This document shows positions 1 through 64,000 of a stretch of DNA of 64,000 nucleotides, piece by piece. Origin of the DNA: Singulisphaera acidiphila DSM 18658 (GTDB lineage: Bacteria > Planctomycetota > Planctomycetia > Isosphaerales > Isosphaeraceae); assembly GCF_000242455.2 (NCBI RefSeq), contig NC_019892.1, forward strand, positions 7,698,744 through 7,762,743. Direction: 5' to 3'. Both the position numbers and the translations under genes were made by a program. Under the pieces are notes generated by a model. It was not told the DNA's origin, ran no database searches, and was given only the letters and a program-made list of their open reading frames with translations. Numbering within the stretch: the stretch's first letter is position 1; each line of letters starts with the position of its first letter.

Positions 1-11
1 TTCGTCCGGTG

Positions 12-1137
12 TCATATTGACCGTGGCCAGTTCCTCTTGACCGTGGCCAGTTCCTCGTCGCTTACCTTGATCCCGGTCGGGTAGCTCCCTCGGTGTGGCT
101 GACGAGCGGTCGCCCGCGCCAGTTCTGTGTGATGTGGCAGAACATCCGGTGCTCGATCTTATTCCACTTGCTCGTACCCGGCGGGAAGTGACATACATAG
201 AGGCTCATCCCCAACTTCCCGGCCAGCTCTTGTAGCGCCACCTTCCAGAGTCGGCAGCGGCTGCCGTTGCTGCCGCCGCCGTCCGCGATGATCAGCAGTC
301 GGTCCGCCCCGCGGTAGCGCTTCGACCCCATCTTCCTCCACCAGCGGCGGATCGCCTCCGCCGCGAACCGGGCCGTATCGTGGTCGATACCCACGCTGAC
401 CCAGCCTTGGTTGCCTGCGACGTCGTAGACGCCGTAAGGGATCGCCTTGCCGAGCTCCTTGTCCATGAAGTCGTGGACGAGCACCTCCTCGGGCTGGCCG
501 CTCGGCTGCCACTCCCGCCCGCCGTTCCTGAACTCCCCAACCAATTCCTTCTTCTTCGCGTCGACCGAGATGACAGGCTGGCCACGCTCTCCTGAAACGC
601 CCTCACCGCCGCGTTGATGTGCTCGAACTGGGCATTGCGGTCCGGGTGACCGCCGCCCTCACTCGTCTTGCGATTACTTTGCAGGCTGTAACCCGCGGCC
701 CTCAGCAACCGGCCCACGGTGCTCGGGTTGACCGGGTGGCCTCCCCGCGTCAACTCCTTGGCCAACTGGGACGTGCTCTTGCTGGTCCAGCGCAGTGGCG
801 ACATCGGATCGCCGCGGGTCGCCGGATCGACCAACAACTCCAGGGCCGCTACCAGTTCCGGGTCCGACTCGGTGCAACTCTTCCGTCCCCCACCCGGACG
901 GCGGATTCGTGCCGGGATGGGCGCGTCGGGGTTTGCCGCACGCTCTGAAAACTCAGCCGACCCCTTGCGGATAGTATGAGGCGACATGCCGGTCGCCTCG
1001 CTCACCGCACGCACCTCGCCCCAACCATAGGCCGCAGCCTCCGCGGCTGCCCATTGCCGAGACATACGCTCGTCCATGAGTCCCGAGAGGGCCTGGTACT
1101 TCGATGCGATCCGTTCCCTGGCAGCCAAATCTTGCAT
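12..1137 (-). pseudogene. ISAzo13-family transposase, frameshifted and 3'-deleted
   Basis: The N-terminal part has a helix-turn-helix region ending in GGGRK, then a DDE core (VISVDAKKKELVGEF, DRLLIIADGGGSNG, HFPPGTSKWNKIEHRMF). These are the marks of the ISAzo13 (Rhodopirellula-type DDE) transposases. The first ~180 residues and the DDE core lie in different frames, with the break near 585-595 after the residues FQE. After LVSH the protein jumps almost directly to the tail SYPTGIKVSDEEL, so a block of the C-terminal region is deleted, and a TGA at 12-14 ends it before the usual end. It therefore cannot give a normal transposase. No terminal inverted repeat was found, and the left end may lie outside the window. 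A second, less damaged member of the family lies at 45.5-48.2 kb but is clearly divergent. Confidence 0.85.
17..56. repeat. 20-bp tandem duplication
   Basis: The 20-base unit TTGACCGTGGCCAGTTCCTC occurs twice in direct succession (17-36 and 37-56). It falls in the degraded 3' end of the transposase and probably arose by slippage. Confidence 0.8.
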
Positions 1138-1155
1138 AACTGATGTGCCGAGGGG

Positions 1156-1554
1156 TCAGGCATCCGAACCGCCGTTCGGGAACCCGTCACCGTCATGGAT
1201 TGTGTAACCGTAGTAGCTCGCGCCCTCGAAGCTCGCCCCCGCCAGGATAGCGCCTTCGAACTCGGCCGCTTCGACCCCCGAGAGTTGGAAGGACGCTAAT
1301 GTCAGGTCGGCTCGTCGAAAATCGGCGCATTTCACATTGCACAATCGAAAGCTCGCCTCCTTCAGGCTTGCCCCCTCGAAGTTGCAGCTGTGAAACCACG
1401 AGCCTTCGAAGTCGGCACCATCGAGCGTGACCCGCGATAAATCGGCCTCGTCGAGGTCAACGCCATGGAATCGCCGCTCCCCGCTCGAATACCGCTGGAG
1501 CAATTCCTGCGCAGACCCTGAAGGGACGTAGTCGCTGCTCCCATCAGTCGCCAT
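1156..1554 (-). CDS. Pentapeptide-repeat protein
   Basis: This 132-residue protein consists mostly of A(D/S/N)(L/F)xx pentapeptides (DEADLSRVTLDGADFEG, FEGASLKEASF, CADFRRADLTLASF, AAEFEGAILAGASFEGASY). Such runs form a right-handed quadrilateral beta-helix. The start at 1554 (MATDG) was chosen because a GGAGG sits about 7 bases upstream; a longer in-frame start at 1614 has no such site. No signal peptide or second domain is seen, so it is probably cytoplasmic. Pentapeptide proteins act mostly as scaffolds or inhibitors (for example of gyrase), but nothing here points to a partner. It ends 19 bases before the start of the broken transposase and lies among IS remnants, so it may be accessory. 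Confidence 0.75.
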   Translation of the reverse strand: MATDGSSDYVPSGSAQELLQRYSSGERRFHGVDLDEADLSRVTLDGADFEGSWFHSCNFEGASLKEASFRLCNVKCADFRRADLTLASFQLSGVEAAEFEGAILAGASFEGASYYGYTIHDGDGFPNGGSDA

Positions 1555-1812
1555 CCGAATCCTCCGCCGCCCAACGTTAACGCCTCGGCACCATTCGGAT
1601 TCGACCAGGGGCACGAGAATAAAGCAAGTTATTCTGACGAGATTCCTTAGTTCTTGAAGCTAAAGATCCTGGCGATACACGAGAATCATTATGAGTTGGC
1701 CGGATAGACGATGTTTCACGGCTCAATCGACGGAGGATCGCTTCCGCCAAATGAACCAAGCTTACCTATTTATTCGACACTCAACAATATCTTTACTGTA
1801 TCATTGGCGAAC

Positions 1813-2357
1813 TCATTGAGTCATCTTCAACTTGGGAATAGCTTCTCGCAACGCGTCGACTCCAGCTTCGGTCACTCTCGTCTTGCCGACCTTCAAAAAC
1901 CTGAGGCGCTTCAGTCCGGCCAGCGACTTCAAGCCGGCATCGGTGACAGCCGTCTGAGACAAGTTGAGAGAGACGAGCCCATGAGACCGAGCCAGGTGTG
2001 CGAGACCAGCGTCGGTGACTGCCGTCTGGGAGACATCGAGACGGGTAAGCTTGGGGACGAATTGGCTCAAGTGAGCCAGGCCGGCGTCGGTGAGCGAGGT
2101 TCGACCGACGCCGAGGATACTGATCGAGGGCATCTTTCCAAGGGCGATCAAGCCAGAATCCGTAATCCGTGTGCCGTCCAGGAAGATTCTTTCCAGGTTC
2201 GACCGACCTCGAAGGGATCTCAACCCATTATCGGTCAACCGCGTGTTGCTCGCCTGGAATATTGCAAGACTCGGGAACGAGCCGGGATCTGCGAGTGCGG
2301 CGACTCCGGCATCGTCGAGGGGCGTATCGGTAAGGTCCAGCCATCGAAGCTTAGGAA
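1813..2357 (-). pseudogene. Leucine-rich repeat protein, 3' part (split by IS)
   Basis: This is the C-terminal half of a leucine-rich repeat protein. It opens with LRWLDLTDTPLDDAGVAAL and continues through repeats of the type LxxLxLxxTxITDxGLxxL (NLERIFLDGTRITDSGLIAL, KLTRLDVSQTAVTDAGLAHL, LVSLNLSQTAVTDAGLKSL) to a TGA at 1813-1815. It has no start of its own. The other half is at 3716-4488. Removing the IS and one copy of its 7-bp target duplication joins the two halves in frame (...SIQHLPKLRWLDLTD...) into a 436-residue protein. Repeats of this kind occur in planctomycete proteins of unknown binding partner. Confidence 0.85.
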
Positions 2358-3715
2358 CTGGTGTTTTGCAAAGTCAGGATAACCCCAGCTGAGCCACGAC
2401 ATGTTCATAGGGTTGCTCAAATTGCGTGACTTGCTCGATCGCCCACGAGAGCGTCGTCCGCAGGGCTTCCCTCGTCATCGCCCGACAGGCCTCGCCGATG
2501 GTCATCAGCCGATGGAGTGCCCACTCCTTCGCACGACCCTGCTTCAACTCGCTCATGAGCAGACTGTACGCCAGCATGACCAGGTACATATGCCGGGTCT
2601 GGCCCTGGACATCACGCAACTGACAGTCACCCAACCCGAGTTGTTGCTTGCCGTCCCGATGGAACGTCTCCGTGCCTGTCCAGCGATGGCGGTACACCCG
2701 CACGATCCGACTCACCTCCCAGGTAATCCGATTCGTCACCAGGATCTTGCAGCACGTCCCGTCGTTGCGGTAGTGCCAGAGGATGACAATCCGCACCTTG
2801 TGGTTCACCCCGGGGATTCGGACCGTCACCGTGAAGTACCACTGGCGACGGTCGCCGATCCTCATCGCTTTGCGGTCCTCCACCGGGATCGACGCCGCCA
2901 ACTCGTTGGCCTTGAGGATCCCCCCCTTCCACTCCAACTTGCGGTTGGTCTTGAGATCGCCCACGTAACCGTGGGGCCGTCCCAACCGATCCTGCTTCCC
3001 ATCAATGTGGTTGAGGACCTCGGCGTTGGTGAAGTAGCAGTCCATGGCGAAGTCGCCGGGGATTCCCCGCTCGCAGACCCAATCGATCAGCTCGCAGCAC
3101 AAGGCGGTATGGTTGCGGAACGGCTCGTCCAAGGCTTCGCAGACCTCTTGCTTGCGGAAGAGCCGGAACTCCAGGGGGTAGTGCTTGCCGCTGGTGCAGA
3201 CGTAGTTGACGAAGAGATAGTCCTGGGCGATCTTGTTCCGCTCTTCGGTGTGGTCCCAGAACCAGTTGGCGTCGGGAATCAGCATCCCGTCCCGATCGAC
3301 GAGAGTATTGTCGATCGGGATGACGCCCTGAACGCTGTAGCGAGTGGAGGGCTCCTTCTGGAGTTGCTCGAGCCTTCGATCGTTGAGCGTCTCGGGGTCC
3401 CACTGGGCGGCGGTGAGGAAGCGATTGAGGCAGGATTGGTCGGTGGTCTGGGCGAACTCGTCATGAATGCCGAGGACGGTTTTCCGGTCGGCGACGAACA
3501 GGCCGGTGAGGTACTCGGCGAAGTGGCGACGTTGGCACTCATTGGCGAAGAGGTCGCCGTGCTGGGTCAGGGCGGCTTCGACCAGCTTGGGAAATTCGAT
3601 AATTCCAGGCATAAGCCGATGCTCCGCAGTCCAACTGCGCCAGAGCAATTTGGGCAAAACTCGAGCCTCGTCTACCTATTTTAACGCTGCCGCGGACCAG
3701 TTTGCAAAATACCAG
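2358..3715 (-). mobile_element. IS4-superfamily insertion sequence with 7-bp target duplication
   Basis: The element is 1,358 bp. Its ends are inverted repeats beginning CTGGTGTTTTGCAAA at 2358 and, read from the other side, CTGGTATTTTGCAAA at 3715. It is flanked by the direct repeat TTAGGAA at 2351-2357 and 3716-3722, the target duplication. A 7-bp duplication fits the ISPepr1 subgroup of the IS4 family better than IS701 (usually 4 bp), but the subgroup call is from memory and uncertain. It carries a single transposase gene and interrupts a leucine-rich repeat gene. Intact ends and an undamaged transposase suggest a recent, possibly active insertion. Confidence 0.88.
2374..3612 (-). CDS. IS4-superfamily DDE transposase
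   Basis: The 412-residue transposase begins at MPGIIEFPKLVEAAL, with a GGAG about 9 bases upstream; an earlier TTG start at 3657 is possible. The N-terminal region (RRHFAEYLTGLFVADRKTVLGI, TTDQSCLNRFLTAAQWD) is typical of IS4/IS701-like enzymes. Visible DDE elements are VIPIDNTLVDRDG (first Asp), FAMDCYFTNAEVL (second Asp) and YRHRWTGTETFHRDGKQQLGL (Glu in the YREK-like signature). No frameshift or internal stop is present, so it is likely functional. It fills nearly the whole element. Confidence 0.85.
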   Translation of the reverse strand: MPGIIEFPKLVEAALTQHGDLFANECQRRHFAEYLTGLFVADRKTVLGIHDEFAQTTDQSCLNRFLTAAQWDPETLNDRRLEQLQKEPSTRYSVQGVIPIDNTLVDRDGMLIPDANWFWDHTEERNKIAQDYLFVNYVCTSGKHYPLEFRLFRKQEVCEALDEPFRNHTALCCELIDWVCERGIPGDFAMDCYFTNAEVLNHIDGKQDRLGRPHGYVGDLKTNRKLEWKGGILKANELAASIPVEDRKAMRIGDRRQWYFTVTVRIPGVNHKVRIVILWHYRNDGTCCKILVTNRITWEVSRIVRVYRHRWTGTETFHRDGKQQLGLGDCQLRDVQGQTRHMYLVMLAYSLLMSELKQGRAKEWALHRLMTIGEACRAMTREALRTTLSWAIEQVTQFEQPYEHVVAQLGLS

Positions 3716-4488
3716 TTAGGAAGGTGTTGGATCGAGTGCAGGCTGGACACGTTGGTTTTGACGAGGTAGAGAATTTCTAAATTGGACATGTCAGCCAGGT
3801 TTCCCAGCCCAGCTCCGGTCACACCCGTTTCGTTGAGTGAGATGAACCTTAAGGGGACCAGGTGCTTCAAGTGAACTAATCCCACATCCGTGATCCGCGG
3901 ACTATCGAGGGTCAGCGCGTCTGGGTTCGTCAGGGCCTCCAAAGGCCTCAGATCACCATCCGTGAGAGGGATTCCTTGAAGGCTCAGGGTGTGAAGTTTT
4001 GGTAGACCGGCAAAATTCTCCAGTCCAGCCCCGGTGATCTTACCCTTATCGAAGAAGAGAGCTTCCAGATCGGCCATGCCTTTGAGATGAACCATGTCGG
4101 CGTCGGATATAGAGGGGTCGCGGCCAAGGGTCAAGGTGCGAATTCGTCGGAATTGTCCGATCTGGGTCATGACGCTCTTCGCATCGCCTGGCCCGATCAC
4201 GACTCGATAGGGATGCCCCAAGAAGTCGGGCCCGATCGCGGCAGCGAGCCAGCGTGGCCCAGGCGGCGTCGCGTTACGGAGATACTTCCCGTTTAGATAT
4301 TGCCAGTCAAATTCGACGAGTCCTCCACCGCGTTTAATCGCCGCGACGGCATCGCGCTGGACATGGGCACGGCGGACCGACCAGCCCAGCCCACCGCCGA
4401 GGATCAGGACGGCGAGCATCATCCCGCGCACGCTCAAGCGGATGCTGGGCCACCACGACCGTGACTCTCGTTCGAGTTGGTCTGACAT
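3716..4488 (-). pseudogene. Leucine-rich repeat protein, 5' part (split by IS)
   Basis: This is the N-terminal half of the interrupted gene. It starts MSDQLERESRSWWPS and has one membrane segment near residues 23-38 (GMMLAVLILGGGLGW). A region ending in the first repeats follows (RIRTLTLGRDPSISDADMVHL, DLEALFFDKGKITGAGL, KLHTLSLQGIPLTDGDL, LRFISLNETGVTGAGL). Reading now runs into the IS after SIQHLP, picking up about 13 foreign residues before a stop. The layout (short cytoplasmic N-terminus, one anchor, extracytoplasmic repeats) is common among planctomycete repeat proteins. Precise excision of the IS would restore the gene. Confidence 0.85.
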
Positions 4489-4575
4489 TTTGGATCGCCT
4501 TTTGATGACTTAACTTTCAACACGATCTTCCAGATTTTTGTGGAGTCGCACTGGCCCTGAAGGAGTGAGGTCCGG

Positions 4576-4863
4576 TCACCTGATTGGCTCCAAGGCCAGC
4601 CCGCTGCATGCCGCTGCCAGCCTCTCTGCGAGTCGCCGAAGCACCGTGTAGTCCTGGGCGTCATTGCACGCGGCGGACGACCCGCCCGAGGACGGTGAGC
4701 GGACGAACTCGATGTGAATGGGCCGCCCATTGATCCACAGGTATCAAACACTGCCCTTGCGCGTTCGCTCGATTTGGGCGTTGTTAGGATCAAAGAATGC
4801 ATCAACTGTATCGGGTGCCGATAGCTCGTTGGCCTGGAGCAGTGCCTCGCACGATGGGTCCAT
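4576..4863 (-). pseudogene. Small hypothetical gene with in-frame stop
   Basis: From an ATG at 4863 a 96-codon frame reads MDPSCEALLQANELSAPDTV..., ending LAAACSGLALEPIR with a TGA at 4576-4578. One in-frame TGA at 4744-4746 (codon 40, between GSV and YLWINGRPIHIEFVR) breaks it. The residues on both sides have an ordinary protein-like composition, which suggests a real small gene disabled by a nonsense mutation. I do not recognise the family. It lies just downstream of the split repeat gene and upstream of IS1380. Confidence 0.4.
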
Positions 4864-5000
4864 GTAAGTACCTCGGCCATCGGTCAGGTATCGGAAAGAC
4901 GAGGGCCGGCCCAAACGGGACGATGGTGGTTACCACGCCAGTCGGAGCCACCCCCCGATGACATCCACACATCTGTTCCCTACTCTGCGCCAGTCGTTAG

Positions 5001-6762
5001 CCTGGATTTCTCACCCTATTCTTTCGGGGTCCGATCGCTCGACGATTTCGACGGCTCGCCCCCGCCACCCGCGGCCTGCGTGGTCTCCCGCTTGCTCATC
5101 ACGTCGGCGTGGACCTGATCGGACCTCTTCACGCCAACGCGAACCTGGTTCCTCAGGCCCCCGCGCCCAGGCGGGGGCGCACCCCGATCCTCACCCCTCC
5201 TCAGGGAGGGGCTTTCCCGCCTCATTTGACTGGGTCTCCTCGTTTCAGCACCTCGGGATCAAGGGCCCCGACCGCGCCAAGTTGGTGTGCACACGCCGAA
5301 ACACTTCCGCATACGGACAACCGCTCGAGAACTTCACCCACACCTTGCGAACCGTCACCCGCACCAACGCCCCGATCTTCAAGAGCTTCAGACGGATCGT
5401 TTGGCACTGCGCCTCGGCCATCGCCGTTCCCGCCAGCCCCAGCCGCCGCAACGCCTCCAGCAACACGTAGGCGATCGAGGAGAAGAACAGCCGGATCTGG
5501 TTGGCACGCATCGTGTGGGCACTGGTCCGATCGGCGAACAGATGGAGTTGCTGCTCCTTGATCCGGTTCTCCATCTCACCGCGACCGCAGTAGTCTTGCT
5601 CGTACAGCGGCGGCGCCGCTCGTTCCTCGACCGTGAGCGACGTGACCACGAACCGCGGGTTGGCCCCCTTGCCCAGATGCTCGGCCTTGGCCACCACCCG
5701 ACGTTCTCGGCTCCAGGTCTTCTGCGTTTGATAACGCAACTCGGCGAAGACCCGGGACGGCTGTTTCGTCGCCTCGAATTGCTGGCGTGCTTGGGCCAAT
5801 TCCGTCGCGATCGCCGCCGTCAGCCGGGTGTTCTTGGCCAGGCCGATCAGGTAATCCACGCCGTTGTCCTCACACCAGCGAAGGATCTCCTCGCGGCAGA
5901 ACCCGCTGTCGGCGCGGATCAGGATCTTCACCTGAGGCCACGCCTGGCGGATCTGCGAGACGATCCGCTTGAGGGACTTCACCGAGCCGGCGCTGGCATC
6001 AATGTCGGAGGGACGCAGCCGGGCACAGAGCAGGTGGTCGCCGCAGAAGATGTAGAGCGGGAGATAGCAGTATCCCTTGTAGTAGCCGTGGAAAAAGCGG
6101 CCAAGTTGGCGGCCATGGACCGTGTCGTCGGTGGCGTCGAGGTCCAAAACGATCCGCTCGGGGGGTCGGCTGTGGGCCTGAAGAAAGAGGGTAACGAAGA
6201 GCCGTTCGACCTCATGGGTCTGACAGGTGATCTTCTTGTAACGGCTCTGTCCGTCGGCCCCGACAGGGGTCAGTTCCAAGCGGTTGAGGGTACTCTTGCC
6301 AGCCAGCGGCTTGCCGCGATCGCGGAGCCGTGGCCGGTCCTGGCCGGTGGGATCGGTCTTGCCGACGACGGTGGCCAGTAACGGATCGCAGCGGAGATCG
6401 TCGTGGTCGTTGAGGTCTTCGTAGCCCAAGGCCAGACCATAGACGCGTTGGGCCAGGAGGTGTTCCAGGGGGTGCTCGACGAGGTCAGGATCGCGATGGT
6501 CGGTAAAGCAGGCGGCGAACTGGCGGATGATCCCGGTGCGGGCTTCGATCTGACGGAGCAGAAGTGCACCGCCGTCGGAAGAGATGGCGCCCCCGTCAAA
6601 ATCGGCGAGCACTTGGCGGTGACCGAGGATGGAAAAGTCGAGGTAAGTCGAGTTACACTCTGTAGCCATCGGGCTGCCTTGGTTCGGTGTCAAAAGTGGT
6701 TGTCGCAATTCCACCTATGACACGCAAGGCAGCCCGATTCAATCCCTGGTGAGAAATCCAGG
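5001..6762 (-). mobile_element. IS1380-family insertion sequence, complete
   Basis: The element is 1,762 bp. Its ends are perfect 15-bp inverted repeats, CCTGGATTTCTCACC at 5001-5015 and its complement at 6748-6762. The 4-bp direct repeat TTAG flanks it at 4997-5000 and 6763-6766, as expected for IS1380, which makes 4-5 bp duplications. About 245 bp between the left end and the transposase stop are non-coding. Everything needed for transposition appears intact. It lies directly against an IS66 remnant on the right. Confidence 0.93.
5245..6669 (-). CDS. IS1380-family transposase
   Basis: The 474-residue transposase begins at MATECNSTYLDFSILG. Family marks are FDGGAISSDGGALLLRQIE near the N-terminus, the catalytic Asp in IVLDLDATDDTVHGRQ, FFHGYYKGYCYLPLYIFCGDHLL, the second Asp in KILIRADSGFCREEILRWCE, and the Glu-bearing YCGRGEMENRIKEQQLHLFADRTS. 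The length is usual for the family and no lesion is seen. A longer in-frame start at 6714 exists, but MATECN matches the usual family beginning. Confidence 0.93.
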   Translation of the reverse strand: MATECNSTYLDFSILGHRQVLADFDGGAISSDGGALLLRQIEARTGIIRQFAACFTDHRDPDLVEHPLEHLLAQRVYGLALGYEDLNDHDDLRCDPLLATVVGKTDPTGQDRPRLRDRGKPLAGKSTLNRLELTPVGADGQSRYKKITCQTHEVERLFVTLFLQAHSRPPERIVLDLDATDDTVHGRQLGRFFHGYYKGYCYLPLYIFCGDHLLCARLRPSDIDASAGSVKSLKRIVSQIRQAWPQVKILIRADSGFCREEILRWCEDNGVDYLIGLAKNTRLTAAIATELAQARQQFEATKQPSRVFAELRYQTQKTWSRERRVVAKAEHLGKGANPRFVVTSLTVEERAAPPLYEQDYCGRGEMENRIKEQQLHLFADRTSAHTMRANQIRLFFSSIAYVLLEALRRLGLAGTAMAEAQCQTIRLKLLKIGALVRVTVRKVWVKFSSGCPYAEVFRRVHTNLARSGPLIPRC

Positions 6763-6947
6763 TTAGCCCAACTCGCCTCCGCACTCGACCGGACTCGCCC
6801 TCCTCTTCTTCGAGGCCATCATCGCTCGGAGTCGGCGGACCGTCACGACCTTGATCAGGTGATCGAACTCCCCGAGAAGCTACGGCGGGGCACCCATCAT
6901 CGCCGCACACCCTCGACGGCCCACTCTACCAGGCCCGAACTACCGCC

Positions 6948-7262
6948 GCCCCAGTCCCCGAAGCGGCCAACGGCTTTGGCCCCAGGATCCAAGCGGCCAC
7001 GGCCTACTTCAGTGGCGTCGTCCGGATCAGCAAGCGAACCATCGCTTTACTCTTCTCCGATCTCTACGAGATCCCCATGGCTTTGGGCAGCGTCCGCAAG
7101 CTCGAAGCCAGGACCAGTTTCGCCTTGCACTCGATCCACGACGAGGCCCGGTGTGGAACCGACGAATCATGCGGCCGAACGTGCCGTCCGTAATACCGTC
7201 TGCTGGTGGAAGACGAGCTATGGAACGGGGCAGTCGGCTCGTGGAACAGATCTTAACCGTGT
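6948..7262 (+). pseudogene. IS66-family transposase remnant
   Basis: Two short pieces of an IS66 TnpC protein remain in different frames. The first (from 6948) reads AANGFGPRIQATAAYFSGVVRISKRTIALLFSDLYEIPMALGSVRKLEA. The second (about 7150-7258) reads EPTNHAAERAVRNTVCWWKTSYGTGQS, which is the family's VEPTNNAAERALR... C-terminal signature. The catalytic middle is deleted between them. No ends were recognised. It is a fossil between IS1380 and the transporter gene. A second IS66 fragment is at 50.8-51.0 kb. Confidence 0.75.
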
Positions 7263-7299
7263 GGCCTGTGCCAACCCGACAAGAGAGCACCGTCCAGGC

Positions 7300-8718
7300 T
7301 CAGGGAGACGTTTCACTAGCGGCGATCGGTTTTGTGGGATCGATCAGCGTCCAGCATAGGGCGGCCAGGACAAACACCGTCACGTACGTCGCGAATGCCG
7401 ACTCATAGCCGGAAAGGACGGCAAGATGCTTGTCGAGCTTGGGGAGTTGACTGAGAGTGAGGTTCTGCGCGGCCGCTCTCGTCGCGAGGGATTGCTCGAC
7501 CAGCGTCCCAGTCAACCAGCCGGCCAGCGCATTGCCAAGGGTTCCGATCGTGTTCATGCAAGCCGCGGTCACCGCAGCGTGCTCACGGCCCAGATCCTGA
7601 CAGGTTGCCCAGGACGAGCCGAGGGTCAGGTCGATGCAAAAGGCGGCCAGCGAGATCAGGAGGCAGAACAAGTGAACGTTCTCGGTGTGGCTGGCCCCCC
7701 ACCAGCAGGCTGCCCCCGTCGAGAGCGCGGCGATGCCCAAGACGCGCCGGGCCCGGCGTCGATCCCCCAGGAGTCGGGCCAATCCGTTCACACAGAAGCC
7801 GCCTAAGAAACAGCCGGCCGCTCCAATCCAGAGGGGCGCCCCTTTATACATCGCGCCTAGCTTGTCCGCCGACGTCAACCCGAAGCGTTCTTCGATATAC
7901 GTGGGCAGATACGTCATGTTGAATGCCCAGGCGTAGTTAATGAAGAAGTACATCAAGCAGAGCGCCCACAAGCTCCGATTGGTGAGCAACGCCCGCCAGG
8001 GGACGGCCGAGTGGGTAGTCGAAGAATTCCACTCCGAGCCGATCAGGTCGCGTTCCGCGTCGTTGACTCCTGGGTGATCGTCGGGGCGGTCACGAAACCA
8101 GAGGCCGAACGCAACGCACCAGACCAGGCCGATCATGCCGAAAAGGAGGAAGGCCGACCGCCAGCCCATCAGTGGCGCAGACGTGGCCGTTCCACCGACG
8201 AGAATCGCCAGGATCAGCGGGGTGAGACCGCCAATGAGGCGGCCCGACATGAAGACCAAGCCCTGAGACATCTCCCAGCTACGGGCGGGAAACCAGTTGT
8301 GAAGCGCCCGCGTGATATTGGGGTAGGCACCCGCCTCACCCGCACCGAAGAGGAAGCGCAAGGCGATGAGAGCGCCGAGGCCACCGACCAAGGTGCCGCC
8401 AACGCGAAGGCCGACCGCGGCGGTCAGGGCGGTGCAGACCGACCACCAGGCCACGATCCGGATCAAGGTGCGACGCGGCCCCAGGAGGTCGCCCATCGCC
8501 CCGGCCGGAATTTCGAACACGGCGTAGGCGATCGCAAACGAGGTGATCGCCCACTTGAGCTGGGAGACGTCGCTCAGGCCAAGCTCGCCCGCAATCGACG
8601 GAGCCGCCACGCCGAAGCAGGCCCGGTCGAGATAGGTGATCATCGACAGCGTGCAGGCAAACCCGAGGACACGGTAGCGGACCCCGGTTGGCGCGGCGGG
8701 AGGAGACTCCGTCATCAA
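7300..8718 (-). CDS. MFS transporter, ACS-family-like
   Basis: This 472-residue inner-membrane protein has about 12 hydrophobic segments. The sequence near the start (MITYLDRACFGVAAPSI), the loop GDLLGPRRTLIRIVAWWSV and the region GAGEAGAYPNITRALHNWFPARSWEMSQGL match the anion:cation symporter group of the major facilitator superfamily, which carries sugar acids such as glucarate, galactonate and hexuronates. Its start codon overlaps the stop of the preceding enolase-superfamily gene (ATGA at 8715-8718), so the two are translationally coupled. As last gene of the catabolic operon it most likely imports the operon's substrate. The exact substrate cannot be read from the sequence. Confidence 0.88.
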   Translation of the reverse strand: MMTESPPAAPTGVRYRVLGFACTLSMITYLDRACFGVAAPSIAGELGLSDVSQLKWAITSFAIAYAVFEIPAGAMGDLLGPRRTLIRIVAWWSVCTALTAAVGLRVGGTLVGGLGALIALRFLFGAGEAGAYPNITRALHNWFPARSWEMSQGLVFMSGRLIGGLTPLILAILVGGTATSAPLMGWRSAFLLFGMIGLVWCVAFGLWFRDRPDDHPGVNDAERDLIGSEWNSSTTHSAVPWRALLTNRSLWALCLMYFFINYAWAFNMTYLPTYIEERFGLTSADKLGAMYKGAPLWIGAAGCFLGGFCVNGLARLLGDRRRARRVLGIAALSTGAACWWGASHTENVHLFCLLISLAAFCIDLTLGSSWATCQDLGREHAAVTAACMNTIGTLGNALAGWLTGTLVEQSLATRAAAQNLTLSQLPKLDKHLAVLSGYESAFATYVTVFVLAALCWTLIDPTKPIAASETSP

Positions 8719-9836
8719 GATGACTCGCTGATGAGGACGGAACGAACGAAGTCTTCGTTGATCGTGACACCAAGGCCAGGGCGGTTAGGCACCTTGATCC
8801 AACCGTCCTCGGCCTGAATCTTCTCCAGAGTCAGCTCGTGCCGAAGCGGGGAATCCTCGACGCAGTCTTCGAAGAGGAAGGCATCGCGGCAGGTAGACAG
8901 CCAGTGCAAGCTGGCAGCGGCCGTGACCGGGCTGGTGTAGCAGTGGTTGCAGAGCCGGGCGCCAATCTCCTCAACGCGCTGCCGGATGTAAGCAGCTTCG
9001 GTGAAGCCGTTGCGCGAGAGGTCGACCTGGTAGACGTCGAGGCAGCGGCCGTCGATCAAGGGGCGGAACGACTGCCGCCCGCACTCTTCCTCGCCCGAGG
9101 CGATGGGGACGGGGGAACGGTCGCGGAGCCAGCGATAGCCCTCGTAATCGTCGGGCCCGAGCGGTTCCTCGAGCCAGCCGATCTTGTAGTCGGCAAACGC
9201 CTTGGCTCGCTCGAGCGCGGTGCGGGCATCCCAGACGCACCCGGCGTCGATCAAGAGTGTGGCGTCATCGCCCAGGCCCCGCCGCGCTCCGGCGACGAGG
9301 TCGAGGTCGACGGCCTCGCTCTGCCCCATCGGCTCCCAGCCGAATTTGACCGCGCGGTAGCCGGCCTCGCGCCAGCGACGGCCGATTGCCGCAGTTTCCT
9401 TGCCGTCGCGTCCGAACAGGATCGAGGCATACGCCGGGAAGCGGTCGTGGAGCTTCCCCCCCAGGAGCCGGTGGATCGGCTCGCCAAAGTGCTTGCCCTT
9501 GAGGTCCCAGAGGGCCATATCGATGGCCGCCATCGCGGTGATGGTCGTCGACCGGCGGCCGCAATACATCGTCCGGCGGTACATCTTCTGCCAGATCCGC
9601 TCCGTTTCGAGCGGGTTCTCGCCAATCAACAGCGCACGCAGACCGGTCGCGATGTTGTGGCTGAACGGGGCGTCGATGATGGCCTTGACCATCTCCGGCG
9701 ACGAGTCAGCCTCGCCGATCCCTTCCAACCCATTGTCCGTCCTGACACGGACCAGGACGGAGTCTTGGCTGCTCGCCGTCTTGGCCTCGACATTCTGGAT
9801 CCGCAGGATCTGGCAAACGATCTCAGTGATTTTCAT
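8715..9836 (-). CDS. Mandelate racemase/muconate lactonizing enzyme family protein
   Basis: This 373-residue enolase-superfamily enzyme begins at MKITEIVCQILRIQ. The capping domain is followed by the barrel with metal ligands in LLIDAGCVWD (Asp), WLEEPLGPDDYEGYRW (Glu) and IASGEEECGR (Glu), and a candidate base in LCNHCYTSPV (His). At the Lys-x-Lys position it reads AVKFGWEPMG, so the second lysine is replaced, as in some acid-sugar dehydratases. Family knowledge places it as a dehydratase or racemase of a sugar acid or hydroxy acid. The coupled MFS gene and the GntR regulator support a catabolic role. A longer start at 9872 is possible but adds residues unlike the family. Confidence 0.88.
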   Translation of the reverse strand: MKITEIVCQILRIQNVEAKTASSQDSVLVRVRTDNGLEGIGEADSSPEMVKAIIDAPFSHNIATGLRALLIGENPLETERIWQKMYRRTMYCGRRSTTITAMAAIDMALWDLKGKHFGEPIHRLLGGKLHDRFPAYASILFGRDGKETAAIGRRWREAGYRAVKFGWEPMGQSEAVDLDLVAGARRGLGDDATLLIDAGCVWDARTALERAKAFADYKIGWLEEPLGPDDYEGYRWLRDRSPVPIASGEEECGRQSFRPLIDGRCLDVYQVDLSRNGFTEAAYIRQRVEEIGARLCNHCYTSPVTAAASLHWLSTCRDAFLFEDCVEDSPLRHELTLEKIQAEDGWIKVPNRPGLGVTINEDFVRSVLISESS

Positions 9837-9881
9837 GCACGCTTCCGGACGGGTGAGTGTGGGGCCAGCCAAGGAACCGAA

Positions 9882-10913
9882 TCAGGCGGAAATGTCGCGA
9901 CCGACAACGACGATGTGCTGGCCTCGAGGAATCTGGGAAGCCCAGGCCTGAGCGAGGACGACTCCATCGACTCCAGCCACCGCAGGCCAGGGATCCATGT
10001 CGATATGATCGAAATCGTGCAGCAGGCCGACGGTATCGCCACGACGTACCGCCGTACCGCATTCCACCAGCGGTTCATAATGGCCGTCGAAAGGGGCGAC
10101 GGTAAAGCAGTCGCGGTCGACCATCTCCAACGTACGCTGAGTCCCCGCCTTGTGATAGTCGATCGGCTCGATCTCGCCCCGAAGCTGGCCTTGATGGATC
10201 GCCGCCGCGAGCACACCGTGCTTGCCGTAGCGGACACCATCGACGTTCACGGCGCGACCCCAGCCCAGTTCGGTCCCGACCGTGATCTTGCCCAGCCGCT
10301 CGGCCTCGCTCGGGAGCAGGCCGGGGGTGATGTTCTGGTAGACCATCAGGCAAGGCGTGCCGAACCAACGGGCGGTCTGCTCGATCTCGGCGGCCAGCGC
10401 GGGGTCGTCAACCGGGTGGTAATTGGCGCAGAGGGCGAAGCGGGCCACGTCACCGCCGGAGTGGAGGTCGAGGACGGTGTGGACTCGGGGCCAGATCGAC
10501 GACCGGACGAAGGCAGCGATCCGGTGGGTGATGCCGGCCAGGGCCGGAGTGACTCCCGCTCCCTCGACGAACGCTCGGTTCAGGTTGACGCCGTCGTCCC
10601 CCTGGCTCTCGCGGGTCCCTGTGCGAAAGGCGGACGGGTTCAGCACGGGGATGATGATGATCCGGCCGCGAACGTCCTCAAGGCGGATCTCACGCAGCAA
10701 GTGCTTGAGGGCGACCGGCCCTTCGTACTCATTGCCGTGGTTGGATCCGAAGGCGACGAGACCGCGGTCGGGTTGCGCCTCAGGGCCCACCCAGACCGTC
10801 AAAGGGAGCAAATGGTCGCCCCAGATGCTGTCGTGTTCCAGAGCAACCCAGTAGTCGCGCCGGCCGGGGGAATCGAGGTCGAGTCGATCGGGGCGAGCCA
10901 CAATGCGTGTCAT
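9882..10913 (-). CDS. Succinylglutamate desuccinylase/aspartoacylase-family hydrolase
   Basis: This 343-residue protein begins at MTRIVARPDRLDL. The zinc site is visible in VAFGSNHGNEYEGPVAL (His and Glu) and VHTVLDLHSGGD (second His). GVNLNRAF corresponds to the substrate-binding Asn-Arg of the M14-like AstE/AspA fold. The C-terminal half (VAPFDGHYEPLVECGTAVRRGDTVGLLHDFD) is the usual beta-rich domain. The enzymes cleave N-acyl amino acids or related amides. It sits between the DUF1501 gene and the enolase-superfamily gene on the same strand, so it probably acts on the same imported compound, perhaps removing an acyl group. The residues upstream of this start (to 11018) overlap the DUF1501 stop and look non-native. 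Confidence 0.85.
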   Translation of the reverse strand: MTRIVARPDRLDLDSPGRRDYWVALEHDSIWGDHLLPLTVWVGPEAQPDRGLVAFGSNHGNEYEGPVALKHLLREIRLEDVRGRIIIIPVLNPSAFRTGTRESQGDDGVNLNRAFVEGAGVTPALAGITHRIAAFVRSSIWPRVHTVLDLHSGGDVARFALCANYHPVDDPALAAEIEQTARWFGTPCLMVYQNITPGLLPSEAERLGKITVGTELGWGRAVNVDGVRYGKHGVLAAAIHQGQLRGEIEPIDYHKAGTQRTLEMVDRDCFTVAPFDGHYEPLVECGTAVRRGDTVGLLHDFDHIDMDPWPAVAGVDGVVLAQAWASQIPRGQHIVVVGRDISA

Positions 10914-10962
10914 CGGTTCGGTCTTCCCGCGTGATATTGATGAAAAAAAAGGGGGAGCAAGC

Positions 10963-12396
10963 TCAGGCCAGGATTGAGCGCACAACCTGTCCATGAACGT
11001 CGGTGAGACGAAAATCACGGCCGGCGTAACGGTAGGTCAATCGTTCGTGGTCGAACCCGAGCAGGTGCAGAATGGTAGCGTGAAAATCATGGACGCTGAC
11101 CGGATCTTTCACCGCCTTGAACCCAAAGTCGTCCGTGGCACCATGGATCGTCCCGCCTCGGATGCCACCGCCCGCCATCCAGACGGTGAAACCGTAGTGA
11201 TTATGATCGCGGCCAAGTGCGGACTTGCCGTTGCCGTCGAGCTCGACGGTGGGCGTACGACCGAATTCGCCCCCCCAGATCACAAGGGTGTCCTCGAGCA
11301 TCCCCCGCTGTTTCAGGTCCGTCAACAGGGCCGCGATCGGCTGGTCGATTTCGGCCGCCAGCTTGCGATGATTCTGCTCGATCTGGGCGTGATGATCCCA
11401 AGGTTGTCCCGCACCATGCCAGAGCTGGACATACCGGACGCCACGCTCGAGAAGCCGGCGGGCAATCAAGGTCTGACGGCCGTGGACCCCGTTGCCATAC
11501 GATTCGCGGATGTACTGGGGCTCGCGCGCGATATCGAACGCGTCGGCGGCCTCCATCTGCATGCGGAAGGCCATCTCGAACGACTGGATCCGGGCATCGA
11601 GCCGAGCATCAACCCGTGGTTCGCGATGCTCGGCGTTCAGGGAGCGCAAGAGATCGAGCTGCCGGCGCTGGACGGCCTGGGTGGCGTGCGGGCTGCGGAT
11701 ATTCTCGATCAGCTTGTCGATTTCGGTATGCTGGGGGTCGATGAACGTGCCCTGGAAGATCCCTGGCAGGAAGCCCGATTGCCAGTTCTCCGAGTCCTTG
11801 ATCGGTAAGCCGCTGGGGCACATCGCCACGAAGCCAGGGAGGTTCTGGTTCTCGGTGCCGAGCCCATACATCACCCAGGCGCCGACGCTGGGTCGGGAGA
11901 GCACCGAATCACCGCAGTTCATGAGCATCAGTGATGGCTCATGATTGGGCACCTGGGCGACCATCGAGCGGATGACGGCGATATCGTCGATGTGCTGCGC
12001 CGTTCTGCTGAACAGCTCGCTGACCTCGATCCCGCTCTGTCCGTACTTCTGGAATTTGAACGGCGAAGGGAACGCCGCGCCGGTCTTCCGCTCCGTCGTG
12101 AGATTTTCCGGGGCGGGCTGGCCCGCATACTTCAAGAGAGCCGGCTTGGGGTCAAACGTATCGACCTGGCTGGGGCCGCCGTTGAGGAAGAAATGGATGA
12201 CTCGCTTCGCTTTGCCCGGAAAGTGGGGCAACTTCGTCGCCAATGCATCCCCTGCCCCGCCTTCGAGCGACGGCCCTGCGTACACCTTTTGCGCACTGAA
12301 CAGGTCGCCCAAGCCGAGCGCACCCAGGCCGAGCGCGGAGCGTTGGAGCAGGCTTCTGCGGCTCATTCGCGATGGATCTTGCGTGTGGTCAGGCAT
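10963..12396 (-). CDS. DUF1501 domain-containing protein
   Basis: This 477-residue protein has a twin-arginine-like signal near its start (SRRSLLQRSALGLGALGLGDLF) and is probably exported folded. The body has sulfatase/alkaline-phosphatase-like features typical of DUF1501: VIHFFLNGGPSQVDTFDPKP, SLMLMNCGDS, GMLEDTLVIWGGEFGRTPT and HDFHATILHLLGFDHERLTYRYAGRDFRLTDVHG. In planctomycetes DUF1501 genes are nearly always paired with a DUF1549/DUF1553 protein. Here that partner is immediately upstream and the ends lie 22 bases apart. The biochemical activity of the family is not established. Confidence 0.92.
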   Translation of the reverse strand: MPDHTQDPSRMSRRSLLQRSALGLGALGLGDLFSAQKVYAGPSLEGGAGDALATKLPHFPGKAKRVIHFFLNGGPSQVDTFDPKPALLKYAGQPAPENLTTERKTGAAFPSPFKFQKYGQSGIEVSELFSRTAQHIDDIAVIRSMVAQVPNHEPSLMLMNCGDSVLSRPSVGAWVMYGLGTENQNLPGFVAMCPSGLPIKDSENWQSGFLPGIFQGTFIDPQHTEIDKLIENIRSPHATQAVQRRQLDLLRSLNAEHREPRVDARLDARIQSFEMAFRMQMEAADAFDIAREPQYIRESYGNGVHGRQTLIARRLLERGVRYVQLWHGAGQPWDHHAQIEQNHRKLAAEIDQPIAALLTDLKQRGMLEDTLVIWGGEFGRTPTVELDGNGKSALGRDHNHYGFTVWMAGGGIRGGTIHGATDDFGFKAVKDPVSVHDFHATILHLLGFDHERLTYRYAGRDFRLTDVHGQVVRSILA

Positions 12397-12418
12397 GGCT
12401 CGATGATCCCCGTTTGGT

Positions 12419-15400
12419 TCAGTCAACGAACATCAATTCGTTCGCCATCAGAAGCACCTGGGCCAGTTGTTCCCACGGTTTCAGTTGGCGGGTGGGGGGG
12501 CCGGAAAAATCACGTGCCGAATCCCAGGTCGCAGCCGTCCCCTCGGAGTCGCCCAGTTCGCGGATCTTGGCGGTCCAGAGGTGCTGATCACTGTTCAGGC
12601 CATCGCGGATGTCGACAACGAAATCGATCGTATCGCCAGGCTCGACGACGATCGAGTCGACGTTGAAATCAAGTCGTGTGTTGTGGACGGGGGCCGACTT
12701 GAGGACGCCCTGGCGGCTCGAAACGAGCCAGCCACGGACACCGTCACCGGTAGCCTCCGCATGCACGAGGGTCGACTGGATCGCCACCTTCCCTCGGATC
12801 GGGGCAGTCCAGCGCCGGATCGCGGCGTGCTTGAGATCATCCCCAGGATGGCCCCCTTGGCCGGTGAGTTGCACCCAACCGAGCTTCGCGTCGGGCCATT
12901 GCGGACCGCCGCTCCATGCCGATCCATTGAAATGGGGCAACCGTTGAAAATCACCACGCGACGGGCCCGAAGTGGGATCGACCGCCCCGAAGCCATATTG
13001 CCAGGCGAGGGTCTCGGGGGGGACGGCCGGGGTCCCCTCGTTGATGGGCGCGGCGAGGAAAGAGCGGGCCGCCCGTCGTTGTGAGTCGGTCGGATCCCGC
13101 TGGTAGACCGCGCGAAAGAGCCGTCGGATCGCAAGGTCGGGATCGCCGGTCGGGAGTTGAGCCGCCAAGATCCGGGCACGGTCGGCGAGGAACGGGTGGT
13201 TCATCGCGAAGAGGGCCTGTTGAGGGACGGTCGTTTCACTCCGCGTTGGAATATGGAGGTCGGGATTGGCGAAGTCGAAGACGCGGAGCACGCTCGGAAG
13301 GAACTGGCGGTCCACCAAGCCATAAAGGGACCGGCGAGCGTTGGTCCCCGTGGTGGGGAACAGGTTCGTGGACCGGCCCCCCATACCATGGTCGAGTTCT
13401 CCGGTCACGGTGAGGAGAGTGTCACGCGCTTCCTCGAAGGTGAGACGGCGGGGATTCATCCGCCAGAGCAACCGATTCTCAGGGTCGACTTTCAAGGCCA
13501 GGTCGCGGGTCGCGGCGTCCGCCGGGCTACCCGATTGCTGTTGATAGGCGGCCGAGAGCAGAATGAGCCGGTGGATGGCCTTGGTGCTCCAGCCTTCACC
13601 CACCAAGCGACGCGCGAGCCAATCGAGCAATTCGGGATGACTCGGCGCTTCGGCCCGAATGCCAAAGTCGCTGGGCGTACGGACCAGCCCCGCGCCGAAG
13701 TGGTGCATCCAGACTCGGTTGACCCAGACCCGGGCCGTCAGCGGGTTGGACGGATCGATGATCGCGCGGGCCAGCTCCAGGCGACCACTCCCGTTTGCGA
13801 ACGGCTTCCGGTCCGGCCCCGCAATCGCCAGGAGGAACTGGCGAGGCACCTCGTCGCCCCGATTCGCCGAACTTCCCCGCTTGAAGATCCGCGGCTCGCG
13901 AAGCTCCGCGCGATCGACAACGGCCACCGCATGCGGCGGAGCCTGAGGCGACTGAATGAGCCACCGATCCACCTCCCCCTGGAGGGTCCACAACTTGACG
14001 ACCGTGCCGGAGTCAAAAAACCACTCCGTCGTCACGATCGGCTCGTCAGGCACCTGACAAGGGGATCGATCCGCATAGAGGACTTGCCGCAGGGCTTCGT
14101 CATCCGGGTCGGACAAGATTTTGGGGAGAGTCGAGGCGTTCGAACCGGCAGGTTTCTGCGACTCCTGCCAGCGGCGATCGACCTCGCCGAAAAGCTTGGC
14201 ATAGCGATCGGCAACCTCTTGGATCGTTGCCGGCGGAGTGGCAAACGAATCCGCAACTCTTCGATTCAAGGCAGGCGCATCGCTCTGAATCAGTGCTTTG
14301 GCCACGATCGGGGCCTGGGTGGCGAACTCGGAGTCGCTCAAAGCCGCGAATCGACGCCAAGGGCGAAAAATCGGGTCATCGGCCTTCGCAGCGTTGGCGA
14401 GGTAGGCCTGCCAGCGGCGCACGAAGCCCGGAATCAGATCGTCCGCGCCAAGGACGGTGTCAAATCCCTCCTGGGGAACCTTCGACAGATCGCGCTGCAC
14501 GAGCAGATACGCCGCGATCCGGTCGCGAACCCGCTTCGACGCCTCGGCCCGACTTTCCGCCATCCCTTTGCGCTGATTCTCGCGACGCACTTCGAGCTCT
14601 TTCTCGAAGGTCCGATAGGCGTCATCCCGCGCAGCCGGTTCGGCGATCGGCACCAGGCGCTCGGTGCAGTTCTGAAAGACCCCGTAGAGCGAGTAATAAT
14701 CGGCGGTCGGGATCGGGTCATACTTGTGGTCATGGCAACGGGCACAGGCGACTGTCATCCCCATTGTGCCACGGGTGAGGACGTCGATCCGGTCGTCGAT
14801 GATGTCGTGGGTCACCCCGAGGAAACGGCGGCCGACGGTCAGGAAACCCATCGCCGCCAGCGCCGAGCGGTCGTCAGGCTCGGCCTGGTCCGCCGCGATC
14901 TGATCGAGGAGGAACCGGTCGTAGGGAAGGTCGGCGTTGAATGCCTTCACGACCCAGTCCCGATAGGCCGGGGCCTGCACGAGGAATCGCTCTTCCCGAC
15001 CGTAGACGTAACCTTTGGTGTCCGCGTACCGCGCCACATCCAACCAATGCCGGGCCCACTGCTCACCATAATGGTCTGACGCGAGCAGCCGATCGACCAA
15101 CTTCGCATAGGCGTTGGGGTCGGTATCGGCAATGAAAGCGTCAACCTCTTCGGGAGTCGGCGGCAAACCGGTGAGATCGTAGCTCACCCGCCGGATGAGA
15201 GTATACCGATCGGCCTGGGGCGACGGAGCCAGCCCCTTCGCTTCCAGCCCGGCCTTCACGAACGCGTCGATTGGGGTTCGCCCCCAAGCGGCGTCACGGA
15301 CCTTGGGAGGCTGGGGGTCGGCGACCGGCTGGAACGCCCAATGGCGTGCCCAGGCCTCTTTGCGACGATCGACGACCGGTGCCTGGTCAGCGGGCCAAGG

Positions 15401-15769
15401 GGCCCCCGCAGCAACCCAACGCTCCAGAGCAGCGATCTGCTCAGGGGCAAGTTTCCGGCCGGGGGGCATCTTGAGGTCGCCGTCCTGGCGAACCGCCTCA
15501 ATGAGCAAACTCTCGTCCGGCCGCCCCGCGACGATCGAAGGCCCCGACTCACCCCCCTCAAGGAGGAATTGCCGAGCGTCCAGCCGCAGGCCCGCTTTCT
15601 GTTTCTCCGCGCCATGGCACTTGCCGCAGCTTTCGACCAGGAGCGGACGGACGTCCTTCTCAAACGCCTCGAGCTCCGCCGTCGGCTGCCCCAAGAGGAC
15701 GACCTGAAGCGAGGCGACGAGGGCCGTCGTCAAACACACGATTCGGAGTCGAAGCCGGTCATCAGGCAT
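12419..15769 (-). CDS. PSD1 and planctomycete cytochrome C domain protein (DUF1549/DUF1553)
   Basis: This 1,116-residue exported protein has a signal peptide over about residues 1-28. A heme-binding CGKCH (48-52) follows in the planctomycete cytochrome C domain, which reads EKDVRPLLVESCGKCHG and continues to LKMPPGRKLAPEQIAALERWVAAGAPWP. Next come DUF1549 (TPIDAFVKAGLEAKGL, YGEQWARHWLDVARYADTKGY) and DUF1553 (LARAIIDPSNPLTARVWVNRVWMHHFGAGLV, MNPRRLTFEEARDTLL). The C-terminal ~200 residues form a beta-rich region. It is the first gene of the operon and its start lies close to the operator array. Family proteins are thought to be periplasmic redox enzymes, possibly acting on polysaccharide-derived or sulfated compounds, but this is unproven. 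Confidence 0.93.
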   Translation of the reverse strand: MPDDRLRLRIVCLTTALVASLQVVLLGQPTAELEAFEKDVRPLLVESCGKCHGAEKQKAGLRLDARQFLLEGGESGPSIVAGRPDESLLIEAVRQDGDLKMPPGRKLAPEQIAALERWVAAGAPWPADQAPVVDRRKEAWARHWAFQPVADPQPPKVRDAAWGRTPIDAFVKAGLEAKGLAPSPQADRYTLIRRVSYDLTGLPPTPEEVDAFIADTDPNAYAKLVDRLLASDHYGEQWARHWLDVARYADTKGYVYGREERFLVQAPAYRDWVVKAFNADLPYDRFLLDQIAADQAEPDDRSALAAMGFLTVGRRFLGVTHDIIDDRIDVLTRGTMGMTVACARCHDHKYDPIPTADYYSLYGVFQNCTERLVPIAEPAARDDAYRTFEKELEVRRENQRKGMAESRAEASKRVRDRIAAYLLVQRDLSKVPQEGFDTVLGADDLIPGFVRRWQAYLANAAKADDPIFRPWRRFAALSDSEFATQAPIVAKALIQSDAPALNRRVADSFATPPATIQEVADRYAKLFGEVDRRWQESQKPAGSNASTLPKILSDPDDEALRQVLYADRSPCQVPDEPIVTTEWFFDSGTVVKLWTLQGEVDRWLIQSPQAPPHAVAVVDRAELREPRIFKRGSSANRGDEVPRQFLLAIAGPDRKPFANGSGRLELARAIIDPSNPLTARVWVNRVWMHHFGAGLVRTPSDFGIRAEAPSHPELLDWLARRLVGEGWSTKAIHRLILLSAAYQQQSGSPADAATRDLALKVDPENRLLWRMNPRRLTFEEARDTLLTVTGELDHGMGGRSTNLFPTTGTNARRSLYGLVDRQFLPSVLRVFDFANPDLHIPTRSETTVPQQALFAMNHPFLADRARILAAQLPTGDPDLAIRRLFRAVYQRDPTDSQRRAARSFLAAPINEGTPAVPPETLAWQYGFGAVDPTSGPSRGDFQRLPHFNGSAWSGGPQWPDAKLGWVQLTGQGGHPGDDLKHAAIRRWTAPIRGKVAIQSTLVHAEATGDGVRGWLVSSRQGVLKSAPVHNTRLDFNVDSIVVEPGDTIDFVVDIRDGLNSDQHLWTAKIRELGDSEGTAATWDSARDFSGPPTRQLKPWEQLAQVLLMANELMFVD

Positions 15770-15864
15770 GGTAAAGCTCGCTCGAACGCCTGGGGGTCGG
15801 GATAGCGAGTCGATCGCGCCTTCTCGAGAAGAGCGTCGAGGCAGGAGAAGTCATTCCCTCAGAG

Positions 15865-15899
15865 GATCGTAGACAATCCAGACACGATTGTCGACAATC
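15865..15899. promoter_or_regulatory. GntR/FCD operator pair 1
   Basis: Box a is GATCGTAGACAATC (15865-15878), one base off a perfect dyad. Box b is GATTGTCGACAATC (15886-15899), a perfect palindrome. Box starts are 21 bp apart, about two helical turns. The core TTGTnnACAA matches the operator style of FCD-type GntR regulators. This pair is nearest the start of the PSD1 operon (15769). Confidence 0.8.
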
Positions 15900-15970
15900 T
15901 GCCGACGATTTCCTGAAGATTCGCGCCCAAGATCAGCGGATGTTGAGTCGAAAAATCTACCTCTCCAGAG

Positions 15971-16005
15971 GATTGTAGACAATCGGCACGTGATTGACGA
16001 CAATA
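15971..16005. promoter_or_regulatory. GntR/FCD operator pair 2
   Basis: Box a is GATTGTAGACAATC (15971-15984), a perfect dyad. Box b is GATTGACGACAATA (15992-16005), with two departures from the dyad. The spacing between box starts is again 21 bp, and the pair begins 106 bp after pair 1. Confidence 0.8.
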
Positions 16006-16071
16006 ATCCCACTCACACATCCATCGGCCTCTTCAAAAAAAATCCACAAAAGCAGTCCTCTTCGCCCGGAA

Positions 16072-16106
16072 GATTGTAGACAATCAAGACGTGATTGGCG
16101 ACAATC
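16072..16106. promoter_or_regulatory. GntR/FCD operator pair 3
   Basis: Box a is GATTGTAGACAATC (16072-16085), a perfect dyad. Box b is GATTGGCGACAATC (16093-16106), with one departure. Spacing is 21 bp, and the pair begins 101 bp after pair 2 and 154 bp before the regulator start. Confidence 0.8.
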
Positions 16107-16189
16107 GGTCGACACGGTCTTGATGGACGTGTGCCTTCCTTTCCGATCTGTCCGATGATTAGCCACGGTTTCTCAGTTTTTGGTCAGAA

Positions 16190-16213
16190 CCGAATCCGCC
16201 TGGGCGGATTCGG
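16190..16213. promoter_or_regulatory. Perfect 11-bp inverted repeat before the GntR gene
   Basis: CCGAATCCGCC and its complement GGCGGATTCGG are separated by two bases. It ends 46 bases before the regulator start. It could be a further dyad binding site or an RNA hairpin in the leader. Its sequence differs from the six operator boxes. Confidence 0.55.
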
Positions 16214-16259
16214 TGCGCGGTGCTATGTCAACACTTTTGGCCCCTGAGATCTATCCCCC

Positions 16260-16889
16260 ATGGCAGCGATTGATGAAGAAGCAGCCGATTCTCCAGGATC
16301 AAGCCGGATTGCCAATCAACTGCGTGAAGAGATTCTCTCGGGTCGGATTGAAGTCGGCTCGAGATTGACCGAGGCCGAACTCTCGAAGCGGTTTGGCGTG
16401 GGGCGGGGCCTGGTCCGCGAGGCGGTTCAGACGCTCTCGTTGCAAGGTCTCCTGGTGAGCCGACCGAATCGGGGGGCAATCGTGGCCCCCGAAGCGCCTC
16501 GGGAGATCCGCAATCTCATCGTCCCGATCCGGCGCACACTCGAAGTCTATGCGTTGCAATTGACTTTCGACGAGCTGCACGAGGAAGACTTTATTCTCTG
16601 GGAAGAAATCCTCCAACGCATGCAGGACGCCTGCGAACATCGCGATTACCACGCGATCGCCGAGGCGGACATTGCCTTCCATCGTGTGCTCGTGAAGCGG
16701 GCAGGCCAGCCCGACCTGATCCTCATCTGGGAAACCCTGGTCGGCCGCATCCGGTTCCATTTCCGACGGACCCAACGTCGGTACGAAAACGCGATGGAGA
16801 TCTACGAGGAACACCGGGCCATCCTGGAATCGTTCCGCGGTCAAGATCTTGCAAGCGCGACTCGGTTGCTCAAAGAAAAGATTGCCTGA
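16260..16889 (+). CDS. GntR-family transcriptional regulator, FCD type
   Basis: This 209-residue regulator has a winged helix-turn-helix over about residues 15-80 ([58 protein letters not shown]). A helical FCD domain follows. Its metal/effector residues are visible in [15 protein letters not shown] (Asp and His) and [14 protein letters not shown] (His). FCD regulators usually repress catabolic genes and are released by a sugar acid, organic acid or acyl compound. It is divergent from the PSD1-DUF1501-hydrolase-enolase-MFS operon, with three operator pairs between them, so control of that operon plus autoregulation is likely. No good ribosome binding site precedes the ATG, so the start is less certain. 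Confidence 0.9.
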
Positions 16890-17131
16890 TTCGCAGTCGG
16901 CAGAACGCGGCTACCACCTGGACCGCACACATGAATCCAATTATGCAAATAATTTCACATCAAATAAATTCAACAAACAAATCAATTCCTAACTGTAGTC
17001 AGAACTCTTTGGAGCGGAAATCGAAAGCAGATCTCTCGTCCCGTCCGAGTCCATCTCTCCAGAGCAGAAGGGTCTGGCTGTTTGACCTTCATCACACGTC
17101 AGTCTTCAACCCCGGTAAGGAGAGTCCTCTC

Positions 17132-18121
17132 ATGCGCCGTCGCGGCTTTACCTTGATCGAATTGCTGGTCGTCATCGCCATCATCGCCGTTTTGATCGCG
17201 CTGCTCCTCCCCGCCGTTCAGGCGGCCCGCGAGGCAGCGCGGCGGTCTCAGTGCGTCAACAATCTGAAGCAGATTGGCCTGGCTATGCACAACTACCACG
17301 ACACGCTTGGTAGTTTCCCTTCAGGCTCGATGGTGAACACCGGCTGGAGCGGCCCTTGGTGGGCATGGTCCGTGTTCATCCTGCCTCAAATGGAGCAAAC
17401 CAACCTCTACAACGCGATCAACTTCTCGCTCGGCAATGGAGGGAACATGAGCGTCGAGCACAGGACCGTTTACAGGTCACTGATTGCGACATATCTCTGT
17501 CCTTCGGATGACTCGAACCGGCTGTTTGACGATCGTAAGTGGACGAATATCAATGATCTGGGCACCTCGTATTCGGCCGCCCCGCTGAACTACATCGTAA
17601 GTTGGGGTGATCAAAAGACGGGAAACCCGATTTTCGACATCTATTCCACGGAAGGGGCGGGCCGGGGCTGGGGCTGTAATAACACGTTCACCGGCATGTT
17701 CGGTGATTGCAGTTCGGGCGCGGTGACGACAATTGCGAGTTGTACTGACGGAACCAGCAATACCTTCCTGGCCGGCGAGAATTCGCCCAACTATAACGGG
17801 CAACTCCTCTGGGTCAACGGCCACGGAGCCTACGGTGGGACGATCATCCCGCTGAACTGGAAGACGAACCTCAAAGATGGTGAAACAGACCCGACCGATG
17901 GGACGGTGTGCAGCACAGCCTACATCACCGCAATCGAGGCGACCCACTGTTTCCGCAATCAGGTCTACAATTTCGCCTTCAAGAGCAAGCATCCGGGGGG
18001 GGCCAACTTCTGCTTCGCCGACGGTTCCATTCGATATATCAAGCAAACCATCAATCCGAGAACCTACGCTGCGCTCAGCACTCGGGCCAAGTCCGAGGTG
18101 ATCTCGGCCGACTCCTACTAA
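17132..18121 (+). CDS. DUF1559 domain-containing pseudopilin-like protein
   Basis: This 329-residue protein starts at [20 protein letters not shown], with a GGAGAG about 8 bases upstream. Longer in-frame starts add a non-homologous leader. The class III (prepilin) signal GFTLIE is followed by one hydrophobic helix, then [32 protein letters not shown] and a large beta-rich domain. The C-terminal H-x9-DG motif reads [17 protein letters not shown]. The family is expanded in planctomycetes and presumably processed and displayed like type II pseudopilins; the function is unknown. A small lipoprotein gene follows 103 bases downstream, the common arrangement. The 240 bases upstream are AT-rich and probably hold its promoter. 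Confidence 0.93.
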
Positions 18122-18224
18122 CCCTCATCTCTGGGACGACGGCCAAGCAGGATCCGCCATGCCGAGCCCAAAACGGATCGACATGGCGGCTCACTCCAAC
18201 GAGATCCATCGCCGGGAGACAACC

Positions 18225-18791
18225 ATGCACGCTCGAGCATTCATTATCTGTACTTACGCCGCAATCTTGACTGCGATCGCCGGTTGCGGTTCGGGCAATG
18301 GACTTCATCTCGCCAAGGTCCGTGGCAAAGTGACGTACAAGGGCCAACCGATCACCTACGGCACGATCATGTTCGAGCCCGACAGTGCACGTGGCACGAA
18401 CGGTCCGTCGGCCGTCGGCTCGATTACGGGCGACGGCTCATTCGTCATGTCAACCGAGGAATCGGGCGATGGTGCCGTCGTCGGCTTGCACCGCGTGGCG
18501 GTGGTCGGGCTTGAAGCGATGCCGGACGCCCCGCAAAAAGCGTTACCCGATCCCGTGACCTCGCCCAGGGAGTTCATGATCGCCAAAACCCAGGCGGGGA
18601 CCCGCCTCAATTTCACGAAGAAGGCCGAAGCCCCCACCTTTACCGACAAGAACGGAAAGGTGTTTCGAATCACGATCCCGGAAAACCTTGGCAATCCCAG
18701 TACGTCCAACATCAAGGCAAGTGTGGGCCGCGGCTCGAACACCGTGAACATCGCGATCAATGAAAACGGGACGGCGGAAATCTCTCACTGA
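18225..18791 (+). CDS. Small lipoprotein, transthyretin/carboxypeptidase-regulatory-like
   Basis: The 188-residue protein starts MHARAFIICTYAAILTAIAGC. The lipobox IAGC places the acylated cysteine at residue 21. A beta-sandwich-like domain follows (KVRGKVTYKGQPITYGTIMFEPDS, GDGSFVMS, GLHRVAVVG). This is the pattern of small planctomycete lipoproteins encoded next to DUF1559 genes. A purine-rich site (GGGAGAC) precedes the ATG. It is likely co-transcribed with the pseudopilin gene and may decorate or stabilise the pseudopilin structure; that last point is inference. Confidence 0.85.
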   Translation: MHARAFIICTYAAILTAIAGCGSGNGLHLAKVRGKVTYKGQPITYGTIMFEPDSARGTNGPSAVGSITGDGSFVMSTEESGDGAVVGLHRVAVVGLEAMPDAPQKALPDPVTSPREFMIAKTQAGTRLNFTKKAEAPTFTDKNGKVFRITIPENLGNPSTSNIKASVGRGSNTVNIAINENGTAEISH

Positions 18792-18825
18792 GTGGAGTGG
18801 CCGTCCCGCCCAAGGTCAATCCCCA

Positions 18826-18895
18826 TGGTGGGCCGTGCCCACCCTCCAAGTTCGGATCGATCCTTACTGACTTGGAGGGTGGGCACGGCCCACCA
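18826..18895. repeat. Perfect 25-bp inverted repeat between convergent genes
   Basis: The arms 18826-18850 and 18871-18895 are exactly complementary (core GGTGGGCCGTGCCCACC) and enclose a 20-base loop that itself contains the palindrome GGATCGATCC. It lies 35 bases after the lipoprotein stop and 46 bases before the ROK kinase stop. A bidirectional terminator or a mobile palindromic (REP/MITE-like) element would both fit. A related short motif, GGGTGGGCACGTCCCACCC, forms the terminator at 62.2 kb. Confidence 0.85.
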
Positions 18896-18940
18896 ACTTC
18901 GACCCCGTTGCAAACTGAAGCAGAGGTGCCCCGCTCAACT

Positions 18941-19933
18941 TCACTCGGGCCCAGACGTCCCGTACATGAGCCGTGCGCAGCCCGCCGCGCCAATGTAGCC
19001 GGCGTCACCGCCAAGGGCGGCGTACTCGATCACGGTACGGGCAGCCGGGATCGGGAACGCGAGTGATTGGATATCACCGCGAATGTCGTTCAGGAGCGTC
19101 GTGCCCGCCGCGATCATCCCTCCACCGAAGAGGATCATGTCGGGGTCGATCGTGTTCATCAGGTTTACAGCGCCGACGGCGAGATACCGGGCCGTCTCGC
19201 GCATCAGGCGACGAGCAAGGGCATCCCCAGACTCAGCGGCCTCGGCGATCGCGCGACTCGTCAACAGGCCCTTGCCCCGAACCTCGTGCAAGCGGGATGA
19301 GATTCCTTCGTCCAGGGCCTCGTTGGCACGCTTGACGAGTGCGGTGGCCGAGGCATAGGCCTCAAGGTGACCGTAGGCGCCACAAGAGCACTGGCGGGCG
19401 TTTTCCATCTGGATGATCATGTGCCCACACTCCGCCCCGTTGCTGTGGCGACCGACGATGATCCGTCCGTGATCGATGATGCCACAGCCAATCCCAGTGC
19501 CGAGCGTAAAGAGGCCGAGGCTCTTGGCATCGCGGCCGGCGCCTGCCCAGAATTCACCGTAGGCGGCGGCGTTCGCATCGTTCTGGAGGACGGTCGGCTT
19601 GTCGAGCAGGTCGGCCAGCCGCTGGCGGATCGGCAGGTTGTCCCAACCTGGTAGGTTGGGGGGCTCGAGCAACATCCCCGCTTCGATGTCCATGGTCCCC
19701 GGTGAGCCAAGCCCGACCGCGACGATCTCTTTCCAGTCGAGTCCACTGGCCTTGACGGCCCGACGAGCCGCCTCGGCCAACGTCTCCAAGCCGACGTCGG
19801 GTCCCAAGGTCGCTTGCGTCTTCAAACTGACCGAGGAGCAGGACTGGCCGGCGTCGTCGACAACACCGCTCTTGATATTCGTGCCCCCGAGATCGATTCC
19901 AAGGTAGTACGGAGGGCGGCGGACGGCGCTCAT
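18941..19933 (-). CDS. ROK-family sugar kinase (glucokinase-like)
   Basis: This 330-residue cytoplasmic kinase has the N-terminal phosphate loop LGIDLGGTNIKSGVVD. It also has AVGLGSPG, the catalytic-loop region LQNDANAAAYGEFWAGAG, LGTGIGCGIIDHGRIIVGRHSNGAECGHMII, and the zinc-binding CSCGAYGHLEAYAS. These are hallmarks of ROK kinases, which phosphorylate glucose, N-acetylglucosamine, N-acetylmannosamine or fructose. The EAGH-type substrate motif reads AECGHM. It is a single gene facing the lipoprotein gene, with no pathway partner beside it, so the sugar remains open. Confidence 0.9.
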   Translation of the reverse strand: MSAVRRPPYYLGIDLGGTNIKSGVVDDAGQSCSSVSLKTQATLGPDVGLETLAEAARRAVKASGLDWKEIVAVGLGSPGTMDIEAGMLLEPPNLPGWDNLPIRQRLADLLDKPTVLQNDANAAAYGEFWAGAGRDAKSLGLFTLGTGIGCGIIDHGRIIVGRHSNGAECGHMIIQMENARQCSCGAYGHLEAYASATALVKRANEALDEGISSRLHEVRGKGLLTSRAIAEAAESGDALARRLMRETARYLAVGAVNLMNTIDPDMILFGGGMIAAGTTLLNDIRGDIQSLAFPIPAARTVIEYAALGGDAGYIGAAGCARLMYGTSGPE

Positions 19934-20200
19934 GAGAAGTCTCGACGAGTCTCGGATTCAAGTTGAGGGAAAACCTATCTTCCACTTCCTGACTTAGCTT
20001 ATCAGGAAAAACCTATAGCGGTCGACAGGGTCGCCCCGCTAGCCCGCTTGAATCAGGGCCGGGAAGGTCGATTCTTCCGAATCGCCAAGGCCAAATCCGA
20101 TATGTCCCCGCTCGGCGAGCGCCAGAGCCATCTCCACACCATTACGAAGGTGGGAACGGACCGTGGTGGTTCCGATCCGTCCCGACCCACGAACCGGACC

Positions 20201-20851
20201 TCACGATCGCGAACCAAAGTAGAATCCCACGATGGCGGCGAGGAGATGCTCAGGTCCGTACCGCCCGAAGCCAAGCAGGACGTGATTCAGAGTCCCGTGG
20301 ACCGAGGGGGGGAGGAAGGGCAAAAGCTGGTCCCAGATCAAGACCGCCAGGCCGATCGCGGCAACCAGTGAGAAGGTGGCCCGTACGTCCTCGATGGCTC
20401 GCGGTATCCGCCCCCCATGGCTCCAGAGCGTCATGATTCTCTGCATGACGACGCCCAGGAGGAAGCCCGCGGCCAGGATGAGGGTGACGACCCCTGGGTT
20501 CTTTCCCACCTGGGTCAGACGCCCTTGTTGATGCAAGAGCGCACCAACCACCAGAAAGCCGGCGATCAGGATGAGCCGCACCGCGCCCCGGGGCAGGTAG
20601 AGAGGCGGCGGTCCCCCTTCCGGATCGATGCCTTGACGGCCTCGAACCGCGAAGTAGTGCCCCAAGATGATGAAGAGCAAGTCCCTGAGCGAGTCCGGCA
20701 CCTCGCGATCAGGCCGGAGTGCCAGGTGGGCCCAGAGGGTGCCGAAGATCAGGATCGCCATCAGTGCACGGACGCTTCCCCCCGGCCAGCCATAGGCGTG
20801 GAGCCTGCGCCAATCCACTGGAGTCGAGTTCGCGAGATCGGGTTGCGACAT
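20201..20851 (-). CDS. Hypothetical multi-spanning membrane protein
   Basis: This 216-residue protein has a hydrophilic N-terminus and about five or six hydrophobic segments (ALMAILIFGTLWAHLAL, LRDLLFIILGHYFAV, LILIAGFLVVGALL, VVTLILAAGFLLGVVM, FSLVAAIGLAVLIWDQLLPFL, HLLAAIVGFYFG). The GxxxG-like glycine pattern in several helices suggests close helix packing. I recognise no catalytic motif or family. It is a single gene between the ROK kinase and the DUF1570 gene. Confidence 0.7.
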   Translation of the reverse strand: MSQPDLANSTPVDWRRLHAYGWPGGSVRALMAILIFGTLWAHLALRPDREVPDSLRDLLFIILGHYFAVRGRQGIDPEGGPPPLYLPRGAVRLILIAGFLVVGALLHQQGRLTQVGKNPGVVTLILAAGFLLGVVMQRIMTLWSHGGRIPRAIEDVRATFSLVAAIGLAVLIWDQLLPFLPPSVHGTLNHVLLGFGRYGPEHLLAAIVGFYFGSRS

Positions 20852-21232
20852 GATCGAGTCCTCAATCAGATGGACGAGCGAAATGGCCTGAACCAGGCCT
20901 CAATCGGCGCGACATTCGCGCAACGTTGAGTCGCCTGCAAAGTGCCTGGGGGCGCCTGCCCACCACGCTCGTCGTCAAAATCCGTTGTTGAGGACCTCAA
21001 ACTGGGAATTCCTGACGGACAGATCTTCGTTTCATTGATCCCGTTATTGGATTTTCTCATCATATTTCACTTCTACAGCTCGAAAGTGACCGTCCTGTTC
21101 GCTCCATTCCGTCGCGTTATAATGGAAAAGAACGGATGGCGAGTTCGCTATTCTTCACCAAGCCATGAGCGAACGGTGCGAACTCCGCACGCGATCCTGC
21201 CGGATTCCCGAGAAACAAAAAAAGGGACGACC
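20852..21232. other. Intergenic region with one promoter-like site
   Basis: No gene was found here. A perfect TATAAT at 21118-21123, with a weak CTGTTC 17 bp upstream, lies 110 bp before the DUF1570 gene and could be a sigma-70-type promoter for it. Confidence 0.4.
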
Positions 21233-22225
21233 ATGCCAAAGCCGCAGGGCACCCAAACGGATTGGGACCAGAGAATCCCAAGGCGAGCGTGGATGCTCGG
21301 CTCGCTCTTCGGCACGGTCGGACTGGTCGCGCCGGGTTGGTGCTCGACGCCGCTGGAATCGACGGCGGCCGACCTGGCGCCGATCTTCGCGAGAGCCAAG
21401 AAGGCCAAGCTCGGCGAGTTCCGGTTCAACGAGTCCAAGGAGAAGCACTACGTGGGGATCGGCGACGCCCCCGCCGACTTTCGCGCGGAGGCGGTCTCGA
21501 TCTGCGAGTCGCTGGCCAAGGTCTATCGCGATTACTTCGAGATGAAGAACTTCAAGGTCGGTATCCCCGAATCGCGCCTCATCGTGATCATCTTGAAGGA
21601 TAAGGATTCGTACAAAGCCTTTGTGGGCGATATGGCAGGAGCGGACGCGGGGGCTGAGGTTGGGGGGCACTACGACATCGAGGCGAACCAGTTCGTGGTC
21701 TTTGACTCCCAGCACAATGACAACCGGCGAGCCGCGTCCTCACGGGTGAACACGTTCACCCTGGTTCACGAAGCGATCCACCAGTTGACTTATAATACGG
21801 GGCTGCTCGAACGCCAAGGCGATGTCCCGGTCGCTATCAGCGAGGGACTCGCAACGTTCGGGGAACTCTGGCAGCACACCAATCGACGCTCGACGCTGGG
21901 GGTGAAAAACTCAGCGCGGCTGGCCGCCTTCTCACAGCCTGACGGCCGTGACGCCTGGATCCCCTTGGAAGAGATCCTCACCAAGGACGACCTTTTTGAA
22001 GACCCAGACACCGCACAGGTCGCCTATGCGGAGAGCTGGGTCCTCGTCCACTACTTCATGAAAACAACACCGTCGAAGCTCACGAAGTTTCGCGACTACC
22101 TCGACGCGATCCGCAAGCGACGCGATCCGTCACACCGGCTCGAAGACGCCCGCGCCCATCTGGGCGATCTCGCTCGGCTGGACAAGGAACTGAAGAAGTA
22201 CAGGCATAAGCAGATCCAACCTTGA
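21233..22225 (+). CDS. DUF1570 domain-containing exported protein, zinc-peptidase-like
   Basis: This 330-residue protein starts at MPKPQGTQTDW, with AAAGGGAC before the ATG. A twin-arginine-like export signal reads RIPRRAWMLGSLFGTVGLVAPGW. The core DUF1570 region contains NTFTLVHEAIHQLTYNTGLL, whose HEAIH matches the HExxH zinc motif, followed by VPVAISEGLATFGELW with a likely third ligand (Glu). The rest (YAESWVLVHYFMKTTPSKLTKFRDYL) resembles the MA-clan peptidase helical domain. It is probably periplasmic. The substrate is unknown, and the family has no established activity to my knowledge. Confidence 0.85.
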   Translation: MPKPQGTQTDWDQRIPRRAWMLGSLFGTVGLVAPGWCSTPLESTAADLAPIFARAKKAKLGEFRFNESKEKHYVGIGDAPADFRAEAVSICESLAKVYRDYFEMKNFKVGIPESRLIVIILKDKDSYKAFVGDMAGADAGAEVGGHYDIEANQFVVFDSQHNDNRRAASSRVNTFTLVHEAIHQLTYNTGLLERQGDVPVAISEGLATFGELWQHTNRRSTLGVKNSARLAAFSQPDGRDAWIPLEEILTKDDLFEDPDTAQVAYAESWVLVHYFMKTTPSKLTKFRDYLDAIRKRRDPSHRLEDARAHLGDLARLDKELKKYRHKQIQP

Positions 22226-22257
22226 CACGAGTCCCGAGGTCAAGGGCCGGCGTGGGG

Positions 22258-24207
22258 TCAGCCGAGGACCGGGTTGAGACCCATGTTCTTCCTCATCTCG
22301 GCGCGTTGTTTTTCGTAGTTCATGAGCATCTTGCGGTCGCGAAAGTGCTGCCGTTCTTTCCTCGCCTGGGCGCTGAGTACAAGCCGGCGCATCGAGCCGC
22401 TGGTCAATTCGCCTCGGTCCTTGTAGCGTCGGCGAATCCGGGCGGCCGGTTTTTCGCCGTAGGCATCGATGATCTCGTCTTCGAGCGAGACGAAGAACTG
22501 GCAGTGCCCGGGATCGCCCTGGCGAGCGCAACGACCGGCGAGCTGGCGATCGATCCGCCGCGACTCGTGCCGCTCAGTCCCGATCACATGGAGCCCGCCG
22601 CTCTTGGAAATCTCTTCGGTCAGCTTGATGTCGGTTCCTCGGCCGGCCATGTTGGTGGCCACCGTCACGCGACCCGGCTGCCCGGCCTGAGACACGATCT
22701 GAGCTTCAATCTCGTGGTTCTTGGCGTTCAAGATTTGATGTTCGATCTTGGCGGCATTCAAGAGCGCACTGAGTTTCTCCGACTTCTCGATTGAGCGGGT
22801 ACCGATCAGCACAGGCACTTGCAGCTTGTGCCACTCGACGATCTGATCGGCCACTGCCTGGAACTTTTCCGACTCGTTGGAAAAGATCCGGTCGTCGACC
22901 CAGACCCGGCGACAGCGGCGGTTGGTGGGAACCTTGAACACCTTGACCTTATAGATCCGGCGCAGCTCCGCCGCATCGCTCGACGCCGTCCCGGTCATCC
23001 CGGCGAGCTTCTTGTACTTCAAGAAGAAGTCTTGCACGGTCACCCGCGCGGCGGTGATCGTCTCGAGAGTCACTTCGAGCTTTTCTTTGGCCTGGATCGC
23101 CTGGTGAAGACCGTCCTGCCACTGGCGGCCGGGCATCATACGGCCGGTGAACTCATCGACGATGACGATCTCGTCGCTGGAGACCACGTAATCGCGGTCC
23201 CTCAGGTAGGCGATCTGAGCGCGAAGGGCCCGCTCGACATACTCGTAGAGTCCATCCACCGTCAGGGTGACGAACGACGAGTGGCCGGCGACGGCCTGCA
23301 CCTTGCGGCGTCCGGATGCGTTCAGTTCGGCCTTGCGCTCGGCCGGGTCGTACTTGAAGTCCTTGGTTCGGATGAGCGTCGCGGCGAGCTCGTCGGCCCC
23401 GAAGTAAGCGGCGGCTTCCTCCTGAGTCGGCTGGTTGTTCGCTCCGATAATCAACGGGGTTCGGGCTTCGTCAATCAGAATGCTATCGGCTTCGTCCACG
23501 ACCGCGAAGTGGTGGGTGCGCTGGACGGGGGTCTCTGATTCGGCGTGAGTGCCCGTGCCGAGAAAAGCTTGCTCGAACGACTTGCGATGGGTGTCCCCAA
23601 GTTGGAGCCGCTTGAGCTCATCGCGGAGGAAGTCGAAGCCGAACTCCTTGCTCGTCCCATAGGTGATGTCAGCGGCGTAGGCCGAGCGACGGACCGGATC
23701 GGGTTGACCGGTCTGGATACAGCCGACGCTCATCCCGAGCAAGTTGTAGATCGGCGTCATCCACTCGGCGTCACGGGACGCGAGGTAGTCGTTCACCGTG
23801 ATGACGTGAACGCCCTTACCTTGTAAGGCATTCAAGTAGGTTGGAAGCGTGGCGACGAGAGTCTTGCCTTCTCCGGTCTCCATCTCGGCGATACAGCGGT
23901 TATGGATCGCCGCGCCGCCGACCATTTGCACGTCGTAGTGCCGCTGTTTGACGGTCCGCTTGGCCGCCTCGCGGACCAGGGCGAAGGCCTCGACGAGCAT
24001 GCCGTTGAGCGAGTCTCCCTGACGTGCCTTGAGCTTGAGCTGTCGGCTCCGCTCGGCAATCTGGGCATCGCTCTCCTTTTCCAGCATCGGCTCCATCGCG
24101 TTGATTTGCGCCGCGTAGACAGCGTAACGGCTGAGCCGCCCTTGATGGGTCGGTCCCGCGATCGTCCGCATCTGGTTCAACCACTTCGGGCCCAGTCGAC
24201 TCGCCAT
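22258..24207 (-). CDS. Short SecA-type translocase ATPase
   Basis: This 649-residue protein carries the SecA motor. Walker A is EMETGEGKT (about 109-117), Walker B is VVDEADSILIDEARTPLIIG, and a complete preprotein cross-linking domain follows (VDGLYEYVERALRAQIAYLRDRDYVVSSDEIVIVDEFTGRMMPGRQWQDGLHQAI). The second motor domain has MTGTASSDAAELRRIYKV, NMAGRGTDIKL and GTERHESRRIDRQLAGRCARQGDPG. It ends about 75 residues after that, so the helical wing/scaffold and zinc-binding tail of normal SecA (about 850-950 residues) are largely absent. The start at 24207 (MASRLGPKWLN) is fixed by AGGAGGAG about 9 bases upstream; the longer frame to 24315 has none. It is probably a paralogue, not the housekeeping SecA. 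Confidence 0.87.
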   Translation of the reverse strand: MASRLGPKWLNQMRTIAGPTHQGRLSRYAVYAAQINAMEPMLEKESDAQIAERSRQLKLKARQGDSLNGMLVEAFALVREAAKRTVKQRHYDVQMVGGAAIHNRCIAEMETGEGKTLVATLPTYLNALQGKGVHVITVNDYLASRDAEWMTPIYNLLGMSVGCIQTGQPDPVRRSAYAADITYGTSKEFGFDFLRDELKRLQLGDTHRKSFEQAFLGTGTHAESETPVQRTHHFAVVDEADSILIDEARTPLIIGANNQPTQEEAAAYFGADELAATLIRTKDFKYDPAERKAELNASGRRKVQAVAGHSSFVTLTVDGLYEYVERALRAQIAYLRDRDYVVSSDEIVIVDEFTGRMMPGRQWQDGLHQAIQAKEKLEVTLETITAARVTVQDFFLKYKKLAGMTGTASSDAAELRRIYKVKVFKVPTNRRCRRVWVDDRIFSNESEKFQAVADQIVEWHKLQVPVLIGTRSIEKSEKLSALLNAAKIEHQILNAKNHEIEAQIVSQAGQPGRVTVATNMAGRGTDIKLTEEISKSGGLHVIGTERHESRRIDRQLAGRCARQGDPGHCQFFVSLEDEIIDAYGEKPAARIRRRYKDRGELTSGSMRRLVLSAQARKERQHFRDRKMLMNYEKQRAEMRKNMGLNPVLG

Positions 24208-24375
24208 GACCCGTGCTCCTCCTCGGCTGACCTTCAAGATGTTCTTACCGAACGATCGGGCCAGTTCTGCCCGGCTCTCATCATGCGATTTGAGCGCTTG
24301 CCCCGCCGCGCGCAAGCTTCCCGATCAACGGGACAGCGATCCCGCCTATTCTCCCGGGACGAAACCATCCGGCTC

Positions 24376-25398
24376 TCATTTTTTGCTGGGGCGCATCGCG
24401 GTGAATTTGACTTGATCTCCTTTGAACTCGAAGTAGTAGTTCATCCGAGGGTCGTTCACAGACTGATCGTATTGCTTGATCCAGTTGGTGAGCACCTTCC
24501 ACTTCTCGGAGAAGGGGAGTTCACCGGGCCGTTCTTCGTTGGGGGGCATCCCCCAGAAGACCAGCAAATGGTCACCCGATTGTACCCAGAGTTTCGACTC
24601 CGATTCCGCGACGACGGCTTGAAAGATGTTCGGACTTCGCTTGATGAGGTCATCTCGCTGTACCGACCTGAGGAAGTTGGCCAGCTTGGCTCCCGCCAGC
24701 ACGCATTCGTCAACAACGGGTAATTTGTTCGGCCCGCTCTCCGTCTTCCACGTTTCGCCGACATTCCGTAGGAACGGGGGGAGTGAGGGAGATCCACCCC
24801 GTCGTTCGAGAAACAAAGTGGCCGCGGCATTCAGGTTGACATCATCCTGGTTGAGGATGACGGCCTCCTGGTCGATCAATTCCTTTCGGGAATGTTCCAC
24901 CGACACCAAGGCCACGGGCTCGCGGTAGTCCAGGTGCACGACCACGCGGTTGGGGTTCTGGCGCATAACAACCGCCTTGCGGACCCAGCCATCGCGTTGG
25001 AAGGCAAGTTTGAGCTTTTCCGTGTCGAGATCGAGCAGTGAGAACTGCTCCGGATCGCCGCTCTCCTTCCGGACTCGCTCCAAGAAATGCTTGGATCCCC
25101 CTTTGTACCAGCCGGGTGGAGGGGGATCGAGCACGATCTCGCTGAACGCGACCTGGTACTCCGCCTGCTTGTGGACGAAGGTCCGCAGCGACCGGAGCCC
25201 GTGGAGCCCGGCCAGGGAGAGGACATATAAGAACCCCGCCCCTGCGAGGATCGCCAGCACAATCCGAGGCCGCGAGAGCCGGCGCACACTCGGCGGTGTG
25301 ACGAAGCGCGCGAAGCGACGACCCCGAATGGGGTCGTTCTCCGACTCATGAGACGGGTCGTCGGCCGTCGCGATCCGAGGAGGTTCGCGGTGTTCCAT
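24376..25398 (-). CDS. FtsQ/DivIB-like cell-division protein
   Basis: This 340-residue protein starts at MEHREPPRIATAD, with AGGAGG 7 bases upstream. It has a cytoplasmic N-terminus of about 50 residues and one membrane helix (IVLAILAGAGFLYVLSLAGL). A POTRA-like region follows (FSLLDLDTEKLKLAFQRDGWVRKAVVMRQNPNRVVVHLDYREPVALVSVE), then a longer beta-rich domain. This topology and the position right after murB in a murC-murB-ftsQ order support an FtsQ-type role. Sequence similarity is weak, so the call rests on architecture and context. It lies 78 bp after murB, probably in the same operon. FtsZ is absent from most planctomycetes, which makes the retention notable. Confidence 0.65.
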   Translation of the reverse strand: MEHREPPRIATADDPSHESENDPIRGRRFARFVTPPSVRRLSRPRIVLAILAGAGFLYVLSLAGLHGLRSLRTFVHKQAEYQVAFSEIVLDPPPPGWYKGGSKHFLERVRKESGDPEQFSLLDLDTEKLKLAFQRDGWVRKAVVMRQNPNRVVVHLDYREPVALVSVEHSRKELIDQEAVILNQDDVNLNAAATLFLERRGGSPSLPPFLRNVGETWKTESGPNKLPVVDECVLAGAKLANFLRSVQRDDLIKRSPNIFQAVVAESESKLWVQSGDHLLVFWGMPPNEERPGELPFSEKWKVLTNWIKQYDQSVNDPRMNYYFEFKGDQVKFTAMRPSKK

Positions 25399-25476
25399 CA
25401 CCTGACCTCCTGCGGCGCGTTCGTCCAGAACTGGGGCCACGTCTGGGAACCAGACACGAGGGATTCCACGAACCGT

Positions 25477-26358
25477 TTACCAGACCTGAAGTTGAAGCTC
25501 GAGCTCGTAGCCAAACTGCTGCCAGACCCGCTGTCGGATCTGGTCGATCAGGTGGAGAACGTCGTCGGCCTTCGCCCCCGGCTGGGCCACAATGAAATTG
25601 GCGTGCCGGTCGGAAACCTCCGCCCCCCCCACGCGCGTCCCTTTCAGGCCGGCCTGATCGATCAGGGTGCCGGCCGGAACGTCCGGAGTCGGGTTCTTGA
25701 ACATACAGCCCGACGACTGGTGGCCGTACGGCTGGTTCTCCTTCTTGACGATCCAGATCCGCCGCATCCGTCGGACGACCGCCTCGGGGTCGGAGCCTTC
25801 AAGCTCGAACTCGGCCGAGAGAATCACGGGCTCATCGAGGTTCGAGGCGCGATCGGCGAAGCTCAGGTCATCGCGATCGCGGACCTGGATCTCGTCGGAG
25901 GCGTCGATCACCGTGGCCTTGCGGACAAGCTGGCCGATCGCGACCTGACGATCGCCCGCGTTCCCCCGGAGCGCTCCGCCGACGGTGCCGGGGATCCCGG
26001 TAAGAAACTCCAAGCCCGCCAGGCCGGCGCGGGCGGTCTGCGAGATCAGGGCCGTCAGAGGAACGGCCGCCCCCGCCTCGACGATGTTGTCGCGGACGGT
26101 CACGTCCGAGAAAGCCGGGCTCTCCAGGTGGATCACCATGGCCTGCACCCCCTCATCGCGGACCAGGACGTTCGATCCGCCGCTCAGGATCTTGACCGGG
26201 ACCTGCTCCTGGTGGCAGCGGCGGAGCAGGCCGACCAGCTCGTCGAGCGTCCTTGGCCGCGCCAGGAACGCCGCCGGACCGCCCAGCCGAAACCAGATAT
26301 GGGGAGCCAGCGGCTCATCGGCCTTGATGATCGCGCGAAAGTCGTCGAATGAATGCAT
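25477..26358 (-). CDS. murB: UDP-N-acetylenolpyruvoylglucosamine reductase
   Basis: MurB (293 residues) reduces UDP-GlcNAc-enolpyruvate to UDP-MurNAc with FAD and NADPH, in the cytoplasmic steps of peptidoglycan synthesis. The FAD domain shows VPVKILSGGSNVLVRDEG, LAGLEFLTGIPGTVGGALRGNAGD and a C-terminal HANFIVAQPGAKADDVLHLIDQIRQRV. The proton-donor position reads SSGCMFKNP, a Cys in place of the usual Ser as in a subset of MurB enzymes, and the final Glu is in GYELELQLQVW. The usual YR in the (F/Y)xYRxS motif is FADRAS, so the Tyr is changed while the Arg remains. Its start overlaps the end of the MurC-like gene by 44 bp, indicating co-transcription. Confidence 0.92.
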   Translation of the reverse strand: MHSFDDFRAIIKADEPLAPHIWFRLGGPAAFLARPRTLDELVGLLRRCHQEQVPVKILSGGSNVLVRDEGVQAMVIHLESPAFSDVTVRDNIVEAGAAVPLTALISQTARAGLAGLEFLTGIPGTVGGALRGNAGDRQVAIGQLVRKATVIDASDEIQVRDRDDLSFADRASNLDEPVILSAEFELEGSDPEAVVRRMRRIWIVKKENQPYGHQSSGCMFKNPTPDVPAGTLIDQAGLKGTRVGGAEVSDRHANFIVAQPGAKADDVLHLIDQIRQRVWQQFGYELELQLQVW

Positions 26359-27700
26359 CGGCTATCGTTCCCACATCGCCAGCCCCGAGCGTCACCAGCA
26401 CGTCACCGGGTTCCAGATTCCCGTCCAGCTCTCGGATCACATCGTCGAGACCGGCCGCCTCACAAGCGTTCACGCCGGACCCGACCAGGGCCTCCACGAG
26501 CGAATTCGCCCTCCGCCCCCCAACCTGACCACTTCCCTCAGTCACCAAAACATGGTCCGCCCCAGCGAACGCAGCCGGATAGCCGGCTTCCGCCCCAGCG
26601 GTCCCCGTCTCCTCGCCGGTACAGATCACGGCCCAGATCGGACGAGGTCCAAAAACCTGGCGAGCGATCGTCAGCGTCTCAGAGACCGAGTCGGGGTCAC
26701 AGCCCGCGTCATCTACCAGCGTAACACCTCGATAGCTTCCCCGTGACTCGAAATCACGAGAAAGCCCCGCGAACTCTTCCAACCCTTGTTTAATCTCCTG
26801 AATCGGCACGGAAAGCCGGTCGCAGGCGGCGACCGCCGCCAGGGCACCCAACACGTTTCGACGCCCGGGGACGCGCAAACGAACTTCAACCGCGAATTGC
26901 CCCTTGTGAAACGCACGGAACCGATAACGGCCCCGTTCCTCGCGCAGGTCGGCTCCCCACCAGTCACTCGGTCGATCGAGCGAAATCCGTTCCACCATCG
27001 GCACCAGGTCGCGCACCACCTCCGCAACCATCTGATTGTCTTCGAGGGCGAGGACATAGCCGTCCGCCGGAACCGAGTCCGCGAACTGGCGAATCGCCGC
27101 CTTTCGCTCTTCCGCAAGCCAAGGCCGGTCGTCTCCCACATCCAAGAGCAGGGCCAGACTCGGCGAGGCGGGACCGATCTCCCCCGCTCCTTCGATCGCT
27201 TCGGCCACAAAATGGGGGCCCGAGCCGACGCGGCCCCAACCACCCAGCTGAGGCACCTCCGACCCCAGTACAATCGTCGGGTCGAGCCCGGCCTGAGTCA
27301 GGATCCAACCGATCATCGCCGAGGCGGTCGACGCGGTCCGACGGCCGACCACCGCCAGGCTGATCGATTCTTGCATCATCTGGCCGAGCCACTGCCCGAC
27401 CGACGCTTGATCGATGCCGCGCCGGGTGGCGGCGAGCCGCGACGGATGATCGCGCCCGACCTCCGGGTGATAGACGAGGAACTGAGCCCCCCGCGACGAG
27501 TGGCCGGCATGGATCCGGGCACCAAGTCGCCTGAGCCGCTCAACAGCGAGGCGGCTCGACGGCTCAGACCCAGTCACCAGCATGCCTCGCTGCACGAGCA
27601 TTTGGGCCAGGCCTGACATCCCGCGTCCCGCAATCCCCACCAGATGCGCATGCGCAGGCGCGACTTCCGCGCGGGCTTCCCCACGTCGCAACCGATCCAT
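26315..27700 (-). CDS. MurC-like Mur-ligase homologue lacking catalytic motifs
   Basis: The 461-residue protein has the three-domain layout of UDP-MurNAc:L-Ala ligase. The nucleotide-sugar loop reads HLVGIAGRGMSGLAQML (about 19-35), the central domain includes AMIGWILTQAGLDPTIVLGSEV, and the C-terminal Rossmann domain includes RRNVLGALAAVAACDRLSVPIQEIKQGLEEFAGL. The ATP loop, GTHGK(T/S)T in working enzymes, is GRRTASTAS at 119-127, with no Gly-Lys. The DDYAHHPTE motif reads DDAGCDPDS (about 330-338), and the later FQPHxxSRT region is also not recognisable. The fold is probably kept but ligase activity is unlikely. The position before murB and the 44-bp overlap are those of murC. Start at MDRLRRGEA (27700); an earlier one at 27754 is possible. 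Confidence 0.85.
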   Translation of the reverse strand: MDRLRRGEARAEVAPAHAHLVGIAGRGMSGLAQMLVQRGMLVTGSEPSSRLAVERLRRLGARIHAGHSSRGAQFLVYHPEVGRDHPSRLAATRRGIDQASVGQWLGQMMQESISLAVVGRRTASTASAMIGWILTQAGLDPTIVLGSEVPQLGGWGRVGSGPHFVAEAIEGAGEIGPASPSLALLLDVGDDRPWLAEERKAAIRQFADSVPADGYVLALEDNQMVAEVVRDLVPMVERISLDRPSDWWGADLREERGRYRFRAFHKGQFAVEVRLRVPGRRNVLGALAAVAACDRLSVPIQEIKQGLEEFAGLSRDFESRGSYRGVTLVDDAGCDPDSVSETLTIARQVFGPRPIWAVICTGEETGTAGAEAGYPAAFAGADHVLVTEGSGQVGGRRANSLVEALVGSGVNACEAAGLDDVIRELDGNLEPGDVLVTLGAGDVGTIADAFIRRLSRDHQGR

Positions 27701-28084
27701 CGGCGAGCGCCCCCGGTCTATCCTGAGAGTCAACGAGCAGGCAACGGCCAACACGGGCCGTCACTCTTCCGCCCTCCAAACCCTACTATCGGTTCGACAG
27801 GCAGAACGCTCGCAATCTTTCCCGACGACCGGAACCACCCGTTCACCGGAATTATGTTAGCCAGCGCTCCAGGAGGCGTCAAGGAAACGAACCAACCCCC
27901 GCGTCCCTCGCATCTTGTTCTTCCGCAAGGGCCCCGATTATTCTGATAATGGATGGATTCACTTTTTTCTCGCCTCGCGGTCGGACCTCCTCGTTTAGCC
28001 TGAACAAGAGTTCCAGCAATTTCCGGTTCCCATCCTCTTGTGTGTCGGCTTCACAACCATTTATTAAACAAGAATGAGACGACG
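27701..28084. other. Divergent promoter region
   Basis: This 384-bp stretch separates the MurC-like gene (leftward) from the zinc-ribbon membrane protein gene (rightward). No gene is seen in it. GATAAT at 27945-27950 is a possible -10 element for the rightward gene, without a convincing -35. Confidence 0.35.
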
Positions 28085-28900
28085 ATGAGCGACCTTTTGC
28101 CCCCCGAAGCCGACCCAGATGGGCCACTCCAGTTCGACCAAGCTGAATATAAAACCGAGATTCCCGGCCGATTAACCTGTGCGGTTTGTAACAACGAGAT
28201 TGAAAATCTCTATTACGAATTCAATGGAATGACCGTCTGCGATTCCTGCCAAGTCATAATCAATGGCCACTGGGCCGGAGGGTCGGGCCTGCTCCGATTC
28301 GCGAAAGCATCCCTCTTGGGGACGATCGCGGCGTTCGCTGGATTCGCAATCTACTTCGGAATCCAAAAAACGATGGGAATGCAGATCGGCCTGATCGCCA
28401 TTCTCGTCGGCTACATGGTTGGCACAGCGGTTCGGTCCGGTTCGGGACAACGTGGTGGCTGGATCTATCAGGGCTTGGCGATCCTATTGACCTACGCAGC
28501 CATCTCCGCGAGTTACGCGGCGACCTATCTTCCTGTAATTCTCGCCGAGCGGGTTGAAGGAAAAAACGCAAACCACGGCGAACTGACTGACAAACCGGAG
28601 GCTGAACGGAACAAGGAGCAAAAGCCCGTCGACGCCGAGAAGGAACTTCCCCCTCCGGAGCGTCAGCCCTTGAAGGCCGCGGACCTCTCCAACCCCATTC
28701 TTTTATTGTCGCTAATTATCATATCACTATCCCTCCCTATTGTTGTCGGCCTCTCCTCTCCAATCGGCCTGTTAATCGTCGGCTTCGCGCTCTGGGAGGC
28801 CTGGAAACTCAATCGGCACGTGCCCTTGGTCTTCAACGGTCCCTTCTCCTTTGGTGGAGAGAGCGCCCCACCACCGACGGAAGTGCCCAGTCATGCTTGA
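28085..28900 (+). CDS. Zinc-ribbon membrane protein, unknown function
   Basis: This 271-residue protein starts MSDLLPPEADPDG. An N-terminal zinc ribbon is visible as CAVCNNEIENLYYEFNGMTVCDSC. Several hydrophobic segments follow (LLGTIAAFAGFAIYFGI, IGLIAILVGYMVGTAV, AILLTYAAISASYAATYLPVIL), then a charged linker rich in Glu/Lys and two more membrane segments (ILLLSLIIISLSLPIVVGLSSPIGLLIVGFALW). I do not recognise a named family. The stop overlaps the start of the following protease-like gene by 8 bp (ATGCTTGA at 28893-28900), so they form an operon and may work together at the membrane. Confidence 0.75.
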   Translation: MSDLLPPEADPDGPLQFDQAEYKTEIPGRLTCAVCNNEIENLYYEFNGMTVCDSCQVIINGHWAGGSGLLRFAKASLLGTIAAFAGFAIYFGIQKTMGMQIGLIAILVGYMVGTAVRSGSGQRGGWIYQGLAILLTYAAISASYAATYLPVILAERVEGKNANHGELTDKPEAERNKEQKPVDAEKELPPPERQPLKAADLSNPILLLSLIIISLSLPIVVGLSSPIGLLIVGFALWEAWKLNRHVPLVFNGPFSFGGESAPPPTEVPSHA

Positions 28901-29957
28901 TTCGACCCCTTTGTCCACTTCAACCCAGTGCGGATCCTGTGGGACCGAGTACGCGACGAAACTGCTCGCCTGTCCCCAATGCCACAGGCTCGCCCACGCC
29001 GACGCGTTGAAACAGCTCGCCGACGTCGCCGATGAGGCGAGCCGATCGGGGGATTTGACAACGGCTCTCGCCGCGTGGCGGGACGCACTCACGTTGCTGC
29101 CGCCGGCATCTCGGCAATATGAAGCGATCAAGGCTCGAATCGAAACGCTCACCCGGCAGATCGACGAGGGACAAGGAGTCAACCCTGACCCCGTTTCAAG
29201 CAAACCGGCCGAGACTCCGTCGGCCGATTGGTCAGGCAAGGCCGGAGTGGCAGGTCTCGGGACGCTGGCACTGCTGGCCCTGAAGTTCAAGTTCGTGCTG
29301 ATCATGGCCCTGACCAAGGGGAAGCTTCTTCTCTTAGGGCTGACCAAGGCGAGTACGCTCTTCTCGATGCTTCTGTCGCTGGGGGTATATTGGACCGCCT
29401 TCGGCTGGAAATTCGCCCTCGGTCTGGTGCTCTCGATCTACGTTCACGAAATGGGGCACGTGGCCGCACTCAGGCGTTTCGGCATCAGGGCCGGGGCCCC
29501 GATGTTCATCCCCGGTCTCGGCGCCTTTGTCCGCCTCAAACAGACGTTGCCCGATGCCCGGGCCGACGCCCGCGTAGGACTGGCCGGCCCGATTTGGGGG
29601 CTGTTCGGCGCCATCGCGACCTACGCCGCGGCGCTGGCGACCGACTCGCTCATGCTGGCGGCGATCGCCAAGTTGGCGGCCTGGATCAATCTGTTTAACT
29701 TAATACCGATCTGGCAACTCGACGGCGGCCGTGGTTTTCGATCGATGTCCCGCTCCGAGCGCTGGTTCTCGGCTCTGGCGATCGCGGTCATGTGGGCAGT
29801 AACCCAGGAGGTCCTCCTCGTTCTCCTCCTGATCGGGGCCACTCTCAACGCAGTGACTCATCCGCCCTCGAAAGAGTCCGATCGACGGGCCACGTTCGAA
29901 TACGTCATCCTGGTGATTGCGTTCTCCCTCCTCACGATGATTCCTGTGAACATCTGA
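28893..29957 (+). CDS. Site-2-protease-like M50 membrane metalloprotease with zinc ribbon
   Basis: The 354-residue protein begins MLDSTPLSTSTQCGSCGTEYATKLLACPQCHRLAHADAL. That is an N-terminal zinc ribbon (CGSC...CPQC) followed by a TPR-like helical stretch (DLTTALAAWRDALTLLPPASRQYEAIKARIETL). The membrane part has the M50 zinc motif VHEMGHVAALRRFGI and the second site NLIPIWQLDGGRGF, with the catalytic Asp in LDGG. M50 enzymes cut transmembrane segments, often in regulated proteolysis of membrane-bound regulators. Its gene is translationally coupled to the zinc-ribbon membrane protein. The kinase gene is 177 bp downstream. Confidence 0.88.
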   Translation: MLDSTPLSTSTQCGSCGTEYATKLLACPQCHRLAHADALKQLADVADEASRSGDLTTALAAWRDALTLLPPASRQYEAIKARIETLTRQIDEGQGVNPDPVSSKPAETPSADWSGKAGVAGLGTLALLALKFKFVLIMALTKGKLLLLGLTKASTLFSMLLSLGVYWTAFGWKFALGLVLSIYVHEMGHVAALRRFGIRAGAPMFIPGLGAFVRLKQTLPDARADARVGLAGPIWGLFGAIATYAAALATDSLMLAAIAKLAAWINLFNLIPIWQLDGGRGFRSMSRSERWFSALAIAVMWAVTQEVLLVLLLIGATLNAVTHPPSKESDRRATFEYVILVIAFSLLTMIPVNI

Positions 29958-30134
29958 GGCCGACGCAAAGTGCAGGGCTCGGTCCCTTTTCAAGAGTAAC
30001 GAGGGGGAGGCCTCGTCACCTTGGGAATCGAGTGGGCTTGGATTATGATGAAATAGGGCCGCTCACCCTGCTTCCCGACCTCCGTCCGCCCTCATTCCAT
30101 CCATTCTTTCGGTTATCCGCGGAGATCCCTCATC

Positions 30135-32993
30135 GTGGCGATCCAATGCCCCTCCTGCGATCACGCCCTCGGACTGAAAGCAGCCAAGCCGGGACGCTAC
30201 ACCACCAAGTGTCCCAAGTGCGCCCAGAAGCTCTTACTCCTCGTCCCCGCCGATCCTGAAGCATCCCCCACGGTCTCCGCCGTTCGAGCCGACCCAACGG
30301 CCAATACCAGCGCGGCTCAAACTCCCACGGTTGCGCCGACGCTTCCGCCCACCATCGGGACACAGGCGACCACGCCCGACGCGGCAGCCGCCGCCACCGG
30401 CGTCTGGTCGGCCCCTCGAGAGACGGAGGTCGCCGCCACGGCGGCCGATTCCGGGGGCGAGACGCGACCGACCAGTTACTGGGCGACCACCGCACCGACC
30501 GCGCCGCCGAACGAGGCCATCAATAGCGCGGAGCTCGGATTCGCCCTGGGGACCGACGCAGGTCCCACGAACCCAGGCCTCTCGACAGGCGCGAAGCCTG
30601 AGGGGATTCCCAGCGTACTCGGCGGCTATCAGATTCTCAGCGAGCTCGGCCGAGGCGGAATGGGCGCCGTCTACCTGGCGCGACAGATTTCGTTGAACCG
30701 CAACGTCGCCCTGAAGGTGATGAAGCCCGAGTGGGCCGACAACCCCACGTTTGTCTCACGGTTCACCCGCGAAGCCTACGCCGCAGCCCAGCTCGTGCAC
30801 CATAACGTCGTACAAATCTATGACTTCGGCCAGGACCGAGGGACCAACTTCTTCAGCATGGAGTTTGTCCAGGGCCAAACGCTCTCTCAACTGGTCAAAG
30901 CGCAGAAGAAGCTCGACCCCGAGGCCGCTGTCGGATTCATCCTCCAGGCCGCGCGCGGACTCAAATATGCTCACGACCAAGGGATGATCCATCGCGACAT
31001 AAAGCCCGATAACCTCTTGCTCAATGATCAAGGGGTCGTCAAGGTCGCGGACCTGGGCTTGGTGAAGACCCCCGCCCTGGCCGAGGCCGAAGAAGCCCGC
31101 GAGGCCAACACGGCAGTCGTCGCAGCGCCCAAAGGAGCGGTCTCCCTGGCCTCGAGCGGCAACCCGATCACCCTGGTCAATTCGGCCATGGGAACCCCTG
31201 CCTTCATGGCGCCCGAGCAAGCCGTCGACGCGGCGTCCGTCGACGCGCGTGCGGATATCTACTCGCTCGGCTGCACCCTCTATGACCTGGTCACAGGCCG
31301 CCCCCCGTTCGAGGGAAAGACGGCCATCGAGCTGATCACGAAACATCAGACCGAGGTGATCGTTCCTCCCGAGGCGATCGTCAAACGCGTCCCCAAGGCC
31401 CTCTCCGACATCATCCTCAAGATGGTGGCGAAAAAGCCCCAGGATCGCTATTCCTACCTCGGCGACGTCATCAAGGTGCTCGAAGACTACCTCGGCCTAC
31501 CGGGCAGCGGGGTCTTCTCGCCTCGTGAGGAGCACGCGAACCTGCTCGCCGAAAGCGTTGAGGCGTTCAACAACGCGACCACGGCCCGACTTCGGCCCAA
31601 GCTCATCCTCGGCGGGTTCGCCGCCTGCCTCTTCGTGGTGGTCGCGGCGGCCCTCGCCCGGCAACCGTTCCTGGCGACCGGCTTCCTCGGGCTCGGGCTG
31701 ATGACGGCCCTCGCCTACTTCATCGTCTCGGGTGTGACTCAGAAGAAGGCACTCTTCCTCAAAGCCCAACAGCTCGTTCTGGGGAGCGGCCTGTTCGAGT
31801 GGCTGATGGTCCTGGCCGGGCTCGTTTTATTCGCAACGGGCCTGGTCGTTTTCCACCTTGTGTTTGCCTGGATCGCCTTTGGTGTCGTGGCAACGATGAT
31901 CGCGATCGGCTTCCACATGGCGTACGACAAGAAGCTCGAGGCGGAGCGGCGTGAGGCCGTCGAAAAGACCGAGAACATGCTCAAGACAATGCGCCTGCAT
32001 GGCCTCGATGAAGATGCGCTCCGGCAATTCGTCTGCAAATACGCGGGCAACCGCTGGGAGGAGTTCTACGAAACCCTCTTCGGGTACGAGGCGAAGCTGA
32101 TCGCCCGCGACCGCTGGGGACGCGCTGAGCAAGGGCGATTGCGATCGCGGTTCGGTGCCTGGCGTGACCCCATCGTCCGCTGGATCGACGCGAAACAGCA
32201 GACAAGGCGGGAGGCACGCGAGAAGCGACTGCTCCAGAAGATCGAGGAAAAGGGCCTGGCAGCGCGGGGCGTCAACCTCATGACGGCCAGGCGCCAGGCG
32301 CGGCGAGCGGCCGAGGCCATGGTCATGATGGCCGCCGAAATCAAGGAAGCGGAACGTCTACCGCACGCCGTCCGAGGCGAACGGCTCGCGATCGGCCAAG
32401 CTCTCCGGGACGCGGCCGCGAAGCCCGAGATGGTGCTCCACGAACGTGAGCAAGGCCTGATCGGCCCCCGCACCGACGGCCCCCTCAACCTCATCCTCGG
32501 CCCTGGCCCCCGTTTCCTCGCCGGTGCCCTGTTACTTACCGGCTGCCTCTTCTGGATGCATCAAAACCAGTTGCTGACCCAGAAGAAACTGGACGAGGCC
32601 ACAGCCACCGCCAAGCAACTCAGCCAAAAGGCCCAGGCCGTGGCCACTGAGGCCGTGAAGGCAAACGACGTCAGCGTCCTCAAGGATGTCCATAAAACGT
32701 TCGCTCAGATCGACCTTCCCAAGGTTCCTGACCGCACACGCCCCTTGAACCTGCCGATGATTCCAAAACGGTTCACCGCCCTGTTCAACTCCTTCAATCC
32801 GGGAGTCGCCGGCCTGGTCCTCCTCTTTTCCTCATTTTTCCGAGGCGTCAAAATCAGCCTGTTCGCCCTCCCGGGGGCCGCAGTCGCCTGGTTCGGGCCG
32901 CAAATTCTCCCAGGAATGAATCCTTGGATCGCTCCCGCACTTGGCCTTCTGCTCGGAGGACTCGGCGCGATCTTTGGGCGAACTCGGTATTAA
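30135..32993 (+). CDS. Membrane serine/threonine protein kinase with zinc ribbon
   Basis: This 952-residue protein starts with GTG. An N-terminal zinc ribbon (IQCPSCDHALGL...TKCPKCAQKLLL, residues 4-35) precedes a Pro/Ala/Thr-rich linker. The kinase domain starts near residue 165: LGRGGMGAVYLARQ, VALKVMKPEW (Lys of the ATP site), MIHRDIKPDNLLLNDQG (catalytic Asp), VADLGLVKTP (DLG in place of DFG) and GTPAFMAPEQAVDAASVDARADIYSLGCTLYDLVTGRPPF. After it lie four or so membrane segments, a long basic helical region with many Arg/Ala, and further membrane segments at the C-terminus (FLAGALLLTGCLFWM, VAGLVLLFSSFF). Planctomycetes have many such kinases; the input signal is unknown. Confidence 0.92.
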   Translation: MAIQCPSCDHALGLKAAKPGRYTTKCPKCAQKLLLLVPADPEASPTVSAVRADPTANTSAAQTPTVAPTLPPTIGTQATTPDAAAAATGVWSAPRETEVAATAADSGGETRPTSYWATTAPTAPPNEAINSAELGFALGTDAGPTNPGLSTGAKPEGIPSVLGGYQILSELGRGGMGAVYLARQISLNRNVALKVMKPEWADNPTFVSRFTREAYAAAQLVHHNVVQIYDFGQDRGTNFFSMEFVQGQTLSQLVKAQKKLDPEAAVGFILQAARGLKYAHDQGMIHRDIKPDNLLLNDQGVVKVADLGLVKTPALAEAEEAREANTAVVAAPKGAVSLASSGNPITLVNSAMGTPAFMAPEQAVDAASVDARADIYSLGCTLYDLVTGRPPFEGKTAIELITKHQTEVIVPPEAIVKRVPKALSDIILKMVAKKPQDRYSYLGDVIKVLEDYLGLPGSGVFSPREEHANLLAESVEAFNNATTARLRPKLILGGFAACLFVVVAAALARQPFLATGFLGLGLMTALAYFIVSGVTQKKALFLKAQQLVLGSGLFEWLMVLAGLVLFATGLVVFHLVFAWIAFGVVATMIAIGFHMAYDKKLEAERREAVEKTENMLKTMRLHGLDEDALRQFVCKYAGNRWEEFYETLFGYEAKLIARDRWGRAEQGRLRSRFGAWRDPIVRWIDAKQQTRREAREKRLLQKIEEKGLAARGVNLMTARRQARRAAEAMVMMAAEIKEAERLPHAVRGERLAIGQALRDAAAKPEMVLHEREQGLIGPRTDGPLNLILGPGPRFLAGALLLTGCLFWMHQNQLLTQKKLDEATATAKQLSQKAQAVATEAVKANDVSVLKDVHKTFAQIDLPKVPDRTRPLNLPMIPKRFTALFNSFNPGVAGLVLLFSSFFRGVKISLFALPGAAVAWFGPQILPGMNPWIAPALGLLLGGLGAIFGRTRY

Positions 32994-33048
32994 TTTAAGT
33001 GCGCCGGGGTCCGACGTGTGCGGACCCCAGCCACCCCGATCGATGTGA

Positions 33049-35610
33049 TTACTTGGGGGGTTGGCCCGAAGGGTCTTCCTCGCGGTAAAAGCTGTTGAAC
33101 AGGAGCCGGAAGGTTCCGTGCGGCTGACCGCGATGCTGGGGCGGGAAGCCGAAGAGAACGACTCGGCCGGGGCCGATGTTGAACTCGACGAGCGCGGCTT
33201 TGCCTTGGATGACTTCAGGGCCAAGCAACCAGCCACTCTCCAACAGATTCTTGCCGGCGTAGCGTAAGCCAACTTTCCCGGGCCGCTGGACGTTCTCCGG
33301 GACGTCAAACGCAAGCGAATGGTCGAAGTATGCGGAGAGTTCCGAGGAGACGCCTCGCGTCAAGGAAGAAGTCCCGGTTCGCGTGACACGGACGATCGAG
33401 CCGGGCGCATAAAACCGCGACGACTTCACCCCCTTCAACACGTTGACCACGGGAAGGGCGAACTCGGTGATCGCGTAGTCACAGGAGTTCTCCAAACAGA
33501 CGAGCGTTCCCCCCGCTTCGACGAACGCCCGCAAGGCAGCCGCTCCTTCAGGCCCCAATCCCCCCACGTATTTCGGCTCGGTCTGACCTTCCGAGTAGCC
33601 CTGGGACAAGGTTCGCGGCTCGATCGAAGCGATGACCAGCGTCTCGATCCGCTCCTTCAGGCCCCCTGCGCGAATCTCGGCATTATGCAGCGTGGTGTAC
33701 GGGATCCGGAACTTTTCGAGCACGAGCCGGGTCCAGCCTTCATCCATACTCGAATCCCAGGGCTGATAGACGCCGATTCGGCCGCGTCGGAGCTCCCTCG
33801 ACAACTTCGGGCTGGGATCATTCGCATGGCCGATCAGTTGACTCGAGACCGTCGGCAAGACTCGACTGAGCACCGCTTCGGCCTGGGCATCGGCCGGGAA
33901 CGAGAGGTGGCCGCTCGCCTCGTTCACCTTGACGATGACACCGGCATCCAGCAACGCATTCACAACCACGAAATCATCGTTCGCCTGATTGCCTAAGGCG
34001 AAATATTTCGGGGCGCTCTCCCCCGAGCGTTGGCCCTGGATCAGCTCGATCCGCTCGAGCGGTTCGGAATCGGCCGAGAATCGTGTCCCGACAGCACTCA
34101 CCTGAACGCCCATCTGAAGCGGCAGAGTCCAACCGGCCACGTCGTAGGGAGTTTCGGGCACCCCTCCCGCCGTGAACCGAGAGGGATAGACCTGCCGCTC
34201 CATCATGTCCTTGAGGTGACTCCGATAGGGCTGAGCAGCGGGCAGAATCCAGGCTCCCGCCTCGTAGGAGACGCCGTCGGCCTGAAACGGCTGAGTCGCC
34301 CGCCTCACCTCGATCCCGGAGGCGTGAAGGATCCGGACCAGCTCGCTCGCCGTTCCGGGATCGCGCTGATTGCGGGGAACGACCCAGGCGAAGGGGGGTT
34401 CGTTCTCTCCTTTCCGGGTGGCGTTGCGCGCCATGGCCTGGAGATTGGTCTGAAAGGTTTGCCGATAGCTGGCGGCGAGGGTCAGGATCGACCGGGCGCA
34501 GATCAGCTCGTAGTCGACGATGTCGCGCAAGCGCCACCAGCCGCCGGGCCAGGGATCGACGAAGTTGACGGTGGGCGCGTGGTCGCGGAACCCTCGTGAC
34601 CCGCCGGAGAGGTCGCCCCTTTCAAGAAAGATCGGCGAAGCCATCCGGACGCTGGCTGCCTCGGTCAAAACGGCCACGATGTTGTGCCGTTGCGGAGTGG
34701 TTCGGTTCCCGCCGTTCCACCAGTTGTCGTACATCGCGTTGGTGAGCACACCTTGCTTGCCGGCGGCGGCGAGATCCCCCGCCATATGTGCACCGATCAT
34801 GAAGATCGACTGGTGAATCCGCGCGTCGAGGTTGGGATTGATCGGGTCGTAGAAAGGGGGAACGAACAGGCGGGCGCCTCGGCTCCCCATTTGATGGACA
34901 TCGTAGAGGATTGTCGGCATCCATTCCTGGTAGAGCAGTTGCGTCAGCAGCCGGGTCTCCTTCAGGTTGAGCATGAACCAGTCTCGGTTCGTGTCGTGCC
35001 CGGCGTACTTATGATAAAGCTCGGGCAGGCCGCTCCCTTCCCACGGATGCCCCTTCGACCGCTCATACCAGTGCGCGACCTTGTCCACTCCGTCGGGGTT
35101 TGCCGAGGGGACGAGCAAGAGGATCGTCGAATCGAGGATCGCTCGCGTGGCAGGGTCGTCCTTCGAGGCAAGTTCGTGCAACAGCTCCATCGCCATCAAG
35201 GTCGAGGCCGTCTCGGTCGAGTGGATCGAGCAGGTAATCACGACGACCGGCTTGCTCTCCGCAACCGGATCGGGCGTCTCCGTCGTCGCCGTGAGGCCGG
35301 GGTGACTCAATCGGCGTTGGAACTGCTGGTACTTGGGAAGATCCTTGATCGTCTCGGACGAGGAGACCACAGCCACGATATAGGGGCGGCCCTCGGTCGA
35401 CTCGCCCAGGTTGCGAACCAAGACGCGGTCGGACGCCTCATCCACCTCGCGGAAGTAGTCGACCACGGCCGGCCAAGCCGCGAGATGAAAGTCTGCGCCC
35501 GGCCGATAGCCCAGGTGCGCCTCCGGGCTCGGTACATCGGCCCCCGCACAAGGCAAGACGAAACCGGCGAGGAGGAGCCAGACAAGGACGACTTGGCGAG
35601 AGCTTGGCAT
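33049..35610 (-). CDS. Secreted M14-family zinc carboxypeptidase
   Basis: The 853-residue protein starts MPSSRQVVLVWLLLAGFVLPCAGADV, a signal peptide. Residues further upstream in frame do not look native. The M14 zinc site is seen in VVITCSIHSTETASTLMAMELL (HxxE) and ILYDVHQMGSRGARLFVPPF (second His), with the substrate-binding HDTNRDWFMLNLKETRLL between them. The large C-terminal part contains glutamine-amidotransferase-like stretches (RIGVYQPWDSSMDEGWTRLVLEKFRIPYTTL, ALRAFVEAGGTLVCLENS), often found in this group of large M14 proteins. It is probably periplasmic and digests peptides. The gene lies 165 bp after cyanophycin synthetase on the same strand, but no functional link is shown. Confidence 0.88.
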   Translation of the reverse strand: MPSSRQVVLVWLLLAGFVLPCAGADVPSPEAHLGYRPGADFHLAAWPAVVDYFREVDEASDRVLVRNLGESTEGRPYIVAVVSSSETIKDLPKYQQFQRRLSHPGLTATTETPDPVAESKPVVVITCSIHSTETASTLMAMELLHELASKDDPATRAILDSTILLLVPSANPDGVDKVAHWYERSKGHPWEGSGLPELYHKYAGHDTNRDWFMLNLKETRLLTQLLYQEWMPTILYDVHQMGSRGARLFVPPFYDPINPNLDARIHQSIFMIGAHMAGDLAAAGKQGVLTNAMYDNWWNGGNRTTPQRHNIVAVLTEAASVRMASPIFLERGDLSGGSRGFRDHAPTVNFVDPWPGGWWRLRDIVDYELICARSILTLAASYRQTFQTNLQAMARNATRKGENEPPFAWVVPRNQRDPGTASELVRILHASGIEVRRATQPFQADGVSYEAGAWILPAAQPYRSHLKDMMERQVYPSRFTAGGVPETPYDVAGWTLPLQMGVQVSAVGTRFSADSEPLERIELIQGQRSGESAPKYFALGNQANDDFVVVNALLDAGVIVKVNEASGHLSFPADAQAEAVLSRVLPTVSSQLIGHANDPSPKLSRELRRGRIGVYQPWDSSMDEGWTRLVLEKFRIPYTTLHNAEIRAGGLKERIETLVIASIEPRTLSQGYSEGQTEPKYVGGLGPEGAAALRAFVEAGGTLVCLENSCDYAITEFALPVVNVLKGVKSSRFYAPGSIVRVTRTGTSSLTRGVSSELSAYFDHSLAFDVPENVQRPGKVGLRYAGKNLLESGWLLGPEVIQGKAALVEFNIGPGRVVLFGFPPQHRGQPHGTFRLLFNSFYREEDPSGQPPK

Positions 35611-35775
35611 GGTCGAAGCACGCTCCTTGAGGTCTGACGCGGCGGCGAACGTGATTGATCGGCTGGAACCGAGGACAAGCGAATCGAGTGCGTTCCAAAG
35701 CGGCGTCGCGGCAGGCGGGAGCGTTGCACCTCGGATCAAATGGTCGTGGCCAACGCCCGTCGACTCCATGAGTCG

Positions 35776-38361
35776 TTACAAATTTATTTCCATCCACTGC
35801 TGAACATACTCAAGCGATCGCTCGATCGCCTCGACGCCGATAATAAGGAGGTCGCCCGGCTCCAGCTCGCGAAGCGCTTGCTCGATCGCAAGGTTCTCGT
35901 CTGCCACTTCGACCAGTTCCTTGATCCGAGGACGACCCCTCAGCCCTTGTTTGAGCAAAATATTGAGCTCGCCGTCCTGGCGATCCTGGTTCCCCTTGTC
36001 TTCATAGAGAATGACCCGGTCGAAGCCGTCACCGATGACCTCCCCCTGGCGGACGACGTCCAGGTCACGGCGGTTGCAGCCCGCGAACACGAGAACCCGG
36101 CGCGTGTGGGGCAACGACTCGGCCGTGTCGATCAACGCTTCGAGGGCCATCGCGTTGTGCGGGAAGTCGATGACGACCGTCGCCCCCTTGACCTCGAAGA
36201 GGTTGAACCGCGCGGGCATCTGGATCGGATCACCGGCGAACGACGCCAAGCCCGACCGGATCGACTCGCGGGACAGGCCGATGGACCAGGCCGCTCCGGC
36301 CGTCGCCAGCACGTTCTCGACCTGGAACCCGACGCGCCCCTGATGGGTGATCGGCACATCCGCCAGTAAAACGAGGGACTCCTCTTCCAGTCCCCTGGCC
36401 AGCACAATCGCACCGTCGCGAACGAAGACCGCACGTCCCCCCTCGTTGCGATGGCGGACGATCACCGGATGCTCGGCATCGCGAGCAAACCAGATCACTT
36501 CTCCAGGGCAATGGTCGGCCATCGCGGCAACAAGCGGGTCGTCGGCCTTGAGCACGGCCGCGCCCTCGGCGGCAACCACTTCGACGGTCGTCCGCTTGAC
36601 CCGCGCCAGTTCCTCGAGGGTGTCGATCCCGCGAAGCTCAAGATGGTCTCCCTCGCCCAGGTTCGTGACCACCGTGACGTGGGAGCGGTCGAACGCCAAC
36701 CCCTCGCGGAGGATCCCCCCCTGAGCCGTTTCGAGGACGGCCACTTCCACGAGCGGGTTGAGCAGCACGGTCCGAGCGCTCTGGGGACCACTGCAATCAC
36801 CGGTCTCGATGCGCCGGTCGGCAACGTAGATCCCGTCGGTCGTGCTCATGCCGACGACCCGCCCCGCCTCGGCGAAGAGGTGGGCGATCAGCCGGGTCGT
36901 GGTCGTCTTACCGCTGGTCCCGGTGACGGCGATGAGCGGGATCCGCCCGTCGTCCCCCTCGGGATAGAGCGAGGTCAAAATGGCTTCGCCGATGGGCTGA
37001 GGAGGATCGTGCCAAGGTCTGAGATGCTGCCTCAGCCAGGGACTTGCGTTAACTTCGAGGATGACGCCCCCCTGCTCTTCAAGGGGACGTCCGATATCCT
37101 CGGCCACGACGTCGAGGCCAGCGAGGTCGAGCCCAATGACCCGAGTCGCGTCGAGCACGCGGGCAGCGACCTCAGGGTGAACCTGGTCGGTCACATCGAC
37201 GTTGTTCCCACCGTCCCTGAGATGGGAGTTCCGCCTGATGAACACCCGTGCTCCAGGCGGGGGGATCGAGTCGAGCTGAAAGCCCTGATCGGCAAGAACC
37301 CCGAGGGCAATCGGGTCGAGCGGGAATTTTCTCAAAGGGGAAGACGCATCGTCACCGCGACGAGGGTCGCGGTTGACCTCCTCGACGAGTTCGGCAATGG
37401 AGTGAATTCCGTCGCCAATGACCTGAGCCGAGTCGCGTCGAGCAGCCGCAATGACTCGGTCGCCCGCCACGAGCATCCGATGGTGTGCGCCTGGAGCGAA
37501 CCGCTCGACCATAATGTTGGAGCTGACCTCGAGCGCGGCGGCGTAAGCGGCCGTGAGCTGCTCGCGTGTGTTCAGGTTCAGCGTGATCCCATCGCCATGA
37601 TCGGCGTCGCACGGCTTGATGACGACCGGAAGCCCGACTTCGAGCGCGGCGGCCCAGGCATCCTCGACGTCCGAGACGGGCCGACCTTGGGGGACCGGCA
37701 CACCGACCGCCCGGAGCATCTCCTTGGTGAGGTCCTTGTCGTTGGAGATCGACTCGGCGATCGCACTCGTCCGATCGGTGAACGCAATCTGGAACCGTCG
37801 CTGGCGGACGCCGTGGCCGAACTGGATCAGGCTATCCGTGTTGAGCCGGCGAAAAGGAATCCCTCGCGCCCTCGCCGCCGCCGCGATCGGCGCGGAATTG
37901 GGGCCGATCCTGACCTGTTGAGTGAGCGTGCGCAACCGTTCGAGCTCGGTTCGAAGATCAAACGGACGATCGTCAAGCGCACTGCCGACCAACGACAAGG
38001 CCAAGGCGAGCGCAGCACGCCCCACTTCCTCTTCTTGATACTGCACGGCCAGCCGGGCAACCCCATCCTCGGCCGGCGGTCGCCAGGCCAAGAAGGCGAC
38101 GTCCGAACCAGACCGCCGCTGAAGCTCCAAGATCAGGAGCGCCACCACCCCTTCCAGATCCCTCTCTTGCTTCAGCCGTTCGGTAACCTCATCAAGGCCG
38201 GAATCGGCCGAGGCGAACGATCGAATCAAACGATCCAAGAAACCAGGGATCTCGCCGGTCTGCCTCCCTTGGCGGCCTGCCAGATCCAACCACGCTTCGA
38301 GTACAGGAACACGGGTCCAGAGATTGGGTCCGCGCAAGGCCAGGACTTTCCGAACAATCAT
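35776..38361 (-). CDS. cphA: Cyanophycin synthetase
   Basis: CphA (861 residues) builds the multi-L-arginyl-poly-L-aspartate storage polymer from Asp and Arg with ATP. The family's N-terminal domain (RGPNLWTRVPVLEAWLDLAGR) is followed by an ATP-grasp domain (VIKPCDADHGDGITLNLNTREQL, MLVAGDRVIAAARRD, VAEDIGRPLEEQGGVILEVNASPWLRQHLRP). The C-terminal Mur-ligase-like domain has an intact loop VTGTSGKTTTTRLIAHLFAEAG and NLGEGDHLELRG. Length and motif order are those of active CphA. No cyanophycinase gene is visible in the window. Its intact GKTTT loop contrasts with the lost loop of the MurC-like protein 8 kb away. Confidence 0.93.
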   Translation of the reverse strand: MIVRKVLALRGPNLWTRVPVLEAWLDLAGRQGRQTGEIPGFLDRLIRSFASADSGLDEVTERLKQERDLEGVVALLILELQRRSGSDVAFLAWRPPAEDGVARLAVQYQEEEVGRAALALALSLVGSALDDRPFDLRTELERLRTLTQQVRIGPNSAPIAAAARARGIPFRRLNTDSLIQFGHGVRQRRFQIAFTDRTSAIAESISNDKDLTKEMLRAVGVPVPQGRPVSDVEDAWAAALEVGLPVVIKPCDADHGDGITLNLNTREQLTAAYAAALEVSSNIMVERFAPGAHHRMLVAGDRVIAAARRDSAQVIGDGIHSIAELVEEVNRDPRRGDDASSPLRKFPLDPIALGVLADQGFQLDSIPPPGARVFIRRNSHLRDGGNNVDVTDQVHPEVAARVLDATRVIGLDLAGLDVVAEDIGRPLEEQGGVILEVNASPWLRQHLRPWHDPPQPIGEAILTSLYPEGDDGRIPLIAVTGTSGKTTTTRLIAHLFAEAGRVVGMSTTDGIYVADRRIETGDCSGPQSARTVLLNPLVEVAVLETAQGGILREGLAFDRSHVTVVTNLGEGDHLELRGIDTLEELARVKRTTVEVVAAEGAAVLKADDPLVAAMADHCPGEVIWFARDAEHPVIVRHRNEGGRAVFVRDGAIVLARGLEEESLVLLADVPITHQGRVGFQVENVLATAGAAWSIGLSRESIRSGLASFAGDPIQMPARFNLFEVKGATVVIDFPHNAMALEALIDTAESLPHTRRVLVFAGCNRRDLDVVRQGEVIGDGFDRVILYEDKGNQDRQDGELNILLKQGLRGRPRIKELVEVADENLAIEQALRELEPGDLLIIGVEAIERSLEYVQQWMEINL

Positions 38362-38743
38362 TCCGTTTCCCTACTGATCCAACGTTGCTCGAGAATCGGG
38401 CCGGCCGTTAGATCTTACCAAAAGAGGACCGCGCCGGGGAATTCGGGATCCTCCCTTGATTGGACGATTGCATGTCGCGATGTTCAGGGACCACGGATTG
38501 GGATCGACGCCACCACATCGCTTCTTCCGGCGTCCCACGGATCGAAGCCTGCCGAGCTTTCGTTCCTGTCCGAACGGACTCGTCTTCCATCTACACACAC
38601 ATCACGTCAATAGCTCTAAAACTTCCAGTGATTTCTCTTACATCGGTCTTCTGATCGAAGTAGACTGAGCGTGCAGCTTCCCTTGTTCCCCCGGAGGGAT
38701 CGGATCTGGACGACGTACGCCAGCCTTTTCGGGAGCAATTTCG
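38362..38743. other. Intergenic region, divergent promoters expected
   Basis: This 382-bp stretch separates cphA (leftward) from a zinc-ribbon gene (rightward). I see no gene, repeat or clear binding site. GGGAG lies about 10 bases before the rightward start. Confidence 0.35.
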
Positions 38744-39478
38744 ATGATTGAATTGGCTTGCCCGAGTTGTGGACGGGCGGGATCGATCCCGCGTGAGAAA
38801 ATCAACACGCGTCTGACTTGCAAGAAATGCCACATCGTCTTTCACGTCAACACGACGGGACGGGCTCTGGTGGGAGAACCCCACGTCGAACCGCCGAAAG
38901 CCGAGCCTCGTCACCACGAAGGACTCCACCTGCCCAGCTTCGAGTCACTGGAAGGCCTGACGGAAAGCCTCCCCACGGTTTCCCCCCGATCGCTCGGGGT
39001 GGGGGCCGCGGCCCTTTCCGTCGTCGTCGGCCTGTTTCTGTTCTTGACCAAGCCGCCCGAGAGTCTCGCGGATAGCGCCCAGCGAACCGCGGAACGGTTC
39101 GCCAACGACGACCTGATCTATCTCAAGCAGATCGCCACATCCGAGACCATCGACGACGTCGTCCGTTGGTTCGACGCCGTCCACCCCCAACTCGTCAAAA
39201 ATCGCGAGCAGTGGAAGAGCCGCGAAGCCAGAATTCAAGTCATGGTGATCGGCGAGGATCACAATCAGCGCAAGGGAGAAGCACAAGCATTTATCTATCC
39301 AGCGGGGGAAGCGGGGCACGTCAATGCGATCGCCACCGCCGCCGCCTCGACAACCACAACCGCGACATCCGCACAGCAGCAGCCCATCGACCTGAGACTC
39401 CACTGGGTTCTCGACCGAAAGGGAACCTGGAAACTCGACGGCCTCCAGACCTTCCAAGCGGCCTCCCGCCCTCTGTAA
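38744..39478 (+). CDS. Zinc-ribbon, single-span membrane protein, unknown function
   Basis: This 244-residue protein starts MIELACPSCGRAGSIPREKINTRLTCKKCHIVFHV, an MJ0042-like zinc ribbon (CPSC...CKKC). A Pro/Glu-rich linker, one membrane helix (LGVGAAALSVVVGLFLFL) and an extracytoplasmic domain follow. That domain contains DSAQRTAERFANDDLIYLKQIATSETIDDVVRWFDAVHPQLV and ends with a Thr/Ala-rich stretch and LRLHWVLDRKGTWKLDG. The last part resembles small NTF2-like or lipoprotein-like folds, which is only an impression. The same zinc-ribbon-plus-anchor design recurs in the 28-33 kb genes. Confidence 0.72.
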   Translation: MIELACPSCGRAGSIPREKINTRLTCKKCHIVFHVNTTGRALVGEPHVEPPKAEPRHHEGLHLPSFESLEGLTESLPTVSPRSLGVGAAALSVVVGLFLFLTKPPESLADSAQRTAERFANDDLIYLKQIATSETIDDVVRWFDAVHPQLVKNREQWKSREARIQVMVIGEDHNQRKGEAQAFIYPAGEAGHVNAIATAAASTTTTATSAQQQPIDLRLHWVLDRKGTWKLDGLQTFQAASRPL

Positions 39479-39559
39479 GTACCTGGAAGCAAGTTCCCCA
39501 AGGCAATCAGAGTCTGTCCCAGAAGTCGAATCCCCTCGGAGCTTTTGCTGATCTACCGG

Positions 39560-39643
39560 GTGCCATGCAGTTCCGTACTCGAAACCCATGCGGGAAAGCC
39601 TTGGCCTGGGGCGCCCGGGTTCCGAGTACGGAACCCGTGGCAC
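39560..39643. repeat. Imperfect inverted repeat between convergent genes
   Basis: The arms 39560-39587 and 39617-39643 pair over about 27 bases. They share a perfect core (GTTCCGTACTCG and its complement), with a few mismatches and one gap, around a 29-base loop. It lies between the zinc-ribbon gene and the convergent Gfo/Idh/MocA gene. It could be a terminator or a dispersed palindromic element, and differs in sequence from the repeat at 18.8 kb. Confidence 0.7.
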
Positions 39644-39693
39644 TCCAACGTCCTTCATTATCCCGGTGAAACCTGACCTTCCGAGACAGATAC

Positions 39694-40737
39694 TCAGTCG
39701 CCCCCCCATGGTCCAGCAATCACCGAATGCTCGCTTGCGGACTGCACCGCGGCATCGAGAATCCGAACGACGTCGCGGGCCTGTTCAGCTGTCACCGCAA
39801 GCGGAGCCCGCCCCTCGAGGTGATCGGCAATGTTGGCGTAATACGAATCCCAGTGGCTTTTCTCCGTCTCGACGGGCATGTCAACCACACCAGTGGCCGT
39901 TTCCCGGCGAATCGTGGCCGTGAGGTTCGCGGGTTCCACGGCCCGGTCGATGTCGCCGGCGCGGAGGGCATCCTCCTGGGGATCGATGCCGAACTTCGCG
40001 TAACCGCCTTCGGTCCCGACAACCCACCACCGGGGACGTTCGAGACGACAGATTCGGCTCATCTCAACCTGAAAGAGGAGGTTGTCGAATTCCAAGGCGA
40101 TCCGTCCATGTCCTCCGCTGTTTACTCCCGGCCAAGGGGCGGGCGTGATCCAGGCGGAGAGCCGTCGGCATGGGCCCAACCCAAGCTGAAGCGCCTGGTC
40201 GACGAGGTGCGCGCCCCAGTCATGAAGGATCGTGCCCGCCTGCGTCACATCGCCACGCCAGGTTCGGGGCGGTGTGTGGCGGCAGACCGAGCTCTCGATG
40301 ATGAGCGGTTGACCGATGAGGCCCCGGGCAAGAACCGCTTTGAGCGTCGCGTAGTCCCAATCCCATCGCCGGTTCTGAAAGACCGAGAGCATCCGGCCGG
40401 AAGCGTCGCGCGCCGCAATCATCCGGTCCGCTTCGGCTTCGGAGAGGGCCATGACCTTATCGACCACACAATCCTTCCCTGCCTCCAGGGCGCGCACGGC
40501 AAGCTCGGCGTGAGAGTCGTGCGGGGTTGCCAGGACGATGAGCTGGACTCTTGAATCGGCCAGCGCCTCCTCGAAACCGGCGTACCCGACGACTCCCCAG
40601 GCGGCAACCGCCTCCGCGCGGACGGCGGGGGAGCGGGCAACGACCCCGTGCAAGTTTAGCGAGTTTTGACGCCGGATCAGAGGACAGTGGAACGCCCGGC
40701 CTGCCAGGCCATACCCCACGACGACCGTTTCGATCAT
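39694..40737 (-). CDS. Gfo/Idh/MocA-family oxidoreductase
   Basis: The 347-residue protein begins MIETVVVGYGLAGRAFHCPLIRRQ. The Rossmann NAD(P)-binding loop (VGYGLAG) is followed by IVLATPHDSHAELAVRALEAGKDCVVDKVMALSEAEADRMI. Here the usual E-K-P is D-K-V, with the catalytic-site lysine kept. FQNRRWDWDYATLKAVLARGLIGQPLIIES and IHDWGAHLVDQALQLG-type sequence (reading ILHDWGAHLVDQAL) complete the substrate domain. Family members oxidise sugars, inositols or their derivatives, and the substrate is not evident. It is a single gene facing the zinc-ribbon gene and divergent from the aminotransferase gene. Confidence 0.88.
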   Translation of the reverse strand: MIETVVVGYGLAGRAFHCPLIRRQNSLNLHGVVARSPAVRAEAVAAWGVVGYAGFEEALADSRVQLIVLATPHDSHAELAVRALEAGKDCVVDKVMALSEAEADRMIAARDASGRMLSVFQNRRWDWDYATLKAVLARGLIGQPLIIESSVCRHTPPRTWRGDVTQAGTILHDWGAHLVDQALQLGLGPCRRLSAWITPAPWPGVNSGGHGRIALEFDNLLFQVEMSRICRLERPRWWVVGTEGGYAKFGIDPQEDALRAGDIDRAVEPANLTATIRRETATGVVDMPVETEKSHWDSYYANIADHLEGRAPLAVTAEQARDVVRILDAAVQSASEHSVIAGPWGGD

Positions 40738-40976
40738 GACGTGACTTCCCAACGACCCTGCGGGTTGCGACGAAATCGCCTCACCGGCGACTCAGCTTCG
40801 ACGCGTTCGTTGGCTCAGTATAGAGCATCAAGACCTCGCCACGAGCCTTAACATCATCGCTCCGCGATAAAAAGAGTTGATACTCTCCGTAGAATATAAG
40901 GATGGCATTTTAGTTCATCGCCGTGGCGAGGCGGAATTCGCCAAGACCTCTGCAAGACCTCTGTTAGGAAATACGC

Positions 40977-42275
40977 ATGATCGCCCTTCACCGTGACGAT
41001 CCCCAGATCCTGGGCCCACTCCCCGGTCCTCGTGCTCGCGAATGGCTGGCACGCGACGACCAGGTGATGTCTCCTTCCTACACCAGGACCTACCCGCTTG
41101 TCGTTCGTCGCGGCAAAGGCTCGATGATCGAGGACATCGACGGCAACCGCTTCCTCGATTTCACGGCGGGGATCGCCGTCACCGCGACGGGGCACTGCCA
41201 CCCCGCGGTGGTCGACGCCATCAAAACCCAGGCCAGCCGGCTGCTCCACATGTCGGGGACCGACTTCTACTACACTCCGCAAATCAAGCTCGCGGAGCGG
41301 CTCGCCAAGCTCGCCCCCGGCGACGAGGCCAAACGAGTCTTCTTCACCAATAGCGGCGCGGAGTCGGTCGAGGCCGCCCTCAAGTTGTCGCGTCGCCACA
41401 CCGGGCGACCACGGGTCATGGCCTTCTTGCATGCATTCCATGGTCGGACCTATGGCGCCATGTCCCTCAGCGCCTCGAAGCCGATGCAACGTCGCGGCTT
41501 CGCACCGCTGGTCCCCGAAGTCCATCACGCCCGATACGGCGACCTCGAGAGCGTTCACGCGTTGCTCCGGACGGTCTGCCCCGCCGACGAGTTGGCCGCG
41601 ATTTTCGTCGAGCCGATTCAAGGTGAGGGGGGATATCTTCTTCCCCCACCCGACTTCCTGCCCGGCTTGAGGAAGCTCTGCGACGAGCACGGCATCATGC
41701 TCGTTCTCGACGAAGTGCAGACGGGGATCGGTCGTACCGGCAAAATGTTCGCCTCGGAACATTGGAATGTCGTGGGTGACATCGTCTGTCTCGCAAAGGG
41801 ACTCGCCAGTGGTCTCCCCTTGGGCGCGATCGTCGCCAAGGCCGACGTCATGGATTGGCCGAGCGGCAGCCACGCCTCGACCTTTGGTGGGAACCCGGTC
41901 GCCTGCGCAGCGGCCCTGGCGACGTTGAACCTGGTCGAGGCAAAGTACCAGGCCAATGCCGAACGGCAGGGCAAGCACCTTCGCGCAGGGCTCGAAGAAC
42001 TGGCTGGCCAGTATCCGTTCATCCGTGAGGTCCGTGGGCTCGGGCTGATGATCGGTGTCGAGATCCAGAACGACGGGGCCCCCGATCCCGAGCTTCGCGA
42101 CCGAATCGTCGATCTGGCCTTTCATCGCGGCCTCCTGCTCCTGCCGTGCGGCCCCAGCACGGTCCGGTTCTGCCCCCCCTTGTGCCTGTCCCGCCGCCAG
42201 GTGGAAATCGGCCTCGGATTGTTCGGCGCAGCCTTGTCCGCAACCGATTCAACATCCCGATTCCACACGAGCTAA
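40977..42275 (+). CDS. Class III aminotransferase (ornithine/GABA-type)
   Basis: This 432-residue PLP enzyme is preceded by TTAGGAAAT. Family landmarks are GSMIEDIDGNRFLDFTAGIAVTATGHCHPAVVDAI, FTNSGAESVEAALKLSRRHTGRPRVMAFLHAFHGRTYGAMSLSASKP, VEPIQGEGGYLLPPPDFLPGLRKLCDEHGIMLVLDEVQTGIGRTGKMFASEHW and DIVCLAKGLASGLPLGAIVAK, whose Lys binds PLP. The group includes acetylornithine, ornithine and 4-aminobutyrate aminotransferases, and the sequence does not decide between them. An unknown 468-residue protein follows 48 bp downstream and is probably co-transcribed. Confidence 0.9.
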   Translation: MIALHRDDPQILGPLPGPRAREWLARDDQVMSPSYTRTYPLVVRRGKGSMIEDIDGNRFLDFTAGIAVTATGHCHPAVVDAIKTQASRLLHMSGTDFYYTPQIKLAERLAKLAPGDEAKRVFFTNSGAESVEAALKLSRRHTGRPRVMAFLHAFHGRTYGAMSLSASKPMQRRGFAPLVPEVHHARYGDLESVHALLRTVCPADELAAIFVEPIQGEGGYLLPPPDFLPGLRKLCDEHGIMLVLDEVQTGIGRTGKMFASEHWNVVGDIVCLAKGLASGLPLGAIVAKADVMDWPSGSHASTFGGNPVACAAALATLNLVEAKYQANAERQGKHLRAGLEELAGQYPFIREVRGLGLMIGVEIQNDGAPDPELRDRIVDLAFHRGLLLLPCGPSTVRFCPPLCLSRRQVEIGLGLFGAALSATDSTSRFHTS

Positions 42276-42323
42276 ACGCAAAAAAACAAACGTTTGCCAT
42301 TTCGATCACGTTGGAGTTAGGAC

Positions 42324-43730
42324 ATGTCACAAGTCGCTTCACCCCCGCCTCCGCCCACATTCGAGTGGAAACGGTGGCCGGAAACAGAAACATTTGTCGA
42401 CAACCTCATCGACAAAGCCGTGGCCGGCAACGCGTTCGCTGCCACACTGGCGGAGCGGATGCGGGTCGAAACAAGCACCCGCTTCAAGGACTGGGTGGAC
42501 CATCTGGTCATCTCCGGTCAAGGGGATCTCGGGTCGCAGCTCCGCAAGCTCGGCTTCAAACGTCAGGCCACGGACTACGCAGTCGGCGTCCCCGTCTTTG
42601 CTCACGACGGCGGAATTTTCCCTCGGCTGGCGATTGCGCCCGGTTCCGGGTTGGAAGTGCGCTCGCTCGCGATCAAGGTGGAATCGATCGCCGATTTCTC
42701 GAGGGCCTTCGACCTTGGCCTCGACGTCCGCGGTTATGTGCTTGGGCCGTACCGGGTGGGACGCGTTCCGGGCGAACGGACCGATCTCGAGGTGGTCGAG
42801 CGCCGGGGGTACACAGGGTTCGACCCGTTTCCGGGCGACCTCGCGCGTGAGGGACGGATGCGTCCGCACGCCGCCCGCGATGCCTTGGCCGCTCGCGACC
42901 TCTGGAAAGGGCGAAAACGCCGGTTTGCGGACGATGCCGACGGCTTCGACGCGACCGAGCAGACCCTGGAACAGGTCATCGAGCTGGCCGGATCGGTCGA
43001 CCTGGCCTGTCACCTCATCTTCGAGGTGGAGCGCGAGAACTGGGAGCTGCGCAACCGGGCCGCACAGGTCCAGAAGAGCCGGCAAGACCGCCTCGGCCTC
43101 GGTTGGGCGAACCACGACCACCACACCTTTCGCTGCTCGCGCCAATTCTTCCCTCGCGTGATCCGAATGTTCGAGCGGCTCGGTTTCCTGCTTCGCGAAC
43201 GATTCCACGCGGGTGAAAACGCAGGCTGGGGCGCGCAGGTTCTCGAGCACCCGACAACCGGGATCGTGATCTTCGCCGACCTCGACCTCGCCCCCGACGA
43301 AGCCGCTTACGACTTCGCGCACGCGGCCCTGCCCGACCTACCCCGGCCCAACACGGTCGGACTCTGGGTCGGCCTTCACGGCGAATCGATCCTCGAGGCG
43401 GGGATGCACCACCTCGAAGCCCAATTCGACTTTGATGCGTTGCGGCAGGATCTCAAGGCGGAGTCGGGCATCGAGGTCATGGCGCCGTTCTCCGATTTTC
43501 CGTTCCTTCGCCAGGCGTTTACTGCGGGAGAACGTTGGCCGGTCGCCAAACACCGCGCCGACCGGTGCCTGGCCAACGGCTGGATCACCGCCGAGCAACA
43601 CGCGAAATTCATTCGCAGCGGCGCGCTGGGCAGCCACCTCGAGGACCTCCAACGCCGCGAGGGATACAAAGGTTTCAATCAGCAGGCCGTCAGCGCCATC
43701 ATCGCCGCAACGGACCCTCGCCTGCATTGA
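42324..43730 (+). CDS. Conserved-looking protein of unknown function
   Basis: This 468-residue soluble-looking protein follows the class III aminotransferase by 48 bp and has TTAGGACATG at its start. It has no signal peptide or membrane span. Notable stretches are an N-terminal helical part (FVDNLIDKAVAGNAFAATLAERMRVETSTRFKDWVDHLVI), DYAVGVPVFAHDGGIFPRLAI, and a His-rich GWANHDHHTFRCSR near the middle. GILIFADLD-like sequence (reading TGIVIFADLDLAPDEA), FDFDALRQDLKAESGIEVMAPFSDFPFLRQAFT and a C-terminal helical tail complete it. The regular composition and good codon use suggest a real, selected gene. I do not recognise the family and do not assign a function; the HDHH cluster might bind metal. 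Confidence 0.75.
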   Translation: MSQVASPPPPPTFEWKRWPETETFVDNLIDKAVAGNAFAATLAERMRVETSTRFKDWVDHLVISGQGDLGSQLRKLGFKRQATDYAVGVPVFAHDGGIFPRLAIAPGSGLEVRSLAIKVESIADFSRAFDLGLDVRGYVLGPYRVGRVPGERTDLEVVERRGYTGFDPFPGDLAREGRMRPHAARDALAARDLWKGRKRRFADDADGFDATEQTLEQVIELAGSVDLACHLIFEVERENWELRNRAAQVQKSRQDRLGLGWANHDHHTFRCSRQFFPRVIRMFERLGFLLRERFHAGENAGWGAQVLEHPTTGIVIFADLDLAPDEAAYDFAHAALPDLPRPNTVGLWVGLHGESILEAGMHHLEAQFDFDALRQDLKAESGIEVMAPFSDFPFLRQAFTAGERWPVAKHRADRCLANGWITAEQHAKFIRSGALGSHLEDLQRREGYKGFNQQAVSAIIAATDPRLH

Positions 43731-43756
43731 TCAGTAAACTTGCCCTCCTTTTTCGA

Positions 43757-43790
43757 GCGGACGCCCGTCGAAATCTCGACGGGCGTCCGC
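43757..43790 (+). terminator. Strong hairpin after the unknown 468-residue gene
   Basis: Perfect 15-bp arms GCGGACGCCCGTCGA (43757-43771) and complement (43776-43790) enclose the loop AATC. It starts 27 bases after the stop. No T-run follows, so it may act as a Rho-independent-like block, an RNA-stabilising hairpin or both. Confidence 0.6.
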
Positions 43791-43892
43791 CTGAATCGAG
43801 CGAAGCATCGAGCCGGTTGCCACTTCAGAACTCCCGGATTATGATTCGGTTCCTGACCCCATTAAAGTCATTGGTCAAGGGGACCTTCATCT

Positions 43893-44477
43893 ATGCATGA
43901 CGATAATCCTTATGCAGCCCCTGAGTTCTCCGCACCGTCCGACAGTAAATTCTTGGACCAAGCGTTCGATTCTCCCGATGATGAGGGTTGCTGGCGGGCC
44001 GGTCGCTTTTTGGTCTTGACGAAAAAGGCGAGTCTTCCCGATCGTTGCATCAAATGTAATCTCCCCGCGAATCACTACCGTCTCACGCGCAAGCTTTACT
44101 GGCACCCTCCAGTCTGGTACTTAACCTTATTAATTAGTCCGTTGCTCTACATCATTGTGGGGGGCTTCGTTCGCTATTCAGCCAAGATCAAAGTCGGCCT
44201 CTGCCCGCGCCATCGAACCCGACGACTCCGCGTACTCACATCGGCTTGAGTCGCGATCCTGGTTGGAATTGCCATGATGGCGGTCGGACCTGCCTGGATC
44301 AAATCCGACTGGTTCCTGCTCGTCTTCTTGATCAGTTCGATTATGATCCTCTCAGGAATCATCGGTGGAATCGTGGGATCCCAGGTTGTCTCCACCAAGT
44401 CCATCGATAAACAGTACGTCTGGCTCGCGAAGGTGAATCCCGAGTATCTCGAGATGCTTCCGGCCTGGCTTGATTAA
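43893..44477 (+). pseudogene. Membrane protein gene with TGG-to-TGA stop (copy 1)
   Basis: The frame reads MHDDNPYAAPEFSAPSD, a cysteine pair (DRCIKCNLPANHY) and a membrane segment (WYLTLLISPLLYIIVGG), then a TGA at 44247-44249. It goes on in the same frame with VAILVGIAMMAVGPAWIK and SIMILSGIIGGIVG to AWLD and TAA. In the second copy, at 51.0-51.3 kb, the same codon is TGG. So this copy of a 194-residue, NPYAAP-type planctomycete membrane protein was disabled by one G-to-A change, or makes a 118-residue product. Function unknown. The two copies are direct repeats about 6.8 kb apart. Confidence 0.8.
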
Positions 44478-44562
44478 GCGTTTCACGGCGAGAAAAGGTA
44501 ACGGTTCGTTGGGAATGCTCGGCGGGATCCCTCCGCTTCAAAAACTCTTAGCCTCGATTTTT
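44187..44562 (+). repeat. Long direct repeat, left copy
   Basis: About 370 bp from within the membrane-protein gene through its 3' flank (ending near CTCTTAGCCTCGATTTT) is repeated, with a few per cent differences, at about 51019-51398 in the same orientation. The two copies flank the IS-rich island. Confidence 0.85.
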
Positions 44563-44631
44563 GTTTTGCTTCAAACGGAAAAGGAGAGACGCCCTACCCG
44601 AGTTATAGTAAAATTCGGCAGGAGTCTCACC

Positions 44632-44864
44632 ATGCGAAAGCCCTGAAAGAACTATACACCTGTCGAGAATGCTGCCATTCTCCGGCGTCATCTGATCGAC
44701 CATGTCCTGATCTCTGCGATGAGCTCCAACTCTCGCCCACGCTGTTCTGCCTCTGGCAGAAGCAGTTCTTCGAGAACGGCCCCGCCGCCTTCGAACGCAA
44801 GAACGCCGCGCCTGAGACCCAGCATCTCCACGCTATCGCCGCACTCCGCGACAGGTGTCAATAG
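44632..44864 (+). pseudogene. IS3-type OrfA (transposase helix-turn-helix) remnant
   Basis: The piece reads KNYTPVENAAILRRHLIDHV in one frame and continues in another as PDLCDELQLSPTLFCLWQKQFFENGPAAFERKNA. This is the HTH protein of IS3-like elements (usual form KRYTPEEKVAILRRHLVD...). A TGA at codon 5 and a frameshift near 44700 break it, and a TAG ends it at 44862-44864. No OrfB or terminal repeats remain. Confidence 0.75.
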
Positions 44865-45486
44865 ACCCGAATTGTTACGAGATCTGAGGTTCTCTTGACC
44901 GGGCGGTTTCCTCCAGGACTGCCCTTGGATTTTGGCTTTCTCTGTGACTTTTCGCATTCACCCGCGAGACCTGTTCGTTCCTACCAGGTCCAGCAGGGGA
45001 CAGTGGCTTGGCCCCCAATCGTTGCGAACTCGTAACCTCTTGACCTTCGGTTTCCTCCACCACCGAGGTCCCTCGAATCAGCCCCAGACTCTCCCTTCGA
45101 CGTCGAGGACGGCTCCTCCAAGGCAATCGCAATTGAGCAAATTAACAGGTGTATATATTTTTTGATATCGCCCGCCACGGCAATCCGCCCTGGTTTCCGG
45201 ATCAAACCCATTACTATCCCCCCTCCGTCGCCGTGAACGACTCCTCCAAGGCCGTTTCACTGAACATCTCCACTACTGAACATCACCTTAACATGTGAGT
45301 TGAACAGCAAACATCCTCGCCCCTCCCTGTTGCGATTGCGATTGGTAAGCATCGTAATCGTGCAAGAGGGCATGGATTATTTCAAGCTCGGAATGGTCTG
45401 ACAGCCGTAATATTCTAGCGAAGTGCAGTCTTGACAAACAAACACAGGCACTTTACCTTCTCCTTTTGTACGGTATCGTTTGCCTA
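44865..45486. other. Intergenic stretch in the island
   Basis: This region of about 620 bp lies between the IS3 remnant and the ISAzo13 left end. I see no supported gene. The sequence is mixed in composition with short AT-rich patches (for example around 45150-45165) and looks like degraded accessory DNA. Confidence 0.4.
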
Positions 45487-46689
45487 AGGGGCTGGCACCG
45501 AATAAGTTGACCGTTTTATGCTACAATCGGCTCACCTCCTTCCACTTCATAGACGGGGGGTGGGCTATGGAGTCCAAGTCCGATCACCGAGCCGTCCACG
45601 TCTGCCATTGTCCCGATTGCCAACGAGGTTGGCGAACCGACATCGTTGAGGAGCATCGGGCCATCAACCAACTGATTGCCATCCTCGACGAGAAGTGGCG
45701 GCGGTTGTTCGCCGGCTTCTGGGCGACAGTCTACGGCCGAGGAGGGATCGCACGGCTGGCGATCATCACAGGGTTGAGTCGAACGACGATCCGTCGAGGG
45801 CGGAGCGAATTCCTCCAACCGGAGAGCATTGATCCAACCCGCATTCGTAAGCCGGGCGGCGGTCGCAAGCGGATCGAAAAAAAAACGTCCCGACCTTGTC
45901 AAAGCCTTGGATCAATTACTCCAAGATGCGACCGCAGGCGATCCGATGACGGGCCTCAAGTGGACACATAAATCGACCCGGACGCTGTGTGCGGCCCTGC
46001 GACGTCGAGGGATCGCCGTCAGCCGAAAGCCTGTGGCTCGGTTGCTCCACCAGTACGACTACTCGTTGAGGACCAATCGCAAACGTCTGGCCGGGACCCA
46101 TCATCCTGATCGGGATCGACAGTTCCGCTACTTGACCCGCATCCGTCGCTGGTATCTCACGCACGGGCTGCCGGTCATCAGCGTGGATGCCAAGAAGAAA
46201 GAACTGGTCGGCAACTTCAAGAATCCGGGCCGGTGCTGGCGGAAGACCCACCGGGATGTGCTGGATCACGACTTCGCCAAGGACGCCTCGGGGCGAGGCA
46301 TCCCCTATGGGATCTACGATGTGGGTCGCAACGCCGGGTATGTGGTCATCGGCACGTCGCACGAAACAGCCGCCTTCGCTGTCGCCGCCATCCGCCGGTG
46401 GTGGCGGGCCGTGGGACAAGCGGCCTACCCCGCCGCTCGACGGTTGCTCATTGAGTCGGATTGTGGCGGAGCCAATGGCAACCGGAGGCTCGCTTGGAAG
46501 GCCGCCCTTCAAGGCTTCGCCGACGAGTTCCAGTTGATCATCACCGTGACGCACTACCCACCGGGGACCTCGAAATGGAACCTGATCGAGCACCGGATGT
46601 TCAGCCTGATCAGCGAGAATTGGGCCGGTGAGCCGTTGGTCAACTACGAGACGATGTTGAAGTATATTCGGAGGACACGGTCAGCGACG

Positions 46690-47985
46690 CAGGGCTAGCG
46701 CGCATTTATAGGTAGTTTTGGCGACCTGTAGGGCTTGCGCCCGGGCCGATATTTTTGTAAATCATTCTCCATGCTTACTCCCCGGCTGGTTATGCATGGA
46801 GAGCGAACGATGGCGGATCCACGACGCGTCGACCTGGATGAGATCGTACTCCACTTCCACGAGTTGGAGGACCCCCGCTCCTCGATCAATCTCCAGCATC
46901 CCCTGACCAGCGTCATTGCGATCGCCTTGATGGCTATCCTGGCCGGCGCCGCCGGCCCGACCGCGATCGCCAGGTGGGCTGTCATGAAGGAGGCGTTCCT
47001 CGTCAGAGTCCTGGACTTGCCCAACGGCATCCCACGCAAGGACGTCTTCCGTCGTGTCCTCATGGCGCTGAAGCCCGATGCCTTCCAGTCATGCTTCGCC
47101 GGATGGCTGCGGTCCTTGCGGGCGACAGCGGAAGCGGAGACCGGAATCGAGCAGCCGGTCCTGGCCGTGGACGGTAAGACGGCGAGGCGGAGCCACGACC
47201 GCAAGAACGGCCTGGGGGCCCTGCATTCCGTGAGCGTCTGGGCGAGCGAGTACGGCCTGTCGCTGGGCCAGGTGGCCTGCGCCGAGAAGTCAAACGAGAT
47301 CACGGCCATCCCCGAGCTCTTGAGGCAGGTCGACATCGAGGGGGCCATCATCACGATCGACGCGATGGGGACGCAGAAGGCCATCGCCGAGCGAATCGTC
47401 GAGGGGAAGGCGGATTACGTCCTGGCCTTGAAAGGGAACCAGGGGACGATGCATCAGGTGGTCATCAACCACATCCTGGAGCAGTGGGAGGACGACTTCG
47501 CGGGTGTGGATGCCGGCCGGCATCAGACCGTGGAGTCGGGGCATGGCCGTCGGGAGACGCGGACCTACATTCAACTGCCCGTGCCCCAAGACCTACCGGG
47601 GCTCAGGTCGTGGAACGGGCTGAAATCGATCGGTATTGCGGTCTCCGAATCGGTCCGCGACGGCAAGGTGACGGACGAGGTCCGCTACTACATCAGCAGC
47701 CTGGCGATTGATGTGCAGCGATTCGCCCGCGCCGTTCGGTCGCACTGGGGCATTGAAAACGGCTGCCACTGGACTCTGGATGTGACCTATCGCGAGGACG
47801 AATCGCGGATCCGCGAGAAGTGCCTCCGAGAGAACATGGCGTGGCTGAATCGCCTCAGCCTCTCGCTGTTGAAGCAACATCCCGGCCGCGAGAGCGTAGC
47901 CATGAAGCGGCGGAGTTGCGGCTGGAGTGAGGAGTTCCTGTTGCAAGTCATTGTCGGATCAACGAATTAGTGTGCGCTGGCCCTG
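46690..47985 (+). mobile_element. ISAs1-family insertion sequence with 10-bp target duplication
   Basis: The element is 1,296 bp. Its ends are inverted repeats CAGGGCTAGCGCGCA (46690) and, from the other side, CAGGGCCAGCGCACA (47985). The direct repeat GTCAGCGACG occurs at 46680-46689 and 47986-47995, a 10-bp target duplication as usual for ISAs1. It sits inside the ISAzo13 transposase gene. Ends and transposase are undamaged, so it is younger than its host element. Confidence 0.93.
46810..47970 (+). CDS. ISAs1-family transposase
   Basis: This 386-residue transposase begins MADPRRVDLDEIVLHFHELEDPRS. The N-terminal associated domain (LMAILAGAAGPTAIARWAVMKEAFL, PRKDVFRRVLMAL) is followed by the catalytic part: VLAVDGKTARRSHD (first Asp), GAIITIDAMGTQKAIAERIVEGKADYVLALKGNQGT (second Asp), and RAVRSHWGIENGCHWTLDVTYREDESRIRE (Glu). 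These are standard ISAs1 (H-repeat-like) motifs. No stop or frameshift is present. Confidence 0.93.
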   Translation: MADPRRVDLDEIVLHFHELEDPRSSINLQHPLTSVIAIALMAILAGAAGPTAIARWAVMKEAFLVRVLDLPNGIPRKDVFRRVLMALKPDAFQSCFAGWLRSLRATAEAETGIEQPVLAVDGKTARRSHDRKNGLGALHSVSVWASEYGLSLGQVACAEKSNEITAIPELLRQVDIEGAIITIDAMGTQKAIAERIVEGKADYVLALKGNQGTMHQVVINHILEQWEDDFAGVDAGRHQTVESGHGRRETRTYIQLPVPQDLPGLRSWNGLKSIGIAVSESVRDGKVTDEVRYYISSLAIDVQRFARAVRSHWGIENGCHWTLDVTYREDESRIREKCLRENMAWLNRLSLSLLKQHPGRESVAMKRRSCGWSEEFLLQVIVGSTN

Positions 47986-48435
47986 GTCAGCGACGGGGTT
48001 CCATTGTCGTGCTTGCCTGGATCGGACCGCATACAAAAAGGGGGTGAAGGTAACCCGTGAGGAAAGGGCGGCGATCCGATTGAAACCCCGCTCTGTACTA
48101 CCCCAATGGAACTACACAATCTGGCCTCACAGGGCTGACCGCAAATGAACAACTTATTTGGTGCCGGCCCCTAACCCCCTCACAACTCGAAGAGTTCCGC
48201 ACCTCAAGCTAGAGTTCCCCTTCATTTTCACACTCAAAGACCATCATTATCAGTCGGTGTCTAAAAACACGGCCAGTTCACAATAAATTGCCCAGTTCCT
48301 AGGAAAGCCTCCTACCAAAGCACCTCTTGAGGTTTAATCTTCGTCGTCCAAGACGAGGAAAACGCTATATTTTCAGGCATCCATTACGCAGTCCGAAGCA
48401 GTATCACCTTGCTTTTCGCTTCGCTTATCATCGCT

Positions 48436-49011
48436 ATGCCAGATCATCCAGCACAGGCTTTGGTCACTGGAATCAGTGTCAACGGCGCGAATCCGTACAT
48501 GCGGCCGTTACCATTAGGAGCACCCGTCGGACTTCCAGTCATCGATAACTGTCAGGACCTAATTTCATCTGTTAAATGGGAGTTGAAACTCGACCCTTGT
48601 GGCGATGATTGGGAGACCGGCCTGGAAGCGAACCCAGGCGTCGTCTTTGTGCTCGACAATGGATGGCGACGGACTCTTCAAGCTCGGGCTATTGTCGCAT
48701 ATGTACACTTCAGTGTAGACAATGATCCTCCTGCGCATGCGCCAACCGTCCATCTGAAAACAATAGACCAACTACCTGCTAACAGTGTTGACTGGGACAA
48801 CGCAACTTGAAACAAGAATGTGATGAATGTCTCAGTACTAACCGCACTGCGGGTTCAGCTCGTGTGCGGCGGACTGCCAGCACCCGGTTGGCCGTATGAG
48901 ATTTGCGAAAAAGTCACATACATAATTACTGCCGGAACTCCACAAAAATTCGACGGCGGCTTGCCCGAAAACTTAAGCACAAATACAAATAATCATTTTC
49001 AGAATATTTAG
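48436..49011 (+). pseudogene. Unrecognised gene with in-frame TGA
   Basis: From ATG 48436 the frame reads MPDHPAQALVTGISVNGANPYMRPL and passes NPGVVFVLDNGWRRTLQARAIVAYVHFSV to a TGA at 48808-48810. It then continues in the same frame with MNVSVLTALRVQLVCGGLPAPGWPYEICEKVTYIITAGTPQKFDGG to a TAG at 49011. The composition is protein-like on both sides of the TGA, so this is probably one gene of about 190 codons with a nonsense mutation, though two small genes are possible. GC content is lower than in the core genes, as for recently acquired DNA. I recognise no family. Confidence 0.45.
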
Positions 49012-49125
49012 AATAATTATTTGTTAATGATTTCGGATACAAAATGACAGTTTTGGGATATCAGCAATTTGCCGAATAGTGTTTACCTGCAGCACAAACA
49101 GACAATTAGAACAAGACAAACTGAT

Positions 49126-49153
49126 AAATTTAAATATAAAAATATTTAAATTT
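49126..49153. repeat. AT-only inverted repeat
   Basis: AAATTTAAATAT and its complement ATATTTAAATTT are separated by AAAA, all in a very AT-rich stretch (about 49000-49190), 100 bp before the next gene. It could be a promoter or nucleoid-protein site or a remnant element end. Confidence 0.6.
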
Positions 49154-49252
49154 CGCTTATTTACTTAACAGCAACACAAGCCAAGACCGGCCCTGTCAGC
49201 TACAAGGTCGAGATTACAAAGAACTGAGAGTTTTGAACGAATAGGAGGTCAC

Positions 49253-50011
49253 ATGACTTTGCGATTATTGGCTGTCGCCGTGCTATTGTCTGGGATGGTT
49301 TTCTCAGGCAAGACATTGAGAGAGATTGTCGCTCAATCTCCTACGCTTCCGGTCCAGAAGCCTAGCAAAACGTCTCCCGCTCCAAAGGCTACTACATTCA
49401 AGTTTCGTTCTAAAACAAGCCAGGCGGAAGTGGCAAGATTGCGGGCCGAATACGCAAAACATGGCCCCCCTTCTCCTGCCGAGGTTGCGAAACGCAATGC
49501 GATTCAAAGCCAGCAAGTTAAGGAAGCCCTGTCACTGGCAAAGGTCGATCGTTATCCGATCTTCCATGCTGGTGGCTCTGGCATGCAAACGAACGTTGCG
49601 GCCGTTGCACGCGTTGAGAACAGGGGTACCAAGATCGTTCCGGACGCCAACGCTGAGGGCGAGTTGTTGGCGGTTCAGAAAGACTTTGCAGCCGCTATGA
49701 CGAAAGGCGATCCCCAGCCTCCTAATCGTACCGATCACTTCCGCTGGCTCAACAATTCGGAAGCCTTTAAGCAAGACAACGGTCGAGTGATCGGTTGGTA
49801 CGGGGCCGTGGTCGATACCAAGCGGACTCCTGAGGGGAGTTGGCTGATACAGATTGTGATCCGACCGTGGATCCAACATACTAGTCGAGGCATTCTGATT
49901 GATAAGGTACTCGAGACCTATGAGTTCTCGAACGGTCAGATCAAATTGATCGAGTCAGATGCTCATCTCGTGCACGACCAGAGCCAACAGGTCTACCTCA
50001 TCACATACTGA
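49253..50011 (+). CDS. Exported protein of unknown function in the island
   Basis: The 252-residue protein starts MTLRLLAVAVLLSGMVFSGKTLREIVAQ, a signal peptide, after a GGAGGT site. A Lys/Pro/Ser-rich segment follows, then a helical charged part (SQAEVARLRAEYAKHGPPSPAEVAKRNAIQSQQVKEALS). The C-terminal beta-rich domain includes FRWLNNSEAFKQDNGRVIGWYGAVVDTK, GSWLIQIVIRPWIQHTSRGILIDKVLETYEF and HDQSQQVYLITY. I do not know the family. The gene looks intact but has lower GC and different codon use from the core genes, consistent with acquisition. It sits between the interrupted ORF and an IS200/IS605 end. Confidence 0.7.
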   Translation: MTLRLLAVAVLLSGMVFSGKTLREIVAQSPTLPVQKPSKTSPAPKATTFKFRSKTSQAEVARLRAEYAKHGPPSPAEVAKRNAIQSQQVKEALSLAKVDRYPIFHAGGSGMQTNVAAVARVENRGTKIVPDANAEGELLAVQKDFAAAMTKGDPQPPNRTDHFRWLNNSEAFKQDNGRVIGWYGAVVDTKRTPEGSWLIQIVIRPWIQHTSRGILIDKVLETYEFSNGQIKLIESDAHLVHDQSQQVYLITY

Positions 50012-50014
50012 ACA

Positions 50015-50037
50015 CCCGCCGCCTGGAAGGCGGTGGG
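50015..50037. repeat. IS200/IS605-type terminal hairpin
   Basis: CCCGCCGCCT and AGGCGGTGGG form a 10-bp stem (one G-U pair) with a GGA loop, followed by GTTCGA. Subterminal hairpins of this look mark IS200/IS605 ends. It lies 33 bases beyond the stop of the tnpA remnant and only a few bases after the preceding gene. Confidence 0.65.
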
Positions 50038-50069
50038 TTCGACAGTCGGCTGGAAGCCCGGCTAAACGG

Positions 50070-50509
50070 TTACTCTAACTCGCTGACCTGAAAGACGTCG
50101 TCGCCTTTCGCCATTTCCTGCGTCCGGATGTACTCCATGATGGCCTCGTCGGTGACGTTCCCCGAACTCGCCACAAAGTAACCCCGAGCTCACAGGTACC
50201 GACCTCAGTACAACCTCTTGAGGTGGCTATACTCCTGCAGCAGCCGTCGTGAACTCTTCCCCATTGATCCGCTGCATCAGGTAACTCGCCGACATGTGCG
50301 GTGGACAGGAGACAAACAGGTGAACGTGGTCGCTGCTGACATGCCCCTTGAAAATGTCGGCCTCCGACTCCGCACAGATCGTCCGAACGATCTGACAGAG
50401 TCGGAGGCCGACATCACCTCTCAGCAACTTCTTGCGATACGTTGGTGATCCACACCAGGTGGAACTTGATGTCAAACCGGTGTGGGTGGTCCTTTCGGTA
50501 GTGCTCCAT
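50070..50509 (-). pseudogene. IS200/IS605 TnpA transposase remnant
   Basis: Read in the minus strand it gives MEHYRKDHPHRFDIKFHLVWIT, then KKLLRGDVGLRLCQIVRTICAESEADIFKGHVSSDHVHLFVSCPPHMSASYLMQRING (with the HVH metal motif of HUH transposases). The end reads SSRRLLQEYSHLKRLY-GRYL-ARGYFVASSGNVTDEAIMEYIRTQE. Two frameshifts (near 50445 and 50265) and two TGA codons, both where the family has Trp (LYWGRYLWARGYF), kill it. The other element end is suggested by CCTAAAGGCGAGGGATTCTA around 50535-50555. No TnpB is present. Confidence 0.85.
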
Positions 50510-50595
50510 CCCGAGAGCCTACTAGAAGCGGTCACCTAAAGGCGAGGGATTCTAGATCATGCAAATATACATTAAATAATAAATTTTGGTTTGGT

Positions 50596-50660
50596 CCGGA
50601 ATCAGAAAGGGGGGCAGGGGCCGACAGGATTATCGGCTCCTGCCCCCCTTTCCATTCCGG
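50596..50660. repeat. Large near-perfect inverted repeat
   Basis: GAAAGGGGGGCAGGGGCCGA (50605-50624) and its complement (50633-50652, one mismatch) form a 20-bp stem with an 8-base loop. An outer CCGGAAT/ATTCCGG arm extends it. It lies alone between IS200 and IS66 remnants and could be a MITE-like palindrome or an IS-derived terminator. Confidence 0.75.
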
Positions 50661-50832
50661 GGCAAAGAGAGGATCACCGTAAGTACTGTGAACAGCATCT
50701 TCAAGGAGGTTCGTAGGCATGGAATAATGTTCGGAACACCGTCTTGACGCAAATGACAGGCTTGAAGCCACCATCGGCCCCGATTTTGTCGAGGACGGCT
50801 CCGAAGTCGAGATTCGGCCGACGTTTAGTCTT

Positions 50833-51018
50833 TTACGACTTCGCTTGCCAGCTGTCGGGCAGCAGTTCTTCGATCCGCCACGTCGAATGCGTGCTGATTC
50901 GCTCAAGCATATCGCACAAAGTAGGCTTGGGGGTCGATCCCAAGATCCTTGCAGGTCGTGCAGAGACTCATCAGCGAGGCCGCCGTCTGGCCCCCTTTGC
51001 CACTGCCGGCGAACAACC
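50833..51018 (-). pseudogene. IS66-family TnpC 3' fragment
   Basis: The minus strand reads LFAGSGKGGQTAASLMSLCTTCKDLGIDPQAYF and, after a frameshift near 50905, DMLERISTHSTWRIEELLPDSWQAKS with a stop at 50833-50835. This is the C-terminus of IS66 TnpC (usual form LFAGSDRGGxTAAVLMSLxxTCKxLGxxP...LPDRWQ). The fragment abuts, and appears to have truncated, the second copy of the membrane-protein gene. Confidence 0.78.
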
Positions 51019-51312
51019 AAGATCCAAGTCGGCCTCTGCCCGCGCCATCGAACCCGACGACTCCGCGTGCTCGCATCGGCTTGGGTCGCGATCCTGGTTG
51101 GAATTGCCATGATGGTGGTCGGACCTGCCTGGATCAAATCCGACTGGTTCCTGCTCATCTTCTTGATCGGTTCGATTATGATCCTCTCAGGAACCATCGG
51201 TGGAATCGTGGGATCCCAGGTTGTCTCCACCAAGTCCATCGATAAACAGTACGTCTGGCTCGCGAAGGTGAATCCCGAGTATCTCGAGATGCTTCCGGCC
51301 TGGCTTGATTAA
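51019..51312 (+). pseudogene. Membrane protein gene, 5'-truncated (copy 2)
   Basis: This is the C-terminal part of the gene at 43.9 kb: KIQVGLCPRHRTRRLRVLASAWVAILVGIAMMVVGPAWIKSDW... to AWLD and TAA. It keeps the Trp codon (TGG, 51082-51084) that is TGA in copy 1 but has lost its N-terminal half to an IS66 fragment. Between them the two damaged copies still hold the whole original sequence. Confidence 0.82.
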
Positions 51313-51398
51313 GCGTTTTACGACGAGAGACTCTAGCGGTTCGTTGGGAATGCTCGGCGGGATCCCTCCGCTTCAAAAACTCTTAGCCTCGATTTTCA
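51019..51398 (+). repeat. Long direct repeat, right copy
   Basis: Right-hand copy of the ~370-bp repeat at 44187-44562, including the shared non-coding tail (GGTTCGTTGGGAATGCTCGG onward). It ends about 125 bp before the TolC-type gene. Confidence 0.85.
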
Positions 51399-51523
51399 CC
51401 TACCCATCTTGCGCCGCTTCTGCCGATAACACTTCTCGTGCTGGCCAAAGGAAGGGTCAGTATCCCTCGGGATCGAGGGACCAAGGATGCGTCAGTGAAG
51501 GCTTGACCCCAGGATGGTGGTAC

Positions 51524-52843
51524 ATGCTGGCTCCCCATCGCCTCATCCTGCTCGCCACCGGCGCGGGCCTGATCGCCTGCGCGGCAACGACAAGGGCTCA
51601 GGACGCGCTCCTCCCGGGGCCGCATCGTCTCACCCCACCGCAAGTGGTTTATCACCTGACCTTGGAAGATGCCAAGCAGCGGGCGATCACCACCAACAAA
51701 GGTCTCGAGCTTGCCAACCTGGGCATTCAAGCGAATCGGGAGGCGACCGCCGCAGCCAGGGCGGATTACCTGCCCAAGCTCCTTGGCAACGTCAACTACT
51801 TCCACTTCAACTCCAACCTCGGCGTCGTCCAGACCATCCGCACCGGGCGACTCGGCATCTTGCCCGTCGGCAGCCGGTCGATTGCCGTCAACGCCGTCAA
51901 CCAGGACAGCAGCCTGGCCGCAATCACCCTGGCCCAGCCGATCACGAAGCTGATTGCGATCAACGCGGCTGTCAAGATCGCCAAGGCCGATGAGCAGATC
52001 GGTCAGGCCCAGTTGGCCAAAGGAACTCGGGACTTGCTATCCGGCGTCGCCCAGGCGTTCTACGGCCTGCACGGGGCCCAACGCATCGAGACCGCCCTCA
52101 GGCTCCAGGTGGGATATGCTCAGCAACTCGCTCAGGCGAACCCGGCTCCCGAGATTCGCGTGGCGGCGATCGAGGCGAAGCAGGCCTTGAACCAGGTGCA
52201 TGGCCAGGCGGTCGACATTGCCGAGCAACTCAACAACCTGATCGGGCTTCCCGCCGGCACCGTGCTCGTTCTCGAGGAGCCGATGCCCCCCGCCCCTCCC
52301 GTCCATTCGGCGGACGAGGCCGCCAGCCGTGCCCTGGCCTGTAATCCGCAGGTTCAGGAGGCGATGGCCTCATCCCAGAAGGCGGCCGCGGCGCTTCAGG
52401 TGGCCCGGTCCGAATTCCTGCCGGACGTCAACATCTTCGGATCCTACTTCAACCAGACCGCCGCCCCCATCATCCAGCCCAACTTCGGGGCGTTCGGGAT
52501 CTCGGCCTCCTACACGTTCGTCGACTGGGGCAAGCGGCGGCACATCAAGTACCAGCGTGAGTTCCAGACCGCCCAGGCCCAGAGGAACGTCCAGGCGACC
52601 ATCGACAAGGTCGTGCTCGAGGCGCGCCAGGCTTACGGCAACTTCGAGCAAACCAACGAGGCATTGGCACTCGCCTCCGAGCTCGTTCAGGCGCGAAGAG
52701 ATGCCGAGGGCGCAACGAAGTCCCCGCTTGCAATCCAGACCGCGAAGGCCGCCACGGCCAAGGCGGAGTTGGAGCAACTCCACGCCGAGGCAGACTACCG
52801 AGTGGCTCATGCCAAACTCATGGAAGTGATCGGCCTGCTTTAA
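51524..52843 (+). CDS. TolC-family outer-membrane efflux protein
   Basis: This 439-residue protein starts MLAPHRLILLATGAGLIACAATTRAQ, a signal peptide. Earlier in-frame starts fall in the repeat and were rejected. The two half-repeats of the family are visible (YHLTLEDAKQRAITTNKGLELANLGIQANREATAAARADYLPKLLGNVNYF, and ASRALACNPQVQEAMASSQKAAAALQVARSEFLPDVNIFGSYFNQ), with long helices and short beta parts (FGISASYTFVDWGKR). It would form the outer-membrane/periplasm channel of a tripartite exporter. No adaptor or inner-membrane pump gene lies beside it in the window, so its partners must be encoded elsewhere. Confidence 0.9.
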   Translation: MLAPHRLILLATGAGLIACAATTRAQDALLPGPHRLTPPQVVYHLTLEDAKQRAITTNKGLELANLGIQANREATAAARADYLPKLLGNVNYFHFNSNLGVVQTIRTGRLGILPVGSRSIAVNAVNQDSSLAAITLAQPITKLIAINAAVKIAKADEQIGQAQLAKGTRDLLSGVAQAFYGLHGAQRIETALRLQVGYAQQLAQANPAPEIRVAAIEAKQALNQVHGQAVDIAEQLNNLIGLPAGTVLVLEEPMPPAPPVHSADEAASRALACNPQVQEAMASSQKAAAALQVARSEFLPDVNIFGSYFNQTAAPIIQPNFGAFGISASYTFVDWGKRRHIKYQREFQTAQAQRNVQATIDKVVLEARQAYGNFEQTNEALALASELVQARRDAEGATKSPLAIQTAKAATAKAELEQLHAEADYRVAHAKLMEVIGLL

Positions 52844-53179
52844 AGGCTGCGTGTGAAGCCAGTCCGACTCTTGGGCGTCCGGTCAAAACCGGTCCCAGGC
52901 GTCCGGCTGCCCCTCGTGAATTCATCAAATTCCCATTTGAATTCATCGCATCCCCAGAGGCTGATGCCTCTGGCTCTGGATGGTCGTCACATTAGGACCC
53001 GCCGAAGCCTGTCAGGTCGGATCCGTCTTCTCTGAAAAAGGAGAGACGTTTCGGCATCAGCCTGGGAAAACCGACTCACCTTGACGACTTGCACGATTTC
53101 CTGATGATGTCAAGTCATCACGGAGCATCTCCATCGACCTGGAAGAAGCTTGAAGGCCTCGAGCTTAAGGGGTGGTGAT
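52844..53179. other. Intergenic region with a small hairpin
   Basis: There is no gene here. CCAGAGGC-TGAT-GCCTCTGG at 52953-52972 can form an 8-bp hairpin about 110 bases after the TolC-type stop. The word GAATTCATC is repeated twice just upstream of it. Confidence 0.45.
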
Positions 53180-54472
53180 GTGCTCAGACCAGCGTCAAGG
53201 CCCATCCCGACTTTCATGATCGCCTGCATCCTGTCGTTCGGGATGGCTAGCGGGGGTTGCGCCCTCGGGCCGAAGGCGCTGGAGAAGACGCACGGGCGCT
53301 ATAACGAAGCGATCCATCGGGTTGACGAGGAACAGCTTCTCCGCAATCTCGTCCGCCTGCGATACGACGAGTCTCCGTACCAACTGAATGTCTCGTCGAT
53401 CGCGGCGCAATACGAACTGGCCGGGCAGGCCGAGGCTCGTCCCTTCTTCATCGCCCCGAACCCAAGCAACAGCAACATCATTTTCCGGACGTTCACCTCC
53501 GTCCTCCCCGATCTCCTCGTCAGCGGCGCGAACCGGCCCACGATCACGATGACCCCGGCGTCTGACGGAGACGCTGTCCAGCGGTTCCTGACGCCGATCT
53601 CAGCCGATACGCTCGTCTTCCTCGGCCAGACGAGTTGGCCGGTCTCCACCGTCCTCCGGCTCTGGGTCGAGCGACTCAACGGAGTCCCCAATGCCCCGTC
53701 GGCAAGTGGGCCGCAACGGTGCGAGGTCCCCGACTTTGCTCGGTTTCGCCGAGTCGCCGAGTTGCTCCAAGCCGCGCAGGATCAAGGGCTGGGAACCGTC
53801 CACGCCGAGGAACGCCCGGTCGAGCTCTCGGGCCCACTCCCCCCGCCGACAGCGGGCAGCGACAGCTCCACGGCGGTCGAAGCGGCGAAGAATGGGTTGA
53901 AATACCTCCCCCGCGAGGATGGATCGGGGTGGGGGTTGTTCCGTTCGGAGCGACGCCTGGTGCTCGACCTGACCCCGCAAGGTATCGACCACCCCGACAC
54001 GCTCGAATTGGAAGCGCTCCTCCATTTGCAACCGGGACAGGCGAGATACGCGATCGTCGTAACACCGGGCATCGATCCCGATCCGTTGCGGATGCCTCTC
54101 CCCCAATCCGCCGAAATTAAGATCTTGCTGAGGTCGACGGCCCAAGTCTTTTACTACCTGGCAAACGGGGTGGAAGTCCCCAGCGAGCACCTCGACACCG
54201 GCATCATCCGGCCAATGGTCGGGCCGGACGGAATCTCCTTCGACAGCCGCAACGTGACAGCAGGACTTTTCAACGTCCACGCCTGCCGGGGCCATAAGCC
54301 GCCGCAAACCGCCTTTATCGCCGTGAAGTACCGGGATTATTGGTACTACATCGACGACCGCGACCAGACAAGCAAGGCAACATTCGCCCTGGTCCTCCAG
54401 CTCAGCCGACTCGACTTTGCACGCCAACAGCACTCCGGTACACCGTTCCTGACCCTCCCGGTGGGTCGCTGA
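53180..54472 (+). CDS. Lipoprotein of unknown function
   Basis: The 430-residue protein starts at a GTG (53180) preceded by AAGGGGTGG and reads MLRPASRPIPTFMIACILSFGMASGGC, with lipobox SGGC. An ATG at 53216 would leave the signal without its basic start. The mature part begins ALGPKALEKTHGRYNEAIHRVDEEQLLRNLVRLRYDESPYQLNVSSIAAQYEL. Later it has NGVEVPSEHL and FIAVKYRDYWYYIDDRDQTSKATFALVLQLSRLDFA. This whole-length pattern recurs in unnamed proteobacterial and planctomycete lipoproteins, but I know no function. It lies 336 bp after the TolC-type gene in the same direction; an envelope export link is possible but unproven. Confidence 0.75.
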   Translation: MLRPASRPIPTFMIACILSFGMASGGCALGPKALEKTHGRYNEAIHRVDEEQLLRNLVRLRYDESPYQLNVSSIAAQYELAGQAEARPFFIAPNPSNSNIIFRTFTSVLPDLLVSGANRPTITMTPASDGDAVQRFLTPISADTLVFLGQTSWPVSTVLRLWVERLNGVPNAPSASGPQRCEVPDFARFRRVAELLQAAQDQGLGTVHAEERPVELSGPLPPPTAGSDSSTAVEAAKNGLKYLPREDGSGWGLFRSERRLVLDLTPQGIDHPDTLELEALLHLQPGQARYAIVVTPGIDPDPLRMPLPQSAEIKILLRSTAQVFYYLANGVEVPSEHLDTGIIRPMVGPDGISFDSRNVTAGLFNVHACRGHKPPQTAFIAVKYRDYWYYIDDRDQTSKATFALVLQLSRLDFARQQHSGTPFLTLPVGR

Positions 54473-54549
54473 TCCCGGGCCGGTAGGCGATTCCCACTCT
54501 CCCGCAACCCCCGCGCCGGCTTACCGGGCGATTGGGCAGACCCGCGTTG

Positions 54550-55248
54550 TCATACCGGCAGGCTCGGAGGGAGCGGGCCTCCCCTTCCTTGATCGGCCCA
54601 TCCCTCAGCCCCGATCAGTTTCACAAATCGGCATCCCATAATCGAGTGAATCTCGGGCCGGCCGCTCTGCTTCCGGATGATCGTAAGCTCCTGGCTAAAC
54701 TCGTCACCTACGGGGGCCACCAGCAGTCCCCCTTCAATCAACTGTTCAAAGAGCGTTGATGGAAATCCAGGTGCGCCGGCGGTCACGAGGATGCGGTCGA
54801 AGGGGGCTTCAGCAGGCCAGCCGAGGGTGCCGTCACCGATCAAGTAACGGATGTTCGTACGCCCAAGACCATCGAGAATCGATCGCGCCCGCAACGAGAG
54901 CTCCGCAAGCCTCTCGATGGTGAAGACCTCGGAAGCCAAGTGACTGAGGACGGCCGTCTGATAACCGCTGCCGGTCCCGATTTCCAAGACACGCTCGGTC
55001 CCTGATAACGCCAATCCCTGGGTCATCACGGCCACCATGTACGGCTGGCTGATCGTCTGCTCGTGACCGATCGGAATCGCCCGGTCGTCGAGGGCATGGC
55101 GGCGCTCGTCGGGAGGAAGGAACTGCCGTCTCGAGAGGCGGGCGAGAATCTCCAGGAGGCGAGGGTCATGGATTCCCCGCTGGCGGACCTGTTGCGCAAT
55201 GGCGGCACCTGGGAATGGGTCAGGCGGTCTGCGGCTGGGCATGCTCAC
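54550..55248 (-). CDS. pcm: Protein-L-isoaspartate O-methyltransferase
   Basis: Pcm (232 residues) methylates isoaspartyl residues in aged proteins with S-adenosylmethionine, starting their repair. The sequence shows VRQRGIHDPRLLEILARLSRRQFLP, YMVAVMTQGLALSGTERVLEIGTGSGYQTAVLSHLASEVFTIER (SAM site), LIGDGTLGWPAEAPFDRILVTAGAP and LVAPVGDEFSQELTII. Its start overlaps the recJ stop by 29 bp, so it is translated from the recJ transcript. Confidence 0.93.
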   Translation of the reverse strand: MSMPSRRPPDPFPGAAIAQQVRQRGIHDPRLLEILARLSRRQFLPPDERRHALDDRAIPIGHEQTISQPYMVAVMTQGLALSGTERVLEIGTGSGYQTAVLSHLASEVFTIERLAELSLRARSILDGLGRTNIRYLIGDGTLGWPAEAPFDRILVTAGAPGFPSTLFEQLIEGGLLVAPVGDEFSQELTIIRKQSGRPEIHSIMGCRFVKLIGAEGWADQGRGGPLPPSLPV

Positions 55249-56986
55249 TCGCCTCGTCGAGCTGAAAATCCTTCACCTCGAGTTGCACTTCGCGACGCCC
55301 GTTCCACTCGTTGATCGAGGGGTGAAACACGAACGAACAGAGTGTGTTCGCCGCGAGAGATTTGGCCCGATCGGCCATGTTCCAGGCGATCGCCTTGACG
55401 ACCACCGACCCCTGCATCAGGCGAAGTTGGAGATGATTCTTCCGCTCCCCCACGACCCGAGGCTCACCCAGCAGACGCACTCCGCTGGCCAACAGCAACG
55501 GCCGCGGATTGCCCATCCCATGGGGTTCGAGCATCTCCAGGGCCTCGACCACCTTCGTCGTGAGCATCGCCAGCGGGACCTCGGCGTCGATGGTGATCGC
55601 CTTCCTCAATTGTTCGGCGGTCAGCGTCTCACGGCAATGGAGCTCGAACCGCTCCGCGAATTGAGCGAATTGAGCAACCGGAAGCCGGAGGCCGGCCGCC
55701 GCCGCATGCCCCCCGAAACTGGTCAGGCCGTCGGAACATTGGTGGATCGCCTGGTAGAGGTCGAGACCGGGGATCGACCGCGCCGACCCTTGCCCCACCT
55801 CATCCCCAAGGGCCACGACAATGGCCGGCCGATGATAGACTTCCACGAGGCGGCTGGCGACGATCCCGATCACGCCGGGATGCCAGCCCACGCGTCCCAG
55901 GACGATCGCGCCCCGGCTCCCCAAGCCCCCTTGCTCGGTGATCATCTGATGGGCTTCGGCGACGATCCTGTGCTCGAGCTCTTGCCGATCCTTATTGCAA
56001 CGATCGAGCTCCTCGGCGATCTCACGGGCCAGCACCGTATCATCGGTCGTGAGCATCTCAACCGCCTTCATCGCTCGCTCGAGACGCCCCGCCGCATTGA
56101 TTCGCGGACCCATGTTGAAGCCGATATTCCCGGCCGTCAGTTTCCGCTTGCCCAGGCAGCCGGAAACCTCCATCAAGGCGCGGAGCCCCACCGTCGGCTC
56201 GCCGAACATCCCGGCCAACCCGTGGCGAACGAGGATCCGGTTTTCACCGTTCAAGGGAACCACGTCGGCCACGGTCGCCATGGCAACCAGGCTGAGCGAA
56301 CGCACGAGGAAGTCGCGGAGGTGGGGCGACGCTTTTTTGCCGTCGCCGAACACCTTGGCAATCTGCCAGGCGAGCTTGAAGGCGACCGCCGCGCCACAGA
56401 GGTCGCCGAACGGATAGAGGCTGCCCGCCAGTCGCGGATGGACCACGACATCCGCCTCGGGCAACTCGTTACCGATCGTATGATGGTCGGTCACGATGAA
56501 CTCAACACCCAGTTCTCGCGCCAGGCGGGCCTCGTTCACGGCTGAAATGCCGCAATCGACGGTAATAATCAACTCGGCCCGCGACTCCGTTGCCAGCCGC
56601 CGCAAGGCGTCGGCATTGACGCCGTAACCCTCGTCGACCCGGTGTGGAATGTAGTAATCGACATTCTTCGCACCCGCCAGGCGAAGGCAGGCCCAGAGGA
56701 TACTCGTGCCACAGACGCCGTCGACATCGTAGTCGCCGTAGATCACGACTTTCTTCTGAGCCCGGACCGCCTTGATGATCCGATCGGCCGCGTCAACAAC
56801 CCCCGGAAGCGACTCGGGATCGTGCAGCGTTCCGAGGCGCGACTCGAGAAAGGCGAGAGCAACGGTCGGCTCCTCGATCCCCCGGTTCAGCAACAACTGG
56901 GCAACCAGCGGCGGTATGCCGGCATCGCGGCCCAAGGCCGCGGTCCGCTCCGAATCGTGAGGTCTCAGCCGCCAGCGCGTGCTCAT
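55220..56986 (-). CDS. recJ: Single-stranded-DNA-specific exonuclease RecJ
   Basis: RecJ (588 residues) degrades single-stranded DNA 5'-3' in recombination and mismatch repair. The DHH domain has VVIYGDYDVDGVCGTSIL, LIITVDCGISAVNEARLARELGVEFIVTDHHTIGNELPEADVVVHPR and LCGAAVAFKLAW. The DHHA1 domain has VLGRVGWHPGVIGIVASRLVEVYHRPAIVVAL and SFGGHAAAAGLRLP. The C-terminal OB fold follows. It starts at MSTRWRLRPHDSERT after GAGAGG. The longer frame to 57082 overlaps the corA end and is unlike the family. It is the second gene of a corA-recJ-pcm run. Confidence 0.94.
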   Translation of the reverse strand: MSTRWRLRPHDSERTAALGRDAGIPPLVAQLLLNRGIEEPTVALAFLESRLGTLHDPESLPGVVDAADRIIKAVRAQKKVVIYGDYDVDGVCGTSILWACLRLAGAKNVDYYIPHRVDEGYGVNADALRRLATESRAELIITVDCGISAVNEARLARELGVEFIVTDHHTIGNELPEADVVVHPRLAGSLYPFGDLCGAAVAFKLAWQIAKVFGDGKKASPHLRDFLVRSLSLVAMATVADVVPLNGENRILVRHGLAGMFGEPTVGLRALMEVSGCLGKRKLTAGNIGFNMGPRINAAGRLERAMKAVEMLTTDDTVLAREIAEELDRCNKDRQELEHRIVAEAHQMITEQGGLGSRGAIVLGRVGWHPGVIGIVASRLVEVYHRPAIVVALGDEVGQGSARSIPGLDLYQAIHQCSDGLTSFGGHAAAAGLRLPVAQFAQFAERFELHCRETLTAEQLRKAITIDAEVPLAMLTTKVVEALEMLEPHGMGNPRPLLLASGVRLLGEPRVVGERKNHLQLRLMQGSVVVKAIAWNMADRAKSLAANTLCSFVFHPSINEWNGRREVQLEVKDFQLDEASEHAQPQTA

Positions 56987-57015
56987 CCTCTCGCTTTCCT
57001 CTCGTTGGCGAAGGC

Positions 57016-58068
57016 TCAGAACCAGCCCCGGCGTTTTGCGAAGAGATAGAGGAACCCAGGCATGACGATCATGATCAGGCACGACCCCATGAAGAGCGAC
57101 TGCTTGGGCAACCAGCTCTTGAATGCGAGCGTCTCTCCAAAGAAGTTCATCCCGAAGAAGCTGGTCAGAAATGAAAGCGGTAAGAACATGACCGTGACAA
57201 GCGTGAACGCCTTCATGATATCGTTAGTGCGATTGGAGATCGCGGAGAGATAAGTATCCAAGGCTCCCGAAATGAGGTCACGCAGGCTCTCAGCGATATC
57301 GTGGATGCGGACGATATGATCATACACGTCACGAAAGTAGACGCGATGCTCCGGGTTGACCGGGTCGTACTCGTCGCGGGCCAGGCGGTTGAGTACCTCC
57401 CGTTCCGGCATGAGAACGCGGTGGAGCCGCAGGGCCGAACGCTTCACCTGAAAGATGGCTTGAAGCGTCCTGGGGGTCGGCCGGTCGAAGACCTCGTCCT
57501 GCGCGGCGTCGATCGCATCATCGAGGTGCTCGATGGCGGGAAGGTACTCGGCAACGCTCATGTCGAGGATGTGATAGAGCAAATGCCCGGCCCCATGCTT
57601 GAGCCGGTTCGTCGGGTCGCGTTCGATATTGCGGCGCAACTGGTCGAGGATTTTCAGCGGTTCGTTGTGATAGGTGACCAGGTAATTGCGACCAAGGAAT
57701 ATGTCCAGTTCGTGGAGCCGAACACAATCGGTCTCGGGGTCGAAGTCGATCGTGTGAAAGACGATGTAGAGGTATTCCCCCCAGTCGTCAACCTTGGCGA
57801 CGTGGGTATCTTTGACCGCATCCTCAATCGCCAGAGGATGAAAGTGGAAAACGCCTTCGAGCAGTTCTTCCACCCGCCGGTCGGCGTTCTGGGTCTGATC
57901 CTCGATCTCGACCCAGAGGGTCCCCTTCTCATCCTCCAAGGCGTGCGGAATCTGGTCGATCGGCCAATCGAAATGGATCTGGCCGCCGCCATCCCGGTAG
58001 ATGACCCGGATCTGGAGGCCCGGAACGCTTGATCCAGATGAGACGGTTTCGGCTTGAAGCGAGCTCAT
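57016..58068 (-). CDS. corA: CorA-type magnesium/cobalt transporter
   Basis: This 350-residue inner-membrane channel takes up Mg2+ (or Co2+). A large cytoplasmic domain (LPHALEDEKGTLWVEIEDQT-type start, FHFHPLAIEDAVKDTHVAKVDDWGEYLYIVFHTID, HDIAESLRDLISGALDTYLSAISNRTNDIMKAFTLVTVMFLPLSFLTSFFGMNF) ends in the signature GMN of the pore mouth. A second membrane helix follows (SLFMGSCLIMIVMPGFLYLFAKRR). The length is normal. The start at ATG 58068 was preferred over a GTG two codons earlier. recJ follows 29 bp downstream. Confidence 0.93.
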   Translation of the reverse strand: MSSLQAETVSSGSSVPGLQIRVIYRDGGGQIHFDWPIDQIPHALEDEKGTLWVEIEDQTQNADRRVEELLEGVFHFHPLAIEDAVKDTHVAKVDDWGEYLYIVFHTIDFDPETDCVRLHELDIFLGRNYLVTYHNEPLKILDQLRRNIERDPTNRLKHGAGHLLYHILDMSVAEYLPAIEHLDDAIDAAQDEVFDRPTPRTLQAIFQVKRSALRLHRVLMPEREVLNRLARDEYDPVNPEHRVYFRDVYDHIVRIHDIAESLRDLISGALDTYLSAISNRTNDIMKAFTLVTVMFLPLSFLTSFFGMNFFGETLAFKSWLPKQSLFMGSCLIMIVMPGFLYLFAKRRGWF

Positions 58069-58096
58069 CGGCACGGATCCCGAGGATTTACGAGTC

Positions 58097-58528
58097 TCAA
58101 GGACGTTTCAAGGCTGCCTTTTGGTCCTTGATTTCTTCCACATAGAGATCGATCTCGATCTCCGAACGGCCATGAGGGATCATACGCCGGATGGGACTGC
58201 TGAAGGGATGGAATTTGCGAGCCTGGTCAGGATGGACCGGGACATTGACTAGACCGATTTGATTCCAGCCCACCGCAACCCGATCGGCCTCGAACGAGCC
58301 GTCAGGGCGAATGGGCGCAGAGCGGAGCTTGCCGACCGTCCCGTCGATGGGAATGAATTCAATCCAGCCCTTCCAGTCCTTTTGGGCCGAGCGTCCGCTG
58401 ATCCGAATGATCCCGGAGACTTGGGTCGTCTCGAATTGCTCCGGCCCCAACTCCTCCCGGCATCCTGAGTTGAAGAGGAGGAGCAGGCCCGAAATCGTCA
58501 GGCTCAAGGATCCCGGACGCCAACGCAT
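58097..58528 (-). CDS. Small lipoprotein, unknown function
   Basis: This 143-residue protein starts MRWRPGSLSLTISGLLLLFNSGCREELGPEQFE, with lipobox NSGC. The mature part looks like one beta-sandwich domain (TTQVSGIIRISGRSAQKDWKGWIEFIPIDGTVGKLRSAPIRPDGSFEADRVAVGWNQIGLVN), the same general kind as the lipoprotein at 18.2 kb. Such transthyretin-like lipoproteins are common in planctomycetes. The longer frame to 58600 overlaps the upstream gene by 4 bp but would bury the signal peptide. Confidence 0.7.
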   Translation of the reverse strand: MRWRPGSLSLTISGLLLLFNSGCREELGPEQFETTQVSGIIRISGRSAQKDWKGWIEFIPIDGTVGKLRSAPIRPDGSFEADRVAVGWNQIGLVNVPVHPDQARKFHPFSSPIRRMIPHGRSEIEIDLYVEEIKDQKAALKRP

Positions 58529-58596
58529 ACCGCCACCTGGGCTTCGCTTCGAGAGACCAACGTCCCGGGATCGGTGAGCCAACGAACGATCGCCGC

Positions 58597-59241
58597 TCAC
58601 TCCGATTCAGTCCATCGGCTGAAATCCCGGAGCACTGCACGGAAAGTCGCGAGATCCGCAGCATCGACTTGATCGTCGCCGACACTCTCGGAAATCAGGC
58701 GGAGCAGCCGGCCTCCGCGCCAGCCTCGGCCAACATAGGGGCCAAGCTGATCCCGAAAGGCAAAGAGCAGGCCTCCCGACTGTCTCTCGCCCGCCAGTCG
58801 ACCGACAGGTCCCAGGATCGCGAGGACGCCGCCGCGCTGGTTCAAGCCGGCTCGAGCGCCTGCTCCACGCGTCGCGAGGACAGTCCCCCCTTGCTGAGCA
58901 TACGCCAAGCCCTCGCTCGCCTCCCCCAGGAGCAGGATCCGGCCTGCCCGCAGGGCACGCCCCGCTCCATCCCCGGCGGGGCCTCGGCAAACGACCGTCA
59001 GGCCAGGGGCTTCCATCGCAGCGGCGAGTTCCGGCCCCGCCCGCCCCTCAACCTCGATCACCGCGTTCCACGTCCCCTTCAACCCGGCCGCCAAGAACCG
59101 CTGTCCCTCCGCGCCCGCCAGGCAGACGCGAGGCGTCCCCGAATCCAGGCGCTGGATCAGCTCCGCGTTGATTTTCTCATAATCGCGGATATCGGGGACG
59201 GAAAGGACCGCGGTCGTGAGTGCAGATCCAGGAGAAGTCAT
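58597..59241 (-). CDS. GXGXG-motif beta-helix protein
   Basis: The 214-residue protein resembles the free-standing GXGXG domain of glutamate synthase (third domain of GltB) and FwdC/FmdC. It shows repeating Gly-rich turns such as GLKGTWNAVIEVEGRAGPELAAAMEAPGLTVVCRGPAGDGAGRALRAGRILLLGEASEGLAYAQQGGTVLATRGAGARAGLNQRGGVLAILG. These form a right-handed beta-helix, structural in the known enzymes. Its start overlaps the HEAT-like gene stop (ATGA at 59238-59241), so the pair is coupled. No catalytic partner of glutamate synthase or formylmethanofuran dehydrogenase lies nearby, so the role is open. Confidence 0.72.
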   Translation of the reverse strand: MTSPGSALTTAVLSVPDIRDYEKINAELIQRLDSGTPRVCLAGAEGQRFLAAGLKGTWNAVIEVEGRAGPELAAAMEAPGLTVVCRGPAGDGAGRALRAGRILLLGEASEGLAYAQQGGTVLATRGAGARAGLNQRGGVLAILGPVGRLAGERQSGGLLFAFRDQLGPYVGRGWRGGRLLRLISESVGDDQVDAADLATFRAVLRDFSRWTESE

Positions 59242-60749
59242 TTGCCGCGAACCGCGCCGGCGACCTTGGGGTCTTCGGCTCGAACGTCGGCAATCTGGGC
59301 CTTCAGCGGGAACTGCTTGTCCCCGAACTCCTTGTCCTCCGGAACGTTCTTGTCGAGGAACGACTTCAGGGCCGCGACCTTGTCGCTCAAATCCTTGGCG
59401 ACCTTTCCTCGGTTCCCCTTGGGCGCCTTGAACAGTTCGACGGCCGACTTGGCGACAGGCTTGATCAGGTTGCCCAACTGCTCAACAAACACACGGTTGT
59501 TCCCGAGGTTCGGCATCCGAAGCAGGCCCGACTCTCGTGCCCCGTCCACGCCGTAGAAAGCCGGATAGATCTGGTAGAGGAGAGGCGCGGCGTAGGACTG
59601 GGCCAGCGCGTTGTTATTCTCATACGTGGCGACAATCCGCTCGCCAAGCTCGGCCGCAACCTCACCGCCATAATAGGCAACGAGTTTGTAGTTAAACTTC
59701 CCGTTCGCCTGACTGACCCGCATCATACCCAAGGTCCAGGCCGCCTGGGCACGCACCTCGGGCCGAACCGTCGGATCGGCAAGCAACTGCATGGCAGCCG
59801 AGGCCATCTCGAGCTTGGCCTGCGCCCGAGGATCGGCGGCCATCCGCAAGGCGCCCAGGGCCTCGAGTGCCCGCAGCTGGGCGGGCCATGGCAAGCTTTT
59901 ATCGGCCAGCCAATCCACAAGAGCATGAGCCGACTTGGCGGTCGACGTCGTCCCCCCGGGAAGATCCTGGTAGGCTCCGGTCGAACCCTGCAAGATGTTG
60001 AGTAGACCCCGCGCCGACCAGATCTTGACCCAGGTCGTCTGGTCCTTGTCATTGAGCTGGGCAATGAACGTGTCGATCGCGTCCGGGCTTCCCGTCTTAC
60101 CCAGGAGAATCGCCGCCTCGAGTCGAGCCAGCAGGTGGTTTTTCAGCAGCTTCGGCGCCACGCCCAGCAGCGCCTCGGTATACGCCTTGAGAAAGGCCGT
60201 ATTGTTCGCCCGTTTGGCCAGATCAATCGGAGTGGCAAGACTGGTGCTGGCCTCCCGGAACCCGACCGCTGCTGCGGACGTGGGATTGCGCGACGGATTA
60301 GGCGTGATCAATCCATCGATAAACGAACGGTTCGTCAGATCGGCCGCGTACTTATTGACATACTTCTGAATCAGGTCGCGATCGATCGCTCCCCCCTTCG
60401 CCATCGACTCGATGTCACGGGCCTGCCGCGGGTTGAATGCGGGCGAAGGAAGCGGGGTGAAGGTATTCGCGTTGGCCTTAATCGCGTTCGGGTCGATGAA
60501 GATCTCAACCGACGCGGGCGTGTTGTCGCTTCCCTTCTCCTCAGCGTCTTCCTCGGCCTCCTGCGTCGCGGCACCAGCCGCGGCCTCTTTCTTCGGAGGG
60601 TCGCTGGGGCTCTCGGCCGTTTTCTCGGCCTCGGTGGGCGGCGTGGTTTGTTGTGCCTTGAGCGTCAGCGGAAGGACGCCGAGCAGCACGATCGAAGGCC
60701 ACACCCACGAGCACCCCCGTGGCATCCTCGGGGCGAGCGCTTTGATCAT
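59238..60749 (-). CDS. Exported HEAT-like repeat protein
   Basis: The 503-residue protein starts MIKALAPRMPRGCSWVWPSIVLLGVLPLTLKAQQ, a signal peptide, after GAGG. An acidic, low-complexity linker follows (PTEAEKTAESPSDPPKKEAAAGAATQEAEEDAEEKG), then a helical body with HEAT-like units (AKLLKNHLLARLEAAILLGKTGSPDAIDTFIAQLND-type, LPWPAQLRALEALGALRMAADPRAQAKLEMASAAMQLLADPTVRPEVRAQAAWTLGMM). No catalytic motif is seen. It is probably a periplasmic or surface scaffold. It is first in the operon with the GXGXG protein and perhaps the small lipoprotein. Confidence 0.75.
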   Translation of the reverse strand: MIKALAPRMPRGCSWVWPSIVLLGVLPLTLKAQQTTPPTEAEKTAESPSDPPKKEAAAGAATQEAEEDAEEKGSDNTPASVEIFIDPNAIKANANTFTPLPSPAFNPRQARDIESMAKGGAIDRDLIQKYVNKYAADLTNRSFIDGLITPNPSRNPTSAAAVGFREASTSLATPIDLAKRANNTAFLKAYTEALLGVAPKLLKNHLLARLEAAILLGKTGSPDAIDTFIAQLNDKDQTTWVKIWSARGLLNILQGSTGAYQDLPGGTTSTAKSAHALVDWLADKSLPWPAQLRALEALGALRMAADPRAQAKLEMASAAMQLLADPTVRPEVRAQAAWTLGMMRVSQANGKFNYKLVAYYGGEVAAELGERIVATYENNNALAQSYAAPLLYQIYPAFYGVDGARESGLLRMPNLGNNRVFVEQLGNLIKPVAKSAVELFKAPKGNRGKVAKDLSDKVAALKSFLDKNVPEDKEFGDKQFPLKAQIADVRAEDPKVAGAVRGK

Positions 60750-61410
60750 GGTCGCCAACCTCTTGGTTAAACTCGCGGCCCTAACAACCCGGTCGAGCTT
60801 GGCCCGAGGCCCAGGTTACGCCAGGTCTGGTGCGATAGTCATGTGTGATTGTCGCCACGCAGTCAGGACTCTCGACCGATTGGCCGGGACGCAAATGACC
60901 ACGTAACGGGGACGGGAACTGGCGGGGACGGCTCAACACGCAAATCCACCCGCTTTGGGGACGGCGTACGAGCTGGCTCGGCCCGTCGGGACAACAACTC
61001 ATCTCAAGTTGGTCCAGATACTTCCATCGAGGAATACCCGGTCCAAGTTACCCTGCTATTGGCCCCCTGTCAAGTCAACCGAACCCTCCCGGCCGCTGCT
61101 CGCCCCGCAACGGCGTGCCCTGAGCCGGCGGAAAAGTTCAATATTAAATGAATAAACCAGGGAAATCAGGGGAAATAGGCATTTCCCCCAACTCTCCCTA
61201 ACCATTGGACGCACTTACTGCGATTTCGTTCCCTTGGCGGTTCGCAAATCCAAGGGTGAGCCGGTCCTTCGAAGCAGGGGGAGTTGTTCCGGAGAGGCAT
61301 CGCCCGTAGAATCAGGCAATAATCCTCCGGAAACTAGGCCAAGACATGTGGCCCGCGAGCGCCATGTAGGGCACGTTGGCTGTTCGGTCGATTGTGGAGA
61401 TTGCCTGAGT
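60750..61410. other. Intergenic region, no gene seen
   Basis: This 661-bp divergent region separates the HEAT-like gene from the metallo-beta-lactamase-fold gene. I see no supported coding frame, repeat or RNA. A short AT-rich patch at about 61140-61165 may belong to a promoter. Confidence 0.4.
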
Positions 61411-62193
61411 ATGGTCGAACGTCGTTATATTTTTCCTGGCATCATCGAGCTCAATGTCCAGGCCAGACGCCGACTTGGGGTCAATATTTACCTCATCGAC
61501 GGCGGCACTGAGTACGCGTTGATCGACGTCGGCTTCCTCGACGAGCTCTCTGAAGTCCTCGAGCTAATCCGGCAGATGAACTTCAGCCTGTCCAACTGCA
61601 AGATGATTTTGGCGACCCATGCCGATGCCGACCACACGCAGGGCCTGGCGCGGGCTCGCGAGGTGCTCAAGTGCAAGGTCGCGGCCCATCCCAAGAGCGT
61701 CGCCCCGCTCCAGGATGGCGACGAGGTGCTCACCTACGCGCGGATCGACGCCCAGAACATCCACATCCCGATGCCCCGTTGCAAGGTCGACATGACGATC
61801 GACGAAGGCGACGTCGTGACGATCGGCGACCGGAAACTCGAGGTCTGGAGCACGCCGGGCCACACCGCCGGCCAACTCTCCTTTCGGATGGGTAACCTCC
61901 TCTTCTCGGGCGACAACATCTTCCGGGACGGATGCGTGGGGGTCATTGATGCCCACCACGGGTCGAACCTGGTCGAATTCATCGCCAGTCTCAAGCGAAT
62001 CCGGGCCTGCGACGCCGAGTATCTCCTCCCCTCGCACGGACCGATCTTCCGTAAGGACAACGCACTGCTCGACGCCACCATCGCCCGGCTCGAGTCGTAC
62101 ACCCACATGGCCGACTTCGGCACTTGCGCCATCGATTGGCCGCTCCTCGACGAGTGGGAAGATGAGCTTGCGCAAGGAAAGCTCAATCTCTAA
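61411..62193 (+). CDS. Metallo-beta-lactamase-fold hydrolase
   Basis: The 260-residue protein starts MVERRYIFPGIIELNVQARRRLGVNIYLIDGG, with GGAGA about 10 bases upstream. An earlier in-frame ATG (61234) adds a sequence unlike the family. The metal site reads MILATHADADHTQGLARA, where the family's second His (HxHxDH) is Asp. Further ligands are in LEVWSTPGHTAGQLSF (His), LLFSGDNIFRDG (Asp) and LLPSHGPIF (last His). Family members hydrolyse thioesters, lactones, phosphoesters and others. The change in the metal motif may alter metal use, and the substrate cannot be told. Confidence 0.88.
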   Translation: MVERRYIFPGIIELNVQARRRLGVNIYLIDGGTEYALIDVGFLDELSEVLELIRQMNFSLSNCKMILATHADADHTQGLARAREVLKCKVAAHPKSVAPLQDGDEVLTYARIDAQNIHIPMPRCKVDMTIDEGDVVTIGDRKLEVWSTPGHTAGQLSFRMGNLLFSGDNIFRDGCVGVIDAHHGSNLVEFIASLKRIRACDAEYLLPSHGPIFRKDNALLDATIARLESYTHMADFGTCAIDWPLLDEWEDELAQGKLNL

Positions 62194-62219
62194 GCGCGTG
62201 TGCATGCCGATGTCTTGCC

Positions 62220-62248
62220 GGGTGGGCACGTCCCACCCCTCTTTTTTT
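62220..62248 (+). terminator. Rho-independent terminator
   Basis: GGGTGGG (62220-62226) and CCCACCC (62232-62238) form a 7-bp GC stem with loop CACGT, followed by CTC and seven T (62242-62248). It lies 26 bases after the metallo-beta-lactamase-fold gene. Confidence 0.8.
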
Positions 62249-62463
62249 CCTTTCCTTGACAGAGGGCAGGCTTCAGCCTGTCACCACCGCACAGGGACGG
62301 CGGGCCAAAGCCTCTCATCGGCCCGCCGCCTTGTCTGTCCCCCTCAACAAAAGGCACGAAGTTCTCGGGCCAACCGTTTTCGAGTCCATCGAATCGTCGG
62401 CCAGCATCAATCAGGGCATGCGCATACAACTTTATCCATGTCGTCAATGCGCAATTTCCTAGC

Positions 62464-62689
62464 TTACCGCATGACGATGACGTCCTTCCCTTTCATCCGC
62501 CAGCCCGCTTCCCGATCGCCGATCAGTGCGATACCCCTTCGTCCAGTCTGGCCGTGCGGCCGATCGAAATCGTCAGTGTACCGCAGCCCGCGAGATCAAC
62601 GATCTCATCCCGGCCGGAGCGGGCAGCTCATAGGTCTCCCACCGCATTTCTTCGGGGCCGCCGTAGCGTTGATATTGGATCCTTTTCAT
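62464..62689 (-). pseudogene. Zinc-type alcohol dehydrogenase with central deletion
   Basis: The minus strand begins MKRIQYQRYGGPEEMRWETYELPAPA, the start of medium-chain (quinone-oxidoreductase-like) dehydrogenases. After a frameshift it reads DEIVDLAGCGTLTISIGRTARLDEG and, after another, IGDREAGWRMKGKDVIVMR with a TAA at 62464-62466, which resembles the family's C-terminus. The middle ~200 residues, with the NAD(P)-binding domain, are missing. It is a dead gene left after an internal deletion. Confidence 0.65.
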
Positions 62690-63056
62690 CGTCGTCTCTG
62701 TGCGGGATGGAGAACCCAGAAGGTTCCCCGCATCCTTTTGGAGTCGATGCATGTCAAAATGCCGCAATCGTTTGTGGTGAATCGCGAATCCCATACCGGG
62801 CCGCAACCCTGGATGGAGAGCCGTGAAATTGAGGGATTTCAAAAAAGATCTCGCGGTTTGCGATCACCAAAACGGATGGGACTGACGAGAACAATGGCCG
62901 ATTTCAGAAGACGTAAATTGGCTCAAGTCAATCGCAACGCCGACCGACAAGTCGCGATTGACGGAATTGCGAGACAGACTTAGAATCCCGCGCCCAGTAG
63001 CCGGCGACACGGATCGTTGACCGGTAAGTTTCGTCAGGCGGAACGGAGGTCGTCGT
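62690..63056. other. Intergenic region, no gene seen
   Basis: This stretch of about 370 bp lies between the dehydrogenase pseudogene and the last gene. No supported frame or repeat was found. GGAACGGAGGT lies just before the next start. Confidence 0.4.
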
Positions 63057-64000
63057 ATGAACGCAGCGTTGAGTCTCTTCGCTCTCGCTCTCCTCGGAGC
63101 AGATTCATCCCCGAACCAGGGCACTCTCCCTATTCAGTATCGAGTCAAGCTACTCGAGATGGATGGGTTGAAGTGGCGCGAGTCGATCTACACCCGGCTT
63201 CAGCCGGTCGCTCGACAAGGCACCTGCGCGATCTGGACGGCGAATCAGGATGTAATTAAACCCTTAGTAGATCAGGCAAGCCGGGTCTTGATGAACCCGC
63301 AGGTCATGGCGGACCCCAACGCCGTGGCGGCCTATTCCCAGCGGACGACGCGAAAGGTCGCCTCGCAACTGACCCGCCATGCGGACGGCCCTGTCGATCA
63401 TGCCGTGGCGGTCGCCTATACCACCGACCACGAGGATCTCCGGGAAGGCTGCCAGTTCACGATGTCAGGTCGAAAGCTCGACCAGGGCATGCTCGTCAGG
63501 ATGGTCGTCGAAGAAACCAGGATTGCCGCAATTCACCAGGTGAAGCTGACGGAGTTCGTTCCCAAGAAAGACGACCAAGGCGAGCAGACGATCCTCAGCC
63601 CCAAGCTTGACGTGCCGGAAGTCGTGAAAGGGACGCTCGAAGGGGAGTGGCTGATCCCCAATAGCGGAGTGCTCGTGGCAAGCCTCGGCGCCCACACGAT
63701 CGACGACGGCAACGGTAAGGCCGTGATCCGCGAACGGCTGATGCTGATTGAAGCCGCCCCGGTTACCCCCCGGACCACCGTCGATCTGTCCCAGGCGCTC
63801 AGTCGAAGTTTCACGTTCGTGGCACCCGCCCGAGTCTCCACGATCCCCATGCCGAACCACCTTCCGATCATGCCCGGCCGTGTTCCGATCGCGCCGAGCC
63901 GTTCACTGCCGATAGCCCGCGCCGCGGATGGAACCCCGGTTCCGCTTCCGCCGCTTCCCGAGTCGCAAGTGCCGCCGACGTCGTTTCCCGGAACCTCCGA
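63057..64000 (+). CDS. Exported protein of unknown function, truncated by window edge
   Basis: An open frame with no stop runs from ATG 63057 to the end of the window (314 codons seen). An excellent ribosome binding site (GGAGGT, about 8 bases upstream) precedes it. It starts MNAALSLFALALLGADSSPNQG, a likely signal peptide. It goes on with LPIQYRVKLLEMDGLKWRESIYTRLQPVARQGTCAIWTANQDVI, GCQFTMSGRKLDQGMLVRMVVEETRIAAIHQVKL and PEVVKGTLEGEWLIPNSGVLVASLGAHTIDD, and enters a long Pro/Arg-rich tail. Parts recall proteins with secretin-like domains, but I cannot name the family without the rest. Confidence 0.7.
   Translation, partial: MNAALSLFALALLGADSSPNQGTLPIQYRVKLLEMDGLKWRESIYTRLQPVARQGTCAIWTANQDVIKPLVDQASRVLMNPQVMADPNAVAAYSQRTTRKVASQLTRHADGPVDHAVAVAYTTDHEDLREGCQFTMSGRKLDQGMLVRMVVEETRIAAIHQVKLTEFVPKKDDQGEQTILSPKLDVPEVVKGTLEGEWLIPNSGVLVASLGAHTIDDGNGKAVIRERLMLIEAAPVTPRTTVDLSQALSRSFTFVAPARVSTIPMPNHLPIMPGRVPIAPSRSLPIARAADGTPVPLPPLPESQVPPTSFPGTS

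Follow-up and report, generated by a model that had tools for sequence, protein, structure and literature searches.

The window analyzed here is a stretch of 64,000 nucleotides from Singulisphaera acidiphila DSM 18658, in which a 490-bp intergenic region separates two divergent genes. The one on the plus strand (16260–16889) codes for a transcriptional regulator of 209 amino acids with an N-terminal GntR winged helix (PF00392, E 1.9e-15) and a C-terminal FCD domain (PF07729, E 1.8e-18), both matches above cut-off, i.e., a member of the FCD/FadR subfamily of the GntR family. On the minus strand, the gene of a PSCyt1-PSCyt2-PSD1 (DUF1549/DUF1553) protein (12419–15769, assigned by its domains and by the divergent synteny in relatives; PSD1 from here on) is the first of a putative operon that continues, on the same strand, with a DUF1501 protein (10963–12426, PF07394, E 9.9e-149, also syntenic), a DoeB-like deacylase of the AspA/AstE type (9882–11018, PF24827; TIGR02994 at 177 bits, under its cut-off of 402.7), an enolase-superfamily (MR/MLE) enzyme resembling acid-sugar dehydratases (8715–9872, PF13378 and PF02746; galactonate dehydratase models below cut-off) and an MFS transporter resembling those of D-galactonate (7300–8718, PF07690; TIGR00893 at 166 bits, below cut-off). 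The profile matches of these enzymes and of the transporter were searched for a ligand of the regulator and none was identified, all of them being below the equivalog cut-offs. Just downstream of the MFS gene there are three different transposase genes or remnants (292–1137, 2374–3657 and 5245–6714). Elsewhere in the window, 22258–24315 codes for a SecA-like protein of 685 amino acids (SecA_DEAD, P-loop and preprotein cross-linking domains), possibly an accessory SecA, with FtsQ-, MurB- and Mur-ligase-like neighbours.

The intergenic region contains, between 15865 and 16106, six dyads of the type GATTGTnnACAATC grouped as three pairs, putative operators whose predicted owner is the GntR/FCD regulator. 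A first-pass annotation of this DNA had described three repeats, each with two dyads whose starts lie 21 bp apart, and the distance was indeed exactly 21 bp in all three. Unit 1, proximal to PSD1 (15865–15899), is GATCGTAGACAATC-CAGACAC-GATTGTCGACAATC, with box 1 at 15865–15878 and box 2 at 15886–15899 scoring 11 and 12 out of 12 against GATTGTnnACAATC. The middle unit 2 (15971–16005) reads GATTGTAGACAATC-GGCACGT-GATTGACGACAATA, box 3 at 15971–15984 scoring 12 and box 4 at 15992–16005 scoring 10. Unit 3, proximal to gntR (16072–16106), is GATTGTAGACAATC-AAGACGT-GATTGGCGACAATC, where box 5 (16072–16085) and box 6 (16093–16106) score 12 and 11; none of the units is assigned to a strand. Five of the six boxes are therefore perfect or one base off, instead of the four counted originally. 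The attribution of the core TTGTnnACAA to the operator style of FCD-type GntR regulators, and of the adjoining divergent gene to that type, finds support in the sequence and in the two domain matches given above.

The dyad array is not a product of chance. Over 2000 dinucleotide shuffles of the 490-bp region we obtained a maximum of 2 dyads (mean 0.12) against the 6 observed, and not one 21-bp pair. The exact 14-mer GATTGTnGACAATC has three matches in the 9.76-Mb genome, all of them in this array (reversed control, 0), copies with a single mismatch located elsewhere are isolated, and matches to the close pair pattern are confined to the array. We also searched the genome for a wider regulon and found none, since the looser matches examined either overlapped or lay inside ORFs or were close to a divergent promoter that is apparently unrelated. 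This last case, close to where an apparent polyprenyl-synthase/dxs gene run begins, is a loose 21-bp pair of TTGTnnACAA-like boxes (L100:3713-3743, G000:C1:9457712-9457742; also L097–L099) that three Paludisphaera-type genomes and Singulisphaera sp. GP187 also conserve. It resembles a divergent promoter, does not adjoin this GntR gene, and is a caution for searches with loose patterns.

Orthologues or close relatives of the regulator were found in 10 of the 45 genomes of the family, counting the own genome, and nine further genomes of the phylum sample had more distant ones. Conservation of the dyads upstream of orthologues, on which the first-pass annotation had staked its proposal, was clear. 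The exact TTGTnnACAA was present within 420 bp upstream of 20 of the 25 orthologous or related regulator genes (0.22 expected) and in none of the first 420 bp inside those same genes. The search of related genomes for the paired motif, proposed at the same time, retrieved the 21-bp pair at every one of the ten loci, from nine Isosphaeraceae genomes, that have a close orthologue, and in G048, which belongs to another family. The window and GP187 have three pairs, G031b, G032 and G033 have two, and G001, G002 and G028 a single one. The locus of G031a has a degenerate pair, with boxes changed to TCTCGTCGACGATC and GATCGTCTACGATT that keep the 21 bp; this regulator (L015 / L021) is a Paludisphaera soli paralogue (71%) and adjoins a different PSD1/DUF1501 neighbourhood. 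In G011 there is a pair by gntR, with cores of 7/8 and no exact dyad, and a dyad by PSD1. Exact dyads were also absent directly upstream of gntR in G026, G050a and G054a.

The genes coding for the GntR regulator, PSD1, DUF1501, the AspA/AstE deacylase, the enolase-superfamily enzyme and the MFS transporter form a conserved catabolic cluster in the relatives, the enolase-superfamily gene being absent from G028 and G011 within the stretch examined. In the distant genomes G069, G078, G081, G066 and G050 the regulator gene is co-oriented with these genes and lies ahead of them, and in the first three a single dyad occupies the 17-bp spacer (counted by eye) between TTGACA and TACAAA or TACAAC. In G048 the 21-bp pair is located upstream of a gene run that goes from a DUF1559 gene to the enolase gene, and a single dyad is found by gntR. 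In the window, a DUF1559-type pilin-like protein and a probable lipoprotein are coded downstream of gntR on the same strand (16931–18791). Their relatives in G048 lie between the 21-bp pair and PSD1, which suggests that these genes share the regulon.

The pair-to-pair distances of 106 and 101 bp had been given correctly, but as helical turns they do not both come near an integer (10.1 and 9.6 at 10.5 bp per turn). The difference between them is half a turn, and the distances are 103 and 102 bp in GP187 and 56 bp in the Paludisphaera-type genomes. With unit gaps neither both integral nor conserved, and relatives that have only one or two pairs, the regular phasing over 240 bp that had been proposed does not stand, and the three units are not a helically phased array. 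Judging from the loci compared, the conserved unit is the 21-bp pair, in one to three copies per locus, and not a phasing of about 100 bp; since the distances between pairs vary, selection is evident only on the phase within the pair. This variation bears on the idea that a tetrameric FCD protein (a dimer of dimers) bridges units located ca. 100 or 200 bp apart in alternative repression loops. A precedent is Atu1419 of Agrobacterium, an FCD tetramer of the VanR group for which looping between palindromes at a distance of 190 bp has been proposed (PMC7797058), and units 1 and 3 are separated by 207 bp. Like in the window, the short palindromes of Atu1419 are located over the -10 and between the -10 and the -35, and looping is possible in both. 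However, they do not form 21-bp pairs, and the tetramer has been demonstrated for Atu1419 while the window regulator is known from its sequence. The lack of a conserved phase between units and the presence of a single pair in three genomes make looping an unlikely explanation.

Tandem duplication of whole segments of about 100 bp in recent times found no support, the inter-unit spacers having no significant similarity to each other (the best spacer-to-spacer comparison was matched by 6.6% of shuffles), and the duplication would be old or of the unit alone. A related question is whether one pair works and the other two are passengers, neutral leftovers of duplication, as the relatives with one or two pairs might suggest. 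In the same direction points G011, where an insertion of transposase-like genes (L085:7990-9820) separates the dyad by PSD1 from the pair by gntR. However, in the comparison of the window with GP187 the boxes of unit 2 were identical (28/28), whereas the flanking spacers conserved 48/71 and 52/66 positions, so that we regard the passenger explanation as rather improbable. Over the whole region the boxes were identical at 83/84 positions, against 16/21 for the 7-bp linkers and 301/385 for the remaining intergenic sequence (Fisher p 2.4e-7 for boxes versus elsewhere).

Overlooked in the first reading were the promoter-like elements that each pair contains on both strands. A consensus scan of 15700–16300 retrieved exactly six sigma-70-like sites, three per strand, where 0.3 were expected, and every one of them has its -35 in one box and its -10 in the partner box, with a 17-bp spacer. 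On the plus strand all three are TAGACA/17/GACAAT (15870–15898, 15976–16004 and 16077–16105 in units 1, 2 and 3), and on the minus strand they are TCGACA/17/TACGAT (15894–15866), TCGTCA/17/TACAAT (16000–15972) and TCGCCA/17/TACAAT (16101–16073), respectively. The minus-strand -10s look better than those of the plus strand, which are missing the first T. Among the relatives, G028 has one such site per strand, G048 a single one (TTGACA/17/GACAAT) and G032 three, all within pairs. With a synthetic consensus pair, a sigma-70-like site appeared only at spacings of 20–22 bp. The match is not independent proof of a promoter, because it follows from the dyad and the 21-bp spacing; still, the overlap offers a reason for the fixed distance. 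As the -35/17/-10 arrangement on both strands is possible only at 20–22 bp, the pair looks like an operator plus a predicted divergent promoter. Bacterial bidirectional promoters, i.e., symmetric DNA able to drive transcription in both directions, have been described by Warman, Grainger and colleagues (PMC12825309), with start sites 7–25 bp apart that result from overlapping -10s (PMC10268837). In the window, by contrast, each -10 overlaps the -35 of the other strand, and the start sites predicted from the hexamer positions would be about 46 bp apart.

All this raises the alternative that the dyads are mainly divergent promoter elements and not operators, their symmetry being derived from the -10 and -35 hexamers that overlap on the two strands. 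Besides the complete -35/17/-10 of every pair on both strands, the loose pair kept in relatives near the apparently unrelated divergent promoter would fit. However, there is conservation at dyad positions that fall outside all the hexamers (17/17 pairs for positions 11 and 12, 14–15 of 17 for 22 and 23), indicating that the dyads are not merely promoter symmetry. Moreover, in G069, G078 and G081 the dyad is in the spacer of the gntR promoter, outside the hexamers, and across families the dyads track the regulator gene. Promoter elements alone are thus a very improbable explanation of the array.

The reading of the dyads as operators agrees with what is described for the FadR subfamily in the sections of Suvorova et al. 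(PMC4494728) considered here. There, operators have GT/AC half-sites 2–3 nucleotides apart (consensus NyGTM-N0-1-KACNy), and TTGTAGACAA and TTGTCGACAA are of the form GT-2nt-AC. The divergons reported in those sections, like this locus, have two FadR-type palindromes at a fixed distance between the regulator gene and the divergent operon, and such constant-spaced double sites were interpreted as cooperative; the difference is that here there are three double sites. The portion of that work's phylum table considered here lists no planctomycetes. The arginines of the recognition helix are invariant in the 22 aligned relatives of our regulator and correspond to Arg45 and Arg49 of Atu1419 and FadR (PMC7797058). 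The histidine that is the last metal ligand of the FCD domain (LKEH in PDB 3fms) is replaced by lysine at the C-terminus of the window regulator (LLKEKI) and in close orthologues; several distant ones have histidine there. Given this replacement, metal binding by the FCD domain of the window regulator may be altered.

A close parallel in architecture comes from Escherichia coli, and it contradicts the earlier impression of an arrangement more elaborate than usual as far as the pair itself is concerned. D-galactonate catabolism is repressed there by DgoR, of the GntR/FadR family, which has two inverted repeats over its promoter as binding sites (PMC12288454); in the dgo operator of K-12 the centres of these TTGT-3nt-ACAA repeats are likewise separated by 21 bp (the second repeat was assigned here from the sequence). 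Both systems have an FCD regulator, paired inverted repeats with this spacing and a regulated operon that includes an enolase-superfamily dehydratase and a related MFS transporter, and in the window the units overlap predicted hexamers. On the other hand, the half-sites of DgoR are separated by 3 nucleotides and not 2, its operator is one unit and not three, and dgoR heads its operon while the gntR of the window is divergent. The regulator does not appear to be a DgoR orthologue, with no DgoR model among its NCBIfam matches (all below cut-off), and the operon departs from the dgoRKADT gene set, having no counterpart of dgoK or dgoA. In the dgo pair the consensus scan retrieved no promoter. An arrangement of several adjacent FCD dimers, putative in the window, is known from E. 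coli NanR, of which three dimers occupy one operator, (GGTATA)3 (PMC8012715). Those are tandem direct repeats with cooperativity through an N-terminal extension, in contrast with the palindromes spaced by 21 bp found here.

Altogether, we consider it likely that the six dyads are operators of the divergent GntR/FCD regulator, organized as three 35-bp units over divergent promoters, released by a ligand and with copies that tighten or grade the response. Each unit would be bound by two adjacent regulator dimers, both on the same DNA face and at a distance of two helical turns, and its two dyads would supply the -35 and -10 elements, 17 bp apart, of divergent promoters of the sigma-70 type. Occupancy of a unit would then block RNA polymerase both toward the PSD1-DUF1501-deacylase-enolase-MFS operon and toward gntR itself, until the FCD domain binds a ligand from the pathway, which might be an organic acid or a sugar acid, and the repressor is released. 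With three copies repression might be tighter or graded, and both ends of the lengthened intergenic region would be covered. Binding, repression, promoter activity, ligand and the purpose of the triplication are what we infer here from sequence, and repression rather than activation is assumed from the habit of the family. We advance only tentatively, as a possibility, that the 35-bp unit is dual-coded, in that the same DNA serves as two FCD operators with cooperative binding and as two divergent promoters that overlap, and that it was tripled in Singulisphaera giving a graded divergent switch.

Since the inverted repeats of DgoR are likewise 21 bp apart, the pair is a known architecture, of which the triplication and the two-strand promoter overlap in a planctomycete are a variant. 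What the array multiplies is a bacterial switch of a familiar kind, and the system is not of a new type. With it, the conserved planctomycete regulator and its PSD1/DUF1501 operon have an operator code that can be tested, and the loci with one, two and three pairs are a natural series in which to ask what benefit operator multiplication brings. If the pair is truly an operator and a divergent promoter at once, the 21-bp spacing would have a structural reason beyond helical phase.

Follow-up and report, generated by a model that had tools for sequence, protein, structure and literature searches.

The window, a stretch of 64,000 nt from Singulisphaera acidiphila DSM 18658, carries on its minus strand a MurC-like protein, hereafter MurC*, followed by murB, an FtsQ-type POTRA protein and a short SecA-like protein (Table 1). 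The MurC* reading frame runs from an ATG at 27700 to a stop at 26315, an extent that the initial annotation had given correctly. This ATG, which opens the protein with MDR, is common to its relatives; an alternative in-frame GTG lies at 27754. The previously reported overlap with murB amounts to 44 nt (26315–26358). Elsewhere in the window, at 35776–38361, lies a cyanophycin synthetase-like protein above the TIGR02068 cut-off, one of three in the genome.

Table 1. Features of the MurC* locus and of related proteins elsewhere; plain numbers are window positions, and the last two entries carry their own genome or locus coordinates.
Feature	Position	Strand	Basis or remark
MurC-like pseudoenzyme (MurC*), 461 aa	26315..27700	minus	TIGR01082, AlphaFold model, 11 orthologues including its own
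Former ATP P-loop GRRTASTAS, residues 119–127	27320..27346	minus	canonical sequence GTHGKTTT
Arg192 replacing the metal-site PDH His	27125..27127	minus	His in 39/39 canonical MurC, 0/11 MurC*
Newly constrained block 1, residues 246–279, central-domain beta meander	26864..26965	minus	strands in model
Newly constrained block 2, residues 301–330, with SRxFESRGSYRGVTLVDD	26711..26800	minus	site identity
DDAGCDPDS, residues 330–338, replacing DDYAHHPTE	26687..26713	minus	alignment
CTGEETG, residues 360–366, replacing QPHRYSR	26603..26623	minus	alignment
Newly constrained block 3, residues 421–453, LDxxLEPGDVLxTLGAGDVGTIADAFIRRL	26342..26440	minus	site identity
murB, overlapping MurC* by 44 nt	25477..26358	minus	active-site motifs SSGCMFKNP and AEVSDRHA intact
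FtsQ-type POTRA protein	24376..25440	minus	PF08478; kept after murB in relatives
Short SecA-like protein (685 aa), last gene of the conserved cluster	22258..24315	minus	after ftsQ in most Isosphaeraceae
MurE-like protein (MurE*) of Isosphaeraceae	G000:C1:4011609-4012988		motifs DH, DYAH and GGDRD lost
Divergent MurC of genome G260 (family f14)	L122:9103-10581	minus	before murB

MurC* has the overall layout of MurC, as first described: it matches the TIGR01082 model end to end (18–450), scoring 217.6 bits where the cut-off is 335.1, and all three Mur-ligase domains, PF01225 and PF02875 above their cut-offs and PF08245 just below. Its alignment to MurC of known structure also runs end to end, at 22–28% identity. 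The AlphaFold model (mean pLDDT 77, pTM 0.75) adopts the MurC fold according to Foldseek, with a TM score of 0.77 to Haemophilus influenzae MurC (1p3d). The closest relative of its host is Singulisphaera sp. GP187 (88% identity).

Alignment with planctomycete MurC bears out the earlier reading of the motifs as GRRTASTAS and DDAGCDPDS with the later His motif gone. As reference we used 39 planctomycete MurC sequences with a P-loop, 64 of whose alignment columns reach 95% conservation or more, with numbering according to chain 1gqq_A and with residue roles as in established MurC structures. P-loop residues T126, H127, G128 and K129 are kept in 0, 0, 1 and 0 of 11 MurC* copies, and H198, N295, R326, H348, H349 and H376 in none, whereas the same catalytic residues are present in 38–39 of the canonical sequences. 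The claim that all catalytic motifs are lost thus holds for the P-loop, the metal-site His, DDYAHHP and QPHxxSR, but goes too far for Glu167, Arg315 and Asp331, which are still present. Across the copies, E173 is retained in 8/11 and R325 in 10/11 (1gqq_A numbering), and the structural residues G25, G125, A134, G165, G224, F320, D345, G458 and G460 in 10–11. New invariant residues have also appeared: Arg121 occupies the P-loop His position in all 11 copies (His in 39/39 canonical MurC), along with Q151, L152, G154 and R320. With enzyme homology and its catalytic residues replaced, MurC* is a pseudoenzyme that, judged from sequence, has presumably lost both productive ATP binding and L-alanine ligation. 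A canonical MurC from another genome (G231, locus L125) resembles it in three-domain fold, end-to-end alignment and position before murB, but retains the ATP, metal and His motifs, which MurC* lacks while conserving other regions; canonical MurC is the parent group of MurC* in the tree.

A protein search recovered MurC* orthologues in 11 of 45 Isosphaeraceae genomes, some of them incomplete. None of these copies has an internal stop (one runs off a contig end), all lie before murB, and together they form a single clade with 100% support within the planctomycete MurC tree. Canonical MurC exceeding the TIGR01082 cut-off was found in 0/45 genomes of the family, and class-wide 74 of 298 genomes exceed it; a second canonical murC in the S. 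acidiphila genome, proposed earlier as a check, was sought and none was found. One murC match, in genome G298, was not confirmed as a MurC homologue. A profile built from the 11 sequences detected no further, more diverged MurC* upstream of murB in the murB loci of 32 non-holder genomes, some of which end near murB. Because the holders are scattered from side to side of the family tree (MurB plus SecA-like proteins; deepest branches weak), we conclude that the dead form is ancestral to Isosphaeraceae and was lost about four times. We found no prior report of a MurC pseudoenzyme in the open-access literature.

The absence of a recognizable lipid II pathway from Isosphaeraceae provides the context that explains the catalytic loss. 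MurG and MurA reach their family cut-offs in none of the 45 genomes; the MurA matches seen in 40 genomes reach no more than 84 bits where 392.7 are required, and most likely represent AroA. A search for Mur-ligase proteins found no recognizable MurD or MurF in the S. acidiphila genome, where the members besides MurC* are a MurE-like protein, three cyanophycin-synthetase-like proteins and one protein of FolC size. A penicillin-binding protein (PBP) transpeptidase domain occurs in 2/45 genomes (G006 and G033) and is missing from the other 43; G006, where MurE is canonical and murB gave no match, may be contaminated. A 2025 survey likewise reported murA, murC, murD, murF, murG, murJ and ftsW to be lost in Isosphaerales (PMC12283558), and the wall of Isosphaera pallida was described as lacking muramic acid and diaminopimelate (PMC3072084). 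The loss of MurC catalysis accompanies the loss of the pathway, which the protein can outlive.

The initial annotation proposed that MurC* is under selection for a non-catalytic role, perhaps as a scaffold or regulator of MurB. Several lines of evidence support such selection, at a strength below that of the working enzyme.

First, between S. acidiphila and Singulisphaera sp. GP187, MurC* shows dN 0.064, dS 0.295 and dN/dS 0.22 (95% interval 0.16–0.32), an NG86 estimate with bootstrap and not a codon-model likelihood test. Other MurC* pairs give 0.18, 0.28 and 0.29, with every upper bound below 0.38; for comparison, canonical MurC pairs give 0.05–0.14, MurB 0.02 and FtsQ 0.23. Of the 152 base differences between the two Singulisphaera copies, 97 fall at third codon positions. 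Further, a neutral frame of this length would stay free of stops with a chance of about 4e-6 at dS 0.3 and about 1e-18 at dS 1.

Second, constraint has moved within the protein. Mean site identity is higher in MurC* than in canonical MurC at residues 246–279 (0.69 versus 0.37), 301–330 (0.76 versus 0.47) and 421–446 (0.78 versus 0.50), gains of 0.28 to 0.32, and lower in the former His-motif region, 331–366 (0.44 versus 0.66, a loss of 0.21), while averaged over the whole protein the two differ little (0.49 and 0.47). Because only residues from 447 onwards overlap murB, the overlap does not explain the first two blocks or residues 421–446. This shift is the strongest evidence against MurC* merely decaying. 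In dN/dS, in shifted constraint and in open frames, MurC* behaves as a protein maintained by selection after catalytic loss, which makes a new, non-enzymatic job probable.

The main challenge to a new job is that MurC* is a relic on its way out, a murC left over after peptidoglycan and drifting slowly under residual constraint from folding or from translational coupling to murB. Its repeated loss within the family and a dN/dS two to three times that of canonical MurC fit such a relic, and even canonical murC is non-essential in Planctopirus limnophila (PMC12283558). Against it stand three blocks more conserved than in the working enzyme, including residues 421–446 outside the murB overlap, new invariant residues such as Arg121 and R320, and stop-free frames in every copy, whose survival by neutral drift is very improbable; we regard this explanation as unlikely, if the most serious of the alternatives. 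The initial annotation had named normal MurC at the same locus in relatives, together with relaxed selection, as signs of a decaying gene. The outcome is mixed: other planctomycete families do have a normal MurC there and selection on MurC* is weaker, but the pattern is not that of a decaying gene.

A changed chemistry, in which MurC* retains binding of a nucleotide or sugar nucleotide and has another catalytic or sensing role, is less probable again. The N-terminal GxxGMSGLAQ and GS are kept in Singulisphaera and several other copies, and the active-site motifs of MurB are intact, so some sugar nucleotide may exist in these cells. The same domain, however, varies at positions that are strict in canonical MurC (S84 and D49 each kept in 2/11 copies, A86 in 0/11), several copies have an eroded glycine loop, no signature of another catalytic activity is apparent, and MurA is missing as a source of UDP-MurNAc.

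That MurC* is a divergent but working MurC, and that the cell still makes UDP-MurNAc-L-Ala, is highly improbable. The full MurC layout would suit such an enzyme, and 2015 profile-based studies, as a citing passage in PMC5147048 presents them, credit all planctomycetes examined with peptidoglycan synthesis genes; but the P-loop Lys, the metal-site His and both His of DDYAHHP are absent from 11/11 copies, MurA, MurD, MurF and MurG are missing, and the wall composition of I. pallida speaks against it. A sequencing or assembly error, a frameshift or a recent local accident can be dismissed, because the same losses recur in 11 genomes with frames open throughout.

MurC* has parallels. In the same genomes, the MurE-like protein MurE* has shared its fate of lost motifs in a conserved protein: DH, DYAH and GGDRD are gone from every Isosphaeraceae copy read, with the suspect G006 as the one exception, the P-loop Lys is Arg in both Singulisphaera (and often kept in others), and dN/dS is 0.10. 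MurE* differs from MurC* in passing the cut-off of its own model, TIGR01085, and in being more widespread (19 Isosphaeraceae genomes above that cut-off). A second dead MurC, which probably arose independently, lies before murB in G260, a planctomycete of another family in which 4/7 genomes have canonical MurC and PBP. It has lost the P-loop, DDYAHHP and QPH motifs, its genome has no PBP, and it falls outside the MurC* clade, although the AU test does not firmly reject a joint clade (p 0.064). In family f2, two genomes (G114, L123:8889-10421; G129, L124:9103-10611) encode MurC with the main catalytic motifs intact and with long insertions.

A further precedent comes from plants. Angiosperm MurE has its primary function in plastid gene expression (PMC9434261) and, like MurC*, is a Mur ligase descendant retained for a role outside wall synthesis; the MurE-like PDB chain 8w9z_N is a weak match to MurC*. 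The plastid protein, however, descends from MurE and is tied to gene expression, a role of which MurC* shows no sign, and the gene neighbourhood of MurC* gives no reason to expect repurposing of the plastid MurE/PAP11 type, with incorporation into an RNA polymerase complex.

The neighbours bear on what a partner could be. MurB is found in 44/45 Isosphaeraceae genomes, with its active-site motifs preserved in most copies, and murB–ftsQ followed by the short SecA-like gene extends across nearly all of the family. In relatives without MurC*, murB–ftsQ is intact, and in most of them secA is present too. MurC* is dispensable, as murB–ftsQ–secA persists without it in most of the 45 relatives, and MurB in those genomes is independent of it; the MurC*–murB gene order could reflect inheritance alone. 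MurB itself is kept under strong constraint in a family that lacks MurA and those later lipid II steps that were searched for.

Taken together, we favour as the likely explanation that MurC* is an old MurC-derived pseudoenzyme, ancestral to Isosphaeraceae, that has been repurposed as a binding protein and is held by purifying selection. Isosphaeraceae has lost the lipid II pathway, and by the time this family radiated its MurC had lost the ATP loop, metal site and catalytic His. The inactive protein stayed in the murC position ahead of murB as constraint moved to three non-catalytic blocks. The conservation shift suggests that it would bind through the beta meander of the central domain, the start of the C-terminal domain and a C-terminal strand and helix; gene order leads us to guess that the partner may be MurB or a MurB–FtsQ–SecA-like group. 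As about four lineages have lost MurC*, its role would be useful but dispensable. A bolder and doubtful extension is that MurC*, MurE*, MurB, FtsQ and the short SecA make up an envelope or division complex that is independent of peptidoglycan and evolved from old wall machinery in these FtsZ-less planctomycetes.

These observations add a third state, beyond lost and present, for murC and murE in Isosphaeraceae, in which conserved, catalytically empty proteins persist. According to an earlier genome paper, murE is present in Isosphaeraceae (PMC5352709); automatic MurE calls in this family do not imply wall synthesis. MurC* offers a test case for roles of Mur ligases without catalysis, and these proteins are concrete candidates for organizing the envelope and division in planctomycetes that have neither FtsZ nor the lipid II pathway.
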